DNA of 46,342 nt from a virus. A model generated the notes under the pieces. That model did not search any database and had not been told where the DNA came from. It saw nothing but the letters and a program-made list of their open reading frames with translations. The stretch spans positions 1-46,342 of the IMG/VR virus record IMGVR_UViG_3300042889_000490; one strand, written 5' to 3'. Below are positions 1 to 46,342 of the stretch, piece by piece (positions within the stretch are counted from its first letter, which is position 1; each line of letters opens with the position of its first letter). Both the position numbers and the translations under genes were made by a program.

Positions 1-2
1 TA

Positions 3-2984
3 TTTGATTGGCCTGATGAATATCGTCAAATGAATATGCCAGACTCAAGAAAAGGAACAGATGAAGGTGTGGCGGAAGGCTTGAACGAATTTGCACCAGA
101 CGGATTTAACGGTGGTGATGACGATGAAGGATTCAGTCCAGAAATTGCCAAGATGGCACAAGAAGATGGTTTCACTAAAGGTGTAAGCCTCGCTGATGGC
201 GCAACACTAGAACGAGCAATGACCATTAACCACTGGCATAGTCAGCATGGTGGCATGTATAAACAATACTTTGCTAAAGGCTTCAAAGAAGGTCGTATGA
301 ATAAAGTCAATCACGACAATAAACAATACAATCTCAACTTGAAGTTGATGAAGGATGGCAGCATTAGACATGGCGAGCAAGGTGTGGCGGAAGGCGCACC
401 GGAACTATTGAAGAAAGAAATGCCACTACATCGTCATGCTGAAAAATTATTAGCACAAAATGGTGTCAATAAAGACGATCCAGATTATCACCATCATCTC
501 GGTAACACGATAAAACATCTTCGACAGTTTGGTAATATTGATTTGATTAACAAGCAAGGTGTGGAGGAAGGCTGGAAAGATACTGCAACCTTGCTTGGCG
601 TTCCGGTAATAGCAGGTGCTATGGCAGTCGGTGCTCAACACTATGATCGCCAAAAACCTCATGTGCAAGTTGGTGGACAAAATGCTATGATTGTGCAATA
701 TGATTCCAGTCGTATTCCCGGCAATGCTATGGTGCTAAAGGGTGCTGATGGTAAGATGTACAAGGTATGGCGACAGTCTGGAATAGGCATGAACAAGATG
801 ACGCTGGCTTCGCCAGCAGAGCCAGTTAAAGAGCAAGGTGTGGCGGAAGGCTCAGAAGGTCAAAGATATTCTGTTGTTAAGAACGGCAAAGTGACAAAGA
901 GTTTTGATTCAGTGGCAAAGGCCAAAGACTATGCTGCTAAATTTGGTGGCACTATCAAAGACAATAGTAAAGAACAAGGTGTGGCGGAGGACGATAACTC
1001 CGATGTTGCTGACATTTCTGACAGTGATTACATGAGAATTAAAGGTATAGTTGATAAAAAATATCCAGGATATGAACTTGCTGGTCTTAAACAGGATCAT
1101 GATGGTAATATCGGAGTAGAAATATATCATCCCAAAACGCATGATACAAAAGAGTTAAAAACTAAAAGCACATCAGAAAATAAGCAAGGCATGGCGGAAG
1201 GCTGGACTAAACTACCAAGCGGTGATTACCAAAACAGTCACACTGGTGTTCGCACATCAAAGCCACCAGCAAAGAAAAAGCGTGGCGAAAAGACCGGTGC
1301 CGAGTGGGACGCTATAGAAAAAGCAAAGAAAGAGCAAGGTGTGGAGGAAGGCTCCGACTTTGATTCCGCAGCATTTGATCGCCATATGGACAAACTACGG
1401 GCTCAGAAAGAGTTGGAAAAAACTGATCCAATGAGAGCCATGGTTAATAAGATGAAAAGCGATTACGATTACACAGAAAAATCAAAAAGCAAATCTAAAC
1501 AGGATGATGAAAGACAGATCACCGATCCGTTCCATCCTTCACAAGGTGTAAACATTGGTGAGCACCAGTGGTTTGATCCAGGATCATTGAATGAACTAAG
1601 TCCAAAAACTCTTGGATCATATATCAATAAAGCAAATAAAGATGTTGGTACGTTGGGATATGGGCTAGGTGACATAAAAGCAAGACCGGGCAAATATAAA
1701 GATTCGCCAGCTATTGTTAAATCCGTGAAACATGAATTTAAAAATCGCATCAAAGGTGTTGAAAAAGCAGTTAATCGTTTAACCAAAGAACAAGGTGTGG
1801 CGGAAGGCGCCCCAATTTCTGGCGATGGCGGTGCAGTAGACAACTTTAAACAACAGATGGCCAACAATACTGAACTTGCGTATCAGCAAAAGCAACAAGG
1901 CATGGCGGAAGGCTCCGAAGAAGATAGTTACTCAAACAAGTTTGTTCAAAGTCAGATTGACTATTATAAGAAACATCTCTTATCAGGAAATACCGGTGAC
2001 CAGCATCGTATTCGTGGTTCTTTAATGAATTACGAAAGAATCAAAAATCAACGAATCAAAAATAACACTTGGCAAGAGCAAGGTGTGGCGGAGGGCTATA
2101 CTGATGATATAGAAACAACCAGACAGTTCAAAAACGCCATAGCAGGCTTAAAAGCACAAAGTGCTATCAACAAAGCCAAAGACGGTGCCGGTGCCAAGTA
2201 TTACGCCGACGGTTCAAAAGTGACGCCGCAAGAAACTGCCCGCAGAGCCGCTGAAAGAAAAGCACAAAAAGACAAAAAAGGCATGACGGAGGGTGGCTAC
2301 CAACATGGTTTCGCAGATCCTACAGCACCCAGTCTAGGTGGCAGTCGTAGAAAAGATGACGAAGGCAATCCTGAATTTGATGATCGCCAGCGTAGACAAA
2401 CTGGCATGATCTTCTACAAGGTTGACGACGCCGAACTAGCACAACAACTAGGACTCAAACAAACTCGTGCAGGCAAGTGGTATTTGCGTACAGGCAACAG
2501 ACATGCACAGCAGACTGCTGACCGTGCATTTGGCCTGGGACGCATTTGGTATCCTGAATCAGTAGAGGAAGCCGGTGTATTTGGTTTTATGTCAAACGAA
2601 CCAGACAAGCCTGCGGTTAAAAAGCCCAAGTTTACATTGAGTCAGATACGAGACATGAGCAAACAAGAAGATGAAAAAGTTGCAAAATATGTAAGAACTA
2701 ACGATCTTCCAAAGAATCCCAATCACATGCGTGTGGTGCATGATGATGTTGAACTCAGCGAACTCAGCAATGAGTTGTTGGGTCGTTACAAAAAAGAACT
2801 AGGTATCCGTGCTAGTGCCGCAGATCGAGCAGGCAACTTTGATAAAGGTCACGAATACTTTAAAAAAATCAACCGAGCAACTGTTCGCCAAGGTGATAAT
2901 GATGCTCGCAGACACGCAGAAAAAGAAAACGATGTGATGGAAACTCGTTTAAATATGATGCGTAAGGCAGGATACGATCTATGA
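3..2984 (+). CDS. Large mosaic protein with repeated E-Q-G-V-A-E-G peptide (5' partial)
   Basis: The frame is open to the left edge of the window, so the ATG at 30 is probably internal and the true start lies outside. The protein (at least 984 residues after that ATG) consists of dissimilar hydrophilic segments of about 35-150 residues joined by near-identical heptapeptides of the form E-Q-G-(V/M)-(A/E)-E-G. Nine clear copies begin at 375, 552, 831, 972, 1182, 1332, 1788, 1893 and 2076, with weaker ones near 61 and 2280. All begin in the same codon phase. Segments are rich in Lys, Asp and Gly; one (about residues 190-210) has a short hydrophobic stretch. The last 250 residues lack good copies. 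I do not recognise a catalytic domain. It could be a structural or head-packaged protein, but that is inference. It overlaps the Dps-like gene by ATGA. Confidence 0.85.
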   Translation, partial: FDWPDEYRQMNMPDSRKGTDEGVAEGLNEFAPDGFNGGDDDEGFSPEIAKMAQEDGFTKGVSLADGATLERAMTINHWHSQHGGMYKQYFAKGFKEGRMNKVNHDNKQYNLNLKLMKDGSIRHGEQGVAEGAPELLKKEMPLHRHAEKLLAQNGVNKDDPDYHHHLGNTIKHLRQFGNIDLINKQGVEEGWKDTATLLGVPVIAGAMAVGAQHYDRQKPHVQVGGQNAMIVQYDSSRIPGNAMVLKGADGKMYKVWRQSGIGMNKMTLASPAEPVKEQGVAEGSEGQRYSVVKNGKVTKSFDSVAKAKDYAAKFGGTIKDNSKEQGVAEDDNSDVADISDSDYMRIKGIVDKKYPGYELAGLKQDHDGNIGVEIYHPKTHDTKELKTKSTSENKQGMAEGWTKLPSGDYQNSHTGVRTSKPPAKKKRGEKTGAEWDAIEKAKKEQGVEEGSDFDSAAFDRHMDKLRAQKELEKTDPMRAMVNKMKSDYDYTEKSKSKSKQDDERQITDPFHPSQGVNIGEHQWFDPGSLNELSPKTLGSYINKANKDVGTLGYGLGDIKARPGKYKDSPAIVKSVKHEFKNRIKGVEKAVNRLTKEQGVAEGAPISGDGGAVDNFKQQMANNTELAYQQKQQGMAEGSEEDSYSNKFVQSQIDYYKKHLLSGNTGDQHRIRGSLMNYERIKNQRIKNNTWQEQGVAEGYTDDIETTRQFKNAIAGLKAQSAINKAKDGAGAKYYADGSKVTPQETARRAAERKAQKDKKGMTEGGYQHGFADPTAPSLGGSRRKDDEGNPEFDDRQRRQTGMIFYKVDDAELAQQLGLKQTRAGKWYLRTGNRHAQQTADRAFGLGRIWYPESVEEAGVFGFMSNEPDKPAVKKPKFTLSQIRDMSKQEDEKVAKYVRTNDLPKNPNHMRVVHDDVELSELSNELLGRYKKELGIRASAADRAGNFDKGHEYFKKINRATVRQGDNDARRHAEKENDVMETRLNMMRKAGYDL
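375..2096 (+). repeat. Interspersed 21-bp in-frame coding repeat (nine copies)
   Basis: A 21-bp sequence beginning GAGCAAGGTG and continuing TGGCGGAAGGC recurs nine times inside the first gene, at 375, 552, 831, 972, 1182, 1332, 1788, 1893 and 2076, with zero to a few mismatches. Spacings are 177, 279, 141, 210, 150, 456, 105 and 183 bp, all multiples of three. Identical codons are reused for the same peptide, so conservation is at the DNA level as well as the protein level, while the DNA between copies is unrelated. Confidence 0.9.
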
Positions 2985-3412
2985 CACTATCAGAAACTAC
3001 AAAAATAGCATTTGCCAGCGAATACACCTTCTACTTGAAAGCGCACAACTTTCACTGGAATGTGGAAGGTGCTGACTTCCTAGAGCATCATCAATTGTTT
3101 GGCATGATCTACGAAGAAGTATACGGTGCCATTGATGACTTTGCGGAAAAGATTCGCGGCATTGGCAGTTATGTGCCAGCCAGCTACACCAGATTCAGTC
3201 AACTGAGTCAAATCGGCGACGAGACCGACATACTCAGTCCCGGTGCCATGTTGCATGAATTGTCGCAAGACAATGAAAAAATGCTGTTGGTACTAAAGAT
3301 GGCATATGATGCAGCCGAACAAGCCGGTGAGCATGGATTTTCAAACTTCTTGGCCGAGCGCCTGGATGCACACCGCAAGCACGGTTGGATGTTGAGAGCA
3401 AGTCTAAAATAA
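2981..3412 (+). CDS. dps: Dps/ferritin-like protein
   Basis: The 143-residue protein fits the Dps family, whose members oxidise and store iron and often shield DNA. The diagnostic helix pair is present: HNFHWNVEG near residue 22, then a His pair in LEHHQLF and D-D-F-A-E-K-I-R-G-I-G near residue 50. These supply the His, His, Asp and Glu ligands of the inter-subunit ferroxidase site. It is slightly shorter than typical Dps (150-170 residues) and lacks a long basic N-terminal tail, so direct DNA binding is uncertain. It starts with an ATGA overlap with the preceding mosaic gene, implying translational coupling. The window also encodes AhpC and AhpD, so an oxidative-stress role is plausible. Confidence 0.85.
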   Translation: MTLSETTKIAFASEYTFYLKAHNFHWNVEGADFLEHHQLFGMIYEEVYGAIDDFAEKIRGIGSYVPASYTRFSQLSQIGDETDILSPGAMLHELSQDNEKMLLVLKMAYDAAEQAGEHGFSNFLAERLDAHRKHGWMLRASLK

Positions 3413-3448
3413 TGGTATCCATCATAACAACATAGGTCATGGCATATT

Positions 3449-3532
3449 ATGAGTGAAAGAAATAACGAGTACCCAGTATATCCGGAAGACAATGGATATG
3501 ATAGATTTCGTAATCCATACAGTCCGGTATGA
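3449..3532 (+). CDS. Small ORF, 27 residues
   Basis: An ATG at 3449 opens a 27-codon frame rich in Asn, Tyr, Pro and Glu that ends in an ATGA overlap with the desaturase start at 3529. The overlap matches the packing style of this genome and is the main reason to believe it. There is only a weak AGGT upstream and no recognisable domain. It may simply be a leader ORF coupling translation of the desaturase. Confidence 0.4.
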   Translation: MSERNNEYPVYPEDNGYDRFRNPYSPV

Positions 3533-4239
3533 TTGAAACAATATATGTTCTAGTGATGACACATATCACTATCATATGTGTCACAGTTTTCCTACATCGT
3601 GGACAAGCACATCGAGGATTGATATTTCATCCCATACTCAGTCACTTTATGCGAGCCTGGCTTTGGCTAACAACCGGAATGGTCACAAAACAATGGGTGG
3701 CAGTACACCGCAAGCATCATAGATTCACTGAGCAAGAGGGTGACCCACATAGTCCCCATGTTTACGGAATTGGACAAGTATTCTTCAAAGGAGCAGTATT
3801 ATATCATGAAGCAAGCAAAGATAAGGACATGGTTAATACATACGGTGCTGGTACTCCTGCTGATTGGATGGAGCACAACATATACACTCGTCACTCTAGA
3901 CTTGGCATTGGCACTCTCCTTGTGTTAAACACCTTGATATTTGGCGGGTGGGGCATCGTGATGTGGGGCATCCAAATGATATGGATTCCGTTCTGGGCGG
4001 CAGGAGTCATAAACGGTGTGGGTCATTGGATAGGATATAGAAATGGCGAAACTAAAGATCATAGTCGTAATATTGTGCCTTGGGGTATTGTTATTGGCGG
4101 TGAAGAGTTGCACAACAACCACCACCTGGACCCAGCGAGTGCCCGCCTCTCTAAGAACTGGTATGAATTTGATATAGGCTGGATGTATATAAATATTTTT
4201 AAATCGCTTGGCCTAGTCAAGTTAAAAGAACACCCTTAG
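3529..4239 (+). CDS. Membrane fatty acid desaturase (first of two)
   Basis: This 236-residue protein has the three histidine boxes of acyl-CoA/acyl-lipid desaturases: HRGQAH at residues 23-28, HRKHH at 60-64 and HNNHH near residue 194. These bind a di-iron centre that introduces a double bond into a membrane-associated acyl chain. Hydrophobic segments near residues 5-22, 35-52 and 125-165 fit an integral membrane enzyme. It is shorter than typical bacterial delta-9 desaturases (about 270-400 residues), mainly at the N-terminus, where the first box comes unusually early. A second, more canonical desaturase lies at 27203, so the phage may remodel host lipids; the substrate cannot be read from sequence. 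Confidence 0.85.
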   Translation: MIETIYVLVMTHITIICVTVFLHRGQAHRGLIFHPILSHFMRAWLWLTTGMVTKQWVAVHRKHHRFTEQEGDPHSPHVYGIGQVFFKGAVLYHEASKDKDMVNTYGAGTPADWMEHNIYTRHSRLGIGTLLVLNTLIFGGWGIVMWGIQMIWIPFWAAGVINGVGHWIGYRNGETKDHSRNIVPWGIVIGGEELHNNHHLDPASARLSKNWYEFDIGWMYINIFKSLGLVKLKEHP

Positions 4240-4280
4240 GACCGCGACTTAGGTTGCGTGGGTGACCCGGCTGCTGGGTT

Positions 4281-4315
4281 CCAAATGTGGGAGTCGTGCC
4301 CCATCAAGCATTTGG
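4281..4315 (+). other. Intergenic inverted repeat, possible terminator or structured leader
   Basis: CCAAATG at 4281-4287 pairs with CATTTGG at 4309-4315, and inside it TGGG can pair with CCCA. Just upstream ACCC/GGGT can form another small stem. The hairpin lies between the desaturase stop and the promoter at 4336, followed after some bases by a T-rich stretch. It may terminate the upstream operon. No tRNA fold is visible. Confidence 0.35.
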
Positions 4316-4335
4316 TGAAGTGAGCATTTTTAATC

Positions 4336-4364
4336 TTGCTTTTCAACTTAAACTATGTTATAAT
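4336..4364 (+). promoter_or_regulatory. Sigma70-type promoter, predicted leaderless
   Basis: TTGCTT at 4336-4341 and TATAAT at 4359-4364 are separated by 17 bases. The next ATG is at 4371, exactly where transcription should begin, so the message for the following gene would lack a 5' leader. This also argues against the upstream in-frame GTG at 4287. Confidence 0.7.
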
Positions 4365-4370
4365 ACATCT

Positions 4371-4913
4371 ATGAATGATAATCGAAAATGGGGGCTATCG
4401 GCCCAGGCTTCTAACAAAATTCTATTGGCTTCACCCAATTTAGAAGCATTAAAGTTTACACAACTATTGATAAGTCGGTATTTTTTGTTTGAAGTTCGTC
4501 CGCTTGATAGAACTCATAGGCCTATGGGCACAGATATAGAAAGAAAACTACAATGGATTCTTAATATAGTAGAAGCTGAATTGCTTAGTATCAAAATTCT
4601 AATGGAGAAAAAAGAATTAACAAACTTCCAATTGGACTTATTAACAATCACTAAAGATTTCTTAGACACAGTTGGTTGTAACAATTTGATTGTTGAAGAA
4701 TTGTATAAACTCGAGTTTGATAGTTTAACTAACCATATACCCAGTTGTCAGGCACACAAATCATTTGTTTTCAATAAATTACTAAGCGCAAACTACACCA
4801 AATCTGTAGAAGAGATAAGCGATTGGTTTTTTAACGAGTTAGATCAATATCCCATTGATTATTCTACCACAGCATATCATCTAACCGCTGAGTTGGTAAA
4901 GGAAAAATTATGA
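4371..4913 (+). CDS. Hypothetical protein, partner of PP-loop enzyme
   Basis: I do not recognise this 180-residue protein. It appears mostly helical and has no signal peptide or membrane segment. The frame opens further upstream at a GTG at 4287, but a strong promoter ends at 4364, so I chose the ATG at 4371, which would be a leaderless start. The gene overlaps the asparagine-synthase-like gene by ATGA, so the two are probably made in fixed ratio and may act together. A recognition or carrier role for the PP-loop enzyme is possible but not shown. Confidence 0.7.
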   Translation: MNDNRKWGLSAQASNKILLASPNLEALKFTQLLISRYFLFEVRPLDRTHRPMGTDIERKLQWILNIVEAELLSIKILMEKKELTNFQLDLLTITKDFLDTVGCNNLIVEELYKLEFDSLTNHIPSCQAHKSFVFNKLLSANYTKSVEEISDWFFNELDQYPIDYSTTAYHLTAELVKEKL

Positions 4914-6091
4914 CCGTAGATGTTACTGAATTAATAAAGAATAACTCCTGTATCATGATAAAACCCAATACCAAAATTAGAAACCCAAAGGGTAGATTTT
5001 GGGTGGCACAACGATATATTGTAATGGCCGTGTCAGATTTACGAGCCAGGTCCGGCACATTCGAAACACCATGGCATACACCAACTGATCCATTATTTAA
5101 ATTACCACCATTGATTCATATCACAGATAGTCTAAGTGATATTGTAGATCATAGAGCAATAGAATTAAATCAAATTGCCAAAGATCAAAACAAACGCATA
5201 CTGATCATGTGGTCGGGTGGTATTGATAGTACCTTAGTTGTGTCTTCGTTTATTAAAAATCTTAGTGCCGCTGATTTACAAAATGTCACAGTGGTTCTTA
5301 CATTAAACAGCATTATGGAAAATTATAATTTTTTCCAAACTCAAATTTCTAAAAAAATAAATTGTGTGTCTTGGTTAACAGTTAATTTTACAAATGAGTT
5401 TTTCGAAAAAAATATTATACTACACGGAGATCCTGGAGATTGTTTATTCGGTCCTAGCATATCTATGTACGAATCATTAATGCATGATCGTAAGCACCTT
5501 GAATCATATAAAAATCATTTAGATTATATTGCAAAAACAATCGAAGAAAGAAACAAGGAAGCAGTTCTTCAATTTAATGTTCCCGGAATAGGTAAATGGT
5601 ATTCGGAAAGAATTACTGCTAATCTAGAAGAAGTAGCCCCCGACGGTATTAAGAATGTGGCCGATTGGTGGTGGTGGCATTACATAAACTTTAAATGGCA
5701 ATATAGTCTTATGCGTCCGTTTTTTAGAAGAAAGACCAATGGATCTGAATTGGCAGCAACCACTAGAGAAAATATACAAAGTTATTGTGAAAATTCATTC
5801 TTTAACACAGCTCGATTTCAGCAATGGAGCTACAGTAACTTACCATATCATGTCGGAAATGATAGGAAGAATCATAAAAAACAGGCCAAAGATTACATCT
5901 ACGACCTAGATGGTAACGATACATACCGAACTCATAAAACTAAAATTGAAAGTGTACCAGTGTACGATGATAACGCATATGTTTCGACTAAAAGACCGTT
6001 GTTGTGGGATAAAGATTGGATTGGATATCATAGCGAATATCCAGATCTAACCGAGTCTTGTATTTTACAATTAGAAAAATTTAGGGGATAA
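4910..6091 (+). CDS. Asparagine-synthase-like PP-loop ATPase
   Basis: The 393-residue protein contains SGGIDST near residue 103, the PP-loop that binds ATP and adenylates a substrate carboxyl or carbonyl. Further on is HGDPGDCLFG, resembling the G-(D/E)-G-x-D-E-L-F-G motif of the asparagine synthase C-terminal domain. No N-terminal glutaminase domain with a catalytic Cys at position 2 is present, so any amide transfer would use free ammonia or another amine. I considered QueC because other 7-deazaguanine genes are present, but QueC is about 220 residues with a C-terminal zinc-Cys cluster not seen here. It forms a two-gene unit with the preceding ORF. The substrate is unknown: it could amidate a protein, peptide, sugar or nucleobase. 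Confidence 0.7.
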   Translation: MTVDVTELIKNNSCIMIKPNTKIRNPKGRFWVAQRYIVMAVSDLRARSGTFETPWHTPTDPLFKLPPLIHITDSLSDIVDHRAIELNQIAKDQNKRILIMWSGGIDSTLVVSSFIKNLSAADLQNVTVVLTLNSIMENYNFFQTQISKKINCVSWLTVNFTNEFFEKNIILHGDPGDCLFGPSISMYESLMHDRKHLESYKNHLDYIAKTIEERNKEAVLQFNVPGIGKWYSERITANLEEVAPDGIKNVADWWWWHYINFKWQYSLMRPFFRRKTNGSELAATTRENIQSYCENSFFNTARFQQWSYSNLPYHVGNDRKNHKKQAKDYIYDLDGNDTYRTHKTKIESVPVYDDNAYVSTKRPLLWDKDWIGYHSEYPDLTESCILQLEKFRG

Positions 6092-6094
6092 CAC

Positions 6095-6125
6095 TTGTTG
6101 CATTTGTTAGCAATTAGTGTATAAT
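6095..6125 (+). promoter_or_regulatory. Sigma70-type promoter upstream of dsbA-like gene
   Basis: TATAAT at 6120-6125 is preceded by TTGTTG at 6095-6100 with a 19-base spacer, slightly long. A good ribosome site (AGGAG) follows, eight bases before the ATG at 6148. Confidence 0.55.
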
Positions 6126-6147
6126 AACTTTTTAATCAGGAGAAAAC

Positions 6148-6414
6148 ATGTCAGACTATAATCGTAGCTTCAACGGCGAGGCCAAAATCAAACTCACACA
6201 ATTGATCAATGAAGGCATGCAGGTCATGCAAGAAGTTGAAGATCTCAACACTGGTCTTAGTGAAACTATCAAGGCCATTGGTGAAGAATTAGAAATCAAA
6301 CCGGCCACACTAAAGAAGGCAATCCGTATTGCACATAAGGCCAAGCTCGGCGAAACAAATCGTGATCACGATGAACTAAACACTATTCTTGAAGTTGCTG
6401 GCAAAAGGCTGTAA
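6148..6414 (+). CDS. dsbA: DsbA-like dsDNA-binding protein
   Basis: This 88-residue acidic/basic helical protein matches T4 DsbA (89 residues) in size and in its C-terminal pattern: an I-K-A-I-G-E-E-L segment, a basic A-x-R-I-A-H-K-A-K-L-G stretch, then an E-L-N-T-I-L-E-V-A ending. T4 DsbA binds double-stranded DNA and helps late transcription, and relatives are common in T4-like marine phages. Its position just ahead of the DNA polymerase fits a replication/transcription block. It has its own promoter and an AGGAG ribosome site. The assignment rests on pattern and size, so a different small DNA-binding protein remains possible. Confidence 0.6.
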   Translation: MSDYNRSFNGEAKIKLTQLINEGMQVMQEVEDLNTGLSETIKAIGEELEIKPATLKKAIRIAHKAKLGETNRDHDELNTILEVAGKRL

Positions 6415-6704
6415 TGAATGCCATCCTTAGTGGAACCGCTAACTGGATCCGAGAAGATTATAAAAGCGATAGACTTCGTTTTTGTTTTGAGGTTTTAGCT
6501 TGGGCTATATCTATTGGGTGTAGTATCACCATGGCACTCACCGTGCCTAATCCTCCCCTTCTCACCATGTACCCAATTTGGATTACAGGTTGTGCTATAT
6601 ATGCTTGGTGCGCTTATAGTCGTCGTTCCTTTGGTATGCTGGCTAATTATATCCTGCTAGTCACTATCGACACCGTTGGACTTGTGCGTATGCTCACTCA
6701 ATGA
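6414..6704 (+). CDS. Small integral membrane protein
   Basis: This 96-residue protein has a charged N-terminal 20 residues followed by about three hydrophobic segments (residues 24-44, 50-66 and 72-93). The layout is reminiscent of small phage membrane proteins near pnuC-like genes, but it is too short for a full PnuC transporter and I see no defining motif. It begins within the stop codon of the dsbA-like gene (TAATG), so its translation is coupled to that gene. Confidence 0.7.
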   Translation: MNAILSGTANWIREDYKSDRLRFCFEVLAWAISIGCSITMALTVPNPPLLTMYPIWITGCAIYAWCAYSRRSFGMLANYILLVTIDTVGLVRMLTQ

Positions 6705-6705
6705 A

Positions 6706-6713
6706 GATAAATA
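6706..6713 (+). promoter_or_regulatory. Candidate late-promoter-like octamer GATAAATA
   Basis: GATAAATA differs by one base from the T4 late promoter TATAAATA and sits in the 83-base gap before the DNA polymerase gene. The same octamer occurs in gaps at 25353 and 40270, and CATAAATA at 42122. Function is inferred only from resemblance and repetition. Confidence 0.3.
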
Positions 6714-6787
6714 TTGTTACTAGTCTCGCCGGACTTGAAACGGCATGCAGAGTTGTGTAAGCTCAAAGTTACACAAAGGACAGATGA

Positions 6788-9451
6788 ATGAGTTATGTAG
6801 ATGCTCTATTTGATAGAGCAAAAGATCGGATACACATAGTTGAGCGAGTCAACGGAGAACGAGTATATCGTGAGTACCCGGCTGATTATATTTTTTACTA
6901 TGATGATCCGCGTGGCAAATTCCGTACAATTTACGATACCCCTGTCAGCAGGTTTAGTAGTCGTAACAGCAAAGAATTCCAAAAAGAGTTGAAAATTAAT
7001 TCAGGTAAGAGACTGTGGGAAAGTGATATCAATCCCATATTTCGTTGCCTTGAAGGAAACTACTCGGGTGTAAACAGTCCCAAGTTACAGACTGCATTTT
7101 TTGACATTGAGGTAGACTTTGATCCCCAGCGTGGCTTTTCAAAGCCCGAAGACCCATTTAATCCTGTGACAGCAATATCTATATACTTGGATTGGATGGA
7201 CAAGTTAGTAACACTTGTAGTTCCACCAAAAAGCTATTCGTGGGAAACCGCCGAAGAGATTTGCAACAGATACGACAATTGCTATTTGTTTGAAAGAGAA
7301 GAGGATATGTTAAACACATTCCTTGACTTGATCGAAGATGCCGATATCCTTAGCGGATGGAACTCGGAAGGTTTTGATATTCCCTATACTGTGATGCGTA
7401 TCACTCGTGTGCTCAGCAAGGATGATACAAGACGCTTTTGTCTATGGGGACAATTACCCAAGCAAAGAACCTTTGAACGCTTTGGTGCTGAAAATTTGAC
7501 TTTTGACTTGGCTGGTCGGGTGCATATGGATTATATGCAACTGTACCGCAAGTACACCTACGAGGAACGACACAGTTATAGTCTAGACGCAATTGGTGAG
7601 TATGAAGAATGTGGTAGTAAGGTTGCTTACGAAGGCACCCTGGATCAATTGTACAACAAGGACTTTCCCAAGTTCATTGACTATAACAGACAAGATACCA
7701 TGCTATTGGCCAAACTGGACAAGAAGCTTCGCTTCCTGGACTTGGCCAATGAACTTGCTCACGACAACACGGTGTTGTTACCAACCACAATGGGTGCGGT
7801 TGCAGTAACAGAGCAGGCTATCATTAATGAAGCTCACCAGCGTGGTATGATTGTTCCTAATAGAAAGAGCAAAGATGATCCAAGAGAAACGCAAGCCGCA
7901 GGTGCCTATGTTGCTTATCCCAAAAAAGGCGTCCATGAATACATTGGCGCAATCGACATCAACAGTCTCTACCCCTCGGCTATTAGAGCCCTTAACATGG
8001 GCCCAGAAACCATCGTTGGTCAACTCCGGACCACAATGACCGACCACTACATCAAGGAAAAGATGGCAGCAGGTTCATCTTTTGCTGATGCGTGGGAAAA
8101 CATGTTTGGTACCTTGGAATATCAATCCGTGATGGCCAATGAACTTGGCGCAGAAATAACCATAGATTGGGAAAGCGGTGAAGAGACAATTCATAGTGCC
8201 GCTGAAGTTTGGCGATTAATATTCAATGGTAATCAGCCGTGGACACTCAGTGCCAATGGTACTATATTTAGATATGACATGAAGGGTATTATTCCCGGAC
8301 TGCTAGAAAGGTGGTATGCAGAAAGACAAGAAATGCAAGCAAAAAAGAAAACCGCAGAAGCTACTGAAGACAAAGCATTCTGGGATAAACGCCAACTCGT
8401 TAAAAAGATCAATCTTAATTCGCTCTACGGGGCTATCCTCAACCCACATTGCAGGTTCTTTGACCAACGAATTGGCCAAAGTACGACACTTACTGGTAGG
8501 ATCATTGCCAAGCACATGGACGCCACAGTTAACCAAGCAATTACAGGCAACTACGACCACGTTGGTTCGAGCATTATCTATGGCGACACAGACTCGGTAT
8601 ACTTTACAGCGTGGCCAGCGGTCCAAGCGGAAGTAGCCGCAGGTGCAATGGAATGGAACAAAGACATTGCTGTACAACTGTACGACACCATCGCTGATGG
8701 TGTGAACGAATCGTTTCCGGGGTTTATGGAACGGGCCTGCCATTGCCCCCGAGAAATGGGTGCAATCATCATGGGTGGTCGCGAGCTTGTGGCTCGCAAA
8801 GGCCTGTTTATCAAGAAGAAGCGTTATGCTGTATTGATCTACGATATGGAAAACAATCGCTTGGATGTGAATGGTAAACCGGGCAAAGTAAAAGCCATGG
8901 GACTTGATTTGAAACGCAGTGACACTCCTAAAATTGTACAAGAGTTCCTAAGTGAAATTCTCATGGATGTGCTAACCAGCGATGATGCCAGAGAAAAAGT
9001 AATTGAAAAAATTAAAGAATTCAAGTATGCGTTCCAAGAAAGACCAGCCTGGGAAAAGGGTACTCCCAAGCGTGTAAACAATTTAACCAAATATACAGCA
9101 GAAGAAGCTAGATTAGGTCGAGCCAACATGCCGGGACATGTAAGAGCCGCAATGAACTGGAACAACCTGAGAAGGATGCACGGGGATAACTATTCGTTGC
9201 AAATCATCGATGGAATGAAAACTGTTGTGTGTAAACTAAAAGATAATCCATTAGGTTATACCAGCGTTGGTTATCCCACAGATGAAACACACATACCACA
9301 ATGGTTTAAAGATTTGCCGTTTGATCAGAACTTGATGGAAACAGGTATTGTAGATCAAAAGATAGAAAACCTATTGGGTGTGTTGGATTGGGATATTTTA
9401 TCTAGCACTGACACCAAATCAACATTTGATAGTCTATTTACATTTGAGTAA
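6788..9451 (+). CDS. 43: Family B DNA polymerase, T4 gp43-like
   Basis: The 887-residue protein replicates the phage genome and proofreads it. Exonuclease motif I is F-F-D-I-E-V-D (Asp106, Glu108), motif II is N-S-E-G-F-D-I-P-Y and motif III is Y-N-R-Q-D-T. Polymerase motif A is D-I-N-S-L-Y-P-S (Asp390), motif B is K-K-I-N-L-N-S-L-Y-G near residue 540, and motif C is Y-G-D-T-D-S (Asp600, Asp602), followed by K-K-K-R-Y-A. Length matches T4 gp43 (898 residues), and all catalytic acids are present. The C-terminus should carry the clamp-binding peptide. It is followed by a methyltransferase-like gene and then the clamp gene. The start at 6788 follows an AAAGGA ribosome site. Confidence 0.97.
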   Translation: MSYVDALFDRAKDRIHIVERVNGERVYREYPADYIFYYDDPRGKFRTIYDTPVSRFSSRNSKEFQKELKINSGKRLWESDINPIFRCLEGNYSGVNSPKLQTAFFDIEVDFDPQRGFSKPEDPFNPVTAISIYLDWMDKLVTLVVPPKSYSWETAEEICNRYDNCYLFEREEDMLNTFLDLIEDADILSGWNSEGFDIPYTVMRITRVLSKDDTRRFCLWGQLPKQRTFERFGAENLTFDLAGRVHMDYMQLYRKYTYEERHSYSLDAIGEYEECGSKVAYEGTLDQLYNKDFPKFIDYNRQDTMLLAKLDKKLRFLDLANELAHDNTVLLPTTMGAVAVTEQAIINEAHQRGMIVPNRKSKDDPRETQAAGAYVAYPKKGVHEYIGAIDINSLYPSAIRALNMGPETIVGQLRTTMTDHYIKEKMAAGSSFADAWENMFGTLEYQSVMANELGAEITIDWESGEETIHSAAEVWRLIFNGNQPWTLSANGTIFRYDMKGIIPGLLERWYAERQEMQAKKKTAEATEDKAFWDKRQLVKKINLNSLYGAILNPHCRFFDQRIGQSTTLTGRIIAKHMDATVNQAITGNYDHVGSSIIYGDTDSVYFTAWPAVQAEVAAGAMEWNKDIAVQLYDTIADGVNESFPGFMERACHCPREMGAIIMGGRELVARKGLFIKKKRYAVLIYDMENNRLDVNGKPGKVKAMGLDLKRSDTPKIVQEFLSEILMDVLTSDDAREKVIEKIKEFKYAFQERPAWEKGTPKRVNNLTKYTAEEARLGRANMPGHVRAAMNWNNLRRMHGDNYSLQIIDGMKTVVCKLKDNPLGYTSVGYPTDETHIPQWFKDLPFDQNLMETGIVDQKIENLLGVLDWDILSSTDTKSTFDSLFTFE

Positions 9452-9458
9452 TACAATT

Positions 9459-10391
9459 ATGAAATTAAGTGAACTTGTTTCCCTAAGAGAAAGACTAAAA
9501 GCATCTTTCTTTCTGGACCCTGTACTGGCCAGTGTTGATAACCTGCGATTAAACATAGGTCTGGCCAGCCAGGGTGCATCTGACACGTATAGTGGTATGC
9601 TCAACGAGTTGATCAAAGACTATAGAGATATTCGCACAGCGGTATTGGCTCCCACAGAGCGTGTACAACAAATCATTGATGAGATCAATGCAGAGATCAA
9701 TGCCAAAAGCTCATTGTTCTTTTTAGACAACTACGAACTAGAACTGCAATACGACGGTCCTGCCAGTATTCGTAAAGTTCGTGTGATGTACATTCCCGGC
9801 CAAATACAACAAGAGATAGAAAGCAGAATTGCGTTATACTCGTCTTGGAAATACCCAGCACTGGAAATCGGTTGCAGAGATGGAGAATGGACTAACTTCT
9901 TAGTGGCAAGCGATCCGTTATACTTGGCAGACGAACATCAAGAATTCCTGGATGCAACCATAGGTAATTATGCCGCAGAGTATCAACGCCGAATGCGACC
10001 ATATGTAATTACCAATGATGAGTATGGCATACTTCCACAAAAACAATTTAATCTTGTGTTTTCATGGAATCATTTTAATTACAAAAGTCTAGATTCAATT
10101 AAGAAAATACTACGACAAGTTTACAATTTACTGCGCCCAGGTGGTGTTTTCATGTTTAGTTACAACAACGGCGATTTGCCTGATGGTGCGGCCTATGCTG
10201 AAAGCTACTTTATGAGTTATGTTCCCAAAAGTATGTTGGTGCCGGTATGTCAACAATTAGGCTTTGAAATAACTTATGCCCGAGACTATGAGCCTGCTGT
10301 TAGTTGGCTTGAACTCAAGAAACCGGGAGAATTGTTTACTGTAAAAGGACATCAGGCTCTGGGCATCATCAAAGAAAAAACTGTCAAATAA
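9459..10391 (+). CDS. Class I SAM-dependent methyltransferase-like protein
   Basis: The 310-residue protein has a helical N-terminal region of about 125 residues followed by a Rossmann methyltransferase fold. Motif I reads A-L-E-I-G-C-R-D-G-E-W near residue 140. L-V-F-S-W-N-H-F-N-Y occupies the position of motif IV, and L-L-R-P-G-G-V-F-M-F-S precedes strand 5. There is no N/S/D-P-P-Y motif, so it is unlikely to be an amino-methylating DNA enzyme; it looks more like small-molecule or sugar methyltransferases. The frame extends to an ATG inside the polymerase gene, but the ATG at 9459, just after the polymerase stop, is more credible. Substrate unknown. Confidence 0.7.
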   Translation: MKLSELVSLRERLKASFFLDPVLASVDNLRLNIGLASQGASDTYSGMLNELIKDYRDIRTAVLAPTERVQQIIDEINAEINAKSSLFFLDNYELELQYDGPASIRKVRVMYIPGQIQQEIESRIALYSSWKYPALEIGCRDGEWTNFLVASDPLYLADEHQEFLDATIGNYAAEYQRRMRPYVITNDEYGILPQKQFNLVFSWNHFNYKSLDSIKKILRQVYNLLRPGGVFMFSYNNGDLPDGAAYAESYFMSYVPKSMLVPVCQQLGFEITYARDYEPAVSWLELKKPGELFTVKGHQALGIIKEKTVK

Positions 10392-10392
10392 G

Positions 10393-10422
10393 TTGACAGG
10401 TCTAAATACAATCATCTATAAT
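10393..10422 (+). promoter_or_regulatory. Sigma70-type promoter upstream of clamp gene
   Basis: TTGACA at 10393-10398 and TATAAT at 10417-10422 have an 18-base spacer. The expected transcript starts near 10429, and an AGGAGA ribosome site precedes the ATG at 10445. A separate promoter fits a protein needed in high amounts. Confidence 0.8.
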
Positions 10423-10444
10423 ACACATTAACAGGAGAAACTCA

Positions 10445-11176
10445 ATGCAAGACTATTTGAAAGACATTGTACAGCACACACACGGACTAGGCACTATTGA
10501 CTTGGTCAAGGTCACAGGCACAGATGCCGAAACTCGAGTTATTGCTCTGGCCGAAGACAAAACAGTTGTGGTGGACGCAGTATTTAAAGGCGCACACCCA
10601 GACTTTGTTGGCACTTTTGGTATGCCAAACTTGGCCAAGTTGAACACTATATTGGGTATTCCAGAATACAAGGAAGATGCCAAGCTCACAATCACCAAAC
10701 AAGATCGCAACGGCGAGTCGGTTCCAGTTGGTATTCACTTTGAAAACAAAGCCGGCGACTTTAAAAACGATTATCGTTTTATGTCGGCGGAAATCATCAA
10801 CGACAAGTTAAAGAATCAAAAGATGCGTCCAGTTAAATGGAATGTGGACTTTGCGCCCACTGTACAAAACATTCAGCGCCTGCGTTTTCAAGCCAGTGCT
10901 AACAGTGACGAAACCACTTTTACTGCTCGAACAGAAAACGGCGACTTGAAATTCTTCTTTGGTGATCATGCCAGTCACGCTGGTAACTTTGTGTTCCAGG
11001 CCGGAGTCACAGGCACACTGAGCAAGGCATGGTCATGGCCAGTCTCGGCTGTTATGGCTATCTTGGCCCTGCCCGGAGACAAGGCATTTAGAATCAGTGA
11101 TGAGGGTGCCGCACAGATTACTGTGGACTCTGGGGTTGCTGTTTGGAACTATACATTACCAGCACAGACCAAGTAA
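10445..11176 (+). CDS. 45: Sliding clamp-like DNA polymerase processivity factor
   Basis: The 243-residue protein resembles T4 gp45 (228 residues) in length, alternating beta-rich character and position next to a T4-type polymerase. The N-terminal domain contains L-A-K-L-N-T-I-L-G-I-P-E-Y, which resembles the L-N-G-F-L-G-I-L-S-L region of gp45, and the C-terminal third contains the hydrophobic interdomain-connector-like segment A-V-M-A-I-L-A-L-P-G-D. Gp45 trimers encircle DNA and also activate late transcription. No clamp loader (gp44/gp62) lies in this window. Identity at residue level is weak, so I rely on context and fold-like pattern. It has its own strong promoter. Confidence 0.6.
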   Translation: MQDYLKDIVQHTHGLGTIDLVKVTGTDAETRVIALAEDKTVVVDAVFKGAHPDFVGTFGMPNLAKLNTILGIPEYKEDAKLTITKQDRNGESVPVGIHFENKAGDFKNDYRFMSAEIINDKLKNQKMRPVKWNVDFAPTVQNIQRLRFQASANSDETTFTARTENGDLKFFFGDHASHAGNFVFQAGVTGTLSKAWSWPVSAVMAILALPGDKAFRISDEGAAQITVDSGVAVWNYTLPAQTK

Positions 11177-11820
11177 TGCCATTTTCTTTCCACCAATACT
11201 GGGAACCAAGAGGTCATGTATTCGGTACTTGCATGAGCAAGCCTAATCTCGACCTTATGTATGTTAACATACCTAAGAATGCCAGTTCGTGGACTAAAAA
11301 TAATTTACTGGATCAACACTGGGAATTTTATAATTATCACCAGGATCAGTTCCATCACAAACATGTAATGGTTGTGTTACGAAATCCTGTGGAGCGTTGG
11401 CTTAGTGGTATATGTGAATACTTCACAATATATCACCGTGACATAGATACTAGTCAGTTTACTCAAGCATTTTACGATCTGCTGATAGAACAAATTACAT
11501 TTGACGATCATACAGAAAAACAAGTATACTTTATTGAGGGGTTAGATCCCAGTAAAACAACTTTCTTTTGGTGTGATAAAGATTATCGACTACACTTTAG
11601 TCAGTTCTTGCGTAACCAAGGTATTCCCGGAGCCGCTAGATATGCAAATTATGACTTTCAACATACCACAGAAGATCGTCTCGATGGTGATACTCGTAGA
11701 AGTATATTTAAAACTATATTTAAACACCTAGTAGACAATCCTGTTTATCTTGAAAAAATCAAACAGCATTATGCTCCAGACTACAAATTAATAAGTAAAG
11801 TGAAATTTTGGCGTGGATGA
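11176..11820 (+). CDS. Sulfotransferase family protein
   Basis: The 214-residue protein carries the two PAPS-binding signatures of sulfotransferases: Y-V-N-I-P-K-N-A-S-S near residue 34 (5'-phosphosulfate loop) and V-V-L-R-N-P-V-E-R-W-L-S-G near residue 70 (3'-phosphate loop). Such enzymes move sulfate from PAPS to a hydroxyl on a sugar, lipid or protein. The length is near the minimum for the family. The ATG at 11176 lies in the clamp stop codon (TAATG), which is preferred over an upstream in-frame start inside the clamp gene. The end overlaps the dpdA gene by 8 bases. Neighbouring glycosyltransferase and nucleotide-sugar genes suggest a saccharide acceptor, but this is inference. Confidence 0.8.
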   Translation: MPFSFHQYWEPRGHVFGTCMSKPNLDLMYVNIPKNASSWTKNNLLDQHWEFYNYHQDQFHHKHVMVVLRNPVERWLSGICEYFTIYHRDIDTSQFTQAFYDLLIEQITFDDHTEKQVYFIEGLDPSKTTFFWCDKDYRLHFSQFLRNQGIPGAARYANYDFQHTTEDRLDGDTRRSIFKTIFKHLVDNPVYLEKIKQHYAPDYKLISKVKFWRG

Positions 11821-13420
11821 TTTAACCAGTAAACAAAAAGACTATGCTGTATTCTTGCCTGCTATTAGTGGCTTCTACGCCACATTTGTAGGCAAACAAC
11901 GAGTCAACAATGATTATGTAGACCCTGCCCGCTTTCCGCAGGGCATAACGGATATGGAACAGATGAATTGGCTTAATAGTCAACAGGGTCTGTTCCCATA
12001 TAAATGGTCGCTTTACTCCGGCGGCCATGCTAACCTAGATCTCACAAAGCCCGACGCTAGTGAGGACATGGTTCGAGGTCGTGATCCCAACACACTGATG
12101 CTAGGTGACTCTGGTGGATTCCAGATTGCCAAAGGATTATGGGAAGGCGACTGGAAGGCTGGTTCAGGATGCTTGAAGGCACAGAAGAAACGGGAAGCTG
12201 TTTTAACTTGGCTGGATAGCATCAGTAACTATGGCATGGGATTAGATATTCCCACCTGGGTTATACATGATAAAAAAGCCAGTGATGCTTGTCAAATTAA
12301 AACATTGGATCAAGCCGTGGAAGCCACCAAGTTCAACAATGAATACTTTATCAAACACCGTAAAGGTAAAGATGCAGGTGGTGCTCGATTTTTAAATGTG
12401 CTACAAGGTGACAATCATACCAATGCAGATGCATGGTACGAACTTATGAAAGAATACTGCGATCCTGTGCGGTATCCAGGACGCCACTTTGATGGTTGGG
12501 GCATGGGTGGACAGAACATGTGTGATGTGCATTTGATTCTCAGGCGACTGATTGCACTCCGGTATGATAATTTATTACAAGAAGGTGTACACGATTGGAT
12601 GCACTTCTTAGGCACAAGTAAACTAGAGTGGGCTGTGTTACTCACAGTAATTCAACGAGCAGTACGCAAGTACATTAATCCACAATTTACTATCTCATTC
12701 GACTGTGCCAGTCCGTTCCTTGCAACAGCCAACGGACAGGTATATTTTGAAAATGTATTTGAAGATCAAAGCAAATGGAGTTATCGTATGGCTCCTAGCG
12801 CAGATGATAAGAAGTATGCAGTAGACACACGCAAGTGGAGTGACGGCGTGGTAGCAGATGGCATCTATCCTCGCTGGGAAGACAGTCCATTAAGCAACAT
12901 GTTCAAAATGAAAGACATCTGTATCTACAATCCAGGTGTGGTCAAAGCAGGTGTTGTGCTCACGGAAGAAAATTTCCAAGATCCAGCCCTGTATGATGTG
13001 CTACCAGATGTCAATAAGAACGGCAAATGGGGCAAGACATCGTGGGATAGTTTCTCGTATGCATTGCTAATGGGACACAATGTTTGGATGCACATTACCG
13101 CGGTACAAGAAGCTAATCGACGCTTTGATGCAGGCGAGCGTCCCGGTATGATGCAACGCCAGGGCGGAGACTATGCCAAATTTGAAGACATTGTGGATGC
13201 AATCTTTGCGGCTCCCACTCGTCAAGATTCTCTAGACATCATTGAGATGTATGATACATATTGGATGGAGATTGTTGGTACCCGTGGATTCAAAGGCAAA
13301 AAAGCCAAAAACTCCAACACCATGTTTAACTCATTATTCTCAGTGGACGAACCAGAAGCCGACGATGATGAAATTGAATTTGACCCAACAGCACTAGACA
13401 ACTTGGAAGGATCACAATGA
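11813..13420 (+). CDS. dpdA: DpdA-like 7-deazaguanine DNA transglycosylase
   Basis: The 535-residue protein belongs to the tRNA-guanine transglycosylase superfamily. L-G-D-S-G-G-F-Q (Asp99) matches the base-recognition Asp motif, and S-F-D-C-A-S-P-F (Asp297) matches the nucleophile motif of bacterial Tgt (M-F-D-C-x-x-P-T). It is much longer than bacterial Tgt (about 375 residues) and lacks its C-terminal C-x-C-x-x-C zinc site. That fits phage DpdA enzymes, which exchange guanine in DNA for a 7-deazaguanine. FolE, QueD and QueE homologues elsewhere in the window supply precursors, supporting DNA rather than tRNA as target. It overlaps the sulfotransferase gene before it and the small DUF465-like gene after it. 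Confidence 0.85.
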   Translation: MDDLTSKQKDYAVFLPAISGFYATFVGKQRVNNDYVDPARFPQGITDMEQMNWLNSQQGLFPYKWSLYSGGHANLDLTKPDASEDMVRGRDPNTLMLGDSGGFQIAKGLWEGDWKAGSGCLKAQKKREAVLTWLDSISNYGMGLDIPTWVIHDKKASDACQIKTLDQAVEATKFNNEYFIKHRKGKDAGGARFLNVLQGDNHTNADAWYELMKEYCDPVRYPGRHFDGWGMGGQNMCDVHLILRRLIALRYDNLLQEGVHDWMHFLGTSKLEWAVLLTVIQRAVRKYINPQFTISFDCASPFLATANGQVYFENVFEDQSKWSYRMAPSADDKKYAVDTRKWSDGVVADGIYPRWEDSPLSNMFKMKDICIYNPGVVKAGVVLTEENFQDPALYDVLPDVNKNGKWGKTSWDSFSYALLMGHNVWMHITAVQEANRRFDAGERPGMMQRQGGDYAKFEDIVDAIFAAPTRQDSLDIIEMYDTYWMEIVGTRGFKGKKAKNSNTMFNSLFSVDEPEADDDEIEFDPTALDNLEGSQ

Positions 13421-13602
13421 TTAAAAACCGAATTGCACACCTAGAAGAAATGCACCATGCACTGGACAAGCAAGTTGATCAAATGGAACGCACAGGAAAC
13501 TTTTCGGACAAACAGATTGCTGAATTGAAGAAAAAGAGGTTGCATTTCAAAGACGAAATTGCTAAACTAAAGCAACAACTTCAGGATGAATCAAATGATT
13601 AG
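13417..13602 (+). CDS. YdcH/DUF465-like small coiled-coil protein
   Basis: The 61-residue protein is a predicted helical hairpin. L-E-E-M-H-H-A-L-D-K-Q-V, then a short turn, then L-K-K-K-R-L-H-F-K-D-E-I, matches the pattern of the DUF465 (YdcH) family, whose function is unknown. It overlaps the dpdA stop by ATGA and the next gene by a few bases, so it is in the same transcript and may be a partner of either neighbour. Confidence 0.7.
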   Translation: MIKNRIAHLEEMHHALDKQVDQMERTGNFSDKQIAELKKKRLHFKDEIAKLKQQLQDESND

Positions 13603-14113
13603 AGAGGGACACAAGGGTGTTAACTTTTTCTATGGCACAGAGGTAGAGCATACACCTGCTTACGGCAAATACACAATGTTTGTTGTTGGTGTACAAAGTG
13701 TTGCGGATATTGCACAAGCACTGGACTCAGGCAGTCAACCTGTGGAACATATCTATTTTGGTGCCAACCAAAGTTTCCCTAACCTAGCAGTCAATGACGG
13801 TGCTGAATGGGCCAAATGGGAAATGATGATTTATCACTTCCTGGAGAAGGAACACCTTTGCACACTAGACATTGATGTCACTTGTACGGAAGGCTTGCTT
13901 GAAGCAGGTTTTGTTGAATACCATAACTTTATTCCCATGATTTCGGTCAAATTGCCCTATATATTTCAGTTGGGATATAATGCTACAATCAAGCTGGACG
14001 ATCGAGACTTCAAATCAACCAACCCCGGAGTTTGGTGCCACCAACTTCACAACCTATTAGATCGAAAAGTTTTTACTGATTGGTCTAAATATACCAAAGA
14101 TCAAGTACTATGA
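13595..14113 (+). CDS. Conserved-looking protein of unknown function next to dpdA
   Basis: I do not recognise a named family in this 172-residue protein. Striking segments are F-F-Y-G-T-E-V-E-H-T-P-A-Y-G near the N-terminus, H-I-Y-F-G-A-N-Q-S-F near residue 50, L-D-I-D near residue 91 and K-L-D-D-R-D-F near residue 130. These are clustered acidic, His and Gly residues that look catalytic or metal-binding. I chose the ATG at 13595, which has AGGA eight bases upstream; an ATG at 13586 is the alternative. Its place between dpdA and a T-fold gene suggests a role linked to 7-deazaguanine handling, but that is inference. Confidence 0.7.
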   Translation: MIREGHKGVNFFYGTEVEHTPAYGKYTMFVVGVQSVADIAQALDSGSQPVEHIYFGANQSFPNLAVNDGAEWAKWEMMIYHFLEKEHLCTLDIDVTCTEGLLEAGFVEYHNFIPMISVKLPYIFQLGYNATIKLDDRDFKSTNPGVWCHQLHNLLDRKVFTDWSKYTKDQVL

Positions 14114-14553
14114 ATCAAGAAGCAAGAGAAACTGTAGAACGAATCAAAGCGGCCGCACAACGCACAATATTTGTGACATTTCAAAAGGAAGGCATTCATT
14201 TTTATCCTGCTGCCGCAACCGATCCCATGCTGGCCACCGGCGATGAATATGATGTATCGTTTTTAGCCAACCCACATAGACATATATTCCACTTTAGAGT
14301 AGGCATAGATGTGTTCCATAATGATCGCGATATTGAGTTTATTCAATTCAAACGCTGGTTGGAAAATTTATATAAAGATGCTATACTAGCATTAGATCAC
14401 AAGTCATGTGAGATGATTGCTGATGACTTGTACATACAAATTGCAGGGCGTTACCCCAGTCGTGATGTCACAATTGAAGTATCCGAGGACGGTGAAAACG
14501 GATGCGTCATACACTACAACCTTACCCGTCCAAACCTTTCAATTGTAATTTAA
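14110..14553 (+). CDS. QueD-like T-fold family protein
   Basis: The 147-residue protein shows the order of elements of the 6-pyruvoyl-tetrahydropterin synthase/QueD T-fold. There is a strand with H-R-H-I-F-H-F near residue 57, then H-N-D-R-D-I-E-F-I-Q-F-K (compare D-F-x-x-L-K), then L-D-H-K-S-C-E and I-E-V-S-E-D-G-E-N-G near the end. Related short proteins occur in T4-like phages, as I recall. Whether it binds zinc or is catalytic is unclear. It overlaps the preceding gene by ATGA and sits two genes from dpdA. The window's better QueD candidate is at 25442. Confidence 0.55.
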   Translation: MNQEARETVERIKAAAQRTIFVTFQKEGIHFYPAAATDPMLATGDEYDVSFLANPHRHIFHFRVGIDVFHNDRDIEFIQFKRWLENLYKDAILALDHKSCEMIADDLYIQIAGRYPSRDVTIEVSEDGENGCVIHYNLTRPNLSIVI

Positions 14554-14562
14554 GGAAATATA

Positions 14563-14829
14563 ATGTCACAAGATTGGCTTAAAAAATATCTTCGTATGAA
14601 ACCCGAAGTTGACTTTCTCTTCAATGAGCTCGATGAGTACTTAGAGTTCTGTAAGAAACAGGGCTATGTGTACGATGAAGGTCATCTAGGTAACGAGAAG
14701 ACTCCATGGGGAGAATGGCAACGAGTCAAAGCAGGCAAGATTCCCAAGGACAATTGGAGTCCATATCCCAAAGAACCACGAAAGGAGTGGAAGCCTCGCA
14801 ATACCAATACCAATTGGAAGTATCGTTAA
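14563..14829 (+). CDS. Hypothetical protein, 88 residues
   Basis: No family is recognised. The first half is helical and acidic; the second half is rich in Trp, Lys, Pro and Asn and ends in a basic, probably disordered tail. An AAGGAAATATA stretch precedes the ATG. The stop codon overlaps the start of the glycosyltransferase gene (TAATG), so the two are coupled. Confidence 0.65.
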   Translation: MSQDWLKKYLRMKPEVDFLFNELDEYLEFCKKQGYVYDEGHLGNEKTPWGEWQRVKAGKIPKDNWSPYPKEPRKEWKPRNTNTNWKYR

Positions 14830-16025
14830 TGCGTAAGTTATTCTACATGGGCCTAGAGCCCTACAAAGCAAGATATACACTACAGTTACAAGACTGGAAT
14901 GAAGCAGTCTTTGAACGCCGTGGCATCGACTATGTGTTGGTGCCCGGTGATACATTAAGTAATGATCAAGCCATTGTAACAGGACAAGTTCTGGACGCAC
15001 ATGGACGCACATACTTTGGTATGAGTCAACTTATGAATCTAATCAAGTGGATGAAAGAAGGGGTAGTCACCAATGAAGATGTTGTGTACTTTGAAGACAT
15101 GTTTCAGCCAGGCATTGAATCATTACCGTACATTATTAATCAAGTGCCAGAACATCTTAGACCTAGGATTTATGTTCGTTGTCTTGCACAGAGCATTGAT
15201 CCTGATGATTTTGTTCATGTATGGGGTATGGGCAAGTGGATGGGCTTGTATGAAAAGATGGTTGATAGCTTTGTAACTGGTGTGTTGGCCAGTAATGAAG
15301 AAATGGTCATGCACATGAAAATTGCCGGCTGGGAAGCCCCTATATACAACATCTCCGGACTAGCTTTCGGTAAAGATGAAGTCCGTGCAAGAGTACCAGG
15401 CGAATTGAAATCATTTGATCACCGTAAAATGCGAGTGGGCTTTGCGGCCCGCTGGGATCAAGAAAAGCAACCAGACTTCTACATGGACTTGATTGAAGAA
15501 TGGAATCGTAGACATGATGCAATGGGACTAGATCCCACGAATCGTGTGGAGTTTGCTATCTTCTCGGGTGCCCGACTAAAGAGCAACAATAACAGTTATA
15601 TGGCTCGTACAAGAGATCTACAGGCTCGCGGACTGTTGACGCTATATGAGGACTTGGATAAAAATGACTACTATGCTTTACTTAACGATACTAGGGTGTT
15701 ATTTAATTGTGCTTTACAAGATTGGGTTTCAAACACTGTATCTGAGGCTGATACTCTGGGTTGCAATGTGCTTTACCCTGCTTATCGTAGTTTCCCAGAA
15801 ACCTTTGCTAATGATCCTGACCGACTTTATGTCCCTTGGAGCATAGACGATGCCATCCGTAAGTTGATGCCATTATTGGTCAAGCCGCATGCCAACATGG
15901 GTAGTATTAGCAACTGGACTGATGGCACTATTGATCGCGTCTGCGATATTATGGAAGGCCGGGGCGAGTCTTGGCAGCGTATGAGCACAGACTATCGCCG
16001 ATACACACATGAGTCAAAGTATTAA
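14829..16025 (+). CDS. GT-B-like glycosyltransferase
   Basis: The 398-residue protein has a two-domain GT-B layout. The second half opens with M-R-V-G-F-A-A-R-W-D-Q-E-K-Q-P-D near residue 200, typical of the nucleotide-sugar-binding domain of GT4-type enzymes, and later has an E-A-D-T-L-G-C-N motif resembling the E-x-x-A/S-x-G donor-binding segment. The true start is probably the ATG at 14829, inside the stop codon of the previous gene, rather than ATGs further upstream. Being close to dpdA and a sulfotransferase, it could decorate a modified base, a capsid protein or a host glycan. Donor and acceptor are unknown. Confidence 0.75.
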   Translation: MRKLFYMGLEPYKARYTLQLQDWNEAVFERRGIDYVLVPGDTLSNDQAIVTGQVLDAHGRTYFGMSQLMNLIKWMKEGVVTNEDVVYFEDMFQPGIESLPYIINQVPEHLRPRIYVRCLAQSIDPDDFVHVWGMGKWMGLYEKMVDSFVTGVLASNEEMVMHMKIAGWEAPIYNISGLAFGKDEVRARVPGELKSFDHRKMRVGFAARWDQEKQPDFYMDLIEEWNRRHDAMGLDPTNRVEFAIFSGARLKSNNNSYMARTRDLQARGLLTLYEDLDKNDYYALLNDTRVLFNCALQDWVSNTVSEADTLGCNVLYPAYRSFPETFANDPDRLYVPWSIDDAIRKLMPLLVKPHANMGSISNWTDGTIDRVCDIMEGRGESWQRMSTDYRRYTHESKY

Positions 16026-16034
16026 GGAATCACA

Positions 16035-17261
16035 ATGGCAAAGAAGAATAAAACCCAACAAGCGGAAGCAGTCAACGCCGAGTATGAGCAGTTAATGGCG
16101 ACTCTCAAGTTCACACCAAGAACCTACAAAGTCAGCATGTGGGGCTACGGTGGCGAAAAAGTCATGGGCACAGTGGACCGATCAGTATGGGACTACTGCA
16201 TGGAGCATCAAGTTGACTTGTCTGAGATTGCCTGGAGCGATGAGGAAACTGTACAAGATGACATGAACCTTGATGTTGACCGGCTGCCATTTCCTCCGGG
16301 TTCGTGGTATGAATGTGATGACATGGCACATGTCAATGGTGTTAGCCGTAATGCTGGTACACTACAGATCGAAGATGAAAAAGGTGACACCGTTTTTCAG
16401 AAAAGTCTAGACGATTGCGATGGCGGCAGTGACGACAGCCCTGAATGGTCATGTGGTGACGAAGCATGGATTGGTAGTAAACCTGTGGGTACTGTGGTGT
16501 TTGTCGGTAGCAGTAACGAAAAAGGCACATTCTTCGAAGGCCACATCGAACTTACACAACCGTTTGACATTACCAAATTAACCTTGTGCTACGATGAAAT
16601 TGATGGAGAAGAACTGGTCAATGGTGTTACTTACGACGATGAAGACATTGATAACTGGGGTGGTAGCACAGATGGCAAGAGTAGCGACTTTGGAATGTAT
16701 CTTGTAAAGGATAGTAATTCGTGGGAAACCTATACACCCGAAGAAAAAAACTGGGGACATCCTCCACATGGATCAAGTCCCAGCACTTGGGAACGGTCTG
16801 AGACATTTAAATTTACAAAAGTCCAACCCACTCTCCCAGGCTATTACAGTTGTACATGGCGACACTATGGTACAACATATGGCACAGCATACTGGGATGG
16901 CACACAGTTTGGTGAATGGGAATACGGCAAGTTCAATCCTATCACAGGAGAGATTGTTACCTGGTCAGGATACAACTGGGACACCGGTTCATGGGTCAAC
17001 CAACCACCAGAACCTGTAGATATTTCGTGTGATAATAAGAAATGTGGTTGGGTAGGAATGGGGGAAGACCGGCATACCGATGCAGACTATAACGACCATT
17101 GTCCCGACTGTGACGGTACCGAGTTTACTTGGATTGAATATGATCCAGACTCTGCCAAGGGTCGTGCTAATCGCAAGAAGTATTGTCGAGAGTGGGATCC
17201 TACTCTGGCATTGGAGCGTATCGTTGCTACTGCAACAGAGCAAAGTTTAGAAGAAAATTAA
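16035..17261 (+). CDS. Hypothetical protein with C-terminal zinc ribbon
   Basis: This 408-residue, acidic, Trp/Gly-rich protein looks beta-rich. Residues 17-200 contain W-G-Y-G-G-E, P-G-S-W-Y-E and W-I-G-S-K-P segments; residues 270-320 repeat Tyr/Trp/Gly motifs such as P-G-Y-Y-S-C and W-D-G-T-Q-F-G-E-W-E-Y-G. Near residue 335 a zinc ribbon is visible: C-D-N-K-K-C followed about 24 residues later by C-P-D-C. AAGGAATCACA precedes the ATG. No enzymatic motif is evident. Confidence 0.7.
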   Translation: MAKKNKTQQAEAVNAEYEQLMATLKFTPRTYKVSMWGYGGEKVMGTVDRSVWDYCMEHQVDLSEIAWSDEETVQDDMNLDVDRLPFPPGSWYECDDMAHVNGVSRNAGTLQIEDEKGDTVFQKSLDDCDGGSDDSPEWSCGDEAWIGSKPVGTVVFVGSSNEKGTFFEGHIELTQPFDITKLTLCYDEIDGEELVNGVTYDDEDIDNWGGSTDGKSSDFGMYLVKDSNSWETYTPEEKNWGHPPHGSSPSTWERSETFKFTKVQPTLPGYYSCTWRHYGTTYGTAYWDGTQFGEWEYGKFNPITGEIVTWSGYNWDTGSWVNQPPEPVDISCDNKKCGWVGMGEDRHTDADYNDHCPDCDGTEFTWIEYDPDSAKGRANRKKYCREWDPTLALERIVATATEQSLEEN

Positions 17262-17287
17262 TCGTTTAATATAAAGGAAAAAATATA

Positions 17288-17845
17288 ATGAAAACAGTTG
17301 GCAATAAGTTAGAAAAATTCGTAGTCACGGGCGTCAAGCCAGGACAACCAGAAGATGCGTTCTTTGACATCACAGATGAGTCATTTGAAGGCAAGTGGAA
17401 AATCATCGTTTACTATCCAAAAGACTTTACATTTGTATGCCCCACAGAAATTGTGGCCTATGACAAGTTAACAGGTGACTTTGCGGATCGTGACGCTGTA
17501 TTGCTCACAGGTAGCACAGACAACGAGTTCTGCAAGGTGGCATGGCAAAAGAGTCACAGTGATCTAATCAAAATCACACACAACCAATTTGCTGACACAC
17601 AGCGTTGGAACCCAGAAACAAATGAAAATCTAAGTTTGATTGAACAGTTGGGTGTATTTTATACTCCAGCAGGTGCCGCACTTCGTGCAACATTTATTGT
17701 TGACCCAGACAATGTTATTCAACATGTAACAGTTAACAACTTGAATGTTGGTCGTAATCCAGAAGAAACTCTACGTATTTTAGATGCTCTTCAAACTGGC
17801 GAACTATGTGCATGTAACCGCACCGTTGGTGGTGAGACTTTATAA
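17288..17845 (+). CDS. ahpC: Peroxiredoxin AhpC
   Basis: The 185-residue protein is a 2-Cys peroxiredoxin that reduces hydrogen peroxide and organic peroxides. F-T-F-V-C-P-T-E contains the peroxidatic Cys51. The C-terminus has G-E-L-C-A-C-N-R (Cys174, Cys176), the arrangement found in mycobacterial-type AhpC, which is recycled by AhpD instead of AhpF. An AhpD gene follows at once with a TAATG overlap, so the pair is self-consistent. AAAGGA lies upstream. Such a pair is unusual in a phage. Confidence 0.93.
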   Translation: MKTVGNKLEKFVVTGVKPGQPEDAFFDITDESFEGKWKIIVYYPKDFTFVCPTEIVAYDKLTGDFADRDAVLLTGSTDNEFCKVAWQKSHSDLIKITHNQFADTQRWNPETNENLSLIEQLGVFYTPAGAALRATFIVDPDNVIQHVTVNNLNVGRNPEETLRILDALQTGELCACNRTVGGETL

Positions 17846-18351
17846 TGGCATTCATTGATGCAGTTAAATCGGCGTTGCCAGACTACGCAAAAGACACCAA
17901 GTTGAATCTTGATGCTGTTCTTTTGCGTAGCACATTGGATGCAGATGTTGCCATGGGTTGCGCCGTGGCCGCACTTGCCGCAACTGGTAACGGTAAAATA
18001 CTAAGTGTAATTTTAGCAGATGCTCCGGTACACGCAGAGTCAGCAATGACCGCCGCAAGTATTATGGCCCAGAACAATGTATGGTATCCCTATGTTGAGA
18101 TGGCAGATGATCCAGCATTGAAAGGATTACCAGCACAGTTACGCATGAATGCCATTGCCAGCCACGGTGGAACTACCAAGTCAAACTTTGAAGCATTTAG
18201 TTTGGCAGCAAGTATTGTGGGCAAGTGTCACTTCTGTGTGAAAGCACATTATGAAACATTGAAGCAAGAAGGCTACACAGTAGAACAACTTCGTGACATC
18301 GGCCGTATTGCCAGTGTGATGAATTCAGTGGCAAAAGTATTGAATAGTTGA
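17845..18351 (+). CDS. ahpD: Alkylhydroperoxidase AhpD
   Basis: The 168-residue, mostly helical protein carries K-C-H-F-C-V-K-A-H near residue 127. This is the C-x-x-C-x-x-x-H motif of AhpD (Cys128, Cys131 and a proton-relay His). In mycobacteria AhpD receives electrons from a lipoyl protein and reduces AhpC. The length is close to M. tuberculosis AhpD (177 residues). It starts inside the ahpC stop codon, so both are translated together. The host would have to supply the lipoylated donor. Confidence 0.9.
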   Translation: MAFIDAVKSALPDYAKDTKLNLDAVLLRSTLDADVAMGCAVAALAATGNGKILSVILADAPVHAESAMTAASIMAQNNVWYPYVEMADDPALKGLPAQLRMNAIASHGGTTKSNFEAFSLAASIVGKCHFCVKAHYETLKQEGYTVEQLRDIGRIASVMNSVAKVLNS

Positions 18352-18380
18352 TCAATAATCATTTAACAAAGGAAAATAAA

Positions 18381-18563
18381 ATGACAAATTTACAAGAACA
18401 TTTTGACGCATATCTAGCAGAGAGTGCAAAGTTTGAAGCCGGTAACAATGCCGCAGGCACTCGTGCTCGCAAGGCCCTGGTAGAACTAGGTAAAGCAGTC
18501 AAGGCACGCCGTAACGAAATTACCGAAACTAAAAATGCGAGAGTAGCTGCCAAAGCAAAATAA
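18381..18563 (+). CDS. Small histone H1-like basic protein
   Basis: The 60-residue protein has an acidic helical start, then a basic Ala-rich half with A-G-T-R-A-R-K-A-L-V-E-L-G-K-A-V-K-A-R-R and a Lys/Ala tail. This resembles the small Hc1/histone H1-like proteins of bacteria and phages. An AAAGGA ribosome site sets the ATG at 18381; an earlier in-frame ATG at 18348 overlaps ahpD but lacks such a site. DNA binding is likely but not proved. The stop overlaps the start of the epimerase gene. Confidence 0.55.
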   Translation: MTNLQEHFDAYLAESAKFEAGNNAAGTRARKALVELGKAVKARRNEITETKNARVAAKAK

Positions 18564-19534
18564 TGAACAGAACTGTTGTTGTAACAGGTGGATGTGGCTA
18601 CATAGGTAGCCATGTTGCGCGAGCATTTAAACAAAACAATGATACTGTAAACATCATTGATCAAATCAAACGAGATCATACTCTCAAAGACATTGATGGA
18701 TATCTGATTGCCGATTTTGCCAGTGACGAGGCATTGTCACTGATTGTTAATTTAGAACCTGATGTTGTTGTGCATTGTGCTGGTACCAGCTTGGTTGGAC
18801 CCAGCATGACTGACCCCGCTGAATACTACACCAACAACATAGTTAAGACCATTGCCTTGTTGAATGTTGTTAGACACATGTCCAAACGGCCTGTGATCTT
18901 GTTTAGTAGCAGTGCCAGTGTTTATGGTGTGCCCGACACTTGGCCCACCGATGAAGGCAGTGACATACAACCTATCAGTCCCTATGGTGCCACCAAGGCC
19001 ATGACTGAACGCATACTGGATGATTACTTCCGAGCATACGATATTCATAGCATGTGTTTTAGGTACTTCAATGCGGCAGGTGCCGAGCCCTTTAACTCGG
19101 ATCTAGGTCAAGAACCGGGCGCTACACATATTGTTGCTCGTGCATTAGAAGCCAGCATTGCTGATCGTGCGTTTACCATCAACGGTGACGATTACGACAC
19201 AGATGATGGTACTTGTGTTCGAGACTATGTACACGTATGGGATTTGGCACAAGCGCACATATTGGGTGTCAACTACCTGTTAGATGACTATCCGCAACCA
19301 GGTGCTTATGTTTTAAATCTTGGCACTCGGGAGGGTATAAGTAATAAACAAATTGTTGATTATGTGTTTAACAAATACGGACTACCATTTGTCAATTACG
19401 GAACAAGACGCCCTGGCGATCCAGATATACTAGTAGCAGACGCCACACAGGCAAAGAACCTATTAGGATGGGTTCCCAAATACAGCAACATCGAAACTAT
19501 TATCGACTCAGCACACAAATGGTACACTAAATGA
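18563..19534 (+). CDS. galE: UDP-glucose 4-epimerase-like NAD-dependent sugar epimerase
   Basis: The 323-residue extended short-chain dehydrogenase begins with the NAD-binding V-T-G-G-C-G-Y-I-G-S-H. It has a catalytic Y-x-x-x-K in S-P-Y-G-A-T-K (Tyr141, Lys145), a preceding S-S-S-A-S-V-Y-G serine segment, and F-R-Y-F-N-A-A-G-A. This pattern fits GalE (UDP-galactose/UDP-glucose interconversion), though related epimerases share it. It leads a block of nucleotide-sugar genes, each overlapping the next by a few bases, suggesting one operon that modifies a glycan. Confidence 0.85.
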   Translation: MNRTVVVTGGCGYIGSHVARAFKQNNDTVNIIDQIKRDHTLKDIDGYLIADFASDEALSLIVNLEPDVVVHCAGTSLVGPSMTDPAEYYTNNIVKTIALLNVVRHMSKRPVILFSSSASVYGVPDTWPTDEGSDIQPISPYGATKAMTERILDDYFRAYDIHSMCFRYFNAAGAEPFNSDLGQEPGATHIVARALEASIADRAFTINGDDYDTDDGTCVRDYVHVWDLAQAHILGVNYLLDDYPQPGAYVLNLGTREGISNKQIVDYVFNKYGLPFVNYGTRRPGDPDILVADATQAKNLLGWVPKYSNIETIIDSAHKWYTK

Positions 19535-19890
19535 CACAACTAAAAGGCCTAGTTCCAAAAGGTTGGGGATCAGAATTTATCTGGGCCACGAACGACCGAT
19601 ACTGCGGCAAATTCATGAACTTCAACACCGGTGCCAAGTTCAGTATGCACTTTCATAGAGACAAAGAAGAAACTTGGTATGTACAATCAGGTAAATTTAT
19701 TGTTCGGTGGATTGATACTGCCACCGCTGAACAACACGAAACAGAATTGCGTGACGGTGCAGTCTGGCACAATGAACCTTGCAAGCCGCATCAACTAGAA
19801 TGCGTTGAAGCTGGTACGGTAATCGAAGTTAGTACACCAGACAGTGTGGAAGACAACTATCGTGTGGGCAAAGGTGATAGCCAACGATGA
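19531..19890 (+). CDS. Cupin, mannose-6-phosphate isomerase-like
   Basis: The 119-residue protein is a single cupin barrel. K-G-W-G-S-E-F at the start, F-S-M-H-F-H-R-D-K-E-E-T-W-Y-V near residue 38 (metal-binding His-x-His and Glu) and a late H-Q-L-E-C matching His resemble the isomerase domain of ManC/type II phosphomannose isomerase. It probably isomerises or binds a sugar phosphate within the surrounding nucleotide-sugar operon, overlapping both neighbours by ATGA. Confidence 0.75.
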   Translation: MTQLKGLVPKGWGSEFIWATNDRYCGKFMNFNTGAKFSMHFHRDKEETWYVQSGKFIVRWIDTATAEQHETELRDGAVWHNEPCKPHQLECVEAGTVIEVSTPDSVEDNYRVGKGDSQR

Positions 19891-20297
19891 CCCGAGTATT
19901 TGTTAACGGCACCTTTGATATCGTTCATCGAGGTCATCTCGAAATGCTAGAATATGCTTGTAGTCTTGGTGATGAAGTATTAGTTGCTATAGACTCAGAT
20001 AGACGAGTTCAAGAACTAAAAGGTAGTGCTAGACCTATCAATAACCAAATTGATAGACAATTTATGCTAGAGAGTTTAAAATATGTTGACAAGGTTTGTA
20101 TTTTTGATTCTGATCAAGAATTAGTTGACACGATCAAGCAGTACGGTGTTGATATCATGGTCAAGGGCAGTGACTACAAAGGCTATCCAATTATTGGACA
20201 AGAATATTGCAAGCAAATAGAATTTTTCAAATTAAAAGATGAATACTCAACAACCAAGACAATTCAAGATATTACTAATCGGCGACGACTGCGTTGA
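19887..20297 (+). CDS. rfaE2: HldE C-domain-like heptose-1-phosphate adenylyltransferase
   Basis: The 136-residue nucleotidyltransferase starts with F-V-N-G-T-F-D-I-V-H-R-G-H, the T/H-x-G-H nucleotide-binding motif. It continues with G-S-A-R-P-I-N and D-I-M-V-K-G-S-D-Y, which closely follow the adenylyltransferase domain of HldE (G-R-P-V-N and D-I-L-V-K-G-G-D-Y). It should make ADP-heptose from heptose 1-phosphate. In most bacteria this domain is fused behind the kinase; here it is separate and comes first, with its 3' end overlapping the kinase gene by 59 bases. Glycerol-3-phosphate cytidylyltransferase is the main alternative but fits less well. Confidence 0.8.
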   Translation: MTRVFVNGTFDIVHRGHLEMLEYACSLGDEVLVAIDSDRRVQELKGSARPINNQIDRQFMLESLKYVDKVCIFDSDQELVDTIKQYGVDIMVKGSDYKGYPIIGQEYCKQIEFFKLKDEYSTTKTIQDITNRRRLR

Positions 20298-21009
20298 TGT
20301 TTACCAGTTTGGAACTGTGGATCGTATCAGTCCCGAGGCTCCTGTGCCGGTGTTTGAATGCACACACGAAGAACGCAAACCTGGCATGGCAGGTAATGTA
20401 TTAAAAAACTTACAAATGCTAGGATGCGAAGTTCTTTACTTGCATTGTGAAAAATCAACAAAAACTAGACTGATTGACAGTCGCAGTAAACAACAAATTG
20501 TACGCATCGACAGCGATAGTAAGTGTACACCACTTGAAAATTGGCCAGAATTTAACTTGGCGTTCTTACATGCCATGCCAGAAAAATTTGATGCTATTGT
20601 TATCAGTGACTATAACAAGGGCACTGTGACTTACAAGTTAATTGCTGAATTACAACAAAGATTTACAGGACCTATTTTTGTTGACACAAAGAAAACAGAT
20701 CTAGCAAGACTTGAAGGCTGTATAGTAAAAATTAATCAACTTGAATTGAGTCGTATCACCAGTCGGTGTACAGATCTAATTGTCACACAAGGTGATAAAG
20801 GTGCCGTATGGAATGACATACATTTTACTACTAGGCGTGTGGAAGTTGCCGATGTGTGCGGTGCCGGAGATACATTTTTAGCGGCATTGACATACAAATA
20901 TCTAATAGAAGATAACATGGCTCCTGCTATAAACTTTGCCATCCGTGCCAGTGCTGTCACTGTACAACACATCGGTAACTATGCACCCAGTGTAGATGAG
21001 GTTGTATGA
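20239..21009 (+). CDS. rfaE1: HldE N-domain-like heptose-7-phosphate kinase
   Basis: The 256-residue PfkB-type kinase contains R-I-S-P-E-A-P-V-P-V near residue 30, a signature of the HldE kinase domain, and D-V-C-G-A-G-D-T-F near residue 210, with the anion-hole G-A-G-D and catalytic Asp. It should phosphorylate D-glycero-D-manno-heptose 7-phosphate at C1. The usual domain is about 315 residues, so some 60 residues are missing, mainly between the substrate and ATP regions. It overlaps the adenylyltransferase gene by 59 bases and hldD by ATGA. Confidence 0.8.
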   Translation: MNTQQPRQFKILLIGDDCVDVYQFGTVDRISPEAPVPVFECTHEERKPGMAGNVLKNLQMLGCEVLYLHCEKSTKTRLIDSRSKQQIVRIDSDSKCTPLENWPEFNLAFLHAMPEKFDAIVISDYNKGTVTYKLIAELQQRFTGPIFVDTKKTDLARLEGCIVKINQLELSRITSRCTDLIVTQGDKGAVWNDIHFTTRRVEVADVCGAGDTFLAALTYKYLIEDNMAPAINFAIRASAVTVQHIGNYAPSVDEVV

Positions 21010-21851
21010 GAATAATGGTCACCGGCAGTCAAGGGTTCATTGGTCGAAATCTAATTGCCTATTTTAAACAACATACCGACTGGCATGTTGACGGATGGGA
21101 TAGTACAGATGAACTCGATCTGTTGTTCAATGATTATGATTGGATCGTACACTTGGGGGCAAACTCAAGTACAGTAGAGCGTGATGTTGATAGCATACTG
21201 CGTACCAACTACGACTTTAGTCGTTGGCTGTATCAACGCTGTTGTGAAGAAGGCATTAACTTACAGTATGCCAGTAGTGCCAGTGTGTACGGACTTGTAT
21301 CTGATTTTCGAGAAGATAGTCCGCCCGATCCTCGCAACCCCTATGCTTGGAGCAAGTACCTGTTTGATCGACATGTAGAACAAAATCCCACCGGAAAAAT
21401 CATTGTGCAAGGATTTAGATACTTTAATGTTTATGGTAATCATGAAGAACATAAAGGATCACAAGCAAGTCCTGTCACCCAATTTAGATTACAGGCCAAT
21501 GCTACAAATACCATAAAACTATTTCATAATAGTGATTATTATTTGCGAGATTTTGTTTGTGTTGAAGATGTTGCCTGGACACATATACAATTCATACAGC
21601 AAGTAATCAATTCAGGAATCTGGAATGTGGGTACTGGTACTGCTGTAAGTTTCAAACATGTAGCTGATCAAATTGTTAGACTAACTCACGCCAACATAGA
21701 ATATATAGATATGCCAGAAGTATTAAAAGGCAATTATCAAGTCTATACTTGTGCCAACACTAACAAGTTGTACGAGGCTATCGGTCCACAAAATTGGATG
21801 TCAATCAAAGATTGGATCAAGGTAAACCCCGATGTTTCACGACCTGTTTAA
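21006..21851 (+). CDS. hldD: ADP-L-glycero-D-manno-heptose 6-epimerase
   Basis: The 281-residue NAD(P)-dependent epimerase begins with V-T-G-S-Q-G-F-I-G-R-N and has Y-A-W-S-K (catalytic Tyr and Lys). HldD-specific segments follow: F-R-Y-F-N-V-Y-G-x-x-E-x-H-K-G-S-x-A-S near residue 140, then L-R-D-F-V-C-V-E-D-V and I-W-N-V-G-T-G-T-A-x-S-F. It epimerises ADP-D,D-heptose to ADP-L,D-heptose, the donor for LPS inner core. Together with the two preceding genes it completes the ADP-heptose end of the pathway. The length is slightly under E. coli HldD (310). Confidence 0.9.
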   Translation: MRIMVTGSQGFIGRNLIAYFKQHTDWHVDGWDSTDELDLLFNDYDWIVHLGANSSTVERDVDSILRTNYDFSRWLYQRCCEEGINLQYASSASVYGLVSDFREDSPPDPRNPYAWSKYLFDRHVEQNPTGKIIVQGFRYFNVYGNHEEHKGSQASPVTQFRLQANATNTIKLFHNSDYYLRDFVCVEDVAWTHIQFIQQVINSGIWNVGTGTAVSFKHVADQIVRLTHANIEYIDMPEVLKGNYQVYTCANTNKLYEAIGPQNWMSIKDWIKVNPDVSRPV

Positions 21852-22416
21852 ATTTGAATCTGCGTTGGCAGAATATACCGGCGCACCTTATGTGGTTGTC
21901 ACAGACGGATGCACTCATGCTATAGAGTTATGCTTTAGATTCAACAGGATTACTTCCTGTGAGTTCTCTGCATTTACCTACATCAGTATTCCACAATTAA
22001 TGCGACAACTAGGTGTACACTATACCTTAAGGTCTGACTATTGGAACTCTATTGGAGAGTATAATTTTGTAGGCACCAACATTTGGGATAGTGCCAGGTT
22101 ACTGCGTCGGGGCATGTATAGACCAGGACAGATGCAATGTCTGAGTTTTGGTCATGGCAAGCCATTGAGCATAGGTCGGGCCGGAGCTATCCTAACAGAC
22201 TCGTATGCACAATATCGCGAACTGAGCCTAATGCGTAGCGATGGTAGAGACTTGTTGATCTCGCCATGGGAACGACAACAGACTTTTGGTGAAGGTTATC
22301 ACTATTGCCCCACACTAGAAACCTGCGCCGTGGGCATAGAAAAATTACCCATGGTTGACCCGGAACCTAAATATCATCAATATCCGGACTTGAGAACCGT
22401 TGACTTTACAAGTTAA
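21832..22416 (+). CDS. Short DegT/DnrJ-type aminotransferase-like protein
   Basis: The 194-residue protein aligns with sugar aminotransferases of the DegT/EryC1 family: Y-T-G-A-P-Y-V-V-V-T-D-G-C-T-H-A-I-E-L near residue 16 (PLP phosphate-binding region) and S-F-G-H-G-K-P-L-S-I-G-R-A-G-A near residue 105, with the Schiff-base Lys. Full enzymes have about 370 residues; here several loops and the C-terminal domain are missing. It may be a minimal or degenerate enzyme. The start overlaps hldD by 20 bases. Confidence 0.7.
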   Translation: MFHDLFKFESALAEYTGAPYVVVTDGCTHAIELCFRFNRITSCEFSAFTYISIPQLMRQLGVHYTLRSDYWNSIGEYNFVGTNIWDSARLLRRGMYRPGQMQCLSFGHGKPLSIGRAGAILTDSYAQYRELSLMRSDGRDLLISPWERQQTFGEGYHYCPTLETCAVGIEKLPMVDPEPKYHQYPDLRTVDFTS

Positions 22417-22428
22417 AGATATTACAAT
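22400..22428 (+). promoter_or_regulatory. Sigma70-type promoter upstream of folE
   Basis: TTGACT at 22400-22405 and TACAAT at 22423-22428 have a 17-base spacer; the -35 lies inside the end of the aminotransferase-like gene. The leader holds a small hairpin (AAGAC at 22435, GTCTT at 22446) before the ribosome site GGAG at 22459. Confidence 0.65.
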
Positions 22429-22469
22429 ACAACAAAGACATCCTCGTCTTACTAACTCGGAGAATAGAA

Positions 22470-23204
22470 TTGAACGAAAATTGGATTGATACCATAGACG
22501 ACAAGGGCTATGAAGAAGGTTACCTAGGCGACGCTATTCGTTTTCGAATGAAGCGTGACGGCAAAAGATTTTGGGCTGGCGACAACATCAGTGACTATGT
22601 CAGTGAAGCTGACAAAGAACAACTAATCGACGATGCCACAGAAGCATTCGAAGGTGTACTTGATGCATTGTTAATAGATCGTGAAACAGATCCCAATAGC
22701 CAAGATACAGCACGACGCCTGGCCAAAATGTACTTTAATGAAGTAATGGCAGGGCGATATGAACCAAGTCCAAATGCCACAGCCTTTCCCAATGATACAG
22801 ATGGCAAGTATGAGGGCATGTTGGTAGTACGCAGTGAGCTCAAATCAATGTGTAGTCACCATCATCAGCCTGTGTCGGGGGTGGCATACATTGGTATCAT
22901 TGCAGGACCAAAACTAATTGGACTCTCCAAGTACACCAGGATTGCACAATGGTGTGCCCGTAGAGGTACCTTACAAGAAGAACTGTGCATGGACATTGCT
23001 CGTGAAATTGAGTATGCAACCGGGTCGTCGGATGTTGGTGTATACATACAAGCCACACATGGTTGCTGTGAGAACAGGGGTATTATGGCTCATAGTAGTT
23101 TGACCCAAACCACAGTATTACATGGCGCTTTCCAAACAGACCAAAGTACAAAGAAGGAATTCTTTGACAACATCAAACTACAACAAGACTTTGCCCCCCG
23201 CTAA
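22470..23204 (+). CDS. folE: GTP cyclohydrolase I
   Basis: The 244-residue protein converts GTP to dihydroneopterin triphosphate, the first step to folate, biopterin and 7-deazaguanines. M-C-S-H-H-H-Q-P-V at Cys128-His132 and H-G-C-C-E-N-R-G (His197, Cys199/200) supply the zinc ligands and active-site residues; L-S-K-Y-T-R-I is the usual substrate-binding helix. The start is a TTG at 22470, supported by GGAG seven bases upstream. In this genome it most likely feeds the QueD, QueE and DpdA homologues. It is not adjacent to them but has its own promoter. Confidence 0.93.
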   Translation: MNENWIDTIDDKGYEEGYLGDAIRFRMKRDGKRFWAGDNISDYVSEADKEQLIDDATEAFEGVLDALLIDRETDPNSQDTARRLAKMYFNEVMAGRYEPSPNATAFPNDTDGKYEGMLVVRSELKSMCSHHHQPVSGVAYIGIIAGPKLIGLSKYTRIAQWCARRGTLQEELCMDIAREIEYATGSSDVGVYIQATHGCCENRGIMAHSSLTQTTVLHGAFQTDQSTKKEFFDNIKLQQDFAPR

Positions 23205-23205
23205 T

Positions 23206-23234
23206 TTGGCGTAAAAGGCAATCATTAGTATAAT
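23206..23234 (+). promoter_or_regulatory. Sigma70-type promoter, predicted leaderless
   Basis: TTGGCG at 23206-23211 and TATAAT at 23229-23234, 17 bases apart, place the transcript start at about 23241, the A of the next ATG. There is no ribosome site. Confidence 0.7.
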
Positions 23235-23240
23235 GCTTGC

Positions 23241-24023
23241 ATGAACTTAACAAATTTACTCAAAACCGGCTTTGTAATACTTTCGTTTACCCTATGTAAC
23301 ATAGGGCATTGTGGCAGTTTACAATTTATCGATGCACCAAAAAGTTTTTTTGGTAGTAAAGATCCCACTACCATTTATACTTTTAGTAACCCAATTGCTC
23401 GGGCTACGATAATATTCTTCCCTGGCGGTGAGGGCAGTTTTAAAATAAATGAAAATATAAAGCATAGCAGAAACCAACCGCGTATGCTACAGATGATTGC
23501 TGATGCAGGTTATAATGTAGTTTTTGTAGATAGCCCATATCCATTGAAAGATTCTGGACCAACGGGTTATCCAGCAATGCGGGACTCCGGTGATCATTTA
23601 GACAGAATAGATTCTGTACTAAAACATCATCAAGGACAAAATTTACCAATCTGGCTAATGGGTCACAGCAACGGATCGTTTACAGCCAGTGCATTTGTTC
23701 GACGATTACAAAAAGAAAACAGGATGAAAGAAATTAGTGGCATAATACTGTCAGGTACACGCGATCTTGTAAAGTTTCAAAGTCCACTGGATATTAATAT
23801 TGTATTTGTACATCACGAAAAGGACGGATGTGTGCCGTGGACTACATATCAAGATGCAACAAACACCTACAACAAAGTAAAATCATTTAATCAGGGACCA
23901 ACTACTTTCTTAACCATTACCGGTGGGAATAGCCAATCAACTCACCCATGTTATAGCGGTTATCACATGTATAACGATGCTTATACAGAAACAGTACAAA
24001 GTATCGTATCTAAATTACCGTAA
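23241..24023 (+). CDS. Secreted alpha/beta hydrolase
   Basis: The 260-residue protein begins with a signal-peptide-like segment (Lys8, hydrophobic residues 9-22, small residues to about 25). A mature alpha/beta hydrolase follows: F-F-P-G-G-E-G (oxyanion loop) near residue 58, G-H-S-N-G-S near residue 142 (nucleophile Ser in G-x-S-x-G) and a late G-Y-H-M-Y with the probable catalytic His. Similar secreted hydrolases are found in proteobacteria. The function could be an esterase acting in the periplasm or on the cell surface. It has its own promoter with no leader, unlike most genes here, suggesting separate acquisition and expression. Confidence 0.8.
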   Translation: MNLTNLLKTGFVILSFTLCNIGHCGSLQFIDAPKSFFGSKDPTTIYTFSNPIARATIIFFPGGEGSFKINENIKHSRNQPRMLQMIADAGYNVVFVDSPYPLKDSGPTGYPAMRDSGDHLDRIDSVLKHHQGQNLPIWLMGHSNGSFTASAFVRRLQKENRMKEISGIILSGTRDLVKFQSPLDINIVFVHHEKDGCVPWTTYQDATNTYNKVKSFNQGPTTFLTITGGNSQSTHPCYSGYHMYNDAYTETVQSIVSKLP

Positions 24024-24049
24024 GAGTAGGAAATATGCTGGCATTGTGT

Positions 24050-24055
24050 TATAAT
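24050..24055 (+). promoter_or_regulatory. Probable -10 element (TATAAT)
   Basis: TATAAT at 24050-24055 in the gap after the hydrolase gene is followed by an AAAGGA ribosome site and the ATG at 24080. No good -35 is seen 17 bases upstream. Confidence 0.4.
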
Positions 24056-24079
24056 TAATCTGTTAAAGGATATGCAAGA

Positions 24080-24535
24080 ATGTGGTTGTTGAATTTTTTG
24101 GAACGGTATGGTCGTCGACGCATTGTTATGGATCGTGTCAACAACGAGCCTTACTTGGAACGCTACTATCTTTTTCTCAAGGATAGACAGCGTTTTCCCT
24201 TTAATGTGTTTTTACACAAGTTTTTAAAATCAGATCCAGATGATGTGCATGACCATCCTTGGCCCTATGCCACAGTTATTCTTAAAGGTGGGTATTGGGA
24301 ATGGATCCCGCAGTTTAATAGTGCCGGCGAAAAGTGCAATGAAATTGCCAACTGGCGTGGCCCCGGCCATTTTCGTATTTGTAGTGCCAACAGTTATCAC
24401 CGTATTGAACTTGATCCCAGTGTAGAATGTTGGACCTTGTTCATGCCTGGACCACAGACACGGGATTGGGGATTCCTGACCCGCCGGGGTTGGATACCGC
24501 ATGACGAGTATTTAGATGCCAGGGCCGCTAAATGA
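24080..24535 (+). CDS. Cupin-like protein of phage type
   Basis: The 151-residue protein has cupin spacing: V-H-D-H-P-W-P-Y near residue 56 (H-x-H pair), a G-G-Y-W-E turn, and S-Y-H-R-I-E-L near residue 115 with the third His. The final W-T-L-F-M-P-G-P-Q-T-R-D-W-G-F looks like a conserved family ending. The ligand is unknown; a metal-dependent small-molecule role is likely. It overlaps the next gene at ATGATG. Confidence 0.6.
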   Translation: MWLLNFLERYGRRRIVMDRVNNEPYLERYYLFLKDRQRFPFNVFLHKFLKSDPDDVHDHPWPYATVILKGGYWEWIPQFNSAGEKCNEIANWRGPGHFRICSANSYHRIELDPSVECWTLFMPGPQTRDWGFLTRRGWIPHDEYLDARAAK

Positions 24536-24852
24536 TGCAACTACCACCCGGGGTCACAGTCAACTACTTTATTGCTATTGAGATTGACCGTTTGACCGAA
24601 GAAATGGTTGAATGGTTTGAAATCATCGGCGGCAAGGTTGGTCGTGAGCTCAAATGGACCAGAAGCGGTAGTACTGTTGATTTGCCCGTTGTGCAATACG
24701 GCCAAGGCAAGCCCAGTTACTATAGACAGGATGGATCAGGCGGTGTGCGTCTAAATTTCCACGGTGATGATGCCAGTGCGGCCAGTATGTTTATATTGAA
24801 ATTCATGGAACATGTTCAACAACACAATTTAAGAGAGGTACACTTTGCATAA
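24532..24852 (+). CDS. Hypothetical protein, 106 residues
   Basis: No family is recognised. The sequence alternates short strands and helices and has a G-V-R-L-N-F-H-G-D-D segment. It starts at ATGATG overlapping the previous stop and ends 8 bases inside the phosphoribosyltransferase gene, so it is translated with both neighbours. Confidence 0.6.
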   Translation: MMQLPPGVTVNYFIAIEIDRLTEEMVEWFEIIGGKVGRELKWTRSGSTVDLPVVQYGQGKPSYYRQDGSGGVRLNFHGDDASAASMFILKFMEHVQQHNLREVHFA

Positions 24853-25357
24853 AGCATATTACACCCCCGAAGATGTTCGGTATTGGTTACACAACATCAT
24901 CAGAGACATGACCGCACACAACTGGCGACCCGACTACATTGTGGGCATTGGTCGAGGTGGATTGATTCCTGCTACCATGTTGAGTCATTACATGAATGTG
25001 CCCATGCAAACACTTGATGTCAGCCTGCGTGACAGCACAGTTGGACCAACCAGTAACTGCGGTATGGCAGAAGATGCCTATGGTGGCGGCCGTGTGTTTC
25101 ATCGTAAAAATATATTAGTTGTAGATGACATCAACGATTCGGGTGCCACACTTGAATGGATCAAAAATGATTGGCCTGCTTCGTGTATGCCCAGTGATCC
25201 TGCTTGGCAAGACATTTGGCACAGCAATGTTCGCTTTGCGGTGATGGTCAATAACCAAGCCAGTACGTTCAAAGATGCTGACTATGTAGGTACCTCCATC
25301 AACAAACTAGAGAAGGACATTTGGTGTGTTTTTCCCTGGGAAGAATGGTGGAGATAA
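24845..25357 (+). CDS. Phosphoribosyltransferase
   Basis: The 170-residue type I phosphoribosyltransferase has the PRPP-binding signature V-V-D-D-I-N-D-S-G-A-T at about residues 92-102, and an upstream Y-I-V-G-I-G-R-G-G-L pyrophosphate loop near residue 29. Such enzymes attach ribose 5-phosphate to a free base. The base cannot be told, but purine/xanthine types share this short length. Translation starts at a TTG at 24845 with GAGAGG upstream. With 7-deazaguanine genes nearby, salvage of a base is possible; this is inference. Confidence 0.85.
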   Translation: MHKAYYTPEDVRYWLHNIIRDMTAHNWRPDYIVGIGRGGLIPATMLSHYMNVPMQTLDVSLRDSTVGPTSNCGMAEDAYGGGRVFHRKNILVVDDINDSGATLEWIKNDWPASCMPSDPAWQDIWHSNVRFAVMVNNQASTFKDADYVGTSINKLEKDIWCVFPWEEWWR

Positions 25358-25360
25358 ATA
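25353..25360 (+). promoter_or_regulatory. Candidate late-promoter-like octamer GATAAATA
   Basis: A second copy of the octamer seen at 6706. It overlaps the stop of the phosphoribosyltransferase gene, ahead of the queD gene. Confidence 0.3.
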
Positions 25361-25393
25361 CATAATCAACCGGCGGCCTTGGCTTCATCCCGC

Positions 25394-25423
25394 TTTACAA
25401 ACTCTGCCAGCCTATGCTATAAT
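25394..25423 (+). promoter_or_regulatory. Sigma70-type promoter upstream of queD
   Basis: TTTACA at 25394-25399 and TATAAT at 25418-25423 have an 18-base spacer. An AGGAGA ribosome site precedes the ATG at 25442. Confidence 0.7.
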
Positions 25424-25441
25424 TAACATAGGAGAAACAGC

Positions 25442-25948
25442 ATGACAACATTAAATCCCGTGGTATACAAATATACCAGTACCAAAGAGTATCACGACGC
25501 ATTTCCATGTGCGTATAGACAGTGGAGGAGCGATAGCCATTGTAATTTGATACACGGATATTCATTCTCAATGAAGTTCTATTTTGGAACTAACGAACTG
25601 GATGTGCGTAACTGGGCCGCCGATTATGGCGGACTCAAAGAACTAAAGAAAACATTAGAAGATCAATTTGACCACACACTTATTGTGGCACAAGATGATC
25701 CTGAAATGGCAACATTTAAGTTGCTACAGGAGCGGAACATGGCCAAGGTTGTGGTATTGCCCCGACTGGGTTGTGAAGGACTCAGTGACATGCTGTACAA
25801 GTATGTTAATGGTGTTTACATTCCCGAAATGTGGGGTCCGGGTGAGGCCGCAAGACTTTGGTGCTATCGTGTAGAAGTTCGCGAAACACAGGCCAACATG
25901 GCGTTCCGTGAAGGACATCGTGAATGGAATGAGGACTTGTTTGCATAA
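25442..25948 (+). CDS. queD: Divergent QueD/6-carboxytetrahydropterin synthase
   Basis: The 168-residue T-fold protein retains Cys34 and His38 in H-C-N-L-I-H-G-Y, then D-Y-G-G-L-K-E-L-K and F-D-H-T, the order found in QueD (C-x-x-x-H-G-H, D-F-x-x-L-K, D-H). QueD turns dihydroneopterin triphosphate into carboxytetrahydropterin. Two of the usual zinc His positions look replaced by Tyr: Tyr25 in C-A-Y-R-Q and Tyr40 in H-G-Y. His33 may substitute. The promoter and context with folE and queE favour a working deazapurine enzyme, but altered metal binding makes activity uncertain. The stop overlaps the aldolase start. Confidence 0.75.
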   Translation: MTTLNPVVYKYTSTKEYHDAFPCAYRQWRSDSHCNLIHGYSFSMKFYFGTNELDVRNWAADYGGLKELKKTLEDQFDHTLIVAQDDPEMATFKLLQERNMAKVVVLPRLGCEGLSDMLYKYVNGVYIPEMWGPGEAARLWCYRVEVRETQANMAFREGHREWNEDLFA

Positions 25949-26568
25949 TGTTAGAAACTATTTGTGAGACCTTAGTCGAAGCATATAATAGAAACTGGAT
26001 TACCAGTCGTGATGGCAATGTGAGTATTCGCCATCACGACCGTGATCACTTTTATATCACACCCAGTGGTGTGCGTAAGCAGACTATGCAACCTGATCAA
26101 TTTAAAAAGATCGGCATACATGGATTACTTTGGCAAGAGGACTATTATACCGACATCAGTGCTAATCTAAAGCCCAGCGGTGAGATTCCATTGCATTTCG
26201 GACTACAAAAGAAGATGGGACAGCACAGCACGGATGTTCGTGTGGTCGTACATTTGCATCCTACTTATTGTGTTGCGGCCATGCATGCCGGCATTGATCT
26301 TGGAACCATTGTTGATGCATTTCCTGAACTCAGTCGCTATACCAAAGTAGCACCCAATGTGGGAGATGTGAAACCAATTAGTCAAGAACTTGCTGACCAG
26401 TGTCACTATAGATTAGAATTGGATGATCGTGGTAATATTGCCTACGATATTGTAGGCATTAAAGGCCACGGAGTTGTTGCCATTGACACAAGCCCGTGGA
26501 GAGCTTTTGAACACATTGAACGATTAGAACACATCTGTAAGATAGTGTTGGCATCCGGGGTGCGATGA
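25948..26568 (+). CDS. Class II aldolase/adducin-family protein
   Basis: The 206-residue protein has the family's G-N-V-S-I-R near residue 23, T-P-S-G near residue 37, V-V-H-L-H-P near residue 97 (His-x-His zinc ligands) and I-K-G-H-G-V near residue 172 (third His). Relatives include L-fuculose-phosphate aldolase, ribulose-phosphate 4-epimerase and MtnB dehydratase. The length matches that group, and the substrate is probably a phosphorylated sugar. It starts inside the queD stop codon. Confidence 0.85.
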   Translation: MLETICETLVEAYNRNWITSRDGNVSIRHHDRDHFYITPSGVRKQTMQPDQFKKIGIHGLLWQEDYYTDISANLKPSGEIPLHFGLQKKMGQHSTDVRVVVHLHPTYCVAAMHAGIDLGTIVDAFPELSRYTKVAPNVGDVKPISQELADQCHYRLELDDRGNIAYDIVGIKGHGVVAIDTSPWRAFEHIERLEHICKIVLASGVR

Positions 26569-26762
26569 GCCACATACAAGAATTATTAAACAGAGAAGCC
26601 ATACTTGCCAATGAAGGCAAAGCCGACGGTGAAGAACGGAAACAGATACACACCATGATTAGATTGAAAAGATTCAATCCGCCCCCCACCTGTTTTGGTG
26701 ATGATGACTGCTCCATTGACACACTGGTACATTGCCCATGGCGTATAGATTGTGGTTCATGA
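26565..26762 (+). CDS. Small Cys-containing protein, 65 residues
   Basis: No family is recognised. The N-terminal half is helical and charged; the C-terminal half has four Cys in a C-F-G-D-D-D-C ... C-P-W-R-I-D-C layout that could bind a metal or form disulfides. ATGA overlaps at both ends link it to the aldolase and the next small membrane gene. Confidence 0.6.
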   Translation: MSHIQELLNREAILANEGKADGEERKQIHTMIRLKRFNPPPTCFGDDDCSIDTLVHCPWRIDCGS

Positions 26763-26920
26763 AACAAATTTGGAGGCTATGGGCCAAGGCCCTGGGCGAA
26801 AAGTCAGGCGATACAGATCGTGAATCGGACCGTATTGCTTGCATTCGCACTGTGATTGTGTTAACATATATTGTAACTAACTGCTTTATCGTAGCAGGTG
26901 TTATTAGACATTGGAACTAA
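26759..26920 (+). CDS. Small single-span membrane protein, 53 residues
   Basis: The start at 26759 overlaps the previous stop by ATGA. The protein has an amphipathic Trp-rich N-terminus (W-R-L-W-A-K-A-L-G-E-K), a charged middle, then one membrane span (about residues 30-49) ending R-H-W-N. Similar small proteins recur in large marine phages as far as I recall; function unknown. Confidence 0.65.
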   Translation: MKQIWRLWAKALGEKSGDTDRESDRIACIRTVIVLTYIVTNCFIVAGVIRHWN

Positions 26921-26922
26921 AT

Positions 26923-27198
26923 ATGAATACAAGAGAAAATGAAATTCTACTTATCACTCAAGAGGAATGTGCAGAAGTAACACAGGCCATCAGTAAGTGC
27001 TATCGCTTTGGCCTAGACAATTTTAAACCCGGCAAACCTAAAACAAATAGAGAACATTTGGCAGAAGAACTAGGTGATTTACAGGCTATGATTGATTTGT
27101 GTATTCAGTTTAACTTGGTAGGTAGTGAGCAGGTCAGCATTGCCGCTGATAATAAAATTTCCAAACTAAAAATTTGGTCTAATATTTTTAAGGAATAA
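26923..27198 (+). CDS. MazG-like nucleotide pyrophosphohydrolase
   Basis: The 91-residue helical protein has E-E-C-A-E-V near residue 14 and E-E-L-G-D-L-Q near residue 50, the paired E-x-x-E and E-x-x-D magnesium-binding motifs of MazG-like NTP pyrophosphohydrolases. These hydrolyse non-canonical or signalling nucleotides. It is a single-domain form. The ATG at 26923 is chosen over a TTG at 26911 that overlaps the previous gene. Confidence 0.8.
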   Translation: MNTRENEILLITQEECAEVTQAISKCYRFGLDNFKPGKPKTNREHLAEELGDLQAMIDLCIQFNLVGSEQVSIAADNKISKLKIWSNIFKE

Positions 27199-27202
27199 AC
27201 AT

Positions 27203-28003
27203 ATGATTAACTTGGATAGACTCAAAAGAGTCTCTCTACAACTTTTATTTGTAGTATCTGTTCCTGTGTCTATTGCAGTTACCATACACTACAATCTGTG
27301 GCTATGGTTTATATGCGGGTTTGTGTATTCTAGAATTGCTGTAACACTGGTCAGTATACAAATTGGTCTACATAGATATTTTGCACACGGACAATTTCGT
27401 ACTGGTAAACTTAGACATATATTTCTATGCTGTATGAGTATTATAGGCGGCGAAGGGGATCCATTGGCATGGTCAAAAACACATGTACATCATCACAAAT
27501 ACAGCGATCAGCCCAAGGACATACACAGTCCAACCGTTGATGGTTGGTTACACAGCAGTCTGGGTTTTATCTTTAAGCCAACTCGTTGGTTTTTAGAAAA
27601 ACATATCCAAATCACCACATCCGGTGTTGTACGCTTGACCAAAGATCCATTGGTAATGTTCATAAATAAAAACTACTTTTACATCTGGTATATGTTAATT
27701 GCAGTTTCATTTTTAATCTCTTGGAAAGTTTGTCTATTCTTTGTCCTAATGCCAGCTGGTATTGCCATCCTGAATACGGGCATACTTTCTGGCACAATAC
27801 TGCACATGAAATTTCCCGGCTCATATAGGAACTACGATACCCCCGACAACAGTCACAACAATCGCTGGATATTGGCCTGGAATTTAGGAGAAGGGCTACA
27901 TAATAATCATCATAAATTTCCATTCGACTATGATACTGCAAAAAAGCCAGGTGAGTTTGATCTAACTGCTTGGGTAATCAAAAAATGGTTTAAAATCAAT
28001 TGA
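27203..28003 (+). CDS. Acyl-CoA/acyl-lipid desaturase (second of two)
   Basis: The 266-residue membrane protein has all three His boxes in canonical spacing: H-R-Y-F-A-H at residues 57-62, H-V-H-H-H near residue 94 and H-N-N-H-H near residue 233. Hydrophobic spans lie at about residues 12-50 and 150-190. This is a classic delta-9-type desaturase layout. It differs clearly from the shorter enzyme at 3529, so the two are unlikely to be recent duplicates. AAGGAA lies upstream. The host must supply electrons. Confidence 0.9.
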   Translation: MINLDRLKRVSLQLLFVVSVPVSIAVTIHYNLWLWFICGFVYSRIAVTLVSIQIGLHRYFAHGQFRTGKLRHIFLCCMSIIGGEGDPLAWSKTHVHHHKYSDQPKDIHSPTVDGWLHSSLGFIFKPTRWFLEKHIQITTSGVVRLTKDPLVMFINKNYFYIWYMLIAVSFLISWKVCLFFVLMPAGIAILNTGILSGTILHMKFPGSYRNYDTPDNSHNNRWILAWNLGEGLHNNHHKFPFDYDTAKKPGEFDLTAWVIKKWFKIN

Positions 28004-28028
28004 CTAACCATCTGAATAACTCTATAAT
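28000..28028 (+). promoter_or_regulatory. Sigma70-type promoter, predicted leaderless
   Basis: TTGACT at 28000-28005 and TATAAT at 28023-28028, 17 bases apart; the -35 overlaps the desaturase stop. The transcript should start at 28035, the first base of the queE ATG. No ribosome site is present. Confidence 0.75.
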
Positions 28029-28034
28029 ATAACT

Positions 28035-28886
28035 ATGTCAAAACTTAAAATCGCAGAACTATTTTATTCAATACAAGGCGAAGGACGCTACATGGGTGTA
28101 CCCAGTGTGTTCTTGCGTGTGTTTGGATGTAACTTTAAATGTGCCGGATTCGGCATGCCCCAAGGAGAACTCAGCAATGAAGCTACCAATATTGACCCTG
28201 CTAACTATACCGACTACAAATCCCTTCCTCTTGTTAGTACAGGTTGTGACAGTTACGCTAGTTGGGATCCTCGCTTTCGCCATCTATCTCCCGTTCTTTC
28301 TAGCGATTCAATTGCCCTTGGTATTATGGATACGTTACCGTACGAGGAATGGCGCGACGAACATCTCGTAATCACCGGAGGTGAACCCTTACTAGGTTGG
28401 CAACGAGCTTATCCAGACTTGCTAGATCATCCCACAATGCAGGGACTTAAAGAGATCACATTCGAAACAAACGGCACTCAACCCTTTGATCCAAAGTTTA
28501 GACAGTATCTGTTGAACTGGAGTTTGGGCAATAAAGAGCGTGGACGCAATGCATTGACATTCAGTGTAAGTGCCAAACTTCCTTGCAGTGGCGAGCGGTG
28601 GGAAGAAGCAATCGTTCCCGAAGTGGTATGTGCATACGAAGAAGTTGGTTATACTTACTTGAAACTGGTGGTGGCAACAGAACAGGATCTAATAGATGCA
28701 GAACGAGCAGTTGAAGAATATCGTACAGCAGGGTTTATGGGTCCTGTGTATGTCATGCCTGTCGGTGGTGTTGAGCGGGTGTATACCCTTAACAATCGTG
28801 CAGTGGCAGAAATGGCAATGCGAAAAGGATGGCGGTACAGTGATAGACTACAAGTGCCACTCTTCAAGAACGAATGGGGCACCTGA
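28035..28886 (+). CDS. queE: 7-carboxy-7-deazaguanine synthase with unusual cluster loop
   Basis: The 283-residue radical SAM protein starts with the QueE signature E-x-F-Y-S-I-Q-G-E-G near residue 8 and has G-G-E-P-L for SAM binding. The iron-sulfur cysteines are Cys32, Cys36 and, after a 34-residue insertion, probably Cys71 (T-G-C-D-S-Y), rather than the usual C-x3-C-x2-C. QueE converts carboxytetrahydropterin to 7-carboxy-7-deazaguanine. It supplies the DpdA homologue at 11813. The gene has a strong promoter whose start coincides with the ATG. Confidence 0.88.
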   Translation: MSKLKIAELFYSIQGEGRYMGVPSVFLRVFGCNFKCAGFGMPQGELSNEATNIDPANYTDYKSLPLVSTGCDSYASWDPRFRHLSPVLSSDSIALGIMDTLPYEEWRDEHLVITGGEPLLGWQRAYPDLLDHPTMQGLKEITFETNGTQPFDPKFRQYLLNWSLGNKERGRNALTFSVSAKLPCSGERWEEAIVPEVVCAYEEVGYTYLKLVVATEQDLIDAERAVEEYRTAGFMGPVYVMPVGGVERVYTLNNRAVAEMAMRKGWRYSDRLQVPLFKNEWGT

Positions 28887-28889
28887 GTG

Positions 28890-29138
28890 ATGGGCTCCGG
28901 TTACTACAGTAAACGAGCAATGGCCCAAGGTCGTGATGATTGGTTCTATCGCAATTGTCTTGGATGGTATTTGAGTTTTGCCGTTTGGCCCAGACGATGC
29001 GATATTACCAATCATCTCATATGGCTAGAGTTTGCCTATCGAGGTACCTCTGTATTAACAGGTCCCGGCGATCCGATTGTAGAGCATCGTTGGCACAATA
29101 AGATAGAACATCTTATTTGGAAAATTAAAGGAAACTGA
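28890..29138 (+). CDS. Hypothetical protein, 82 residues
   Basis: No family is recognised. The sequence is rich in Trp, Arg and Tyr (R-D-D-W-F-Y-R-N-C-L-G-W-Y-L), with one weakly hydrophobic stretch. I use the ATG at 28890; a GTG directly before it at 28887 is the alternative. It lies three bases after queE. Confidence 0.6.
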   Translation: MGSGYYSKRAMAQGRDDWFYRNCLGWYLSFAVWPRRCDITNHLIWLEFAYRGTSVLTGPGDPIVEHRWHNKIEHLIWKIKGN

Positions 29139-29139
29139 T

Positions 29140-29532
29140 ATGGTAGAAAAGAAAACACCAGTAAAAAAGACGGTGGCTAAAAAGCCTGTGGCCAAGAAAA
29201 CTGCAACCAAATCGGCACCAGCGGATAAGACGCCCAAAGATATTGCTACTGAAAAAAATGAACCTTGGGTCAGTGTCCTTAGTGTGGAACTAGATCCCGA
29301 CAACATTGGCAACGGTGCATTTGAATTAGATTGGAATGACAAATTTATTACCAATTTGGTACGAGCAGGCTACAAAGGCAAGGATGATGTGCAAATGGTA
29401 GACCAATGGTTCCAAGATGTTTGCCGCAATGTTCTAGCAGAAAATTATGAGCAATGGGTAGTTAACCAACCCAATGCTGGCAGAACAAATAACAAAGAAG
29501 ACCTCGGTGGCGGCAAAACTTCAGTGAGTTAA
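29140..29532 (+). CDS. Protein with Lys/Ala-rich histone-like N-terminal tail
   Basis: The first 40 of 130 residues consist of K-K-T-x-x-K-K-P-type repeats like histone H1 or HU tails, suggesting nucleic acid binding. The rest is an acidic globular domain with no recognised family (D-W-N-D-K-F-I-T-N-L and D-Q-W-F-Q-D-V segments). It is followed immediately by the DUF2452-like gene. Confidence 0.65.
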   Translation: MVEKKTPVKKTVAKKPVAKKTATKSAPADKTPKDIATEKNEPWVSVLSVELDPDNIGNGAFELDWNDKFITNLVRAGYKGKDDVQMVDQWFQDVCRNVLAENYEQWVVNQPNAGRTNNKEDLGGGKTSVS

Positions 29533-30000
29533 ATGACCGACGAACTAAACAGCGCCAAAGGCCGAGACAGCTTTGACATTGTCACTGGCAATACTGTAGT
29601 TAACTTTTTTAATAGGAACATAACTCCCTACGCCACCAGTACACTGGGTCCTAAGTTTGATCTAGTGCCTGTAGAACGACAAAAAGATCTAATGATCAAC
29701 CATGCTAGGATGTATGCTCAGCAAGAGTATGATCGTATCATGGAACTGGTCGCTGTGCTACAAAAGCAAGCAGACGATATTCGACGCAGGCTAGATGTTG
29801 CAGATGCTGTACATGCCGCAGAGTATCAGTTCCAAGTGGTGATGGGTAATTTGTATTGGTTGGTGTGGGAAACTAGAAAACAAAAAACACTATTGGTTAT
29901 GACCGGTCCCACGGATTGGAACACCGGAGCTCCGGACAGTTACGAATACTTAATGCAGGTCAAGTACATGGGCGACCACACTTGGATGGAAATCAAATGA
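29533..30000 (+). CDS. DUF2452-like protein
   Basis: The 155-residue helical protein resembles the DUF2452 family (relatives in bacteria and animals, function unknown). It has T-L-G-P-K-F-D-L-V-P-V near residue 36, a long helix with Q-K-Q-A-D-D-I-R-R-R-L near residue 77, and L-L-V-M-T-G-P-T-D-W near the end. It overlaps the next gene by ATGA. The assignment rests on the spacing of these segments. Confidence 0.6.
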   Translation: MTDELNSAKGRDSFDIVTGNTVVNFFNRNITPYATSTLGPKFDLVPVERQKDLMINHARMYAQQEYDRIMELVAVLQKQADDIRRRLDVADAVHAAEYQFQVVMGNLYWLVWETRKQKTLLVMTGPTDWNTGAPDSYEYLMQVKYMGDHTWMEIK

Positions 30001-30734
30001 TCTTGTACATCAATGGCGACAGTCATAGTGTCGGGGCAGAAGCAGTAGTTCCTTATAGTTTTGCCAACGATGGCGATCGTCATTATGCTAGGCCACATAG
30101 GCACGGTCATGCACAAAACTTGCCATCATCTTTTGGTGTCGTTGCGGCTAAAAAATTAGGATGGGATTGGATTAATCAAGCTGAAAGTGGTAGTTCCAAT
30201 GATCGGATCGTACGCACTACAGAGATTTTCCTCGAAACAGCCAGCATCAATGATCTGGTAATATTGATAGGTTGGAGTACATGGGAACGAGAAGAATGGT
30301 TGCATAACGATGTTTATTATCAAGTTAATGCAAGTGGCAAGGACCAAGTTCCCCCAGAATTACGGGATAAATACAAACAGTGGGTTGTAGCGCAGGGTGA
30401 AGTTGAACGAGAACGCAAGATGCTTGAATGGCACAAGCGTATACACCAATTCCATATGAGTCTTAAGTCTCGCGGAATTAGACATCTATTTTTTAATACC
30501 TACTCAAACTTTGCACTAATCGAGCGTGATCATATCTCAACCAATCATATCAATCCGGGCCAGTACGAGTGGCACAACAACTACATAGATCCCTACAATC
30601 AAAATTCCACTTATTACTACTGGCTCGAAAATTTAGGATTCCAAACAGTGGCTGAAGGAAATTACCATTATGGTAAAGAAGCTCACGCAAAATGGGCAGA
30701 ATATCTTGTTACGCATTTGACTCAAATAGAATAA
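29997..30734 (+). CDS. SGNH-hydrolase-like protein
   Basis: The 245-residue protein begins with I-N-G-D-S-H-S (block I with the candidate nucleophile Ser). It has G-S-S-N-D-R near residue 67 and ends with G-K-E-A-H-A-K-W-A-E-Y near residue 225, where the catalytic His of SGNH/GDSL enzymes would lie. Such proteins may deacetylate glycans. The start at 29997 (ATGA overlap) is chosen over an upstream start inside the previous gene. Confidence 0.65.
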   Translation: MILYINGDSHSVGAEAVVPYSFANDGDRHYARPHRHGHAQNLPSSFGVVAAKKLGWDWINQAESGSSNDRIVRTTEIFLETASINDLVILIGWSTWEREEWLHNDVYYQVNASGKDQVPPELRDKYKQWVVAQGEVERERKMLEWHKRIHQFHMSLKSRGIRHLFFNTYSNFALIERDHISTNHINPGQYEWHNNYIDPYNQNSTYYYWLENLGFQTVAEGNYHYGKEAHAKWAEYLVTHLTQIE

Positions 30735-30748
30735 TATGCTATTATAAC
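30717..30748 (+). promoter_or_regulatory. Weak sigma70-like promoter
   Basis: TTGACT at 30717-30722 and TATAAC at 30743-30748 with a long 20-base spacer, right before the ATG at 30752. If used, the transcript would have essentially no leader. Confidence 0.35.
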
Positions 30749-30751
30749 TAC

Positions 30752-31741
30752 ATGAAATATCTTATTGTAGACACCGCAAATACTTTCTTCCGTGCTCGTC
30801 ATGCGGCACATCGTCAGAGCGACACTTGGGATAGACTTGGGTTTGCAATCCATGTCACACTGAGTAGTGTTGCAAAAGCATTTCGCGATCAGCGGGCTGA
30901 TCATGTCATATTCTGTTTAGAAGGTCGTTCGTGGCGTAAGGATTACTATGAGCCGTACAAGAAAAATCGAGCAGTTGCCCGTGCGGCACTCACTGAAAAA
31001 GAGCAAGAAGAAGATCAACTATTTTGGGACGCTTTTGATGAACTCAAAACGTTCCTGTACGAAAAGTCCAATTGTACTGTTCTCCAGCACAGCCAACTCG
31101 AAGCGGATGACCTGGTGGCAGGATGGATTCAAGCACACCCTGGAGATGAACACATAATCGTAAGTTCTGACACAGACTTTTATCAACTGCTGGCCAACAA
31201 TGTTAAACAATATAACGGAATATCAGATGAGCTCCATACCACCACAGGCATCTTTGACAAGAAAGGTGCCCCAGTTAAAGATAAAAAAACTAAAGAAGCA
31301 AAAACTATTCCAGACCCTAAATGGATACTGTTCGAAAAGTGTATGCGCGGAGATCCCACCGACAACATCTTCTCGGCATTCCCTGGTGTCCGCACTAAGG
31401 GCTCTTCGAAAAGAATTGGGCTCGAGGAAGCCTTCCAAGACCGTGAAAATAAAGGTTTCTCTTGGAACAATATGATGTTGCAACGTTGGGTAGACCATAA
31501 TGGTGCAGAACACCGTGTACTAGATGACTATGAACGCAATCGTGTGTTGGTGGATCTTTCTGCACAGCCTGATAATATCAAAGCAATCATTGCAGAAACC
31601 ATTGCCACAAATAGTGTAGTCAAGTCAATACCGCAGATTGGTACTCTGTTCCTAAAGTTCTGTGGCAAGTATGATTTGAAACGCATCAGCGAACAGGCAC
31701 AGTCACATGTGGACTTTCTTTCTAGGAGTTATCCAGAGTGA
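30752..31741 (+). CDS. rnh: T4 Rnh-like 5'-3' exonuclease / RNase H
   Basis: The 329-residue protein is a FEN-type nuclease that removes RNA primers and flaps. L-I-V-D-T-A-N (Asp7), L-E-A-D-D-L-V near residue 110 and S-S-D-T-D-F near residue 134 supply the metal-binding acids; R-G-D-P-T-D-N-I near residue 200 matches the later helix-hairpin region. T4 Rnh has 305 residues. The ATG at 30752 lies just after the SGNH-like gene. It ends in a GTGA overlap with the first gene of the small-protein array. Confidence 0.88.
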   Translation: MKYLIVDTANTFFRARHAAHRQSDTWDRLGFAIHVTLSSVAKAFRDQRADHVIFCLEGRSWRKDYYEPYKKNRAVARAALTEKEQEEDQLFWDAFDELKTFLYEKSNCTVLQHSQLEADDLVAGWIQAHPGDEHIIVSSDTDFYQLLANNVKQYNGISDELHTTTGIFDKKGAPVKDKKTKEAKTIPDPKWILFEKCMRGDPTDNIFSAFPGVRTKGSSKRIGLEEAFQDRENKGFSWNNMMLQRWVDHNGAEHRVLDDYERNRVLVDLSAQPDNIKAIIAETIATNSVVKSIPQIGTLFLKFCGKYDLKRISEQAQSHVDFLSRSYPE

Positions 31742-31956
31742 ATGAGCGTACACAGGCTCTTGCCACTCGGGCTAAAGAAAATGTACCACAAGGTATACTT
31801 GCTGTAGACAAATGGATTGAAACTTACAACAAAGAGTTTGCTAGATTGATTGTGTTGGAATGTGCAGACATTGCTTACAAATTTGATGAGTTGACTTTAG
31901 GGCAAGGCTATACAGTTGCCAAACATATCAAGAAACATTTTGGAATTGAAGAATGA
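31738..31956 (+). CDS. Array family protein 1 (72 residues)
   Basis: First member of the family. It has M-N-E-R-T, a degenerate core (E-F-A-R-L-I-V-L-E-C) near residue 35 and the tail H-F-G-I-E-E. The start is a GTG at 31738 overlapping the rnh stop, so the array is in the same transcript as rnh. Function unknown; predicted mostly helical and soluble. Confidence 0.8.
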   Translation: MNERTQALATRAKENVPQGILAVDKWIETYNKEFARLIVLECADIAYKFDELTLGQGYTVAKHIKKHFGIEE

Positions 31957-32171
31957 ACAAACGATTTAAAGAACTTGCACTACAATGCGGTGCATGGAAT
32001 CAAGTGTATGATCAAAAAAGATTTATGATTGACAAACACTTTGATATTGAGAAGTTCGCCGAACTGATTGTGCAGAAATGTGCTGATATCGGTGCGCTCA
32101 AGGCTGACGGCAATTATGAAGTCTACAACAGCATCGTGGAATACTTTGGAATGCAGGAGTCTGAAGAATGA
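31953..32171 (+). CDS. Array family protein 2 (72 residues)
   Basis: Begins M-N-K-R-F-K-E-L-A, has the core K-F-A-E-L-I-V-Q-K-C near residue 33 and a drifted tail (E-Y-F-G-M-Q-E). The ATG uses the ribosome site encoded in the tail of member 1 and overlaps its stop. Confidence 0.82.
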   Translation: MNKRFKELALQCGAWNQVYDQKRFMIDKHFDIEKFAELIVQKCADIGALKADGNYEVYNSIVEYFGMQESEE

Positions 32172-32380
32172 CATATAAAATGATTGAGGTCGAAGTTGAG
32201 TTATCGGATTTTGATGACGATGAACTTATTGATGAATTGGAAAGCCGTGGTAAGTATTCTCCTACTATGGGTAATAGTGATGAGCTGATTGATAAAATCT
32301 TTCAATTACGGAGACTAGGAAAACCCTATGAACGGGAACTGGATGAATATCTCTATATGCGAACAGGTCGTGCAGTATGA
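32168..32380 (+). CDS. Array passenger ORF, acidic protein (70 residues)
   Basis: Not a family member: no start, core or tail peptide. It is acidic, with D-D-D-E-L-I-D-E-L-E-S-R-G near residue 16 and a second D-E-L-I-D-K-I half-repeat near residue 38, followed by a basic R-R-L-G-K segment. ATGA overlaps on both sides place it in the polycistronic array. Confidence 0.6.
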   Translation: MTYKMIEVEVELSDFDDDELIDELESRGKYSPTMGNSDELIDKIFQLRRLGKPYERELDEYLYMRTGRAV

Positions 32381-32484
32381 AACTAAAAGATATTTTGGAT
32401 GATGCGTTTTTATTCTCTATAGGTACTCTATACTTTTGTATAGTAGGATTTGCATTAGCGTTTATTATAGGGTATTTGATATGA
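32377..32484 (+). CDS. Array passenger membrane micro-protein (35 residues)
   Basis: ATG at 32377 overlaps the previous stop (ATGA). The 35 residues are a short charged start (K-L-K-D-I-L-D-D) and one membrane span to the end. Its stop overlaps the ATG of the next family member at 32481. Confidence 0.55.
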   Translation: MKLKDILDDAFLFSIGTLYFCIVGFALAFIIGYLI

Positions 32485-32699
32485 ATGAACGAATTCAAAA
32501 ACTTGCTGAACAGGCTACTGAATATGCCAATGAACAAAATGAATTATATGGCGTAGGTTATGTAATAACATTCAAGGAAAAGTTCGCCGAGTTGATTGTC
32601 GGTGAATGTGCTGGAATTTATGATAAGATTGATAATGGCAATTTACATATGGGCACCGACAATTATCTTGAAGCCCTACACAAAACATTTCGGAGTTGA
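32481..32699 (+). CDS. Array family protein 3 with frameshifted tail (72 residues)
   Basis: Has M-N-E-R-I-Q-K-L-A-E-Q-A and the core K-F-A-E-L-I-V-G-E-C, but the end island is read one frame off: the DNA that encodes K-H-F-G-V-E-E elsewhere here ends as K-T-F-R-S and a stop. The island DNA itself is intact and still delivers a ribosome site to the next gene. I chose the ATG at 32481 over an earlier in-frame start inside the micro-protein. Confidence 0.8.
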   Translation: MNERIQKLAEQATEYANEQNELYGVGYVITFKEKFAELIVGECAGIYDKIDNGNLHMGTDNYLEALHKTFRS

Positions 32700-32702
32700 A
32701 GA

Positions 32703-32999
32703 ATGAATGAACGAATTAGAGAACTTGCCGAACAGGCTGGAGCCGAAACTTGGAGTCGTGCTCCTATGAGAGCCGTCACTGGATTGGCATTCACTGATGA
32801 GAATTTGGCAAAGTTCGCCGAGTTGATTGTGCGGGAATGTTGTGAACTACTAAAAGATTCGGGCGAGAGTTGGGAGCAGTTTAGTCGTAATCCACCACAG
32901 GGTCAAGCACACAACGCCAGCGGTGCTTTGTTTGCCGCATACCGTTTGAAGGAAGATGCTGTGGATATGTTGGAAGAACATTTCGGAGTTGAATCGTGA
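32703..32999 (+). CDS. Array family protein 4 (98 residues)
   Basis: One of the longest members: M-N-E-R-I-R-E-L-A-E-Q-A, exact core K-F-A-E-L-I-V-R-E-C near residue 37, a longer Gly/Asn/Gln-containing variable region, and the tail H-F-G-V-E-S. Its core DNA is the exact 30-bp island (32811-32840). Confidence 0.85.
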   Translation: MNERIRELAEQAGAETWSRAPMRAVTGLAFTDENLAKFAELIVRECCELLKDSGESWEQFSRNPPQGQAHNASGALFAAYRLKEDAVDMLEEHFGVES

Positions 33000-33256
33000 A
33001 CGAACGAATCAAACAACTTATGATTCGGGCAATAGGTGGTGTTCCTTGCTATGATGCCTCAGTTGGACTTTCTCTTAATCAAGAAGAAGCGGAAAAGTTC
33101 GCCGAGTTGATTGTCAGGGAAATGTGTGGAATGATGGAACAGGCCGAAGATGATGCCTATCATTGTTTTGAACCAAGCGAAAGACCCACTGAATACATTG
33201 AATGGTTGAATCAGTGGCGAACAAGGTTTAAAAACCATTTTGGAGTTGAAGAATGA
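32996..33256 (+). CDS. Array family protein 5 (86 residues)
   Basis: Starts at a GTG (32996) overlapping the previous stop, with M-N-E-R-I-K-Q-L, core K-F-A-E-L-I-V-R-E-M near residue 34 (Cys shifted by one position) and an intact H-F-G-V-E-E tail. The variable region holds M-C-G-M-M and an acidic stretch. Confidence 0.85.
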   Translation: MNERIKQLMIRAIGGVPCYDASVGLSLNQEEAEKFAELIVREMCGMMEQAEDDAYHCFEPSERPTEYIEWLNQWRTRFKNHFGVEE

Positions 33257-33441
33257 ACGAACGAATTAAACAAATTTGGGAAGAGGCTGCTAAAACAACT
33301 CAAAGTGATTCTTGGGAAGAACAGACAAAGTTTATGGAACGGTTCGCCGAGTTGATTGTGCGGGAATGTATTGATACTGCCTTTCATAAAGGTCACCCTG
33401 ATTTAGAATTTTTGTTGAAACATTTCGGAGTTAAAGAATGA
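33253..33441 (+). CDS. Array family protein 6 (62 residues)
   Basis: Compact member: M-N-E-R-I-K-Q-I, core R-F-A-E-L-I-V-R-E-C near residue 30, tail H-F-G-V-K-E. Only about 13 residues separate core and tail, the minimum among the intact copies. Confidence 0.85.
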   Translation: MNERIKQIWEEAAKTTQSDSWEEQTKFMERFAELIVRECIDTAFHKGHPDLEFLLKHFGVKE

Positions 33442-33560
33442 CCGAAGGTGACCGAGCAGGTTGGTGGGCTGTTGTGTATCTGTTGATGGCGGGTGCGGCT
33501 GCTTACTTTACCATTTTTATGATTATTTTCAGTTATGTTAAAAAACTGTTTTGGAGTTGA
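33438..33560 (+). CDS. Array passenger membrane micro-protein (40 residues)
   Basis: ATG at 33438 overlaps the previous stop. It has a short polar start, Trp pair and one long membrane span, then K-K-L-F-W-S. The last codons run over a copy of the array end island (TTTTGGAGTTGAAGAATG) in a frame different from that used by the family, so the island is present but not read as F-G-V-E-E. Confidence 0.55.
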   Translation: MTEGDRAGWWAVVYLLMAGAAAYFTIFMIIFSYVKKLFWS

Positions 33561-33563
33561 AGA

Positions 33564-33761
33564 ATGATAATAGAAAAGGTCAAAATTAATCATCACAATC
33601 GTGTAAAGATTTTGTGTTCGTATTGTGATACATTTAATCATGAGTATGAAACTTATGCTGACCTTGATACACAATTCTGTTATATCTGTCATAAGTGTGC
33701 CATGAATATGATGTTGGTTGATGGGAAAAATTTGGAGTTAAAGAATGAACAAACGAATTAA
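33564..33761 (+). CDS. Array passenger zinc-ribbon-like protein (65 residues)
   Basis: Has C-S-Y-C near residue 18 and C-Y-I-C-H-K-C near residue 39, consistent with a zinc-binding knuckle. Its final residues L-E-L-K-N-E-Q-T-N come from reading the end and start islands of the array in a third frame, running 17 bases into the next family gene. The ATG at 33564 uses the GGAG of the preceding island. Confidence 0.65.
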   Translation: MIIEKVKINHHNRVKILCSYCDTFNHEYETYADLDTQFCYICHKCAMNMMLVDGKNLELKNEQTN

Positions 33762-33981
33762 AGAACTTGCAAAACAATCTCAAATGGTTTTCTGGCCAAC
33801 TGACCGTGAAGTTATCGAACTGATGACAGACATAGACATTGAACAGTTCGCCGAGTTGATTGTAGAAGAATGTGTTAAAGTCTGTGCTGACAGAGGAACA
33901 CATCACGATGGATTATATAGTGCTTGGGCAGATGATTGTTCTAAGCGGATAGGAAAACATTTCGGAGTTGAAGAAAAGTAA
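33745..33981 (+). CDS. Array family protein 7 (78 residues)
   Basis: M-N-K-R-I-K-E-L-A start, core Q-F-A-E-L-I-V-E-E-C near residue 34, tail H-F-G-V-E-E followed by Lys and a TAA stop. It closes the first part of the array; a new promoter follows at once. Confidence 0.85.
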   Translation: MNKRIKELAKQSQMVFWPTDREVIELMTDIDIEQFAELIVEECVKVCADRGTHHDGLYSAWADDCSKRIGKHFGVEEK

Positions 33982-33995
33982 TACTTTCTACTGAA

Positions 33996-34032
33996 TTGAC
34001 AGAAAATGATTTTGGGTATATAATACATGTAT
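33996..34032 (+). promoter_or_regulatory. Strong sigma70-type promoter with ATACATGTAT palindrome
   Basis: TTGACA at 33996-34001 and TATAAT at 34019-34024 have a 17-base spacer. A perfect palindrome ATACATGTAT (34023-34032) overlaps the -10 and the expected start, and is repeated at 43497. It would drive the second part of the array. Confidence 0.85.
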
Positions 34033-34056
34033 TGATTGATAGTGAATAGGAGTTCA

Positions 34057-34263
34057 ATGATGTTTTTCAACTTAAAGATTATCGGTCGTGGCACTGACCC
34101 CAGCATCAACAACCACGCAACAATTGCCTCGGACAAGTCAGTGCTGGATGGTCTTGACCGCAATCGTCCAGCCGGTGGTTATCCTGCTGCCCAAGAGAAA
34201 GCCATTGCTGAAATGCGTCAGCGAGTGGCAGATTACGAAGTCCTACACGGAGAAGTAAAATGA
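34057..34263 (+). CDS. Hypothetical protein within array (68 residues)
   Basis: Not a family member. It has a polar sequence with I-I-G-R-G-T-D-P-S-I-N-N near residue 8 and a helical end. Starts at ATGATG (34057/34060) four to seven bases after AGGAG; this follows the strong promoter at 33996. An upstream TTG at 34036 is less likely. It overlaps the next gene by ATGA. Confidence 0.65.
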   Translation: MMFFNLKIIGRGTDPSINNHATIASDKSVLDGLDRNRPAGGYPAAQEKAIAEMRQRVADYEVLHGEVK

Positions 34264-34451
34264 ACGAACAGACCAAAGCATGGATTGACGGCGCAACATA
34301 CGAGCAGTTGCTGTCTAAATGGAGATATGCCGCACTGGGCGATCCATGTTTCCAAGGTGACACCGGCGAGTATTATTCTAAGATCATGTTTGAAAAGAAA
34401 CAAACAGCGGATCATGTGCAAGCATCCAAAAACGTTGGCTGGGGTAATTGA
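34260..34451 (+). CDS. Hypothetical protein within array (63 residues)
   Basis: Starts M-N-E-Q-T-K-A-W and so keeps a trace of the start island, but has no core or tail. L-L-S-K-W-R-Y-A-A-L-G-D-P-C-F-Q-G near residue 17 and F-E-K-K are typical of small phage proteins I have seen, without known function. Confidence 0.65.
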   Translation: MNEQTKAWIDGATYEQLLSKWRYAALGDPCFQGDTGEYYSKIMFEKKQTADHVQASKNVGWGN

Positions 34452-34452
34452 C

Positions 34453-34629
34453 ATGAACGAACGATTGAAAGAACTTGCTAAACAGGCTGGTGCCACCCTA
34501 GAAAAAGGATACATTGAATTGTCTGATGGACAACTTATGCTGTCCGATAATGTTGACCTGCACTCAACACAGATGTGCGGGCAAAAGCGGTTGACCAATA
34601 ATTACCCATTTGTTATAATACTTGTATAG
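34453..34629 (+). pseudogene. Truncated array family copy (58 residues)
   Basis: M-N-E-R-L-K-E-L-A-K-Q-A-G-A is the family start module, but the frame then runs without core or tail into the promoter at 34591-34619 and stops just after it. It looks like a copy cut by insertion of the promoter-leader unit. It could still be translated. Annotated as pseudogene because both defining downstream modules are absent. Confidence 0.6.
34591..34627 (+). promoter_or_regulatory. Sigma70-type promoter with conserved leader
   Basis: TTGACC at 34591-34596, TATAAT at 34614-34619, 17-base spacer. ATACTTGTAT (34618-34627) and the following AGAAACTAAAAGGAGC are nearly identical to the promoter at 43836. Confidence 0.85.
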
Positions 34630-34648
34630 AAACTAAAAGGAGCCTAAA

Positions 34649-34852
34649 ATGAACGAACGAATTAAACAACTTGTTAGACAGGCTAATACTCGCACCTTTA
34701 TTAACGAAGATGGTAGTCTTACTCCTGAACTGCACAAGTTCGCCGAGTTGATTGTGCGGGAATGTGCTCAGGTCTCTGCTGACTTTGTGCCTGGATATGG
34801 CTTGGAACCTTTCTCTGAGCGATTCAACAAACATTACGGAGTTAAAGAATGA
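34649..34852 (+). CDS. Array family protein 8 (67 residues)
   Basis: First gene behind the promoter at 34591, with a regular AGGAG ribosome site. M-N-E-R-I-K-Q-L-V-R-Q-A, exact core K-F-A-E-L-I-V-R-E-C near residue 30 (DNA island 34736-34765), tail H-Y-G-V-K-E. Confidence 0.87.
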   Translation: MNERIKQLVRQANTRTFINEDGSLTPELHKFAELIVRECAQVSADFVPGYGLEPFSERFNKHYGVKE

Positions 34853-34992
34853 CAGACTATGAATTATCAGAAACAATGAAGACAGCGGCCAAAAGCGTGG
34901 CTGATAATATTGCCCTCCAGATGCTGTTGTTGATGGCGGCAGAACGAATCGAAGAATTGAGTGAGGAGTTGAAGAATGAACGAACTAATTAA
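34849..34992 (+). CDS. Array passenger helical micro-protein (47 residues)
   Basis: ATG at 34849 overlaps the previous stop. The 47 residues form one amphipathic helix (A-L-Q-M-L-L-L-M-A-A-E-R-I-E-E-L) and end E-E-L-K-N-E-R-T-N by reading the boundary islands in the same alternative frame as the zinc-ribbon-like ORF at 33564. It overlaps the next gene by 17 bases. Confidence 0.55.
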   Translation: MTDYELSETMKTAAKSVADNIALQMLLLMAAERIEELSEELKNERTN

Positions 34993-35212
34993 AGAACTTG
35001 CTGTAGAGGCTACAAAATACGCCAATACCTTAATGATAGATTACCTTGATTTAAGTGATGAAGATTATGCCATCAAGTTTGGGGAAGTGTATAACGAAAA
35101 GTTCGCCGAGTTGATTGTGCGGGAATGTGTTGAAGAAATCATTGACCGAGAGAAAGCCGATGGCGATTGGTGCTGTTCAAAAATTTTTAAACATTTCGGA
35201 GTTGAAGAATGA
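34976..35212 (+). CDS. Array family protein 9 (78 residues)
   Basis: M-N-E-L-I-K-E-L-A-V-E-A, exact core near residue 42 (DNA island 35099-35128), tail H-F-G-V-E-E. The variable region before the core is Tyr- and Asp-rich; that after it has W-C-C. Confidence 0.87.
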   Translation: MNELIKELAVEATKYANTLMIDYLDLSDEDYAIKFGEVYNEKFAELIVRECVEEIIDREKADGDWCCSKIFKHFGVEE

Positions 35213-35409
35213 ACGAACGAATTAAACAACTGTTGATCCAGTCTGAGGTCTTTAACAAAGACGGGACTGTACTGAAAGATGTTACAGGATATGAACTGAA
35301 CAAGTTCGCCCAGTTGCTTGTGGCAGATTGTATTGAACTTGCAGGTAATCATTATGATGCTCGCAGTGCAGTAAATGATATTAAACAACATTTCGGAGTT
35401 AAAGAATGA
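35209..35409 (+). CDS. Array family protein 10, diverged core (66 residues)
   Basis: M-N-E-R-I-K-Q-L-L-I-Q-S start and H-F-G-V-K-E tail, but the core has drifted to K-F-A-Q-L-L-V-A-D-C. This suggests that the tail island can be kept while the core changes. Confidence 0.85.
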   Translation: MNERIKQLLIQSEVFNKDGTVLKDVTGYELNKFAQLLVADCIELAGNHYDARSAVNDIKQHFGVKE

Positions 35410-35537
35410 AGACACTGTTTGCCGTGGTTGGTGGATTTGTAGTGTTGCTGGCTGTGCTGGGCACATTGAATGTTGGTAACTTTGTGCTGATGTACAGCCC
35501 AGATAAAATCTCTTGTACTAAAGGAGTTGAAGAATGA
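35406..35537 (+). CDS. Array passenger membrane micro-protein with in-frame tail (43 residues)
   Basis: ATG at 35406 overlaps the previous stop. One N-terminal membrane span (residues 4-22), a short polar region, and the family tail read in frame (K-G-V-E-E). It is unrelated to the family apart from that tail. Could be membrane-anchored or exported. Confidence 0.6.
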   Translation: MKTLFAVVGGFVVLLAVLGTLNVGNFVLMYSPDKISCTKGVEE

Positions 35538-35629
35538 TTGAATTTTTAATAGTTTATGCTATTGCTCTTGGAATGTTATTCCTGTTGGCAATAGTAGGCA
35601 GTCTTTTTGTTAAAGGGTTAGAGAAATGA
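35534..35629 (+). CDS. Array passenger membrane micro-protein (31 residues)
   Basis: ATG at 35534 overlaps the previous stop; nearly the whole sequence is one membrane span, ending V-K-G-L-E-K. Its stop overlaps the next ATG at 35626. Supported by overlaps and by the island-derived ribosome site upstream. Confidence 0.5.
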   Translation: MIEFLIVYAIALGMLFLLAIVGSLFVKGLEK

Positions 35630-35847
35630 CCACACGAATTAAAGAACTTAAACAACAGGCCACGGACTATGTTGACGGCGTTAACGCTGGACTTAAACTG
35701 GACCATTATCAACAATTTGTGGACTTGAAATTCGCTGAGTTGGTATTAGTTGAAGTATATGCTTACATTCTTAATGCCACACTAGACGATCAACCCTGGC
35801 CAGATTTTGCTACAGTCAAGCGACATTTTTTCGGAGTTGAACTATGA
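35626..35847 (+). CDS. Array family protein 11, diverged (73 residues)
   Basis: M-T-T-R-I-K-E-L-K-Q-Q-A start, core drifted to K-F-A-E-L-V-L-V-E-V, tail H-F-F-G-V-E-L with one extra Phe codon. The extra codon sits at the edge of the end island. Confidence 0.82.
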   Translation: MTTRIKELKQQATDYVDGVNAGLKLDHYQQFVDLKFAELVLVEVYAYILNATLDDQPWPDFATVKRHFFGVEL

Positions 35848-36095
35848 ACGAACGAATGCAAGAACTTTATGATCAGGCATTTACACTAGGAACCAGTGGG
35901 TATTCCAATGGAGAACTCGATGTAGAACAGTTCGCCGAGTTGATTGTGAAAGAATGTGCCGACTTGTTTGTGGATCAACGGTACATGATACTAAATCCAC
36001 ATGAGCCATTTGCCAATGAACGAGTTCGTGCGTTGAAAGAACATGACAAGGATACGGTTAGAAAGATTAGAAAACATTTTGGAGTTAAAGAATGA
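35844..36095 (+). CDS. Array family protein 12 (83 residues)
   Basis: M-N-E-R-M-Q-E-L start, core Q-F-A-E-L-I-V-K-E-C near residue 30, tail H-F-G-V-K-E. The long variable region after the core is charged and helical. Confidence 0.85.
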   Translation: MNERMQELYDQAFTLGTSGYSNGELDVEQFAELIVKECADLFVDQRYMILNPHEPFANERVRALKEHDKDTVRKIRKHFGVKE

Positions 36096-36352
36096 ATGAA
36101 CGAATTAAAGAACTTGCTGAACCGTGCCGAATTGAAACTTACGGAGTAAATGGTGAGCTGTTGGTAGCTGACTTCGATGAACAAAAGTTCGCCGAGTTGA
36201 TTGTGCGGGAATGTTTGGGCATTGTTAAGTCAAATACTTACGGTCCAGCAGGAGAATACAATTATAGTTACTCGGATGAAAGTGCCGCGGCAGATAAACG
36301 GGCAGAAACTATTTACGAAGATATCTCATATCGTTTCGGAGTTGAAGAATGA
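36092..36352 (+). CDS. Array family protein 13 (86 residues)
   Basis: M-N-E-R-I-K-E-L-A-E start, exact core near residue 32 (DNA island 36185-36214), a Tyr/Ser/Gly-rich variable region, tail R-F-G-V-E-E. Confidence 0.86.
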   Translation: MNERIKELAEPCRIETYGVNGELLVADFDEQKFAELIVRECLGIVKSNTYGPAGEYNYSYSDESAAADKRAETIYEDISYRFGVEE

Positions 36353-36648
36353 ATGAACTTACACCAGACGAACACAAGATACTAGTTGATGCTATTCAGG
36401 ATTCTGCCACTGTTGTACATAAAGGACGAAAAGATATGAACGAACGGATTAAACAACTTGCTCTACAGGCTCAAAAAGTTGTTGGATATACTGATGGTGG
36501 ATATACAGAAATCAAAGCATTAGACCAGGAAAAGTTCGCCGAGTTGATTGTGAAAGAATGTTGTGATATTGTCAGACAATGTAGATTTGCTCCCGATGAA
36601 GATGCCATCGTAAATGAAATTGTACATCATTTCGGAGTTGAACTATGA
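36349..36648 (+). CDS. Array family protein 14 with N-terminal extension (99 residues)
   Basis: The frame begins M-N-E-L-T-P-D-E-H-K and, 29 residues later, contains a complete second family start (M-N-E-R-I-K-Q-L-A) at 36436 with its own AAAGGA site. Core K-F-A-E-L-I-V-K-E-C, tail H-F-G-V-E-L. Either the extension is a fused passenger or both starts are used. Confidence 0.82.
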   Translation: MNELTPDEHKILVDAIQDSATVVHKGRKDMNERIKQLALQAQKVVGYTDGGYTEIKALDQEKFAELIVKECCDIVRQCRFAPDEDAIVNEIVHHFGVEL

Positions 36649-36857
36649 ACGAACGAATCATAGAACTTGCTGAACAGGCCGGCTTTGAAAATGGACACCA
36701 AGACCGCTATGGAAATTCATTGTCACAAGAATTAGAAAAGTTCGCCGAGTTGATTGTTCGGGAATGTACCGAGGTCACTGCTGACTGGTATAAAAATCAT
36801 AATCAATATCATATGCCCCCTGATGAACATATTAAAGCGCATTTTGGAGTTGAATGA
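36645..36857 (+). CDS. Array family protein 15 (70 residues)
   Basis: M-N-E-R-I-I-E-L-A-E-Q-A, exact core K-F-A-E-L-I-V-R-E-C near residue 29 and tail H-F-G-V-E. Last full member of the array; its stop overlaps the start of the membrane protein at 36854. Confidence 0.86.
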   Translation: MNERIIELAEQAGFENGHQDRYGNSLSQELEKFAELIVRECTEVTADWYKNHNQYHMPPDEHIKAHFGVE

Positions 36858-37129
36858 TGATTTGGAAACTATTAGCCACAATATTGTCAGCATTTACATT
36901 GTTATTTGCCTCACCCCTTTTGGTATCATTTATTGATATGTTTTATTGGTTTTGGACTAATACAACATGGACTGGGTTAAAATACTCAGACGGCGAAGGA
37001 GGCATAAGATTAGCAGTAATGTTCATGTTAATGATACCTGCATTAGTATGTTGGACATTTGCATCTATTATCTTTGGCGCCTTGGCGGAAGATAAGAAGA
37101 TGAAAGAACATTTCGGAGTTGAAGAATGA
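36854..37129 (+). CDS. Membrane protein carrying the array tail (91 residues)
   Basis: Two membrane spans (about residues 4-28 and 54-76) flank a Trp-rich loop; the last residues are K-E-H-F-G-V-E-E, the family tail in frame, although start and core modules are missing. It shows the tail island attached to an unrelated protein, again supplying GGAG to the gene after it. Confidence 0.75.
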   Translation: MMIWKLLATILSAFTLLFASPLLVSFIDMFYWFWTNTTWTGLKYSDGEGGIRLAVMFMLMIPALVCWTFASIIFGALAEDKKMKEHFGVEE

Positions 37130-37539
37130 AATTGGAACTAGACGCATTGTTATGTGAGAAGTATCCCAAGATGATGGTGAATCGTAACAAGAGCATGATG
37201 GAAACCACCATGTATTGGGGATTTGAATGTGGCGATGGTTGGTACAATATCATTGATCAACTCATGGGCAATATACAACATCACATTGATTGGCGGAATA
37301 GAAAAGGTGAGATTGTAACACAGGTAACTGTAGATCAAGTTAAAGAAAAGTTTGGTACACTACGTTTTTACTACACAGGTGGTGATGACTACATTGACGG
37401 ACTTGTTAGTATGGCACAATCTATGTCGGGTGTTACTTGCGAAACATGCGGTAACCCTGGTAAGAGTACGGGTGGTGGTTGGATTAAAACAGTATGTGAA
37501 GCCCATAGCGGCAGAAAGAACAATGATGAAAACAGTTAA
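37126..37539 (+). CDS. Phage protein with C-terminal zinc knuckle (137 residues)
   Basis: E-C-G-D-G-W-Y-N-I-I near residue 33 and V-K-E-K-F-G-T-L-R-F-Y-Y near residue 71 precede a C-E-T-C-G-N-P-G ... V-C-E-A-H element near residue 104 that probably binds zinc. Proteins of this layout are common in phages; function unknown to me. Translation uses the island at the end of the previous gene. Confidence 0.7.
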   Translation: MKLELDALLCEKYPKMMVNRNKSMMETTMYWGFECGDGWYNIIDQLMGNIQHHIDWRNRKGEIVTQVTVDQVKEKFGTLRFYYTGGDDYIDGLVSMAQSMSGVTCETCGNPGKSTGGGWIKTVCEAHSGRKNNDENS

Positions 37540-37693
37540 AGAAATAGTATCAATTGCAATTTTAATAATGTCTATTATTATGGTTGTGGCAACTTGGGAT
37601 CAGCTAGGTAACACAGGATGGCTAATTGCTGTAGTGGGATGGCTTGAAATTGTAGTAAATCAACGCAAGGAAACAAACAATGATCTCTCTTAA
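37523..37693 (+). CDS. Small membrane protein (56 residues)
   Basis: Starts at ATGATG (37523/37526) inside the end of the previous gene. Two hydrophobic stretches (about residues 8-24 and 31-46) and a charged end. An upstream in-frame start at 37352 lies deep inside the previous gene and is less likely. Confidence 0.6.
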   Translation: MMKTVKEIVSIAILIMSIIMVVATWDQLGNTGWLIAVVGWLEIVVNQRKETNNDLS

Positions 37694-38264
37694 ACAATTT
37701 ATGGAAACTGTAAACTACCGTATCACCGAAGGTAGTGAGTATGGATGGCAATGTTACGGATCCAATGCCTACATGTTGGATTCATGGAATGGTGAGCCAG
37801 ATGGTCATAGTTTTAGTATTGTGTTCGATACTGATACACAGGCAGTATACGAAGTGCAAGCACACGACTATGTCAACAATAGAGCATATAGGTTGATCAA
37901 TGCAGACTATGCCAAAGCCAACAAAAAAGAAGCCAAGCGGCGTGGTGTTAGTCGTCGAGAAGCATGGGACGATGTTGACTATGTTGATCTAGAAACAGAC
38001 GCAGACTGGTTGGACAAAGCCCAGGCCATTGTGGCCGGTCTAGACTATGATAGTCGTGTAGATGTTCCGTTGGATTTAGAGGATGAGTTGGTGTTTGAGA
38101 TGATGAAGCAAGCACATGATCGCGACATTACTCTTAACCAATATGTTGAACTGATACTAAAACAAGCAATGGATAAACCGCAAGACACAGACAGTTTCGA
38201 AGAGCGTCTATGGAAACAATCGGTAGCAAATGTAGAGAAACAATCGGTAGCAGGTTTAGGCTAA
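37680..38264 (+). CDS. Hypothetical protein with possible capsid-targeting-like N-terminus (194 residues)
   Basis: The N-terminus reads M-I-S-L-K-Q-F-M-E-T and then Y-R-I-T-E-G-S-E. The first part resembles the T4 capsid-targeting peptide (M-K-T-Y-Q-E-F-I-A-E), and I-T-E-G fits the T4 prohead protease site (hydrophobic-x-E before G or A). The body is an acidic alpha/beta domain with F-D-T-D-T-Q-A-V-Y-E-V and E-A-W-D-D-V-D-Y-V-D-L-E. The 3' end has a 16-bp direct repeat (38213 and 38237). Function unknown. Confidence 0.65.
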   Translation: MISLKQFMETVNYRITEGSEYGWQCYGSNAYMLDSWNGEPDGHSFSIVFDTDTQAVYEVQAHDYVNNRAYRLINADYAKANKKEAKRRGVSRREAWDDVDYVDLETDADWLDKAQAIVAGLDYDSRVDVPLDLEDELVFEMMKQAHDRDITLNQYVELILKQAMDKPQDTDSFEERLWKQSVANVEKQSVAGLG

Positions 38265-38267
38265 CAA

Positions 38268-38498
38268 ATGTCTTTTACTACACACCAGAGTTGTCTGCGT
38301 ACCATACGGCATAATGATGCTGATTTCATGTTGCATGACGATATAGTCATGGTTCCTAGAGCCGCCATTGAGATTAGTCAACGATGTCCGGAAAATTATC
38401 GCAGTTTGATTCAGGAATGTATTGGTCATGGTTGGCTCCGGCCTGTGGCGCATGTATACGATTACGAGCTAACATTTGATAGATTAAAGTATGATTAA
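38268..38498 (+). CDS. Hypothetical protein (76 residues)
   Basis: No family recognised. Three Cys and several His are spread along a helical sequence; L-I-Q-E-C-I-G-H-G-W-L-R-P-V is the most distinctive part. It overlaps the next gene by 8 bases. Confidence 0.6.
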   Translation: MSFTTHQSCLRTIRHNDADFMLHDDIVMVPRAAIEISQRCPENYRSLIQECIGHGWLRPVAHVYDYELTFDRLKYD

Positions 38499-38856
38499 AA
38501 ACATCTATGCCAACGGTCCTTTCTTACAGATTGAAGGAACTGGTACAAGTTACAATACTCCGTATATTCCTGCCACCATGCCCAGTGCTGGTATAGTACG
38601 CTACAATAACGGACACCTTGAAGTTTATGATGGGACTACTTGGCATGGCATCGGCGGTAATGGTCAGGCCATGGTCAGTATGACTGACAATGCTGTTAGT
38701 GCTATCATGTGGGCCGAAGAGAAAATGCACAAAGAGTTGCGTCTTAAAGAGTTGGCTGAAAAACATCCGGCTGTGGCCGACGCTGTGGCACATTTACAAC
38801 AAGCTGAGGATCGACTTCAAGTTGTTACCGCACTAGTAGAGGAAGAAAAATCATGA
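38491..38856 (+). CDS. Possible structural/tail-associated protein (121 residues)
   Basis: The N-terminal half has G-I-V-R-Y-N-N-G-H-L-E-V-Y-D-G-T-T-W-H, a motif of beta-rich phage fibre and tip proteins; the C-terminal half is helical with a K-x-L-R-L-K-E-L-A-E-K coil. It may be a small virion component; this is inference from the motif. Confidence 0.6.
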   Translation: MIKNIYANGPFLQIEGTGTSYNTPYIPATMPSAGIVRYNNGHLEVYDGTTWHGIGGNGQAMVSMTDNAVSAIMWAEEKMHKELRLKELAEKHPAVADAVAHLQQAEDRLQVVTALVEEEKS

Positions 38857-39017
38857 TGCCAGATTGGGATTTAATTTTTATGATTGTTTCAATTTCAGTA
38901 TTTTTTGTTTGGGTATACTACATGGCCGTGGTAAAATCAGGACCGGGGTGTTCGGGCAATTGTCAACAGGGACGACTGCCCTGTGATTGTGATTTAAATA
39001 AAAAGGATCAAGTATGA
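38853..39017 (+). CDS. Small membrane protein with Cys-rich tail (54 residues)
   Basis: ATG at 38853 overlaps the previous stop. One membrane span (about residues 6-26) is followed by C-S-G-N-C and C-D-C, four Cys that could bind metal. Its stop overlaps the next ATG at 39014. Confidence 0.6.
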   Translation: MMPDWDLIFMIVSISVFFVWVYYMAVVKSGPGCSGNCQQGRLPCDCDLNKKDQV

Positions 39018-39277
39018 GTTTTAGGAATTGGTTTAGAAATTGGTTACACAATGATGATGCCGTTAAGGTTCGTCAAGACACTACTATAGCCAGCAGTGAG
39101 TTTGATACACCCATTAGACTCAGTATCACTCCTGCTCGAGGCGGTATTGTGGTAACCACAAAACACTATGATCGTCAAAAGGATCGCAACAATGAGATTG
39201 TGCATGTGATACACGATGACGAAGATGTTGCTCGTCGCATTGGGGAAATTGTGGCCATGGAATTAATGAAAGCATGA
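39014..39277 (+). CDS. Hypothetical protein, paralogue A (87 residues)
   Basis: Basic Trp-rich start (F-R-N-W-F-R-N-W-L-H) followed by a beta-rich part: I-R-L-S-I-T-P-A-R-G-G-I-V-V-T, a D-R-Q-K-D-R-N segment, and a helical end I-G-E-I-V-A-M-E-L-M-K. The same plan recurs in the following gene, so the two look like diverged duplicates. Confidence 0.65.
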   Translation: MSFRNWFRNWLHNDDAVKVRQDTTIASSEFDTPIRLSITPARGGIVVTTKHYDRQKDRNNEIVHVIHDDEDVARRIGEIVAMELMKA

Positions 39278-39591
39278 GTAGTAGTGGCAACTACGTGTTC
39301 CAAGGCCAAGGCATGCAAAGCGGTTACGGTGCCGTTCCCATAGGCGGACTTACATTCAACTCAACAAATAAAATGAACTTACCAGGCATAACATTCAAAA
39401 TCACATCAGCTAACGGTGGCAGTATCATCACTGTCACTGATGACAGTCGCAGAGAAAACACTCTTGGCTCTATTTCAATCAGTAACTACGAGCGTGAAGA
39501 TCTCTACATTATCCCCGACGGTGTAGAAGACTTTGACAAGGAGTTGGGTAAAATTATTACAATGCATAGGATGAAACAACAACATGAGTGA
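39274..39591 (+). CDS. Hypothetical protein, paralogue B (105 residues)
   Basis: Gly-rich N-terminus, then I-T-F-K-I-T-S-A-N-G-G-S-I-I-T-V, a D-S-R-R-E-N-T segment and L-G-K-I-I-T-M-H-R-M-K, parallel to the preceding gene. ATGA overlap upstream and an 8-base overlap downstream. Function unknown. Confidence 0.65.
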   Translation: MSSSGNYVFQGQGMQSGYGAVPIGGLTFNSTNKMNLPGITFKITSANGGSIITVTDDSRRENTLGSISISNYEREDLYIIPDGVEDFDKELGKIITMHRMKQQHE

Positions 39592-40042
39592 AACAATCGC
39601 AAGACCCGTGGTCAAAAACAAATACTGGATTGTAGAAAATTCAGGAAACAAGGTGGCCACCATACAGGCCATTGAAGAAGGTGGCTTTGTTTATGTACAC
39701 GATCAACAAAGAGAAAAGTTTTCTAACATCAAGATGTTGAGTAAAAAATACAACATTAAATTTGATAAAACATCCAAGTTGAAAACAGAAACAACCAATG
39801 ATGTATATGGTTATCCATGTACTGCTAAGAGTTATAACCAAGTATATGATGTGGCCAGAAAGTTGCCAATCTTTTCTAAGTCCGCAAAGAGCCGTAGTTA
39901 TTTTTGTGGTGGGTACTATCTTGTCAAATACAGTAACAATTGGGTCTCAGAGTTTTGCCCAAAATTAATTACCCTAAACAGATACGAGTACACGGGACCG
40001 TTTAAGACAGCCCAAGAAGCACAGGAGAAACAAAATGGATAA
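39584..40042 (+). CDS. Conserved phage protein of unknown function (152 residues)
   Basis: N-K-Y-W-I-V-E-N, a G-G-F-V-Y-V-H-D segment and C-P-K-L-I-T-L-N-R-Y-E-Y-T-G-P-F-K-T near the end match a family I recall from T4-like marine phages, without known function. The protein is basic and alpha/beta. Confidence 0.65.
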   Translation: MSETIARPVVKNKYWIVENSGNKVATIQAIEEGGFVYVHDQQREKFSNIKMLSKKYNIKFDKTSKLKTETTNDVYGYPCTAKSYNQVYDVARKLPIFSKSAKSRSYFCGGYYLVKYSNNWVSEFCPKLITLNRYEYTGPFKTAQEAQEKQNG

Positions 40043-40253
40043 TGTTAGTATTCACATTAAAAACTTTAACGATCGAGTTAAAGCAATGAACCAAACGCAC
40101 AGCAGAGATTTGGTATTATCTGCACAAGATGCAAGAAGTCTTCATGCTGATATATTTGCTGTTTTGGCATTGGTAACAGAAATGACAGCCAAATTAGAAG
40201 CAGGTGGAGAACAAATTGTTCAAATCAGTATGGATGGTGGTGGTTTCAAATAA
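40035..40253 (+). CDS. Conserved small phage protein (72 residues)
   Basis: Helical protein with S-R-D-L-V-L-S-A-Q-D-A-R-S-L-H-A-D-I near residue 23 and a Gly-rich end (M-D-G-G-G-F-K). Overlaps the preceding gene by 8 bases. No known function. Confidence 0.65.
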   Translation: MDNVSIHIKNFNDRVKAMNQTHSRDLVLSAQDARSLHADIFAVLALVTEMTAKLEAGGEQIVQISMDGGGFK

Positions 40254-40269
40254 ACTACATAGTTATTGA

Positions 40270-40277
40270 GATAAATA
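40270..40277 (+). promoter_or_regulatory. Candidate late-promoter-like octamer GATAAATA
   Basis: Third intergenic copy of the octamer, 25 bases before the ATG at 40302. The position is suitable for a promoter. Confidence 0.35.
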
Positions 40278-40301
40278 ATAGTATCAAGGAATAATTGAAA
40301 A

Positions 40302-40589
40302 ATGTCGAGACCCAAGCCAACCGTGCTCGTTGAGCATGTTAATAAAACAACATATAAAGCAGACCAAGTGCTGGCCAGCGACGGAATTTGGGCAGTTCAT
40401 TACGAAGGTAAGCCTATCAATCTAAAGACTCATAATATACTAGTGGCATACCCTGGACCAAAATATAAAAAAGTCAGTTTTTCTAATTCAGGTCATGCCA
40501 TTAACCTGTGTAAAAAACTCAATGTGCTGTTCAAGACCGACAAGTTCACCGTGGTCTTGTTAAAAGAAGGTGAACGCATCTACCCATAA
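40302..40589 (+). CDS. Conserved small phage protein (95 residues)
   Basis: Basic beta-rich protein: V-L-V-E-H-V near the start, W-A-V-H-Y-E-G-K-P-I-N-L, then G-P-K-Y-K-K-V-S-F-S-N-S-G-H-A. Similar proteins recur in T4-like phages as far as I recall; function unknown. It overlaps the next gene by 20 bases. Confidence 0.65.
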   Translation: MSRPKPTVLVEHVNKTTYKADQVLASDGIWAVHYEGKPINLKTHNILVAYPGPKYKKVSFSNSGHAINLCKKLNVLFKTDKFTVVLLKEGERIYP

Positions 40590-40941
40590 ACAACAGGAAT
40601 TCCAAGAACGATTTATTATCGCGGCCGGATATCCTGTTGAGCGTTTTACAGGTGTAAAATATCAATGGTGGTTTAATCCTACCAATCACAACAGTATGCG
40701 ATTAACTAGTACCGGATATCTATGGACTACCCGTCATAGCCAATGGCCTTACCACGAAGTAAAGTTATCTCATAAGATTGGTACCAAACACTTGCTACAG
40801 TTGGAACGATTGTTACAAGAACCTTACTATATTCGAAATCTAACACATCTCATAGTTGCCAGCGAAACTGATGCTGTCATGTTACAGTTACACGCCGGAG
40901 ATCTTGCACAATACCTAGACAACTTACAAAGTAATACTTAG
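40570..40941 (+). CDS. Conserved phage protein (123 residues)
   Basis: Begins at a GTG at 40570 with AAAGAAG upstream. Y-Q-W-W-F-N-P, M-R-L-T-S-T-G-Y and a C-terminal D-A-V-M-L-Q-L-H-A-G-D-L-A-Q-Y-L-D-N-L stand out and look conserved. Function unknown. Confidence 0.65.
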   Translation: MNASTHKQQEFQERFIIAAGYPVERFTGVKYQWWFNPTNHNSMRLTSTGYLWTTRHSQWPYHEVKLSHKIGTKHLLQLERLLQEPYYIRNLTHLIVASETDAVMLQLHAGDLAQYLDNLQSNT

Positions 40942-40948
40942 GTATCAA

Positions 40949-40977
40949 TTGACAAATCCCAACAATTCGTGTATAAT
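40949..40977 (+). promoter_or_regulatory. Sigma70-type promoter upstream of nuclease/methyltransferase block
   Basis: TTGACA at 40949-40954 and TATAAT at 40972-40977, 17-base spacer. The transcript would start about 26 bases before the ATG at 41010, with no clear ribosome site. Confidence 0.8.
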
Positions 40978-41009
40978 ACAAACTGTTTGAATAACTAACC
41001 ATTGGTATT

Positions 41010-41549
41010 ATGCTTAAACAGTTGATTGAAAATTTCGAGCCTGCAAACTACACACGGGTAAGCCGTGGTGCCGACAGTTACGCTGAAAGTGAAACCATCA
41101 CCGTCAGTGAACTAGAAAGACTAGTTGTTATGTATCATGCAGGTGGTGGCACTCAAACTCTAAGATTGGTGCGAGATGCCATCGACCATTGGTTGCGTAG
41201 GTACCACGGCTATGCCATACAAGGCAGTATAGGAGCCCACTATCACCAAATTGGATTAAAAGAAAAAGGTATCTTTGAACATGTGGTTCCAGCAAGTCGT
41301 ATCAGAGACATGCTGATAGCAGGAGTACTTACTCCTGTGCAGGCAATGAACATGCCTACTTGTCAAATTAGCAATGCTGGCGATCGTGCATTAAGACAGG
41401 CAGGACTTGTATCTACTACACCAAGTGTATGGAACTTTTTTGATCGTTATAAAATTTTACAATCCAATTTTGAGACACACAACAGCATCGAAGTCGATAC
41501 ATCCAACTGGAACTTGGAAAAACATTTTAAATTATTTGGAGTTGAATAA
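41010..41549 (+). CDS. Protein of unknown function ahead of nuclease gene (179 residues)
   Basis: I do not recognise this protein. It is alpha-helical with G-G-G-T-Q-T-L-R-L-V-R-D-A near residue 46 and a Y-H-G-Y-A-I-Q-G-S-I-G-A-H segment. The C-terminus is H-F-K-L-F-G-V-E, the tail seen in the array 4 kb upstream, again providing GGAG to the next gene. The TAATG overlap couples it to the putative nuclease. Confidence 0.7.
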   Translation: MLKQLIENFEPANYTRVSRGADSYAESETITVSELERLVVMYHAGGGTQTLRLVRDAIDHWLRRYHGYAIQGSIGAHYHQIGLKEKGIFEHVVPASRIRDMLIAGVLTPVQAMNMPTCQISNAGDRALRQAGLVSTTPSVWNFFDRYKILQSNFETHNSIEVDTSNWNLEKHFKLFGVE

Positions 41550-42121
41550 TGGCCCGGTATCTTGACAAAGACCTATTAGAAGAATTAGACGAATCGCGTA
41601 AGCGTATTTTTGCTGAACGAGAAGAGATTTTCCGTAAGCACCGCATTGATGTACTAGACACTGACACCCTGAGTTCCTTGGCTGTATATCAAATTGTCAA
41701 ACAATACGATGTCAATTACAATATCAACTTTGCCCGTAACGGTGAAGATGCCGAATCCAATGGTGTTATGATCGAGCAAAAATGCAGTAGGATCGAAAAG
41801 AAGAAACGGTCTGGTGAGTATCCAGAAGCCGCATTTCAGTTCCATGCCATGGGAGATTTAATCTATCCCAGATACATTTTGGTATGTCGTGACAAAGTAA
41901 CGCTAGAAGTTGTTAAATTGTACGACATTAGTGACCCCGTTAATGTAACACTATTGCAGGCACATTTGTTAAAAGAACGAACAGAATGGGAACAGAGGTG
42001 TGCTCAAGATAAAAAGTACATGAAGCGAGATGTAATATCTATTCCTGAATCCATTTTACGCAGTAATATCGCCAAATCAACAACTACCACCATCAGTAAT
42101 TGTACCGTTGTTAGAGCTTGA
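41549..42121 (+). CDS. Putative PD-(D/E)XK restriction-type endonuclease
   Basis: The 190-residue protein has E-D-A-E-S-N-G followed by V-M-I-E-Q-K-C-S near residue 70, a strand carrying E-x-K like the catalytic core of PD-(D/E)XK nucleases. A later F-Q-F-H-A-M-G-D and R-Y-I-L-V-C-R-D provide further polar core residues. The gene lies directly ahead of a DNA methyltransferase and behind a coupled helical protein, as in a restriction-modification unit. The nuclease call depends on one motif and context. Confidence 0.5.
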   Translation: MARYLDKDLLEELDESRKRIFAEREEIFRKHRIDVLDTDTLSSLAVYQIVKQYDVNYNINFARNGEDAESNGVMIEQKCSRIEKKKRSGEYPEAAFQFHAMGDLIYPRYILVCRDKVTLEVVKLYDISDPVNVTLLQAHLLKERTEWEQRCAQDKKYMKRDVISIPESILRSNIAKSTTTTISNCTVVRA

Positions 42122-42129
42122 CATAAATA
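42122..42129 (+). promoter_or_regulatory. Candidate late-promoter-like octamer CATAAATA
   Basis: A variant of the octamer found at 6706, 25353 and 40270. It begins right after the nuclease stop, eight bases before the methyltransferase ATG, so any transcript would be nearly leaderless. Confidence 0.25.
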
Positions 42130-42136
42130 CGTGACC

Positions 42137-43381
42137 ATGACATATACACTAGAACACTTTTTATCCTTATTTGATTTCAAACACGATACCACATTTGAGG
42201 ACTTTAGTCGCCAAGTGTCTGTGTTAAATGGCAGTGACCGGTCTGGCAACTTTGTGGTGCGTAGTGACTTGGATACCTTTATCAAACGGGTGGCCAAGCG
42301 AGACGATCGAGAAGCTCGACTAGATCTTTATAAACGCAAACTGTACAAGATGTTGGTTGAAGAGCCTGAGGTGGCATTGGCAGAATGGTTTAACAAAACA
42401 GCAGACCTAAAAGAGCCCTTGGATTTTTACTTTGATATACCTGACGCCGACATTTTAGTAGATAATACTTTTGCTGGTCGTACCAATAGTAAATACGGTC
42501 GTGTGTGCAAGAACATCAACTTCAACAGTTTCTTTAATACCAAGAAGCTGTATTCAAACGATTTTGAGTACACATTTGGCCTATTAAAGACCATGTTTGA
42601 GGACTTTAAAATACGCAACAGTCTAGCGGCACCTGCGTTCTTTGATCATATCTGCAAGATAGATGGGAACTACAACCAAGTGTGGGTAGACTTTATGATT
42701 GGCTGTAACAGAGCCAGTATTTTTAATCCTGCAACTTATCGTGGCATTGTGGATGAACTGTTTGAAGGTGAAACACTATTTGCTCCATGCATGGGGTGGA
42801 ACGCTTACCAAATTGGTTTCTATAGCAGTAAGTTTACGCACCTGATTGCCACGGATGTAATTCCCGAGGTAGTTGAAAACGGTCGATTGTTACATGAAGA
42901 ATGGAAAAAATACAGCGACCGAGGTATATGGGAAATGGATACCAAGACAGTAGACCTGTATCTGTGTCCCAGCGAACAACTTGATACAAGACACGAATTT
43001 GTTGAGAGGTATGCCAACTCAGTTGATGCGGTGTTGTTTAGCCCGCCCTACTATGATTTGGAAATATATCCCGGTGAGGAACAAAGCCTCTCCAGCTTTC
43101 CCAACTACCAAGATTGGTTAGAAGGTTATTGGAACGAAACTGTAAAAATTGCAGTTGAGGTTTTACGATCCGGTGGCCGTTTTGCATTTGTAATTAGCAA
43201 CTACAGAAACAAAGATAAACAAGAAGTTGCCATTAGTCAAGACATGATGCACGTGGTTCAACGCCACATGCCATTGAAGCAACATTACAAAGTGCAATGG
43301 AGTGCCATTGCAGGTAGTAGACAGGCCAAGAAAACCCGGGGCGGGAATTTTGAAGATTTGTGGCTGTTCGAAAAGCCGTAA
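42137..43381 (+). CDS. DNA methyltransferase (amino-methylating type)
   Basis: The 414-residue protein has an uncharacterised N-terminal part of about 215 residues, then motif I as F-A-P-C-M-G-W-N-A-Y-Q-I-G near residue 220, and motif IV as S-P-P-Y (302-305), followed by G-G-R-F-A-F-V-I-S-N-Y. S-P-P-Y marks N6-adenine or N4-cytosine DNA methyltransferases. The motif order (I before IV) is that of gamma/zeta types. An alternative start is the GTG at 42131. It may protect phage DNA from the preceding nuclease or from host enzymes. Confidence 0.8.
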   Translation: MTYTLEHFLSLFDFKHDTTFEDFSRQVSVLNGSDRSGNFVVRSDLDTFIKRVAKRDDREARLDLYKRKLYKMLVEEPEVALAEWFNKTADLKEPLDFYFDIPDADILVDNTFAGRTNSKYGRVCKNINFNSFFNTKKLYSNDFEYTFGLLKTMFEDFKIRNSLAAPAFFDHICKIDGNYNQVWVDFMIGCNRASIFNPATYRGIVDELFEGETLFAPCMGWNAYQIGFYSSKFTHLIATDVIPEVVENGRLLHEEWKKYSDRGIWEMDTKTVDLYLCPSEQLDTRHEFVERYANSVDAVLFSPPYYDLEIYPGEEQSLSSFPNYQDWLEGYWNETVKIAVEVLRSGGRFAFVISNYRNKDKQEVAISQDMMHVVQRHMPLKQHYKVQWSAIAGSRQAKKTRGGNFEDLWLFEKP

Positions 43382-43405
43382 AAAGTAGTACTTTGTAATA
43401 CCCTA

Positions 43406-43435
43406 AAAAAAGTAGTACTAGAGTATTACTTTTTT
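43406..43435. terminator. Bidirectional intrinsic terminator
   Basis: A 13-bp stem (AAAAAAGTAGTAC with GTATTACTTTTTT, one G-T pair) closes on a TAGA loop, with flanking A and T runs on both sides. It ends the nuclease/methyltransferase block. AAAAGTAGTACT also occurs as a direct repeat at 43381-43392. Confidence 0.8.
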
Positions 43436-43469
43436 GTTGCCTAAAAACAACAAGTATTTTGCCCAGAAT

Positions 43470-43506
43470 TTGACCCATAATGGCATCTATATTACAATAC
43501 ATGTAT
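43470..43506 (+). promoter_or_regulatory. Sigma70-type promoter with ATACATGTAT palindrome
   Basis: TTGACC at 43470-43475, TACAAT at 43493-43498, 17-base spacer. The perfect palindrome ATACATGTAT (43497-43506) sits at the expected transcript start, as at 34023. Confidence 0.75.
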
Positions 43507-43530
43507 TGAAACTAATAAACAGGAGCCAAA

Positions 43531-43806
43531 ATGTTAAAGTTCGCAAACATTGCTAAAGTTGGAGATACAATCCGTGCATACGATTTCAAGCCTATGAAAG
43601 GCCGTGAAGATTGTTTTGTAGAAGGTGTTGTTAAACGAATTGACACAAAATTATATGATGCCTTTGTAATTGAAGTCACATATGATTCTTGGGACGAGGA
43701 CACCGAGGGTAAACAAATACACGGTCGTGTTGGCAAAGAAATTTTAGTTCCATTCGAAGTCAGCTTTATGGAATTTGACGCCCGTGTTATGAACTTGAGC
43801 CGTTGA
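43531..43806 (+). CDS. Hypothetical protein (91 residues)
   Basis: Beta-rich protein with V-G-D-T-I-R-A-Y-D-F-K-P near residue 11 and V-V-K-R-I-D-T-K near residue 33, the pattern of a small SH3-like or KOW-like barrel. This resemblance is loose. An AGGAG site precedes the ATG; it has its own promoter. Confidence 0.65.
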   Translation: MLKFANIAKVGDTIRAYDFKPMKGREDCFVEGVVKRIDTKLYDAFVIEVTYDSWDEDTEGKQIHGRVGKEILVPFEVSFMEFDARVMNLSR

Positions 43807-43812
43807 ACACGG

Positions 43813-43849
43813 TTGACCCGAAAAGGCATCTTTTGTATAATACTTGTAT
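43813..43849 (+). promoter_or_regulatory. Sigma70-type promoter with conserved leader
   Basis: TTGACC at 43813-43818, TATAAT at 43836-43841, 17-base spacer. ATACTTGTAT (43840-43849) and AGAAACTAAAA repeat the leader found at 34618. Confidence 0.8.
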
Positions 43850-43871
43850 AGAAACTAAAAAGGGGTTGGAA

Positions 43872-44099
43872 ATGTCAGAAGTAAATGCAGTTCCGTATTT
43901 TGGTATGTTCACAGATGCCGGTAACAAAGAAGTTGCTGTCATTGTAGAACATGCTCGGACCAACAGTCTTAATTGGCCAGAGACTTATAATCTGCTTTGC
44001 AAATTGCAAACGGTGTCCGGTTACGGTGAGTGTACAGACACAATGGTTCGTGAAATTGTGTACGATGCTTTGGGTTTTGAAACAACCTTCTACATTTGA
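43872..44099 (+). CDS. Hypothetical protein (75 residues)
   Basis: No family recognised. Acidic helical protein with a final Y-D-A-L-G-F-E-T-T-F-Y. The ATG at 43872 follows the promoter at 43813 and a GGGG-type ribosome site; an upstream in-frame TTG at 43803 precedes the promoter and is rejected. Confidence 0.65.
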   Translation: MSEVNAVPYFGMFTDAGNKEVAVIVEHARTNSLNWPETYNLLCKLQTVSGYGECTDTMVREIVYDALGFETTFYI

Positions 44100-44124
44100 C
44101 TGCAAAAGACATCTTTAGTAAACT
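44096..44124 (+). promoter_or_regulatory. Weak sigma70-like promoter
   Basis: TTGACT at 44096-44101 and TAAACT at 44119-44124, 17-base spacer, ahead of the AAA ATPase gene, which has a good AAGGAG site. Confidence 0.5.
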
Positions 44125-44167
44125 AGATTCTGTGTTAGTAACAACGACATTTTTTAAGGAGTAAGTA

Positions 44168-45268
44168 ATGTCCGTGACCGAAAACCGTAGTGTAACCCCC
44201 AATGAATGCCGTAGCCGTGTGCTTCGTGCATTTAAAAACAAACGTCCTGTGTTCTTGTGGGGTCCTCCCGGAATTGGTAAGTCAGAATTGATTGCTGGCA
44301 TTACTGAAGACTTGGGTGGACACATGATTGACCTACGCCTGGGCCAAATGGAACCCACAGACATTCGTGGTATCCCGTTCTTTAACAAGAACAAAGAAGT
44401 TATGGATTGGGCTCCTCCCATTGACTTGCCTGATGCAGAGATGGCCAAGCAATTTCCTATTATTGTACTATTCCTAGACGAAATGAATAGTGCGGCACCG
44501 GCTGTACAGGCCGCAGGTTATCAACTTATTTTGAACCGTCGTGTGGGCAAGTATCATTTGCCAGACAATGTTGTAATTGTTGCGGCAGGTAATCGTGAAA
44601 GCGACAAGGGTGTTACTTATCGTATGCCCAGTCCACTGGCCAATCGCTTTGTTCACTTGGAAGTGCGTCCGGACTTTGAGTCTTGGCAACAATGGGCTGT
44701 GGGACAAAAAATCCACAAGGATGTTGTGGGTTACATCAGCTTTGCCAAACAAGACATGTTCGACTTTGATCCAAAATCAGCAAGTCGTGCGTTTGCTACC
44801 CCACGCACATGGACTTTTGTAAGCCAGTTCTTGTACGACGAGGATGCAACAGACGCTGAATTGGCTGACTTGATTGCTGGCACTGTGGGTGAAGGCCTGG
44901 CTCTTAAGTTTATGGCACACCGCAAGGTTGCTGGCCAGATGCCCAAGCCAGAAGAAATCTTGAGTGGCAAGGTCAAGGACCTGAAGGTAAAAGAAATCAG
45001 TGCCATGTACAGTTTGACAATTAGCCTGTGTTATGAACTTCAAGACAGCTTCAAGAAGCTGGGTAAAGAGAAACTTGCAGACTGGCATGCCCAAGCCGAC
45101 AACTTCCTTGGCTTTATGATGGCTAATTTTACTACAGAATTGGTTGTTATGGGTGCTCGTGTTGCACTTACCACATACAACTTGCCCATGGTGCCGGGCA
45201 AGATGAAGAACTTTGACGAGTTCCACAAGCGTTTTGGTAAGTACATTATCGCGGCGTCAGGCAAATAA
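44168..45268 (+). CDS. MoxR-like AAA+ ATPase
   Basis: The 366-residue protein has Walker A G-P-P-G-I-G-K-S (32-39), Walker B V-L-F-L-D-E-M-N (Asp104, Glu105), sensor 1 A-A-G-N-R and an M-P-S-P-L-A-N-R-F arginine segment, the layout of MoxR ATPases. These remodel or activate partner proteins, typically encoded alongside von Willebrand-A or metallopeptidase proteins. Here the HEXXH protein at 45819, one gene away, is the probable partner. Confidence 0.92.
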   Translation: MSVTENRSVTPNECRSRVLRAFKNKRPVFLWGPPGIGKSELIAGITEDLGGHMIDLRLGQMEPTDIRGIPFFNKNKEVMDWAPPIDLPDAEMAKQFPIIVLFLDEMNSAAPAVQAAGYQLILNRRVGKYHLPDNVVIVAAGNRESDKGVTYRMPSPLANRFVHLEVRPDFESWQQWAVGQKIHKDVVGYISFAKQDMFDFDPKSASRAFATPRTWTFVSQFLYDEDATDAELADLIAGTVGEGLALKFMAHRKVAGQMPKPEEILSGKVKDLKVKEISAMYSLTISLCYELQDSFKKLGKEKLADWHAQADNFLGFMMANFTTELVVMGARVALTTYNLPMVPGKMKNFDEFHKRFGKYIIAASGK

Positions 45269-45335
45269 GTTCCGTTGGTCGCGGGCGGGGGCAGATGTAA
45301 ATCATAAGTCCCCCAATTTTAATTAGGAGATTAAA

Positions 45336-45761
45336 TTGGCTATTCCAGAAGGTTTTTGGGTAATCCCAAATAACAGTCCATACTTTGACAAAACAATTGG
45401 TCCTTTTTACTTGACCGAACGAGATAACAAATGGATTGTTGCCATGATGACGTCTGAGCGTCATGTGCGGGGCAAAGGTTTTGTTGCGGGCCTAGTAACT
45501 GCAACTCTTGCAGATTATGCAATGGGGCATGTGGTTTGTCGTACATTGTGGCAAGATAGAATCGAACGAGATGCTAATAGCATTAAGTTGGTTACAGTGA
45601 GTTTAAATGTAGACTTTATTGCCAGTCCACCAGTTGGTGCTTGGTTGGAAGTTGAGACCAATGTTATCAAAACCGGAAGGATATGTTTTGCTGAGTCATT
45701 GACCAAACTTGGTGATCGTATTATGATGAGGGCCAATGCTTCCTACATTGTACGAGAATAA
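45336..45761 (+). CDS. PaaI-like hot-dog thioesterase
   Basis: The 141-residue protein has H-V-R-G-K-G-F-V-A-G-L-V-T-A-T-L-A-D near residue 43, T-V-S-L-N-V-D-F near residue 88 and I-K-T-G-R-I near residue 110, the pattern of hot-dog acyl-CoA thioesterases (PaaI type). It starts at a TTG at 45336 with AGGAGA upstream. It lies between the MoxR ATPase and its likely partner. With two desaturases present, an acyl-CoA substrate is plausible but not shown. Confidence 0.75.
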   Translation: MAIPEGFWVIPNNSPYFDKTIGPFYLTERDNKWIVAMMTSERHVRGKGFVAGLVTATLADYAMGHVVCRTLWQDRIERDANSIKLVTVSLNVDFIASPPVGAWLEVETNVIKTGRICFAESLTKLGDRIMMRANASYIVRE

Positions 45762-45763
45762 TA

Positions 45764-45792
45764 TTGACACAAAAAGATATCAATTGTATAAT
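45764..45792 (+). promoter_or_regulatory. Sigma70-type promoter
   Basis: TTGACA at 45764-45769 and TATAAT at 45787-45792, 17-base spacer. The leader AGAAACTAAGGAG resembles those at 34618 and 43840. Confidence 0.85.
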
Positions 45793-45818
45793 TGTATTAT
45801 AGAAACTAAGGAGTCTGT

Positions 45819-46342
45819 ATGTCAGATGTAGTAGAAAAAGAAAAAGCAGTAACAGTTACTAATCCAAAGACTGATGCCGCAGTTCGAGAAAAACTAATCA
45901 CTGCCCGTATTGGACTTTTGCTTAAAGCACCGTTCTTTGGTAATCTTGCAACTCGTATGACATTAGTTAATGCAGATGATTGGTGTCCTACTGCCGCAAC
46001 AGATGGACGCAAGTTTTATTATAATTCAGAATTTGTAAACAAGATGCCACTCAAACAGGTGGAGTTCCTTGTGGGACACGAGGTACTACATGCGGTGTAT
46101 GACCACATGGGTCGTACTGGAGATCGCGATCGAAAAATTATGAATATTGCGGCAGACTATTGTGTAAACGCAGACTTGATTGATCAACGCATTGGTGAGA
46201 AGATTACTGTATGCGGTATGTTGTACGATCCCAAGTACAAAGGTTGGAGCATGGAAGAAGTCTATGATGACTTGATGAAGAATGCCAACAAAATCGACAT
46301 CAGCAAATTGACTCAAATGGTTTTAGACGAACACTTGGATGG
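45819..46342 (+). CDS. HEXXH metallopeptidase-like / VWA-type partner of MoxR (3' partial)
   Basis: The gene runs past the window end. The visible 174 residues have V-G-H-E-V-L-H-A-V-Y-D-H with the H-E-x-x-H zinc motif at His87-His91, followed by N-I-A-A-D-Y-C-V-N. This is the N-terminal putative metallopeptidase part of proteins that usually end in a von Willebrand-A-like domain and sit next to MoxR ATPases. The second domain is outside the window. Confidence 0.8.
   Translation, partial: MSDVVEKEKAVTVTNPKTDAAVREKLITARIGLLLKAPFFGNLATRMTLVNADDWCPTAATDGRKFYYNSEFVNKMPLKQVEFLVGHEVLHAVYDHMGRTGDRDRKIMNIAADYCVNADLIDQRIGEKITVCGMLYDPKYKGWSMEEVYDDLMKNANKIDISKLTQMVLDEHLD

Follow-up and report, generated by a model that had tools for sequence, protein, structure and literature searches.

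A conserved 18-bp coding linker joins exchangeable modules in phage genes that may encode packaged polyproteins

Why does one short DNA sequence recur, in a single reading frame, between segments of one phage protein that mostly do not resemble each other? This question was raised by the first gene of the stretch of DNA analysed here (the window; 46,342 nt, IMG/VR record IMGVR_UViG_3300042889_000490). Among the proteins that phages deliver along with their DNA are some that disarm host defences; the route by which phages acquire new ones is unclear. A sequence-only reading of the window had described nine near-identical 21-bp repeats encoding E-Q-G-(V/M)-(A/E)-E-G, in one codon phase and at spacings that are multiples of three, between mutually unlike segments, and had proposed in-frame insertion of cassettes. 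The gene, its repeats and its recognised modules are listed below. Repeats 1 to 10 were identified by a pattern scan, and the names beginning with L denote other loci or contigs carrying the repeat or its modules.

3-2984, + strand: 3' part of the mosaic gene (putative polyprotein); open reading frame, 993 aa in the window, 5' end cut by the window edge
63-80, + strand: repeat 1, EGVAEG, first base mismatched
81-377, + strand: module LNEFAPDG..., also repeat-flanked in L157 at another position; 81% DNA identity, bounded by repeats
378-395, + strand: repeat 2, QGVAEG
396-554, + strand: module APELLKKEMP..., also in L026 and L210; 93% DNA identity with L210
555-572, + strand: repeat 3, QGVEEG
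834-851, + strand: repeat 4, QGVAEG
852-974, + strand: short module, for which a single-sequence model gives a higher-confidence beta-beta-alpha-beta island
975-992, + strand: repeat 5, QGVAED
993-1184, + strand: module containing a separate island of higher confidence in the same model
1185-1202, + strand: repeat 6, QGMAEG, CATGG variant
1335-1352, + strand: repeat 7, QGVEEG
1791-1808, + strand: repeat 8, QGVAEG
1809-1895, + strand: module APISGDGGAVDNFKQQMANNTELAYQ, family F5, in at least 5 proteins with differing neighbours
1896-1913, + strand: repeat 9, QGMAEG, CATGG variant
1914-2078, + strand: module SEEDSYSNKF..., 97.5% DNA identity with L158, the repeats being its exact bounds
2079-2096, + strand: repeat 10, QGVAEG
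2097-2276, + strand: module YTDDIETT..., 92% DNA identity with L198, bounded by repeats
2277-2294, + strand: repeat 11, degenerate, AAAGGCATGACGGAGGGT = KGMTEG (from the sequence and a 2-mismatch scan of the identical contig L155)
2295-2981, + strand: C-terminal module GYQHGFADP...RKAGYDL, with which the L156 and L157 orthologues also end

At no more than one mismatch to a degenerate pattern (AGCAAGGTGTGGCGGAAGGC-like DNA), 10 copies of CARGGYRTGGMGGARGRC were present within the window gene, compared with 0.04 expected in shuffled sequence. The repeat proper is a near-identical 18-bp sequence coding for QG(V/M)xEG, and the linker AGCAAGGTGTGGCGGAAGGC translates as (E/K/Q)QG(V/M)AEG. The repeat that had been described was thus real, but its count of nine was low, since the gene carries these 10 copies and one degenerate copy. 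The leading E of the claimed heptapeptide held only in part: the residue preceding Q is E, K or Q, the conserved part being the third base G of that codon, and the final G, which follows the second E, is sometimes D. The claim of a common codon phase held for all copies; they share a single reading frame, and their spacings (315, 177, 279, 141, 210, 150, 456, 105, and 183 bp) are all divisible by three. No copy was found in the rest of the 46-kb window. The full-length reading frame, 1274 aa, was recovered from the independent 105-kb contig L155, in which the shared part is 100% identical to the window gene and one more exact repeat copy lies at 64 kb, besides the array in the mosaic gene.

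The window protein as a whole matched no Pfam or PHROG family, and tblastn against cultured phages gave a single weak match confined to the C-terminal domain. Its segments were mostly unlike each other, as had been claimed; the exception is one module type that occurs twice, residues 529-590 and 918-977 matching the same L158 module. Across the system, modules measured roughly 30-150 residues. Folding as one continuous domain would have counted against a mosaic. The single-sequence structure model of the 993 residues was poor (mean pLDDT 44.8, pTM 0.24); its higher-confidence islands each fell inside one segment, a model-based prediction that lends only weak support to separate small domains.

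The repeat is not peculiar to this gene. At least 120 IMG/VR phage stretches contained the exact 18-mer and 56 its CATGG variant, whereas the reversed 18-mer, used as a control, had no match in IMG/VR. Thirty whole records held 1-10 sites apiece, nearly all on the same strand within a cluster, against one match in total for the control. The repeat is not a feature of bacteria either: 257 Gb of bacterial genomes contained 7 single matches without structure, near the approximately 2 expected by chance. Carriers with a detectable capsid gene were T4-like (Gp23, six genomes), and carriers reached 374 kb; Gp23 was undetected in several carrier contigs, possibly because these are fragments. The DNA polymerase of the window was closest to those of the jumbo phages Phosso and Atu_ph07 (47-52%), and the repeat array was absent from the nearest cultured relatives by this gene (Phosso, Atu_ph07, Vibrio 2.275.O, and GAP32). 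Every carrier is uncultured and all loci are metagenomic. A search of papers for the peptide string of the repeat returned nothing, and the literature searched did not describe any conserved coding linker with the roles discussed here.

The linker is conserved across many phages as DNA, beyond the peptide that it encodes. All 440 sites with no more than 2 mismatches in 16 shared one frame, that of the longest open frame, and at up to 3 mismatches 585 sites were in frame and 2 out of frame. The Ala codon of the repeat was GCG in 89% of copies, compared with 8% elsewhere in the same genes, and the Val codon was GTG in 85% compared with 21%; the variable K/E/Q codon in front of the site likewise ended in a conserved G. 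Conservation was sharply confined to about 18 bp, with information outside the site falling to about 0.1 bit per base. The codon bias cannot be attributed to fetching the loci by DNA, because it persisted when protein similarity was the only basis for fetching them (GCG 37/49, GTG 31/37). The peptide is constrained as well: among 388 non-identical copies, Glu was present at P1 in 356, and the residue two positions before it (P3) was V, M, I or L in 373. Roles in RNA structure and as a translational start were considered and rejected; about 10% of the V codons are GTA, which cannot start translation, and no Shine-Dalgarno spacing fits. Across all loci, the TG/CA variant at repeat positions 5-6 (GGTGTGG versus GGCATGG) showed no linkage to the module on either side, in contrast to the positions flanking it.

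Crossovers in the linker move modules from phage to phage and from protein to protein, always in frame. Near-identical modules, with up to 99% DNA identity, occurred in unrelated proteins, and the similarity stopped within the repeats. When repeat-bearing loci were aligned at the DNA level, 313 of 976 alignment ends fell within repeats (41 expected), and 64 of 425 alignments were repeat-bounded at both ends (0.9 expected). Searching the segments of the window protein in other contexts recovered them flanked by the same repeat; for example, window positions 1896-2097 and L158 positions 4343-4544 were 97.5% identical, with unrelated flanks (30% and 32%). Other modules were shared by L015 and L148 (99% DNA identity) and by L048 and L085 (97%), and the pair L060 and L092 differed by an indel the size of roughly one module together with one repeat. 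A fixed order of segments in homologues would have refuted the mosaic reading, but the order differs: the orthologous genes of L155, L156, and L157 have common ends and different middles, and of 516 distinct module adjacencies left after removal of similar proteins just 2 were seen twice. Nearly every protein has its own set and order of modules. Module families were defined by coverage-based clustering; single-linkage clustering was rejected because it merged most segments into one component via fused domains.

Where two loci had just one module in common, either the left or the right, polymorphisms in the left part of the repeat tracked the left module and those in the right part tracked the right module, indicating that crossovers fall inside the repeat. 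A clean empty site was sought at 15 of 39 candidate junctions and none was seen. These two results together favour recombination between repeats over insertion of mobile cassettes into naive sites. The in-frame cassette model was therefore supported in a refined form.

What the chains do was inferred from their N-termini, their modules and the genomes that carry them. In T4, a capsid-targeting sequence (CTS) of about 10 residues is removed from internal proteins by gp21 after Glu (PMC9026906, PMC3012670, PMC5694885), the known sites including ITE-6 and LTE-619 (PMC9026906, PMC5694885). CTS-like N-termini, such as MRAQEFITE, MKTTDFITE, and MNLNDLFTE, were found in many repeat genes and their neighbours, and P3 among 164 of them was I in 85, L in 47, and V in 28. 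The strict CTS pattern was matched by only 32-35% of repeat ORFs, compared with 12% of other ORFs, and the start of the window gene itself (MPSKRNNN.../MNLYDLSQPSKKKKQQL) was merely loosely CTS-like. There is also a mismatch with T4 at P3, gp21 preferring I/L and the linker having mostly V/M. The same modules were found directly behind the Glu of a CTS as well as behind that of a repeat, with a modal offset of 0 (10 of 53 cases, the others scattered). A Peptidase_S77 prohead protease (PF03420) was detected in two repeat-bearing genomes (E=4e-26 and 6e-24).

TAT-type signals function only at an N-terminus. Among 11 internal TAT-type signals, 9 began 2-6 residues after a repeat, compared with 6.6% expected, although the TAT matches fell just under the Pfam cut-off. 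Twin-arginine signals of this type (DRRGFLKGLGAAAVAGAAG...) were observed directly behind repeats in L082, L112, L144, L042, L191, L137, L226, L109, and L150. Their position suggests, as an inference, payloads that the host exports once they have been ejected. Among 60 repeat proteins, 14 Pfam families were matched, including LysM, GH19, GNAT, amidoligase, and 5'-nucleotidase; PHROG matches of the modules included virion structural and tail-lysin families.

The explanation that we prefer is that the product of the gene is a combinatorial polyprotein, made up of proteins that reside inside the head of a T4-related phage and are ejected from it. A capsid-targeting N-terminus would carry the chain into the prohead core, where a gp21-type prohead protease would cut each linker (hydrophobic-x-E|G; V-x-E|G) into separate small proteins, and these would reach the host together with the phage DNA. 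That the linker doubles as a prohead-protease site and that the chain is a packaged polyprotein are both likely in our judgement, but cleavage and packaging are inferred, without a protease assay or a virion proteome. The linker may then act as a universal plug by which new modules directed against the host or its defences are acquired, since any module placed behind it would be packaged, cut, and expressed in frame. On weaker grounds than those for cleavage and packaging, the linker DNA may be kept uniform because it gives co-infecting phages a short homology tract at which to exchange modules.

The most serious rival is that the linker is a flexible hinge separating the domains of one large, uncut protein, for instance a structural protein or a lysin, whose DNA uniformity arises purely from recombination between copies. 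The recombination evidence indeed requires no cleavage, and the PHROG matches to virion structural and tail-lysin families agree with such a protein. We nevertheless regard a hinge as unlikely, because it does not account for a Glu that hardly varies and is preceded, two positions earlier, by a hydrophobic residue, for modules that begin after either a targeting peptide or a repeat, or for TAT-type signals right behind repeats, which are sensible only at a new N-terminus. The 18 bp could instead be the dedicated site of a phage-encoded site-specific recombinase or endonuclease driving cassette exchange, in the manner of an integron or a homing endonuclease. Conservation of about 18 bp at the DNA level with sharp edges, and exchanges that end at the site, speak for this possibility. 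It appears very improbable, although it is not excluded: the site lacks an inverted repeat or attC-like structure, crossovers seem spread over the repeat rather than placed at one phosphodiester, constraints on the peptide apply as well, and no candidate enzyme was identified adjoining the genes, albeit without a dedicated integrase search.

Two further rivals can be set aside almost entirely. A small mobile in-frame element, comparable to the Rickettsia palindromic elements (RPEs) and inserting at many positions in genes, would explain the many in-frame copies per genome; however, the repeat has no palindrome, the inspected junctions gave no clean empty site, all copies share one frame and orientation, and what the copies separate are modules that themselves move. 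An assembly artefact, in which assemblers joined unrelated contigs at a shared 18 bp, must be considered, given that the loci come without exception from metagenomes and that chimeric joins form readily at short identical repeats. Against it, the module order of the window recurs over 993 aa in the independent, longer record L155, frames remain open through every junction, and diverged modules (75-90% identity) also end at repeats, which the joining of modern reads does not explain.

Several neighbouring genes were recorded as separate observations. Downstream of the putative polyprotein gene, the window carries a Dps/ferritin-like gene (2981-3409) and a fatty-acid desaturase gene (3529-4236), both Pfam matches; a second desaturase-like ORF (27203-28000) was recognised by eye only. 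A peroxiredoxin-like gene followed by an AhpD-like gene (17288-18348) was assigned by eye from the translation, and relatives of both adjoin the MCP cluster in L129. Positions 18563-21848 hold sugar-nucleotide genes, among them two epimerases, a cytidylyltransferase-like gene, and a kinase-like gene; together they form a phage-borne block for carbohydrate biosynthesis. HNH- or GIY-YIG-like ORFs, again identified by eye only, lie near the capsid gene cluster in L129 (13475-13903), L132 (7694-8440), and L134 (3134-3820).

One conserved coding sequence marks the points of module exchange and probably also the points at which the product is cut, the cleavage being inferred. Hundreds of candidate ejected proteins can then be listed from sequence alone, by splitting chains at the linker or reading on after the targeting peptide, and the idea that a shared DNA standard drives the exchange of gene pieces between phages becomes testable. 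The targeting sequence, the cut site, and the ready-made junction are possible tools for loading proteins into phage heads.

In effect the system combines T4 internal proteins with modular shuffling. Among known systems, the chains resemble the T4 internal proteins IPI-III and Alt in their M(K/R)xx(E/D)F(I/L/V)xE N-terminus, (inferred) processing after Glu, highly variable payload, and S77 protease in the genome. Of the criteria for T4-type internal head proteins, a CTS ending in hydrophobic-x-Glu is satisfied by many repeat genes and their neighbours but only loosely by the window gene, and an S77 prohead protease in the same genomes is satisfied by the two noted above. The T4 payloads, however, are single proteins with one N-terminal propeptide (Alt having a C-terminal one as well), whereas repeat chains have up to eleven linker sites, and their payloads are exchanged at the linker, whose DNA sequence is conserved. 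Polyvalent proteins are multidomain chains with unrelated activities (GNAT and others) that are thought to be injected with phage DNA, and their authors likened them to polyproteins (Iyer et al. 2017, PMC5512222). Repeat chains likewise combine several biochemically unrelated domains, such as the five named above. Polyvalent proteins have been linked to embedded zincin-type peptidase domains with no conserved linker described (PMC5512222); in contrast, the same 18 bp stand here at every junction, and no zincin-like metallopeptidase domain was among the 14 Pfam families of the 60 repeat proteins.

Cyanophage proteins such as S-RIM8 gp114 and BUCT-ZZ01 UTS51990.1 (L249 2300-4075 and L241 4999-6837), located beside the terminase genes, carry several of the same modules, differently ordered and lacking the 18-bp linker; the modules must therefore either predate the linker system or exist independently of it. 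As in the domain mosaicism of Smug et al. 2023 (PMC10684548), protein fragments are being exchanged between distant phages; unlike general domain mosaicism, the exchange point is one conserved sequence, and a search of that text found no mention of a linker, a polyprotein or head-internal proteins. The promoter-early-stem-loop (PeSL) cassettes of T4-type phages reportedly tie a short repeat to modular shuffling (Arbiol et al. 2010), but these are reported to be regulatory and to lie between genes, whereas the present linker lies within genes and is translated with the frame kept, as the 440 sites attest. RPE-like in-frame mobile elements differ in the two respects already given, palindrome and empty site. 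Integron attC cassettes are intergenic, whereas this site is coding, and an inverted-repeat search found none at the sites. A bolder reading, which we offer only as a possibility, is that the linker is a recombination signal selected for exchange itself, a standard across the phage community by which unrelated phages swap packaged effector modules in frame; such a system would be comparable to an integron, but lying within a gene, its translation supplying its own protease cut site.
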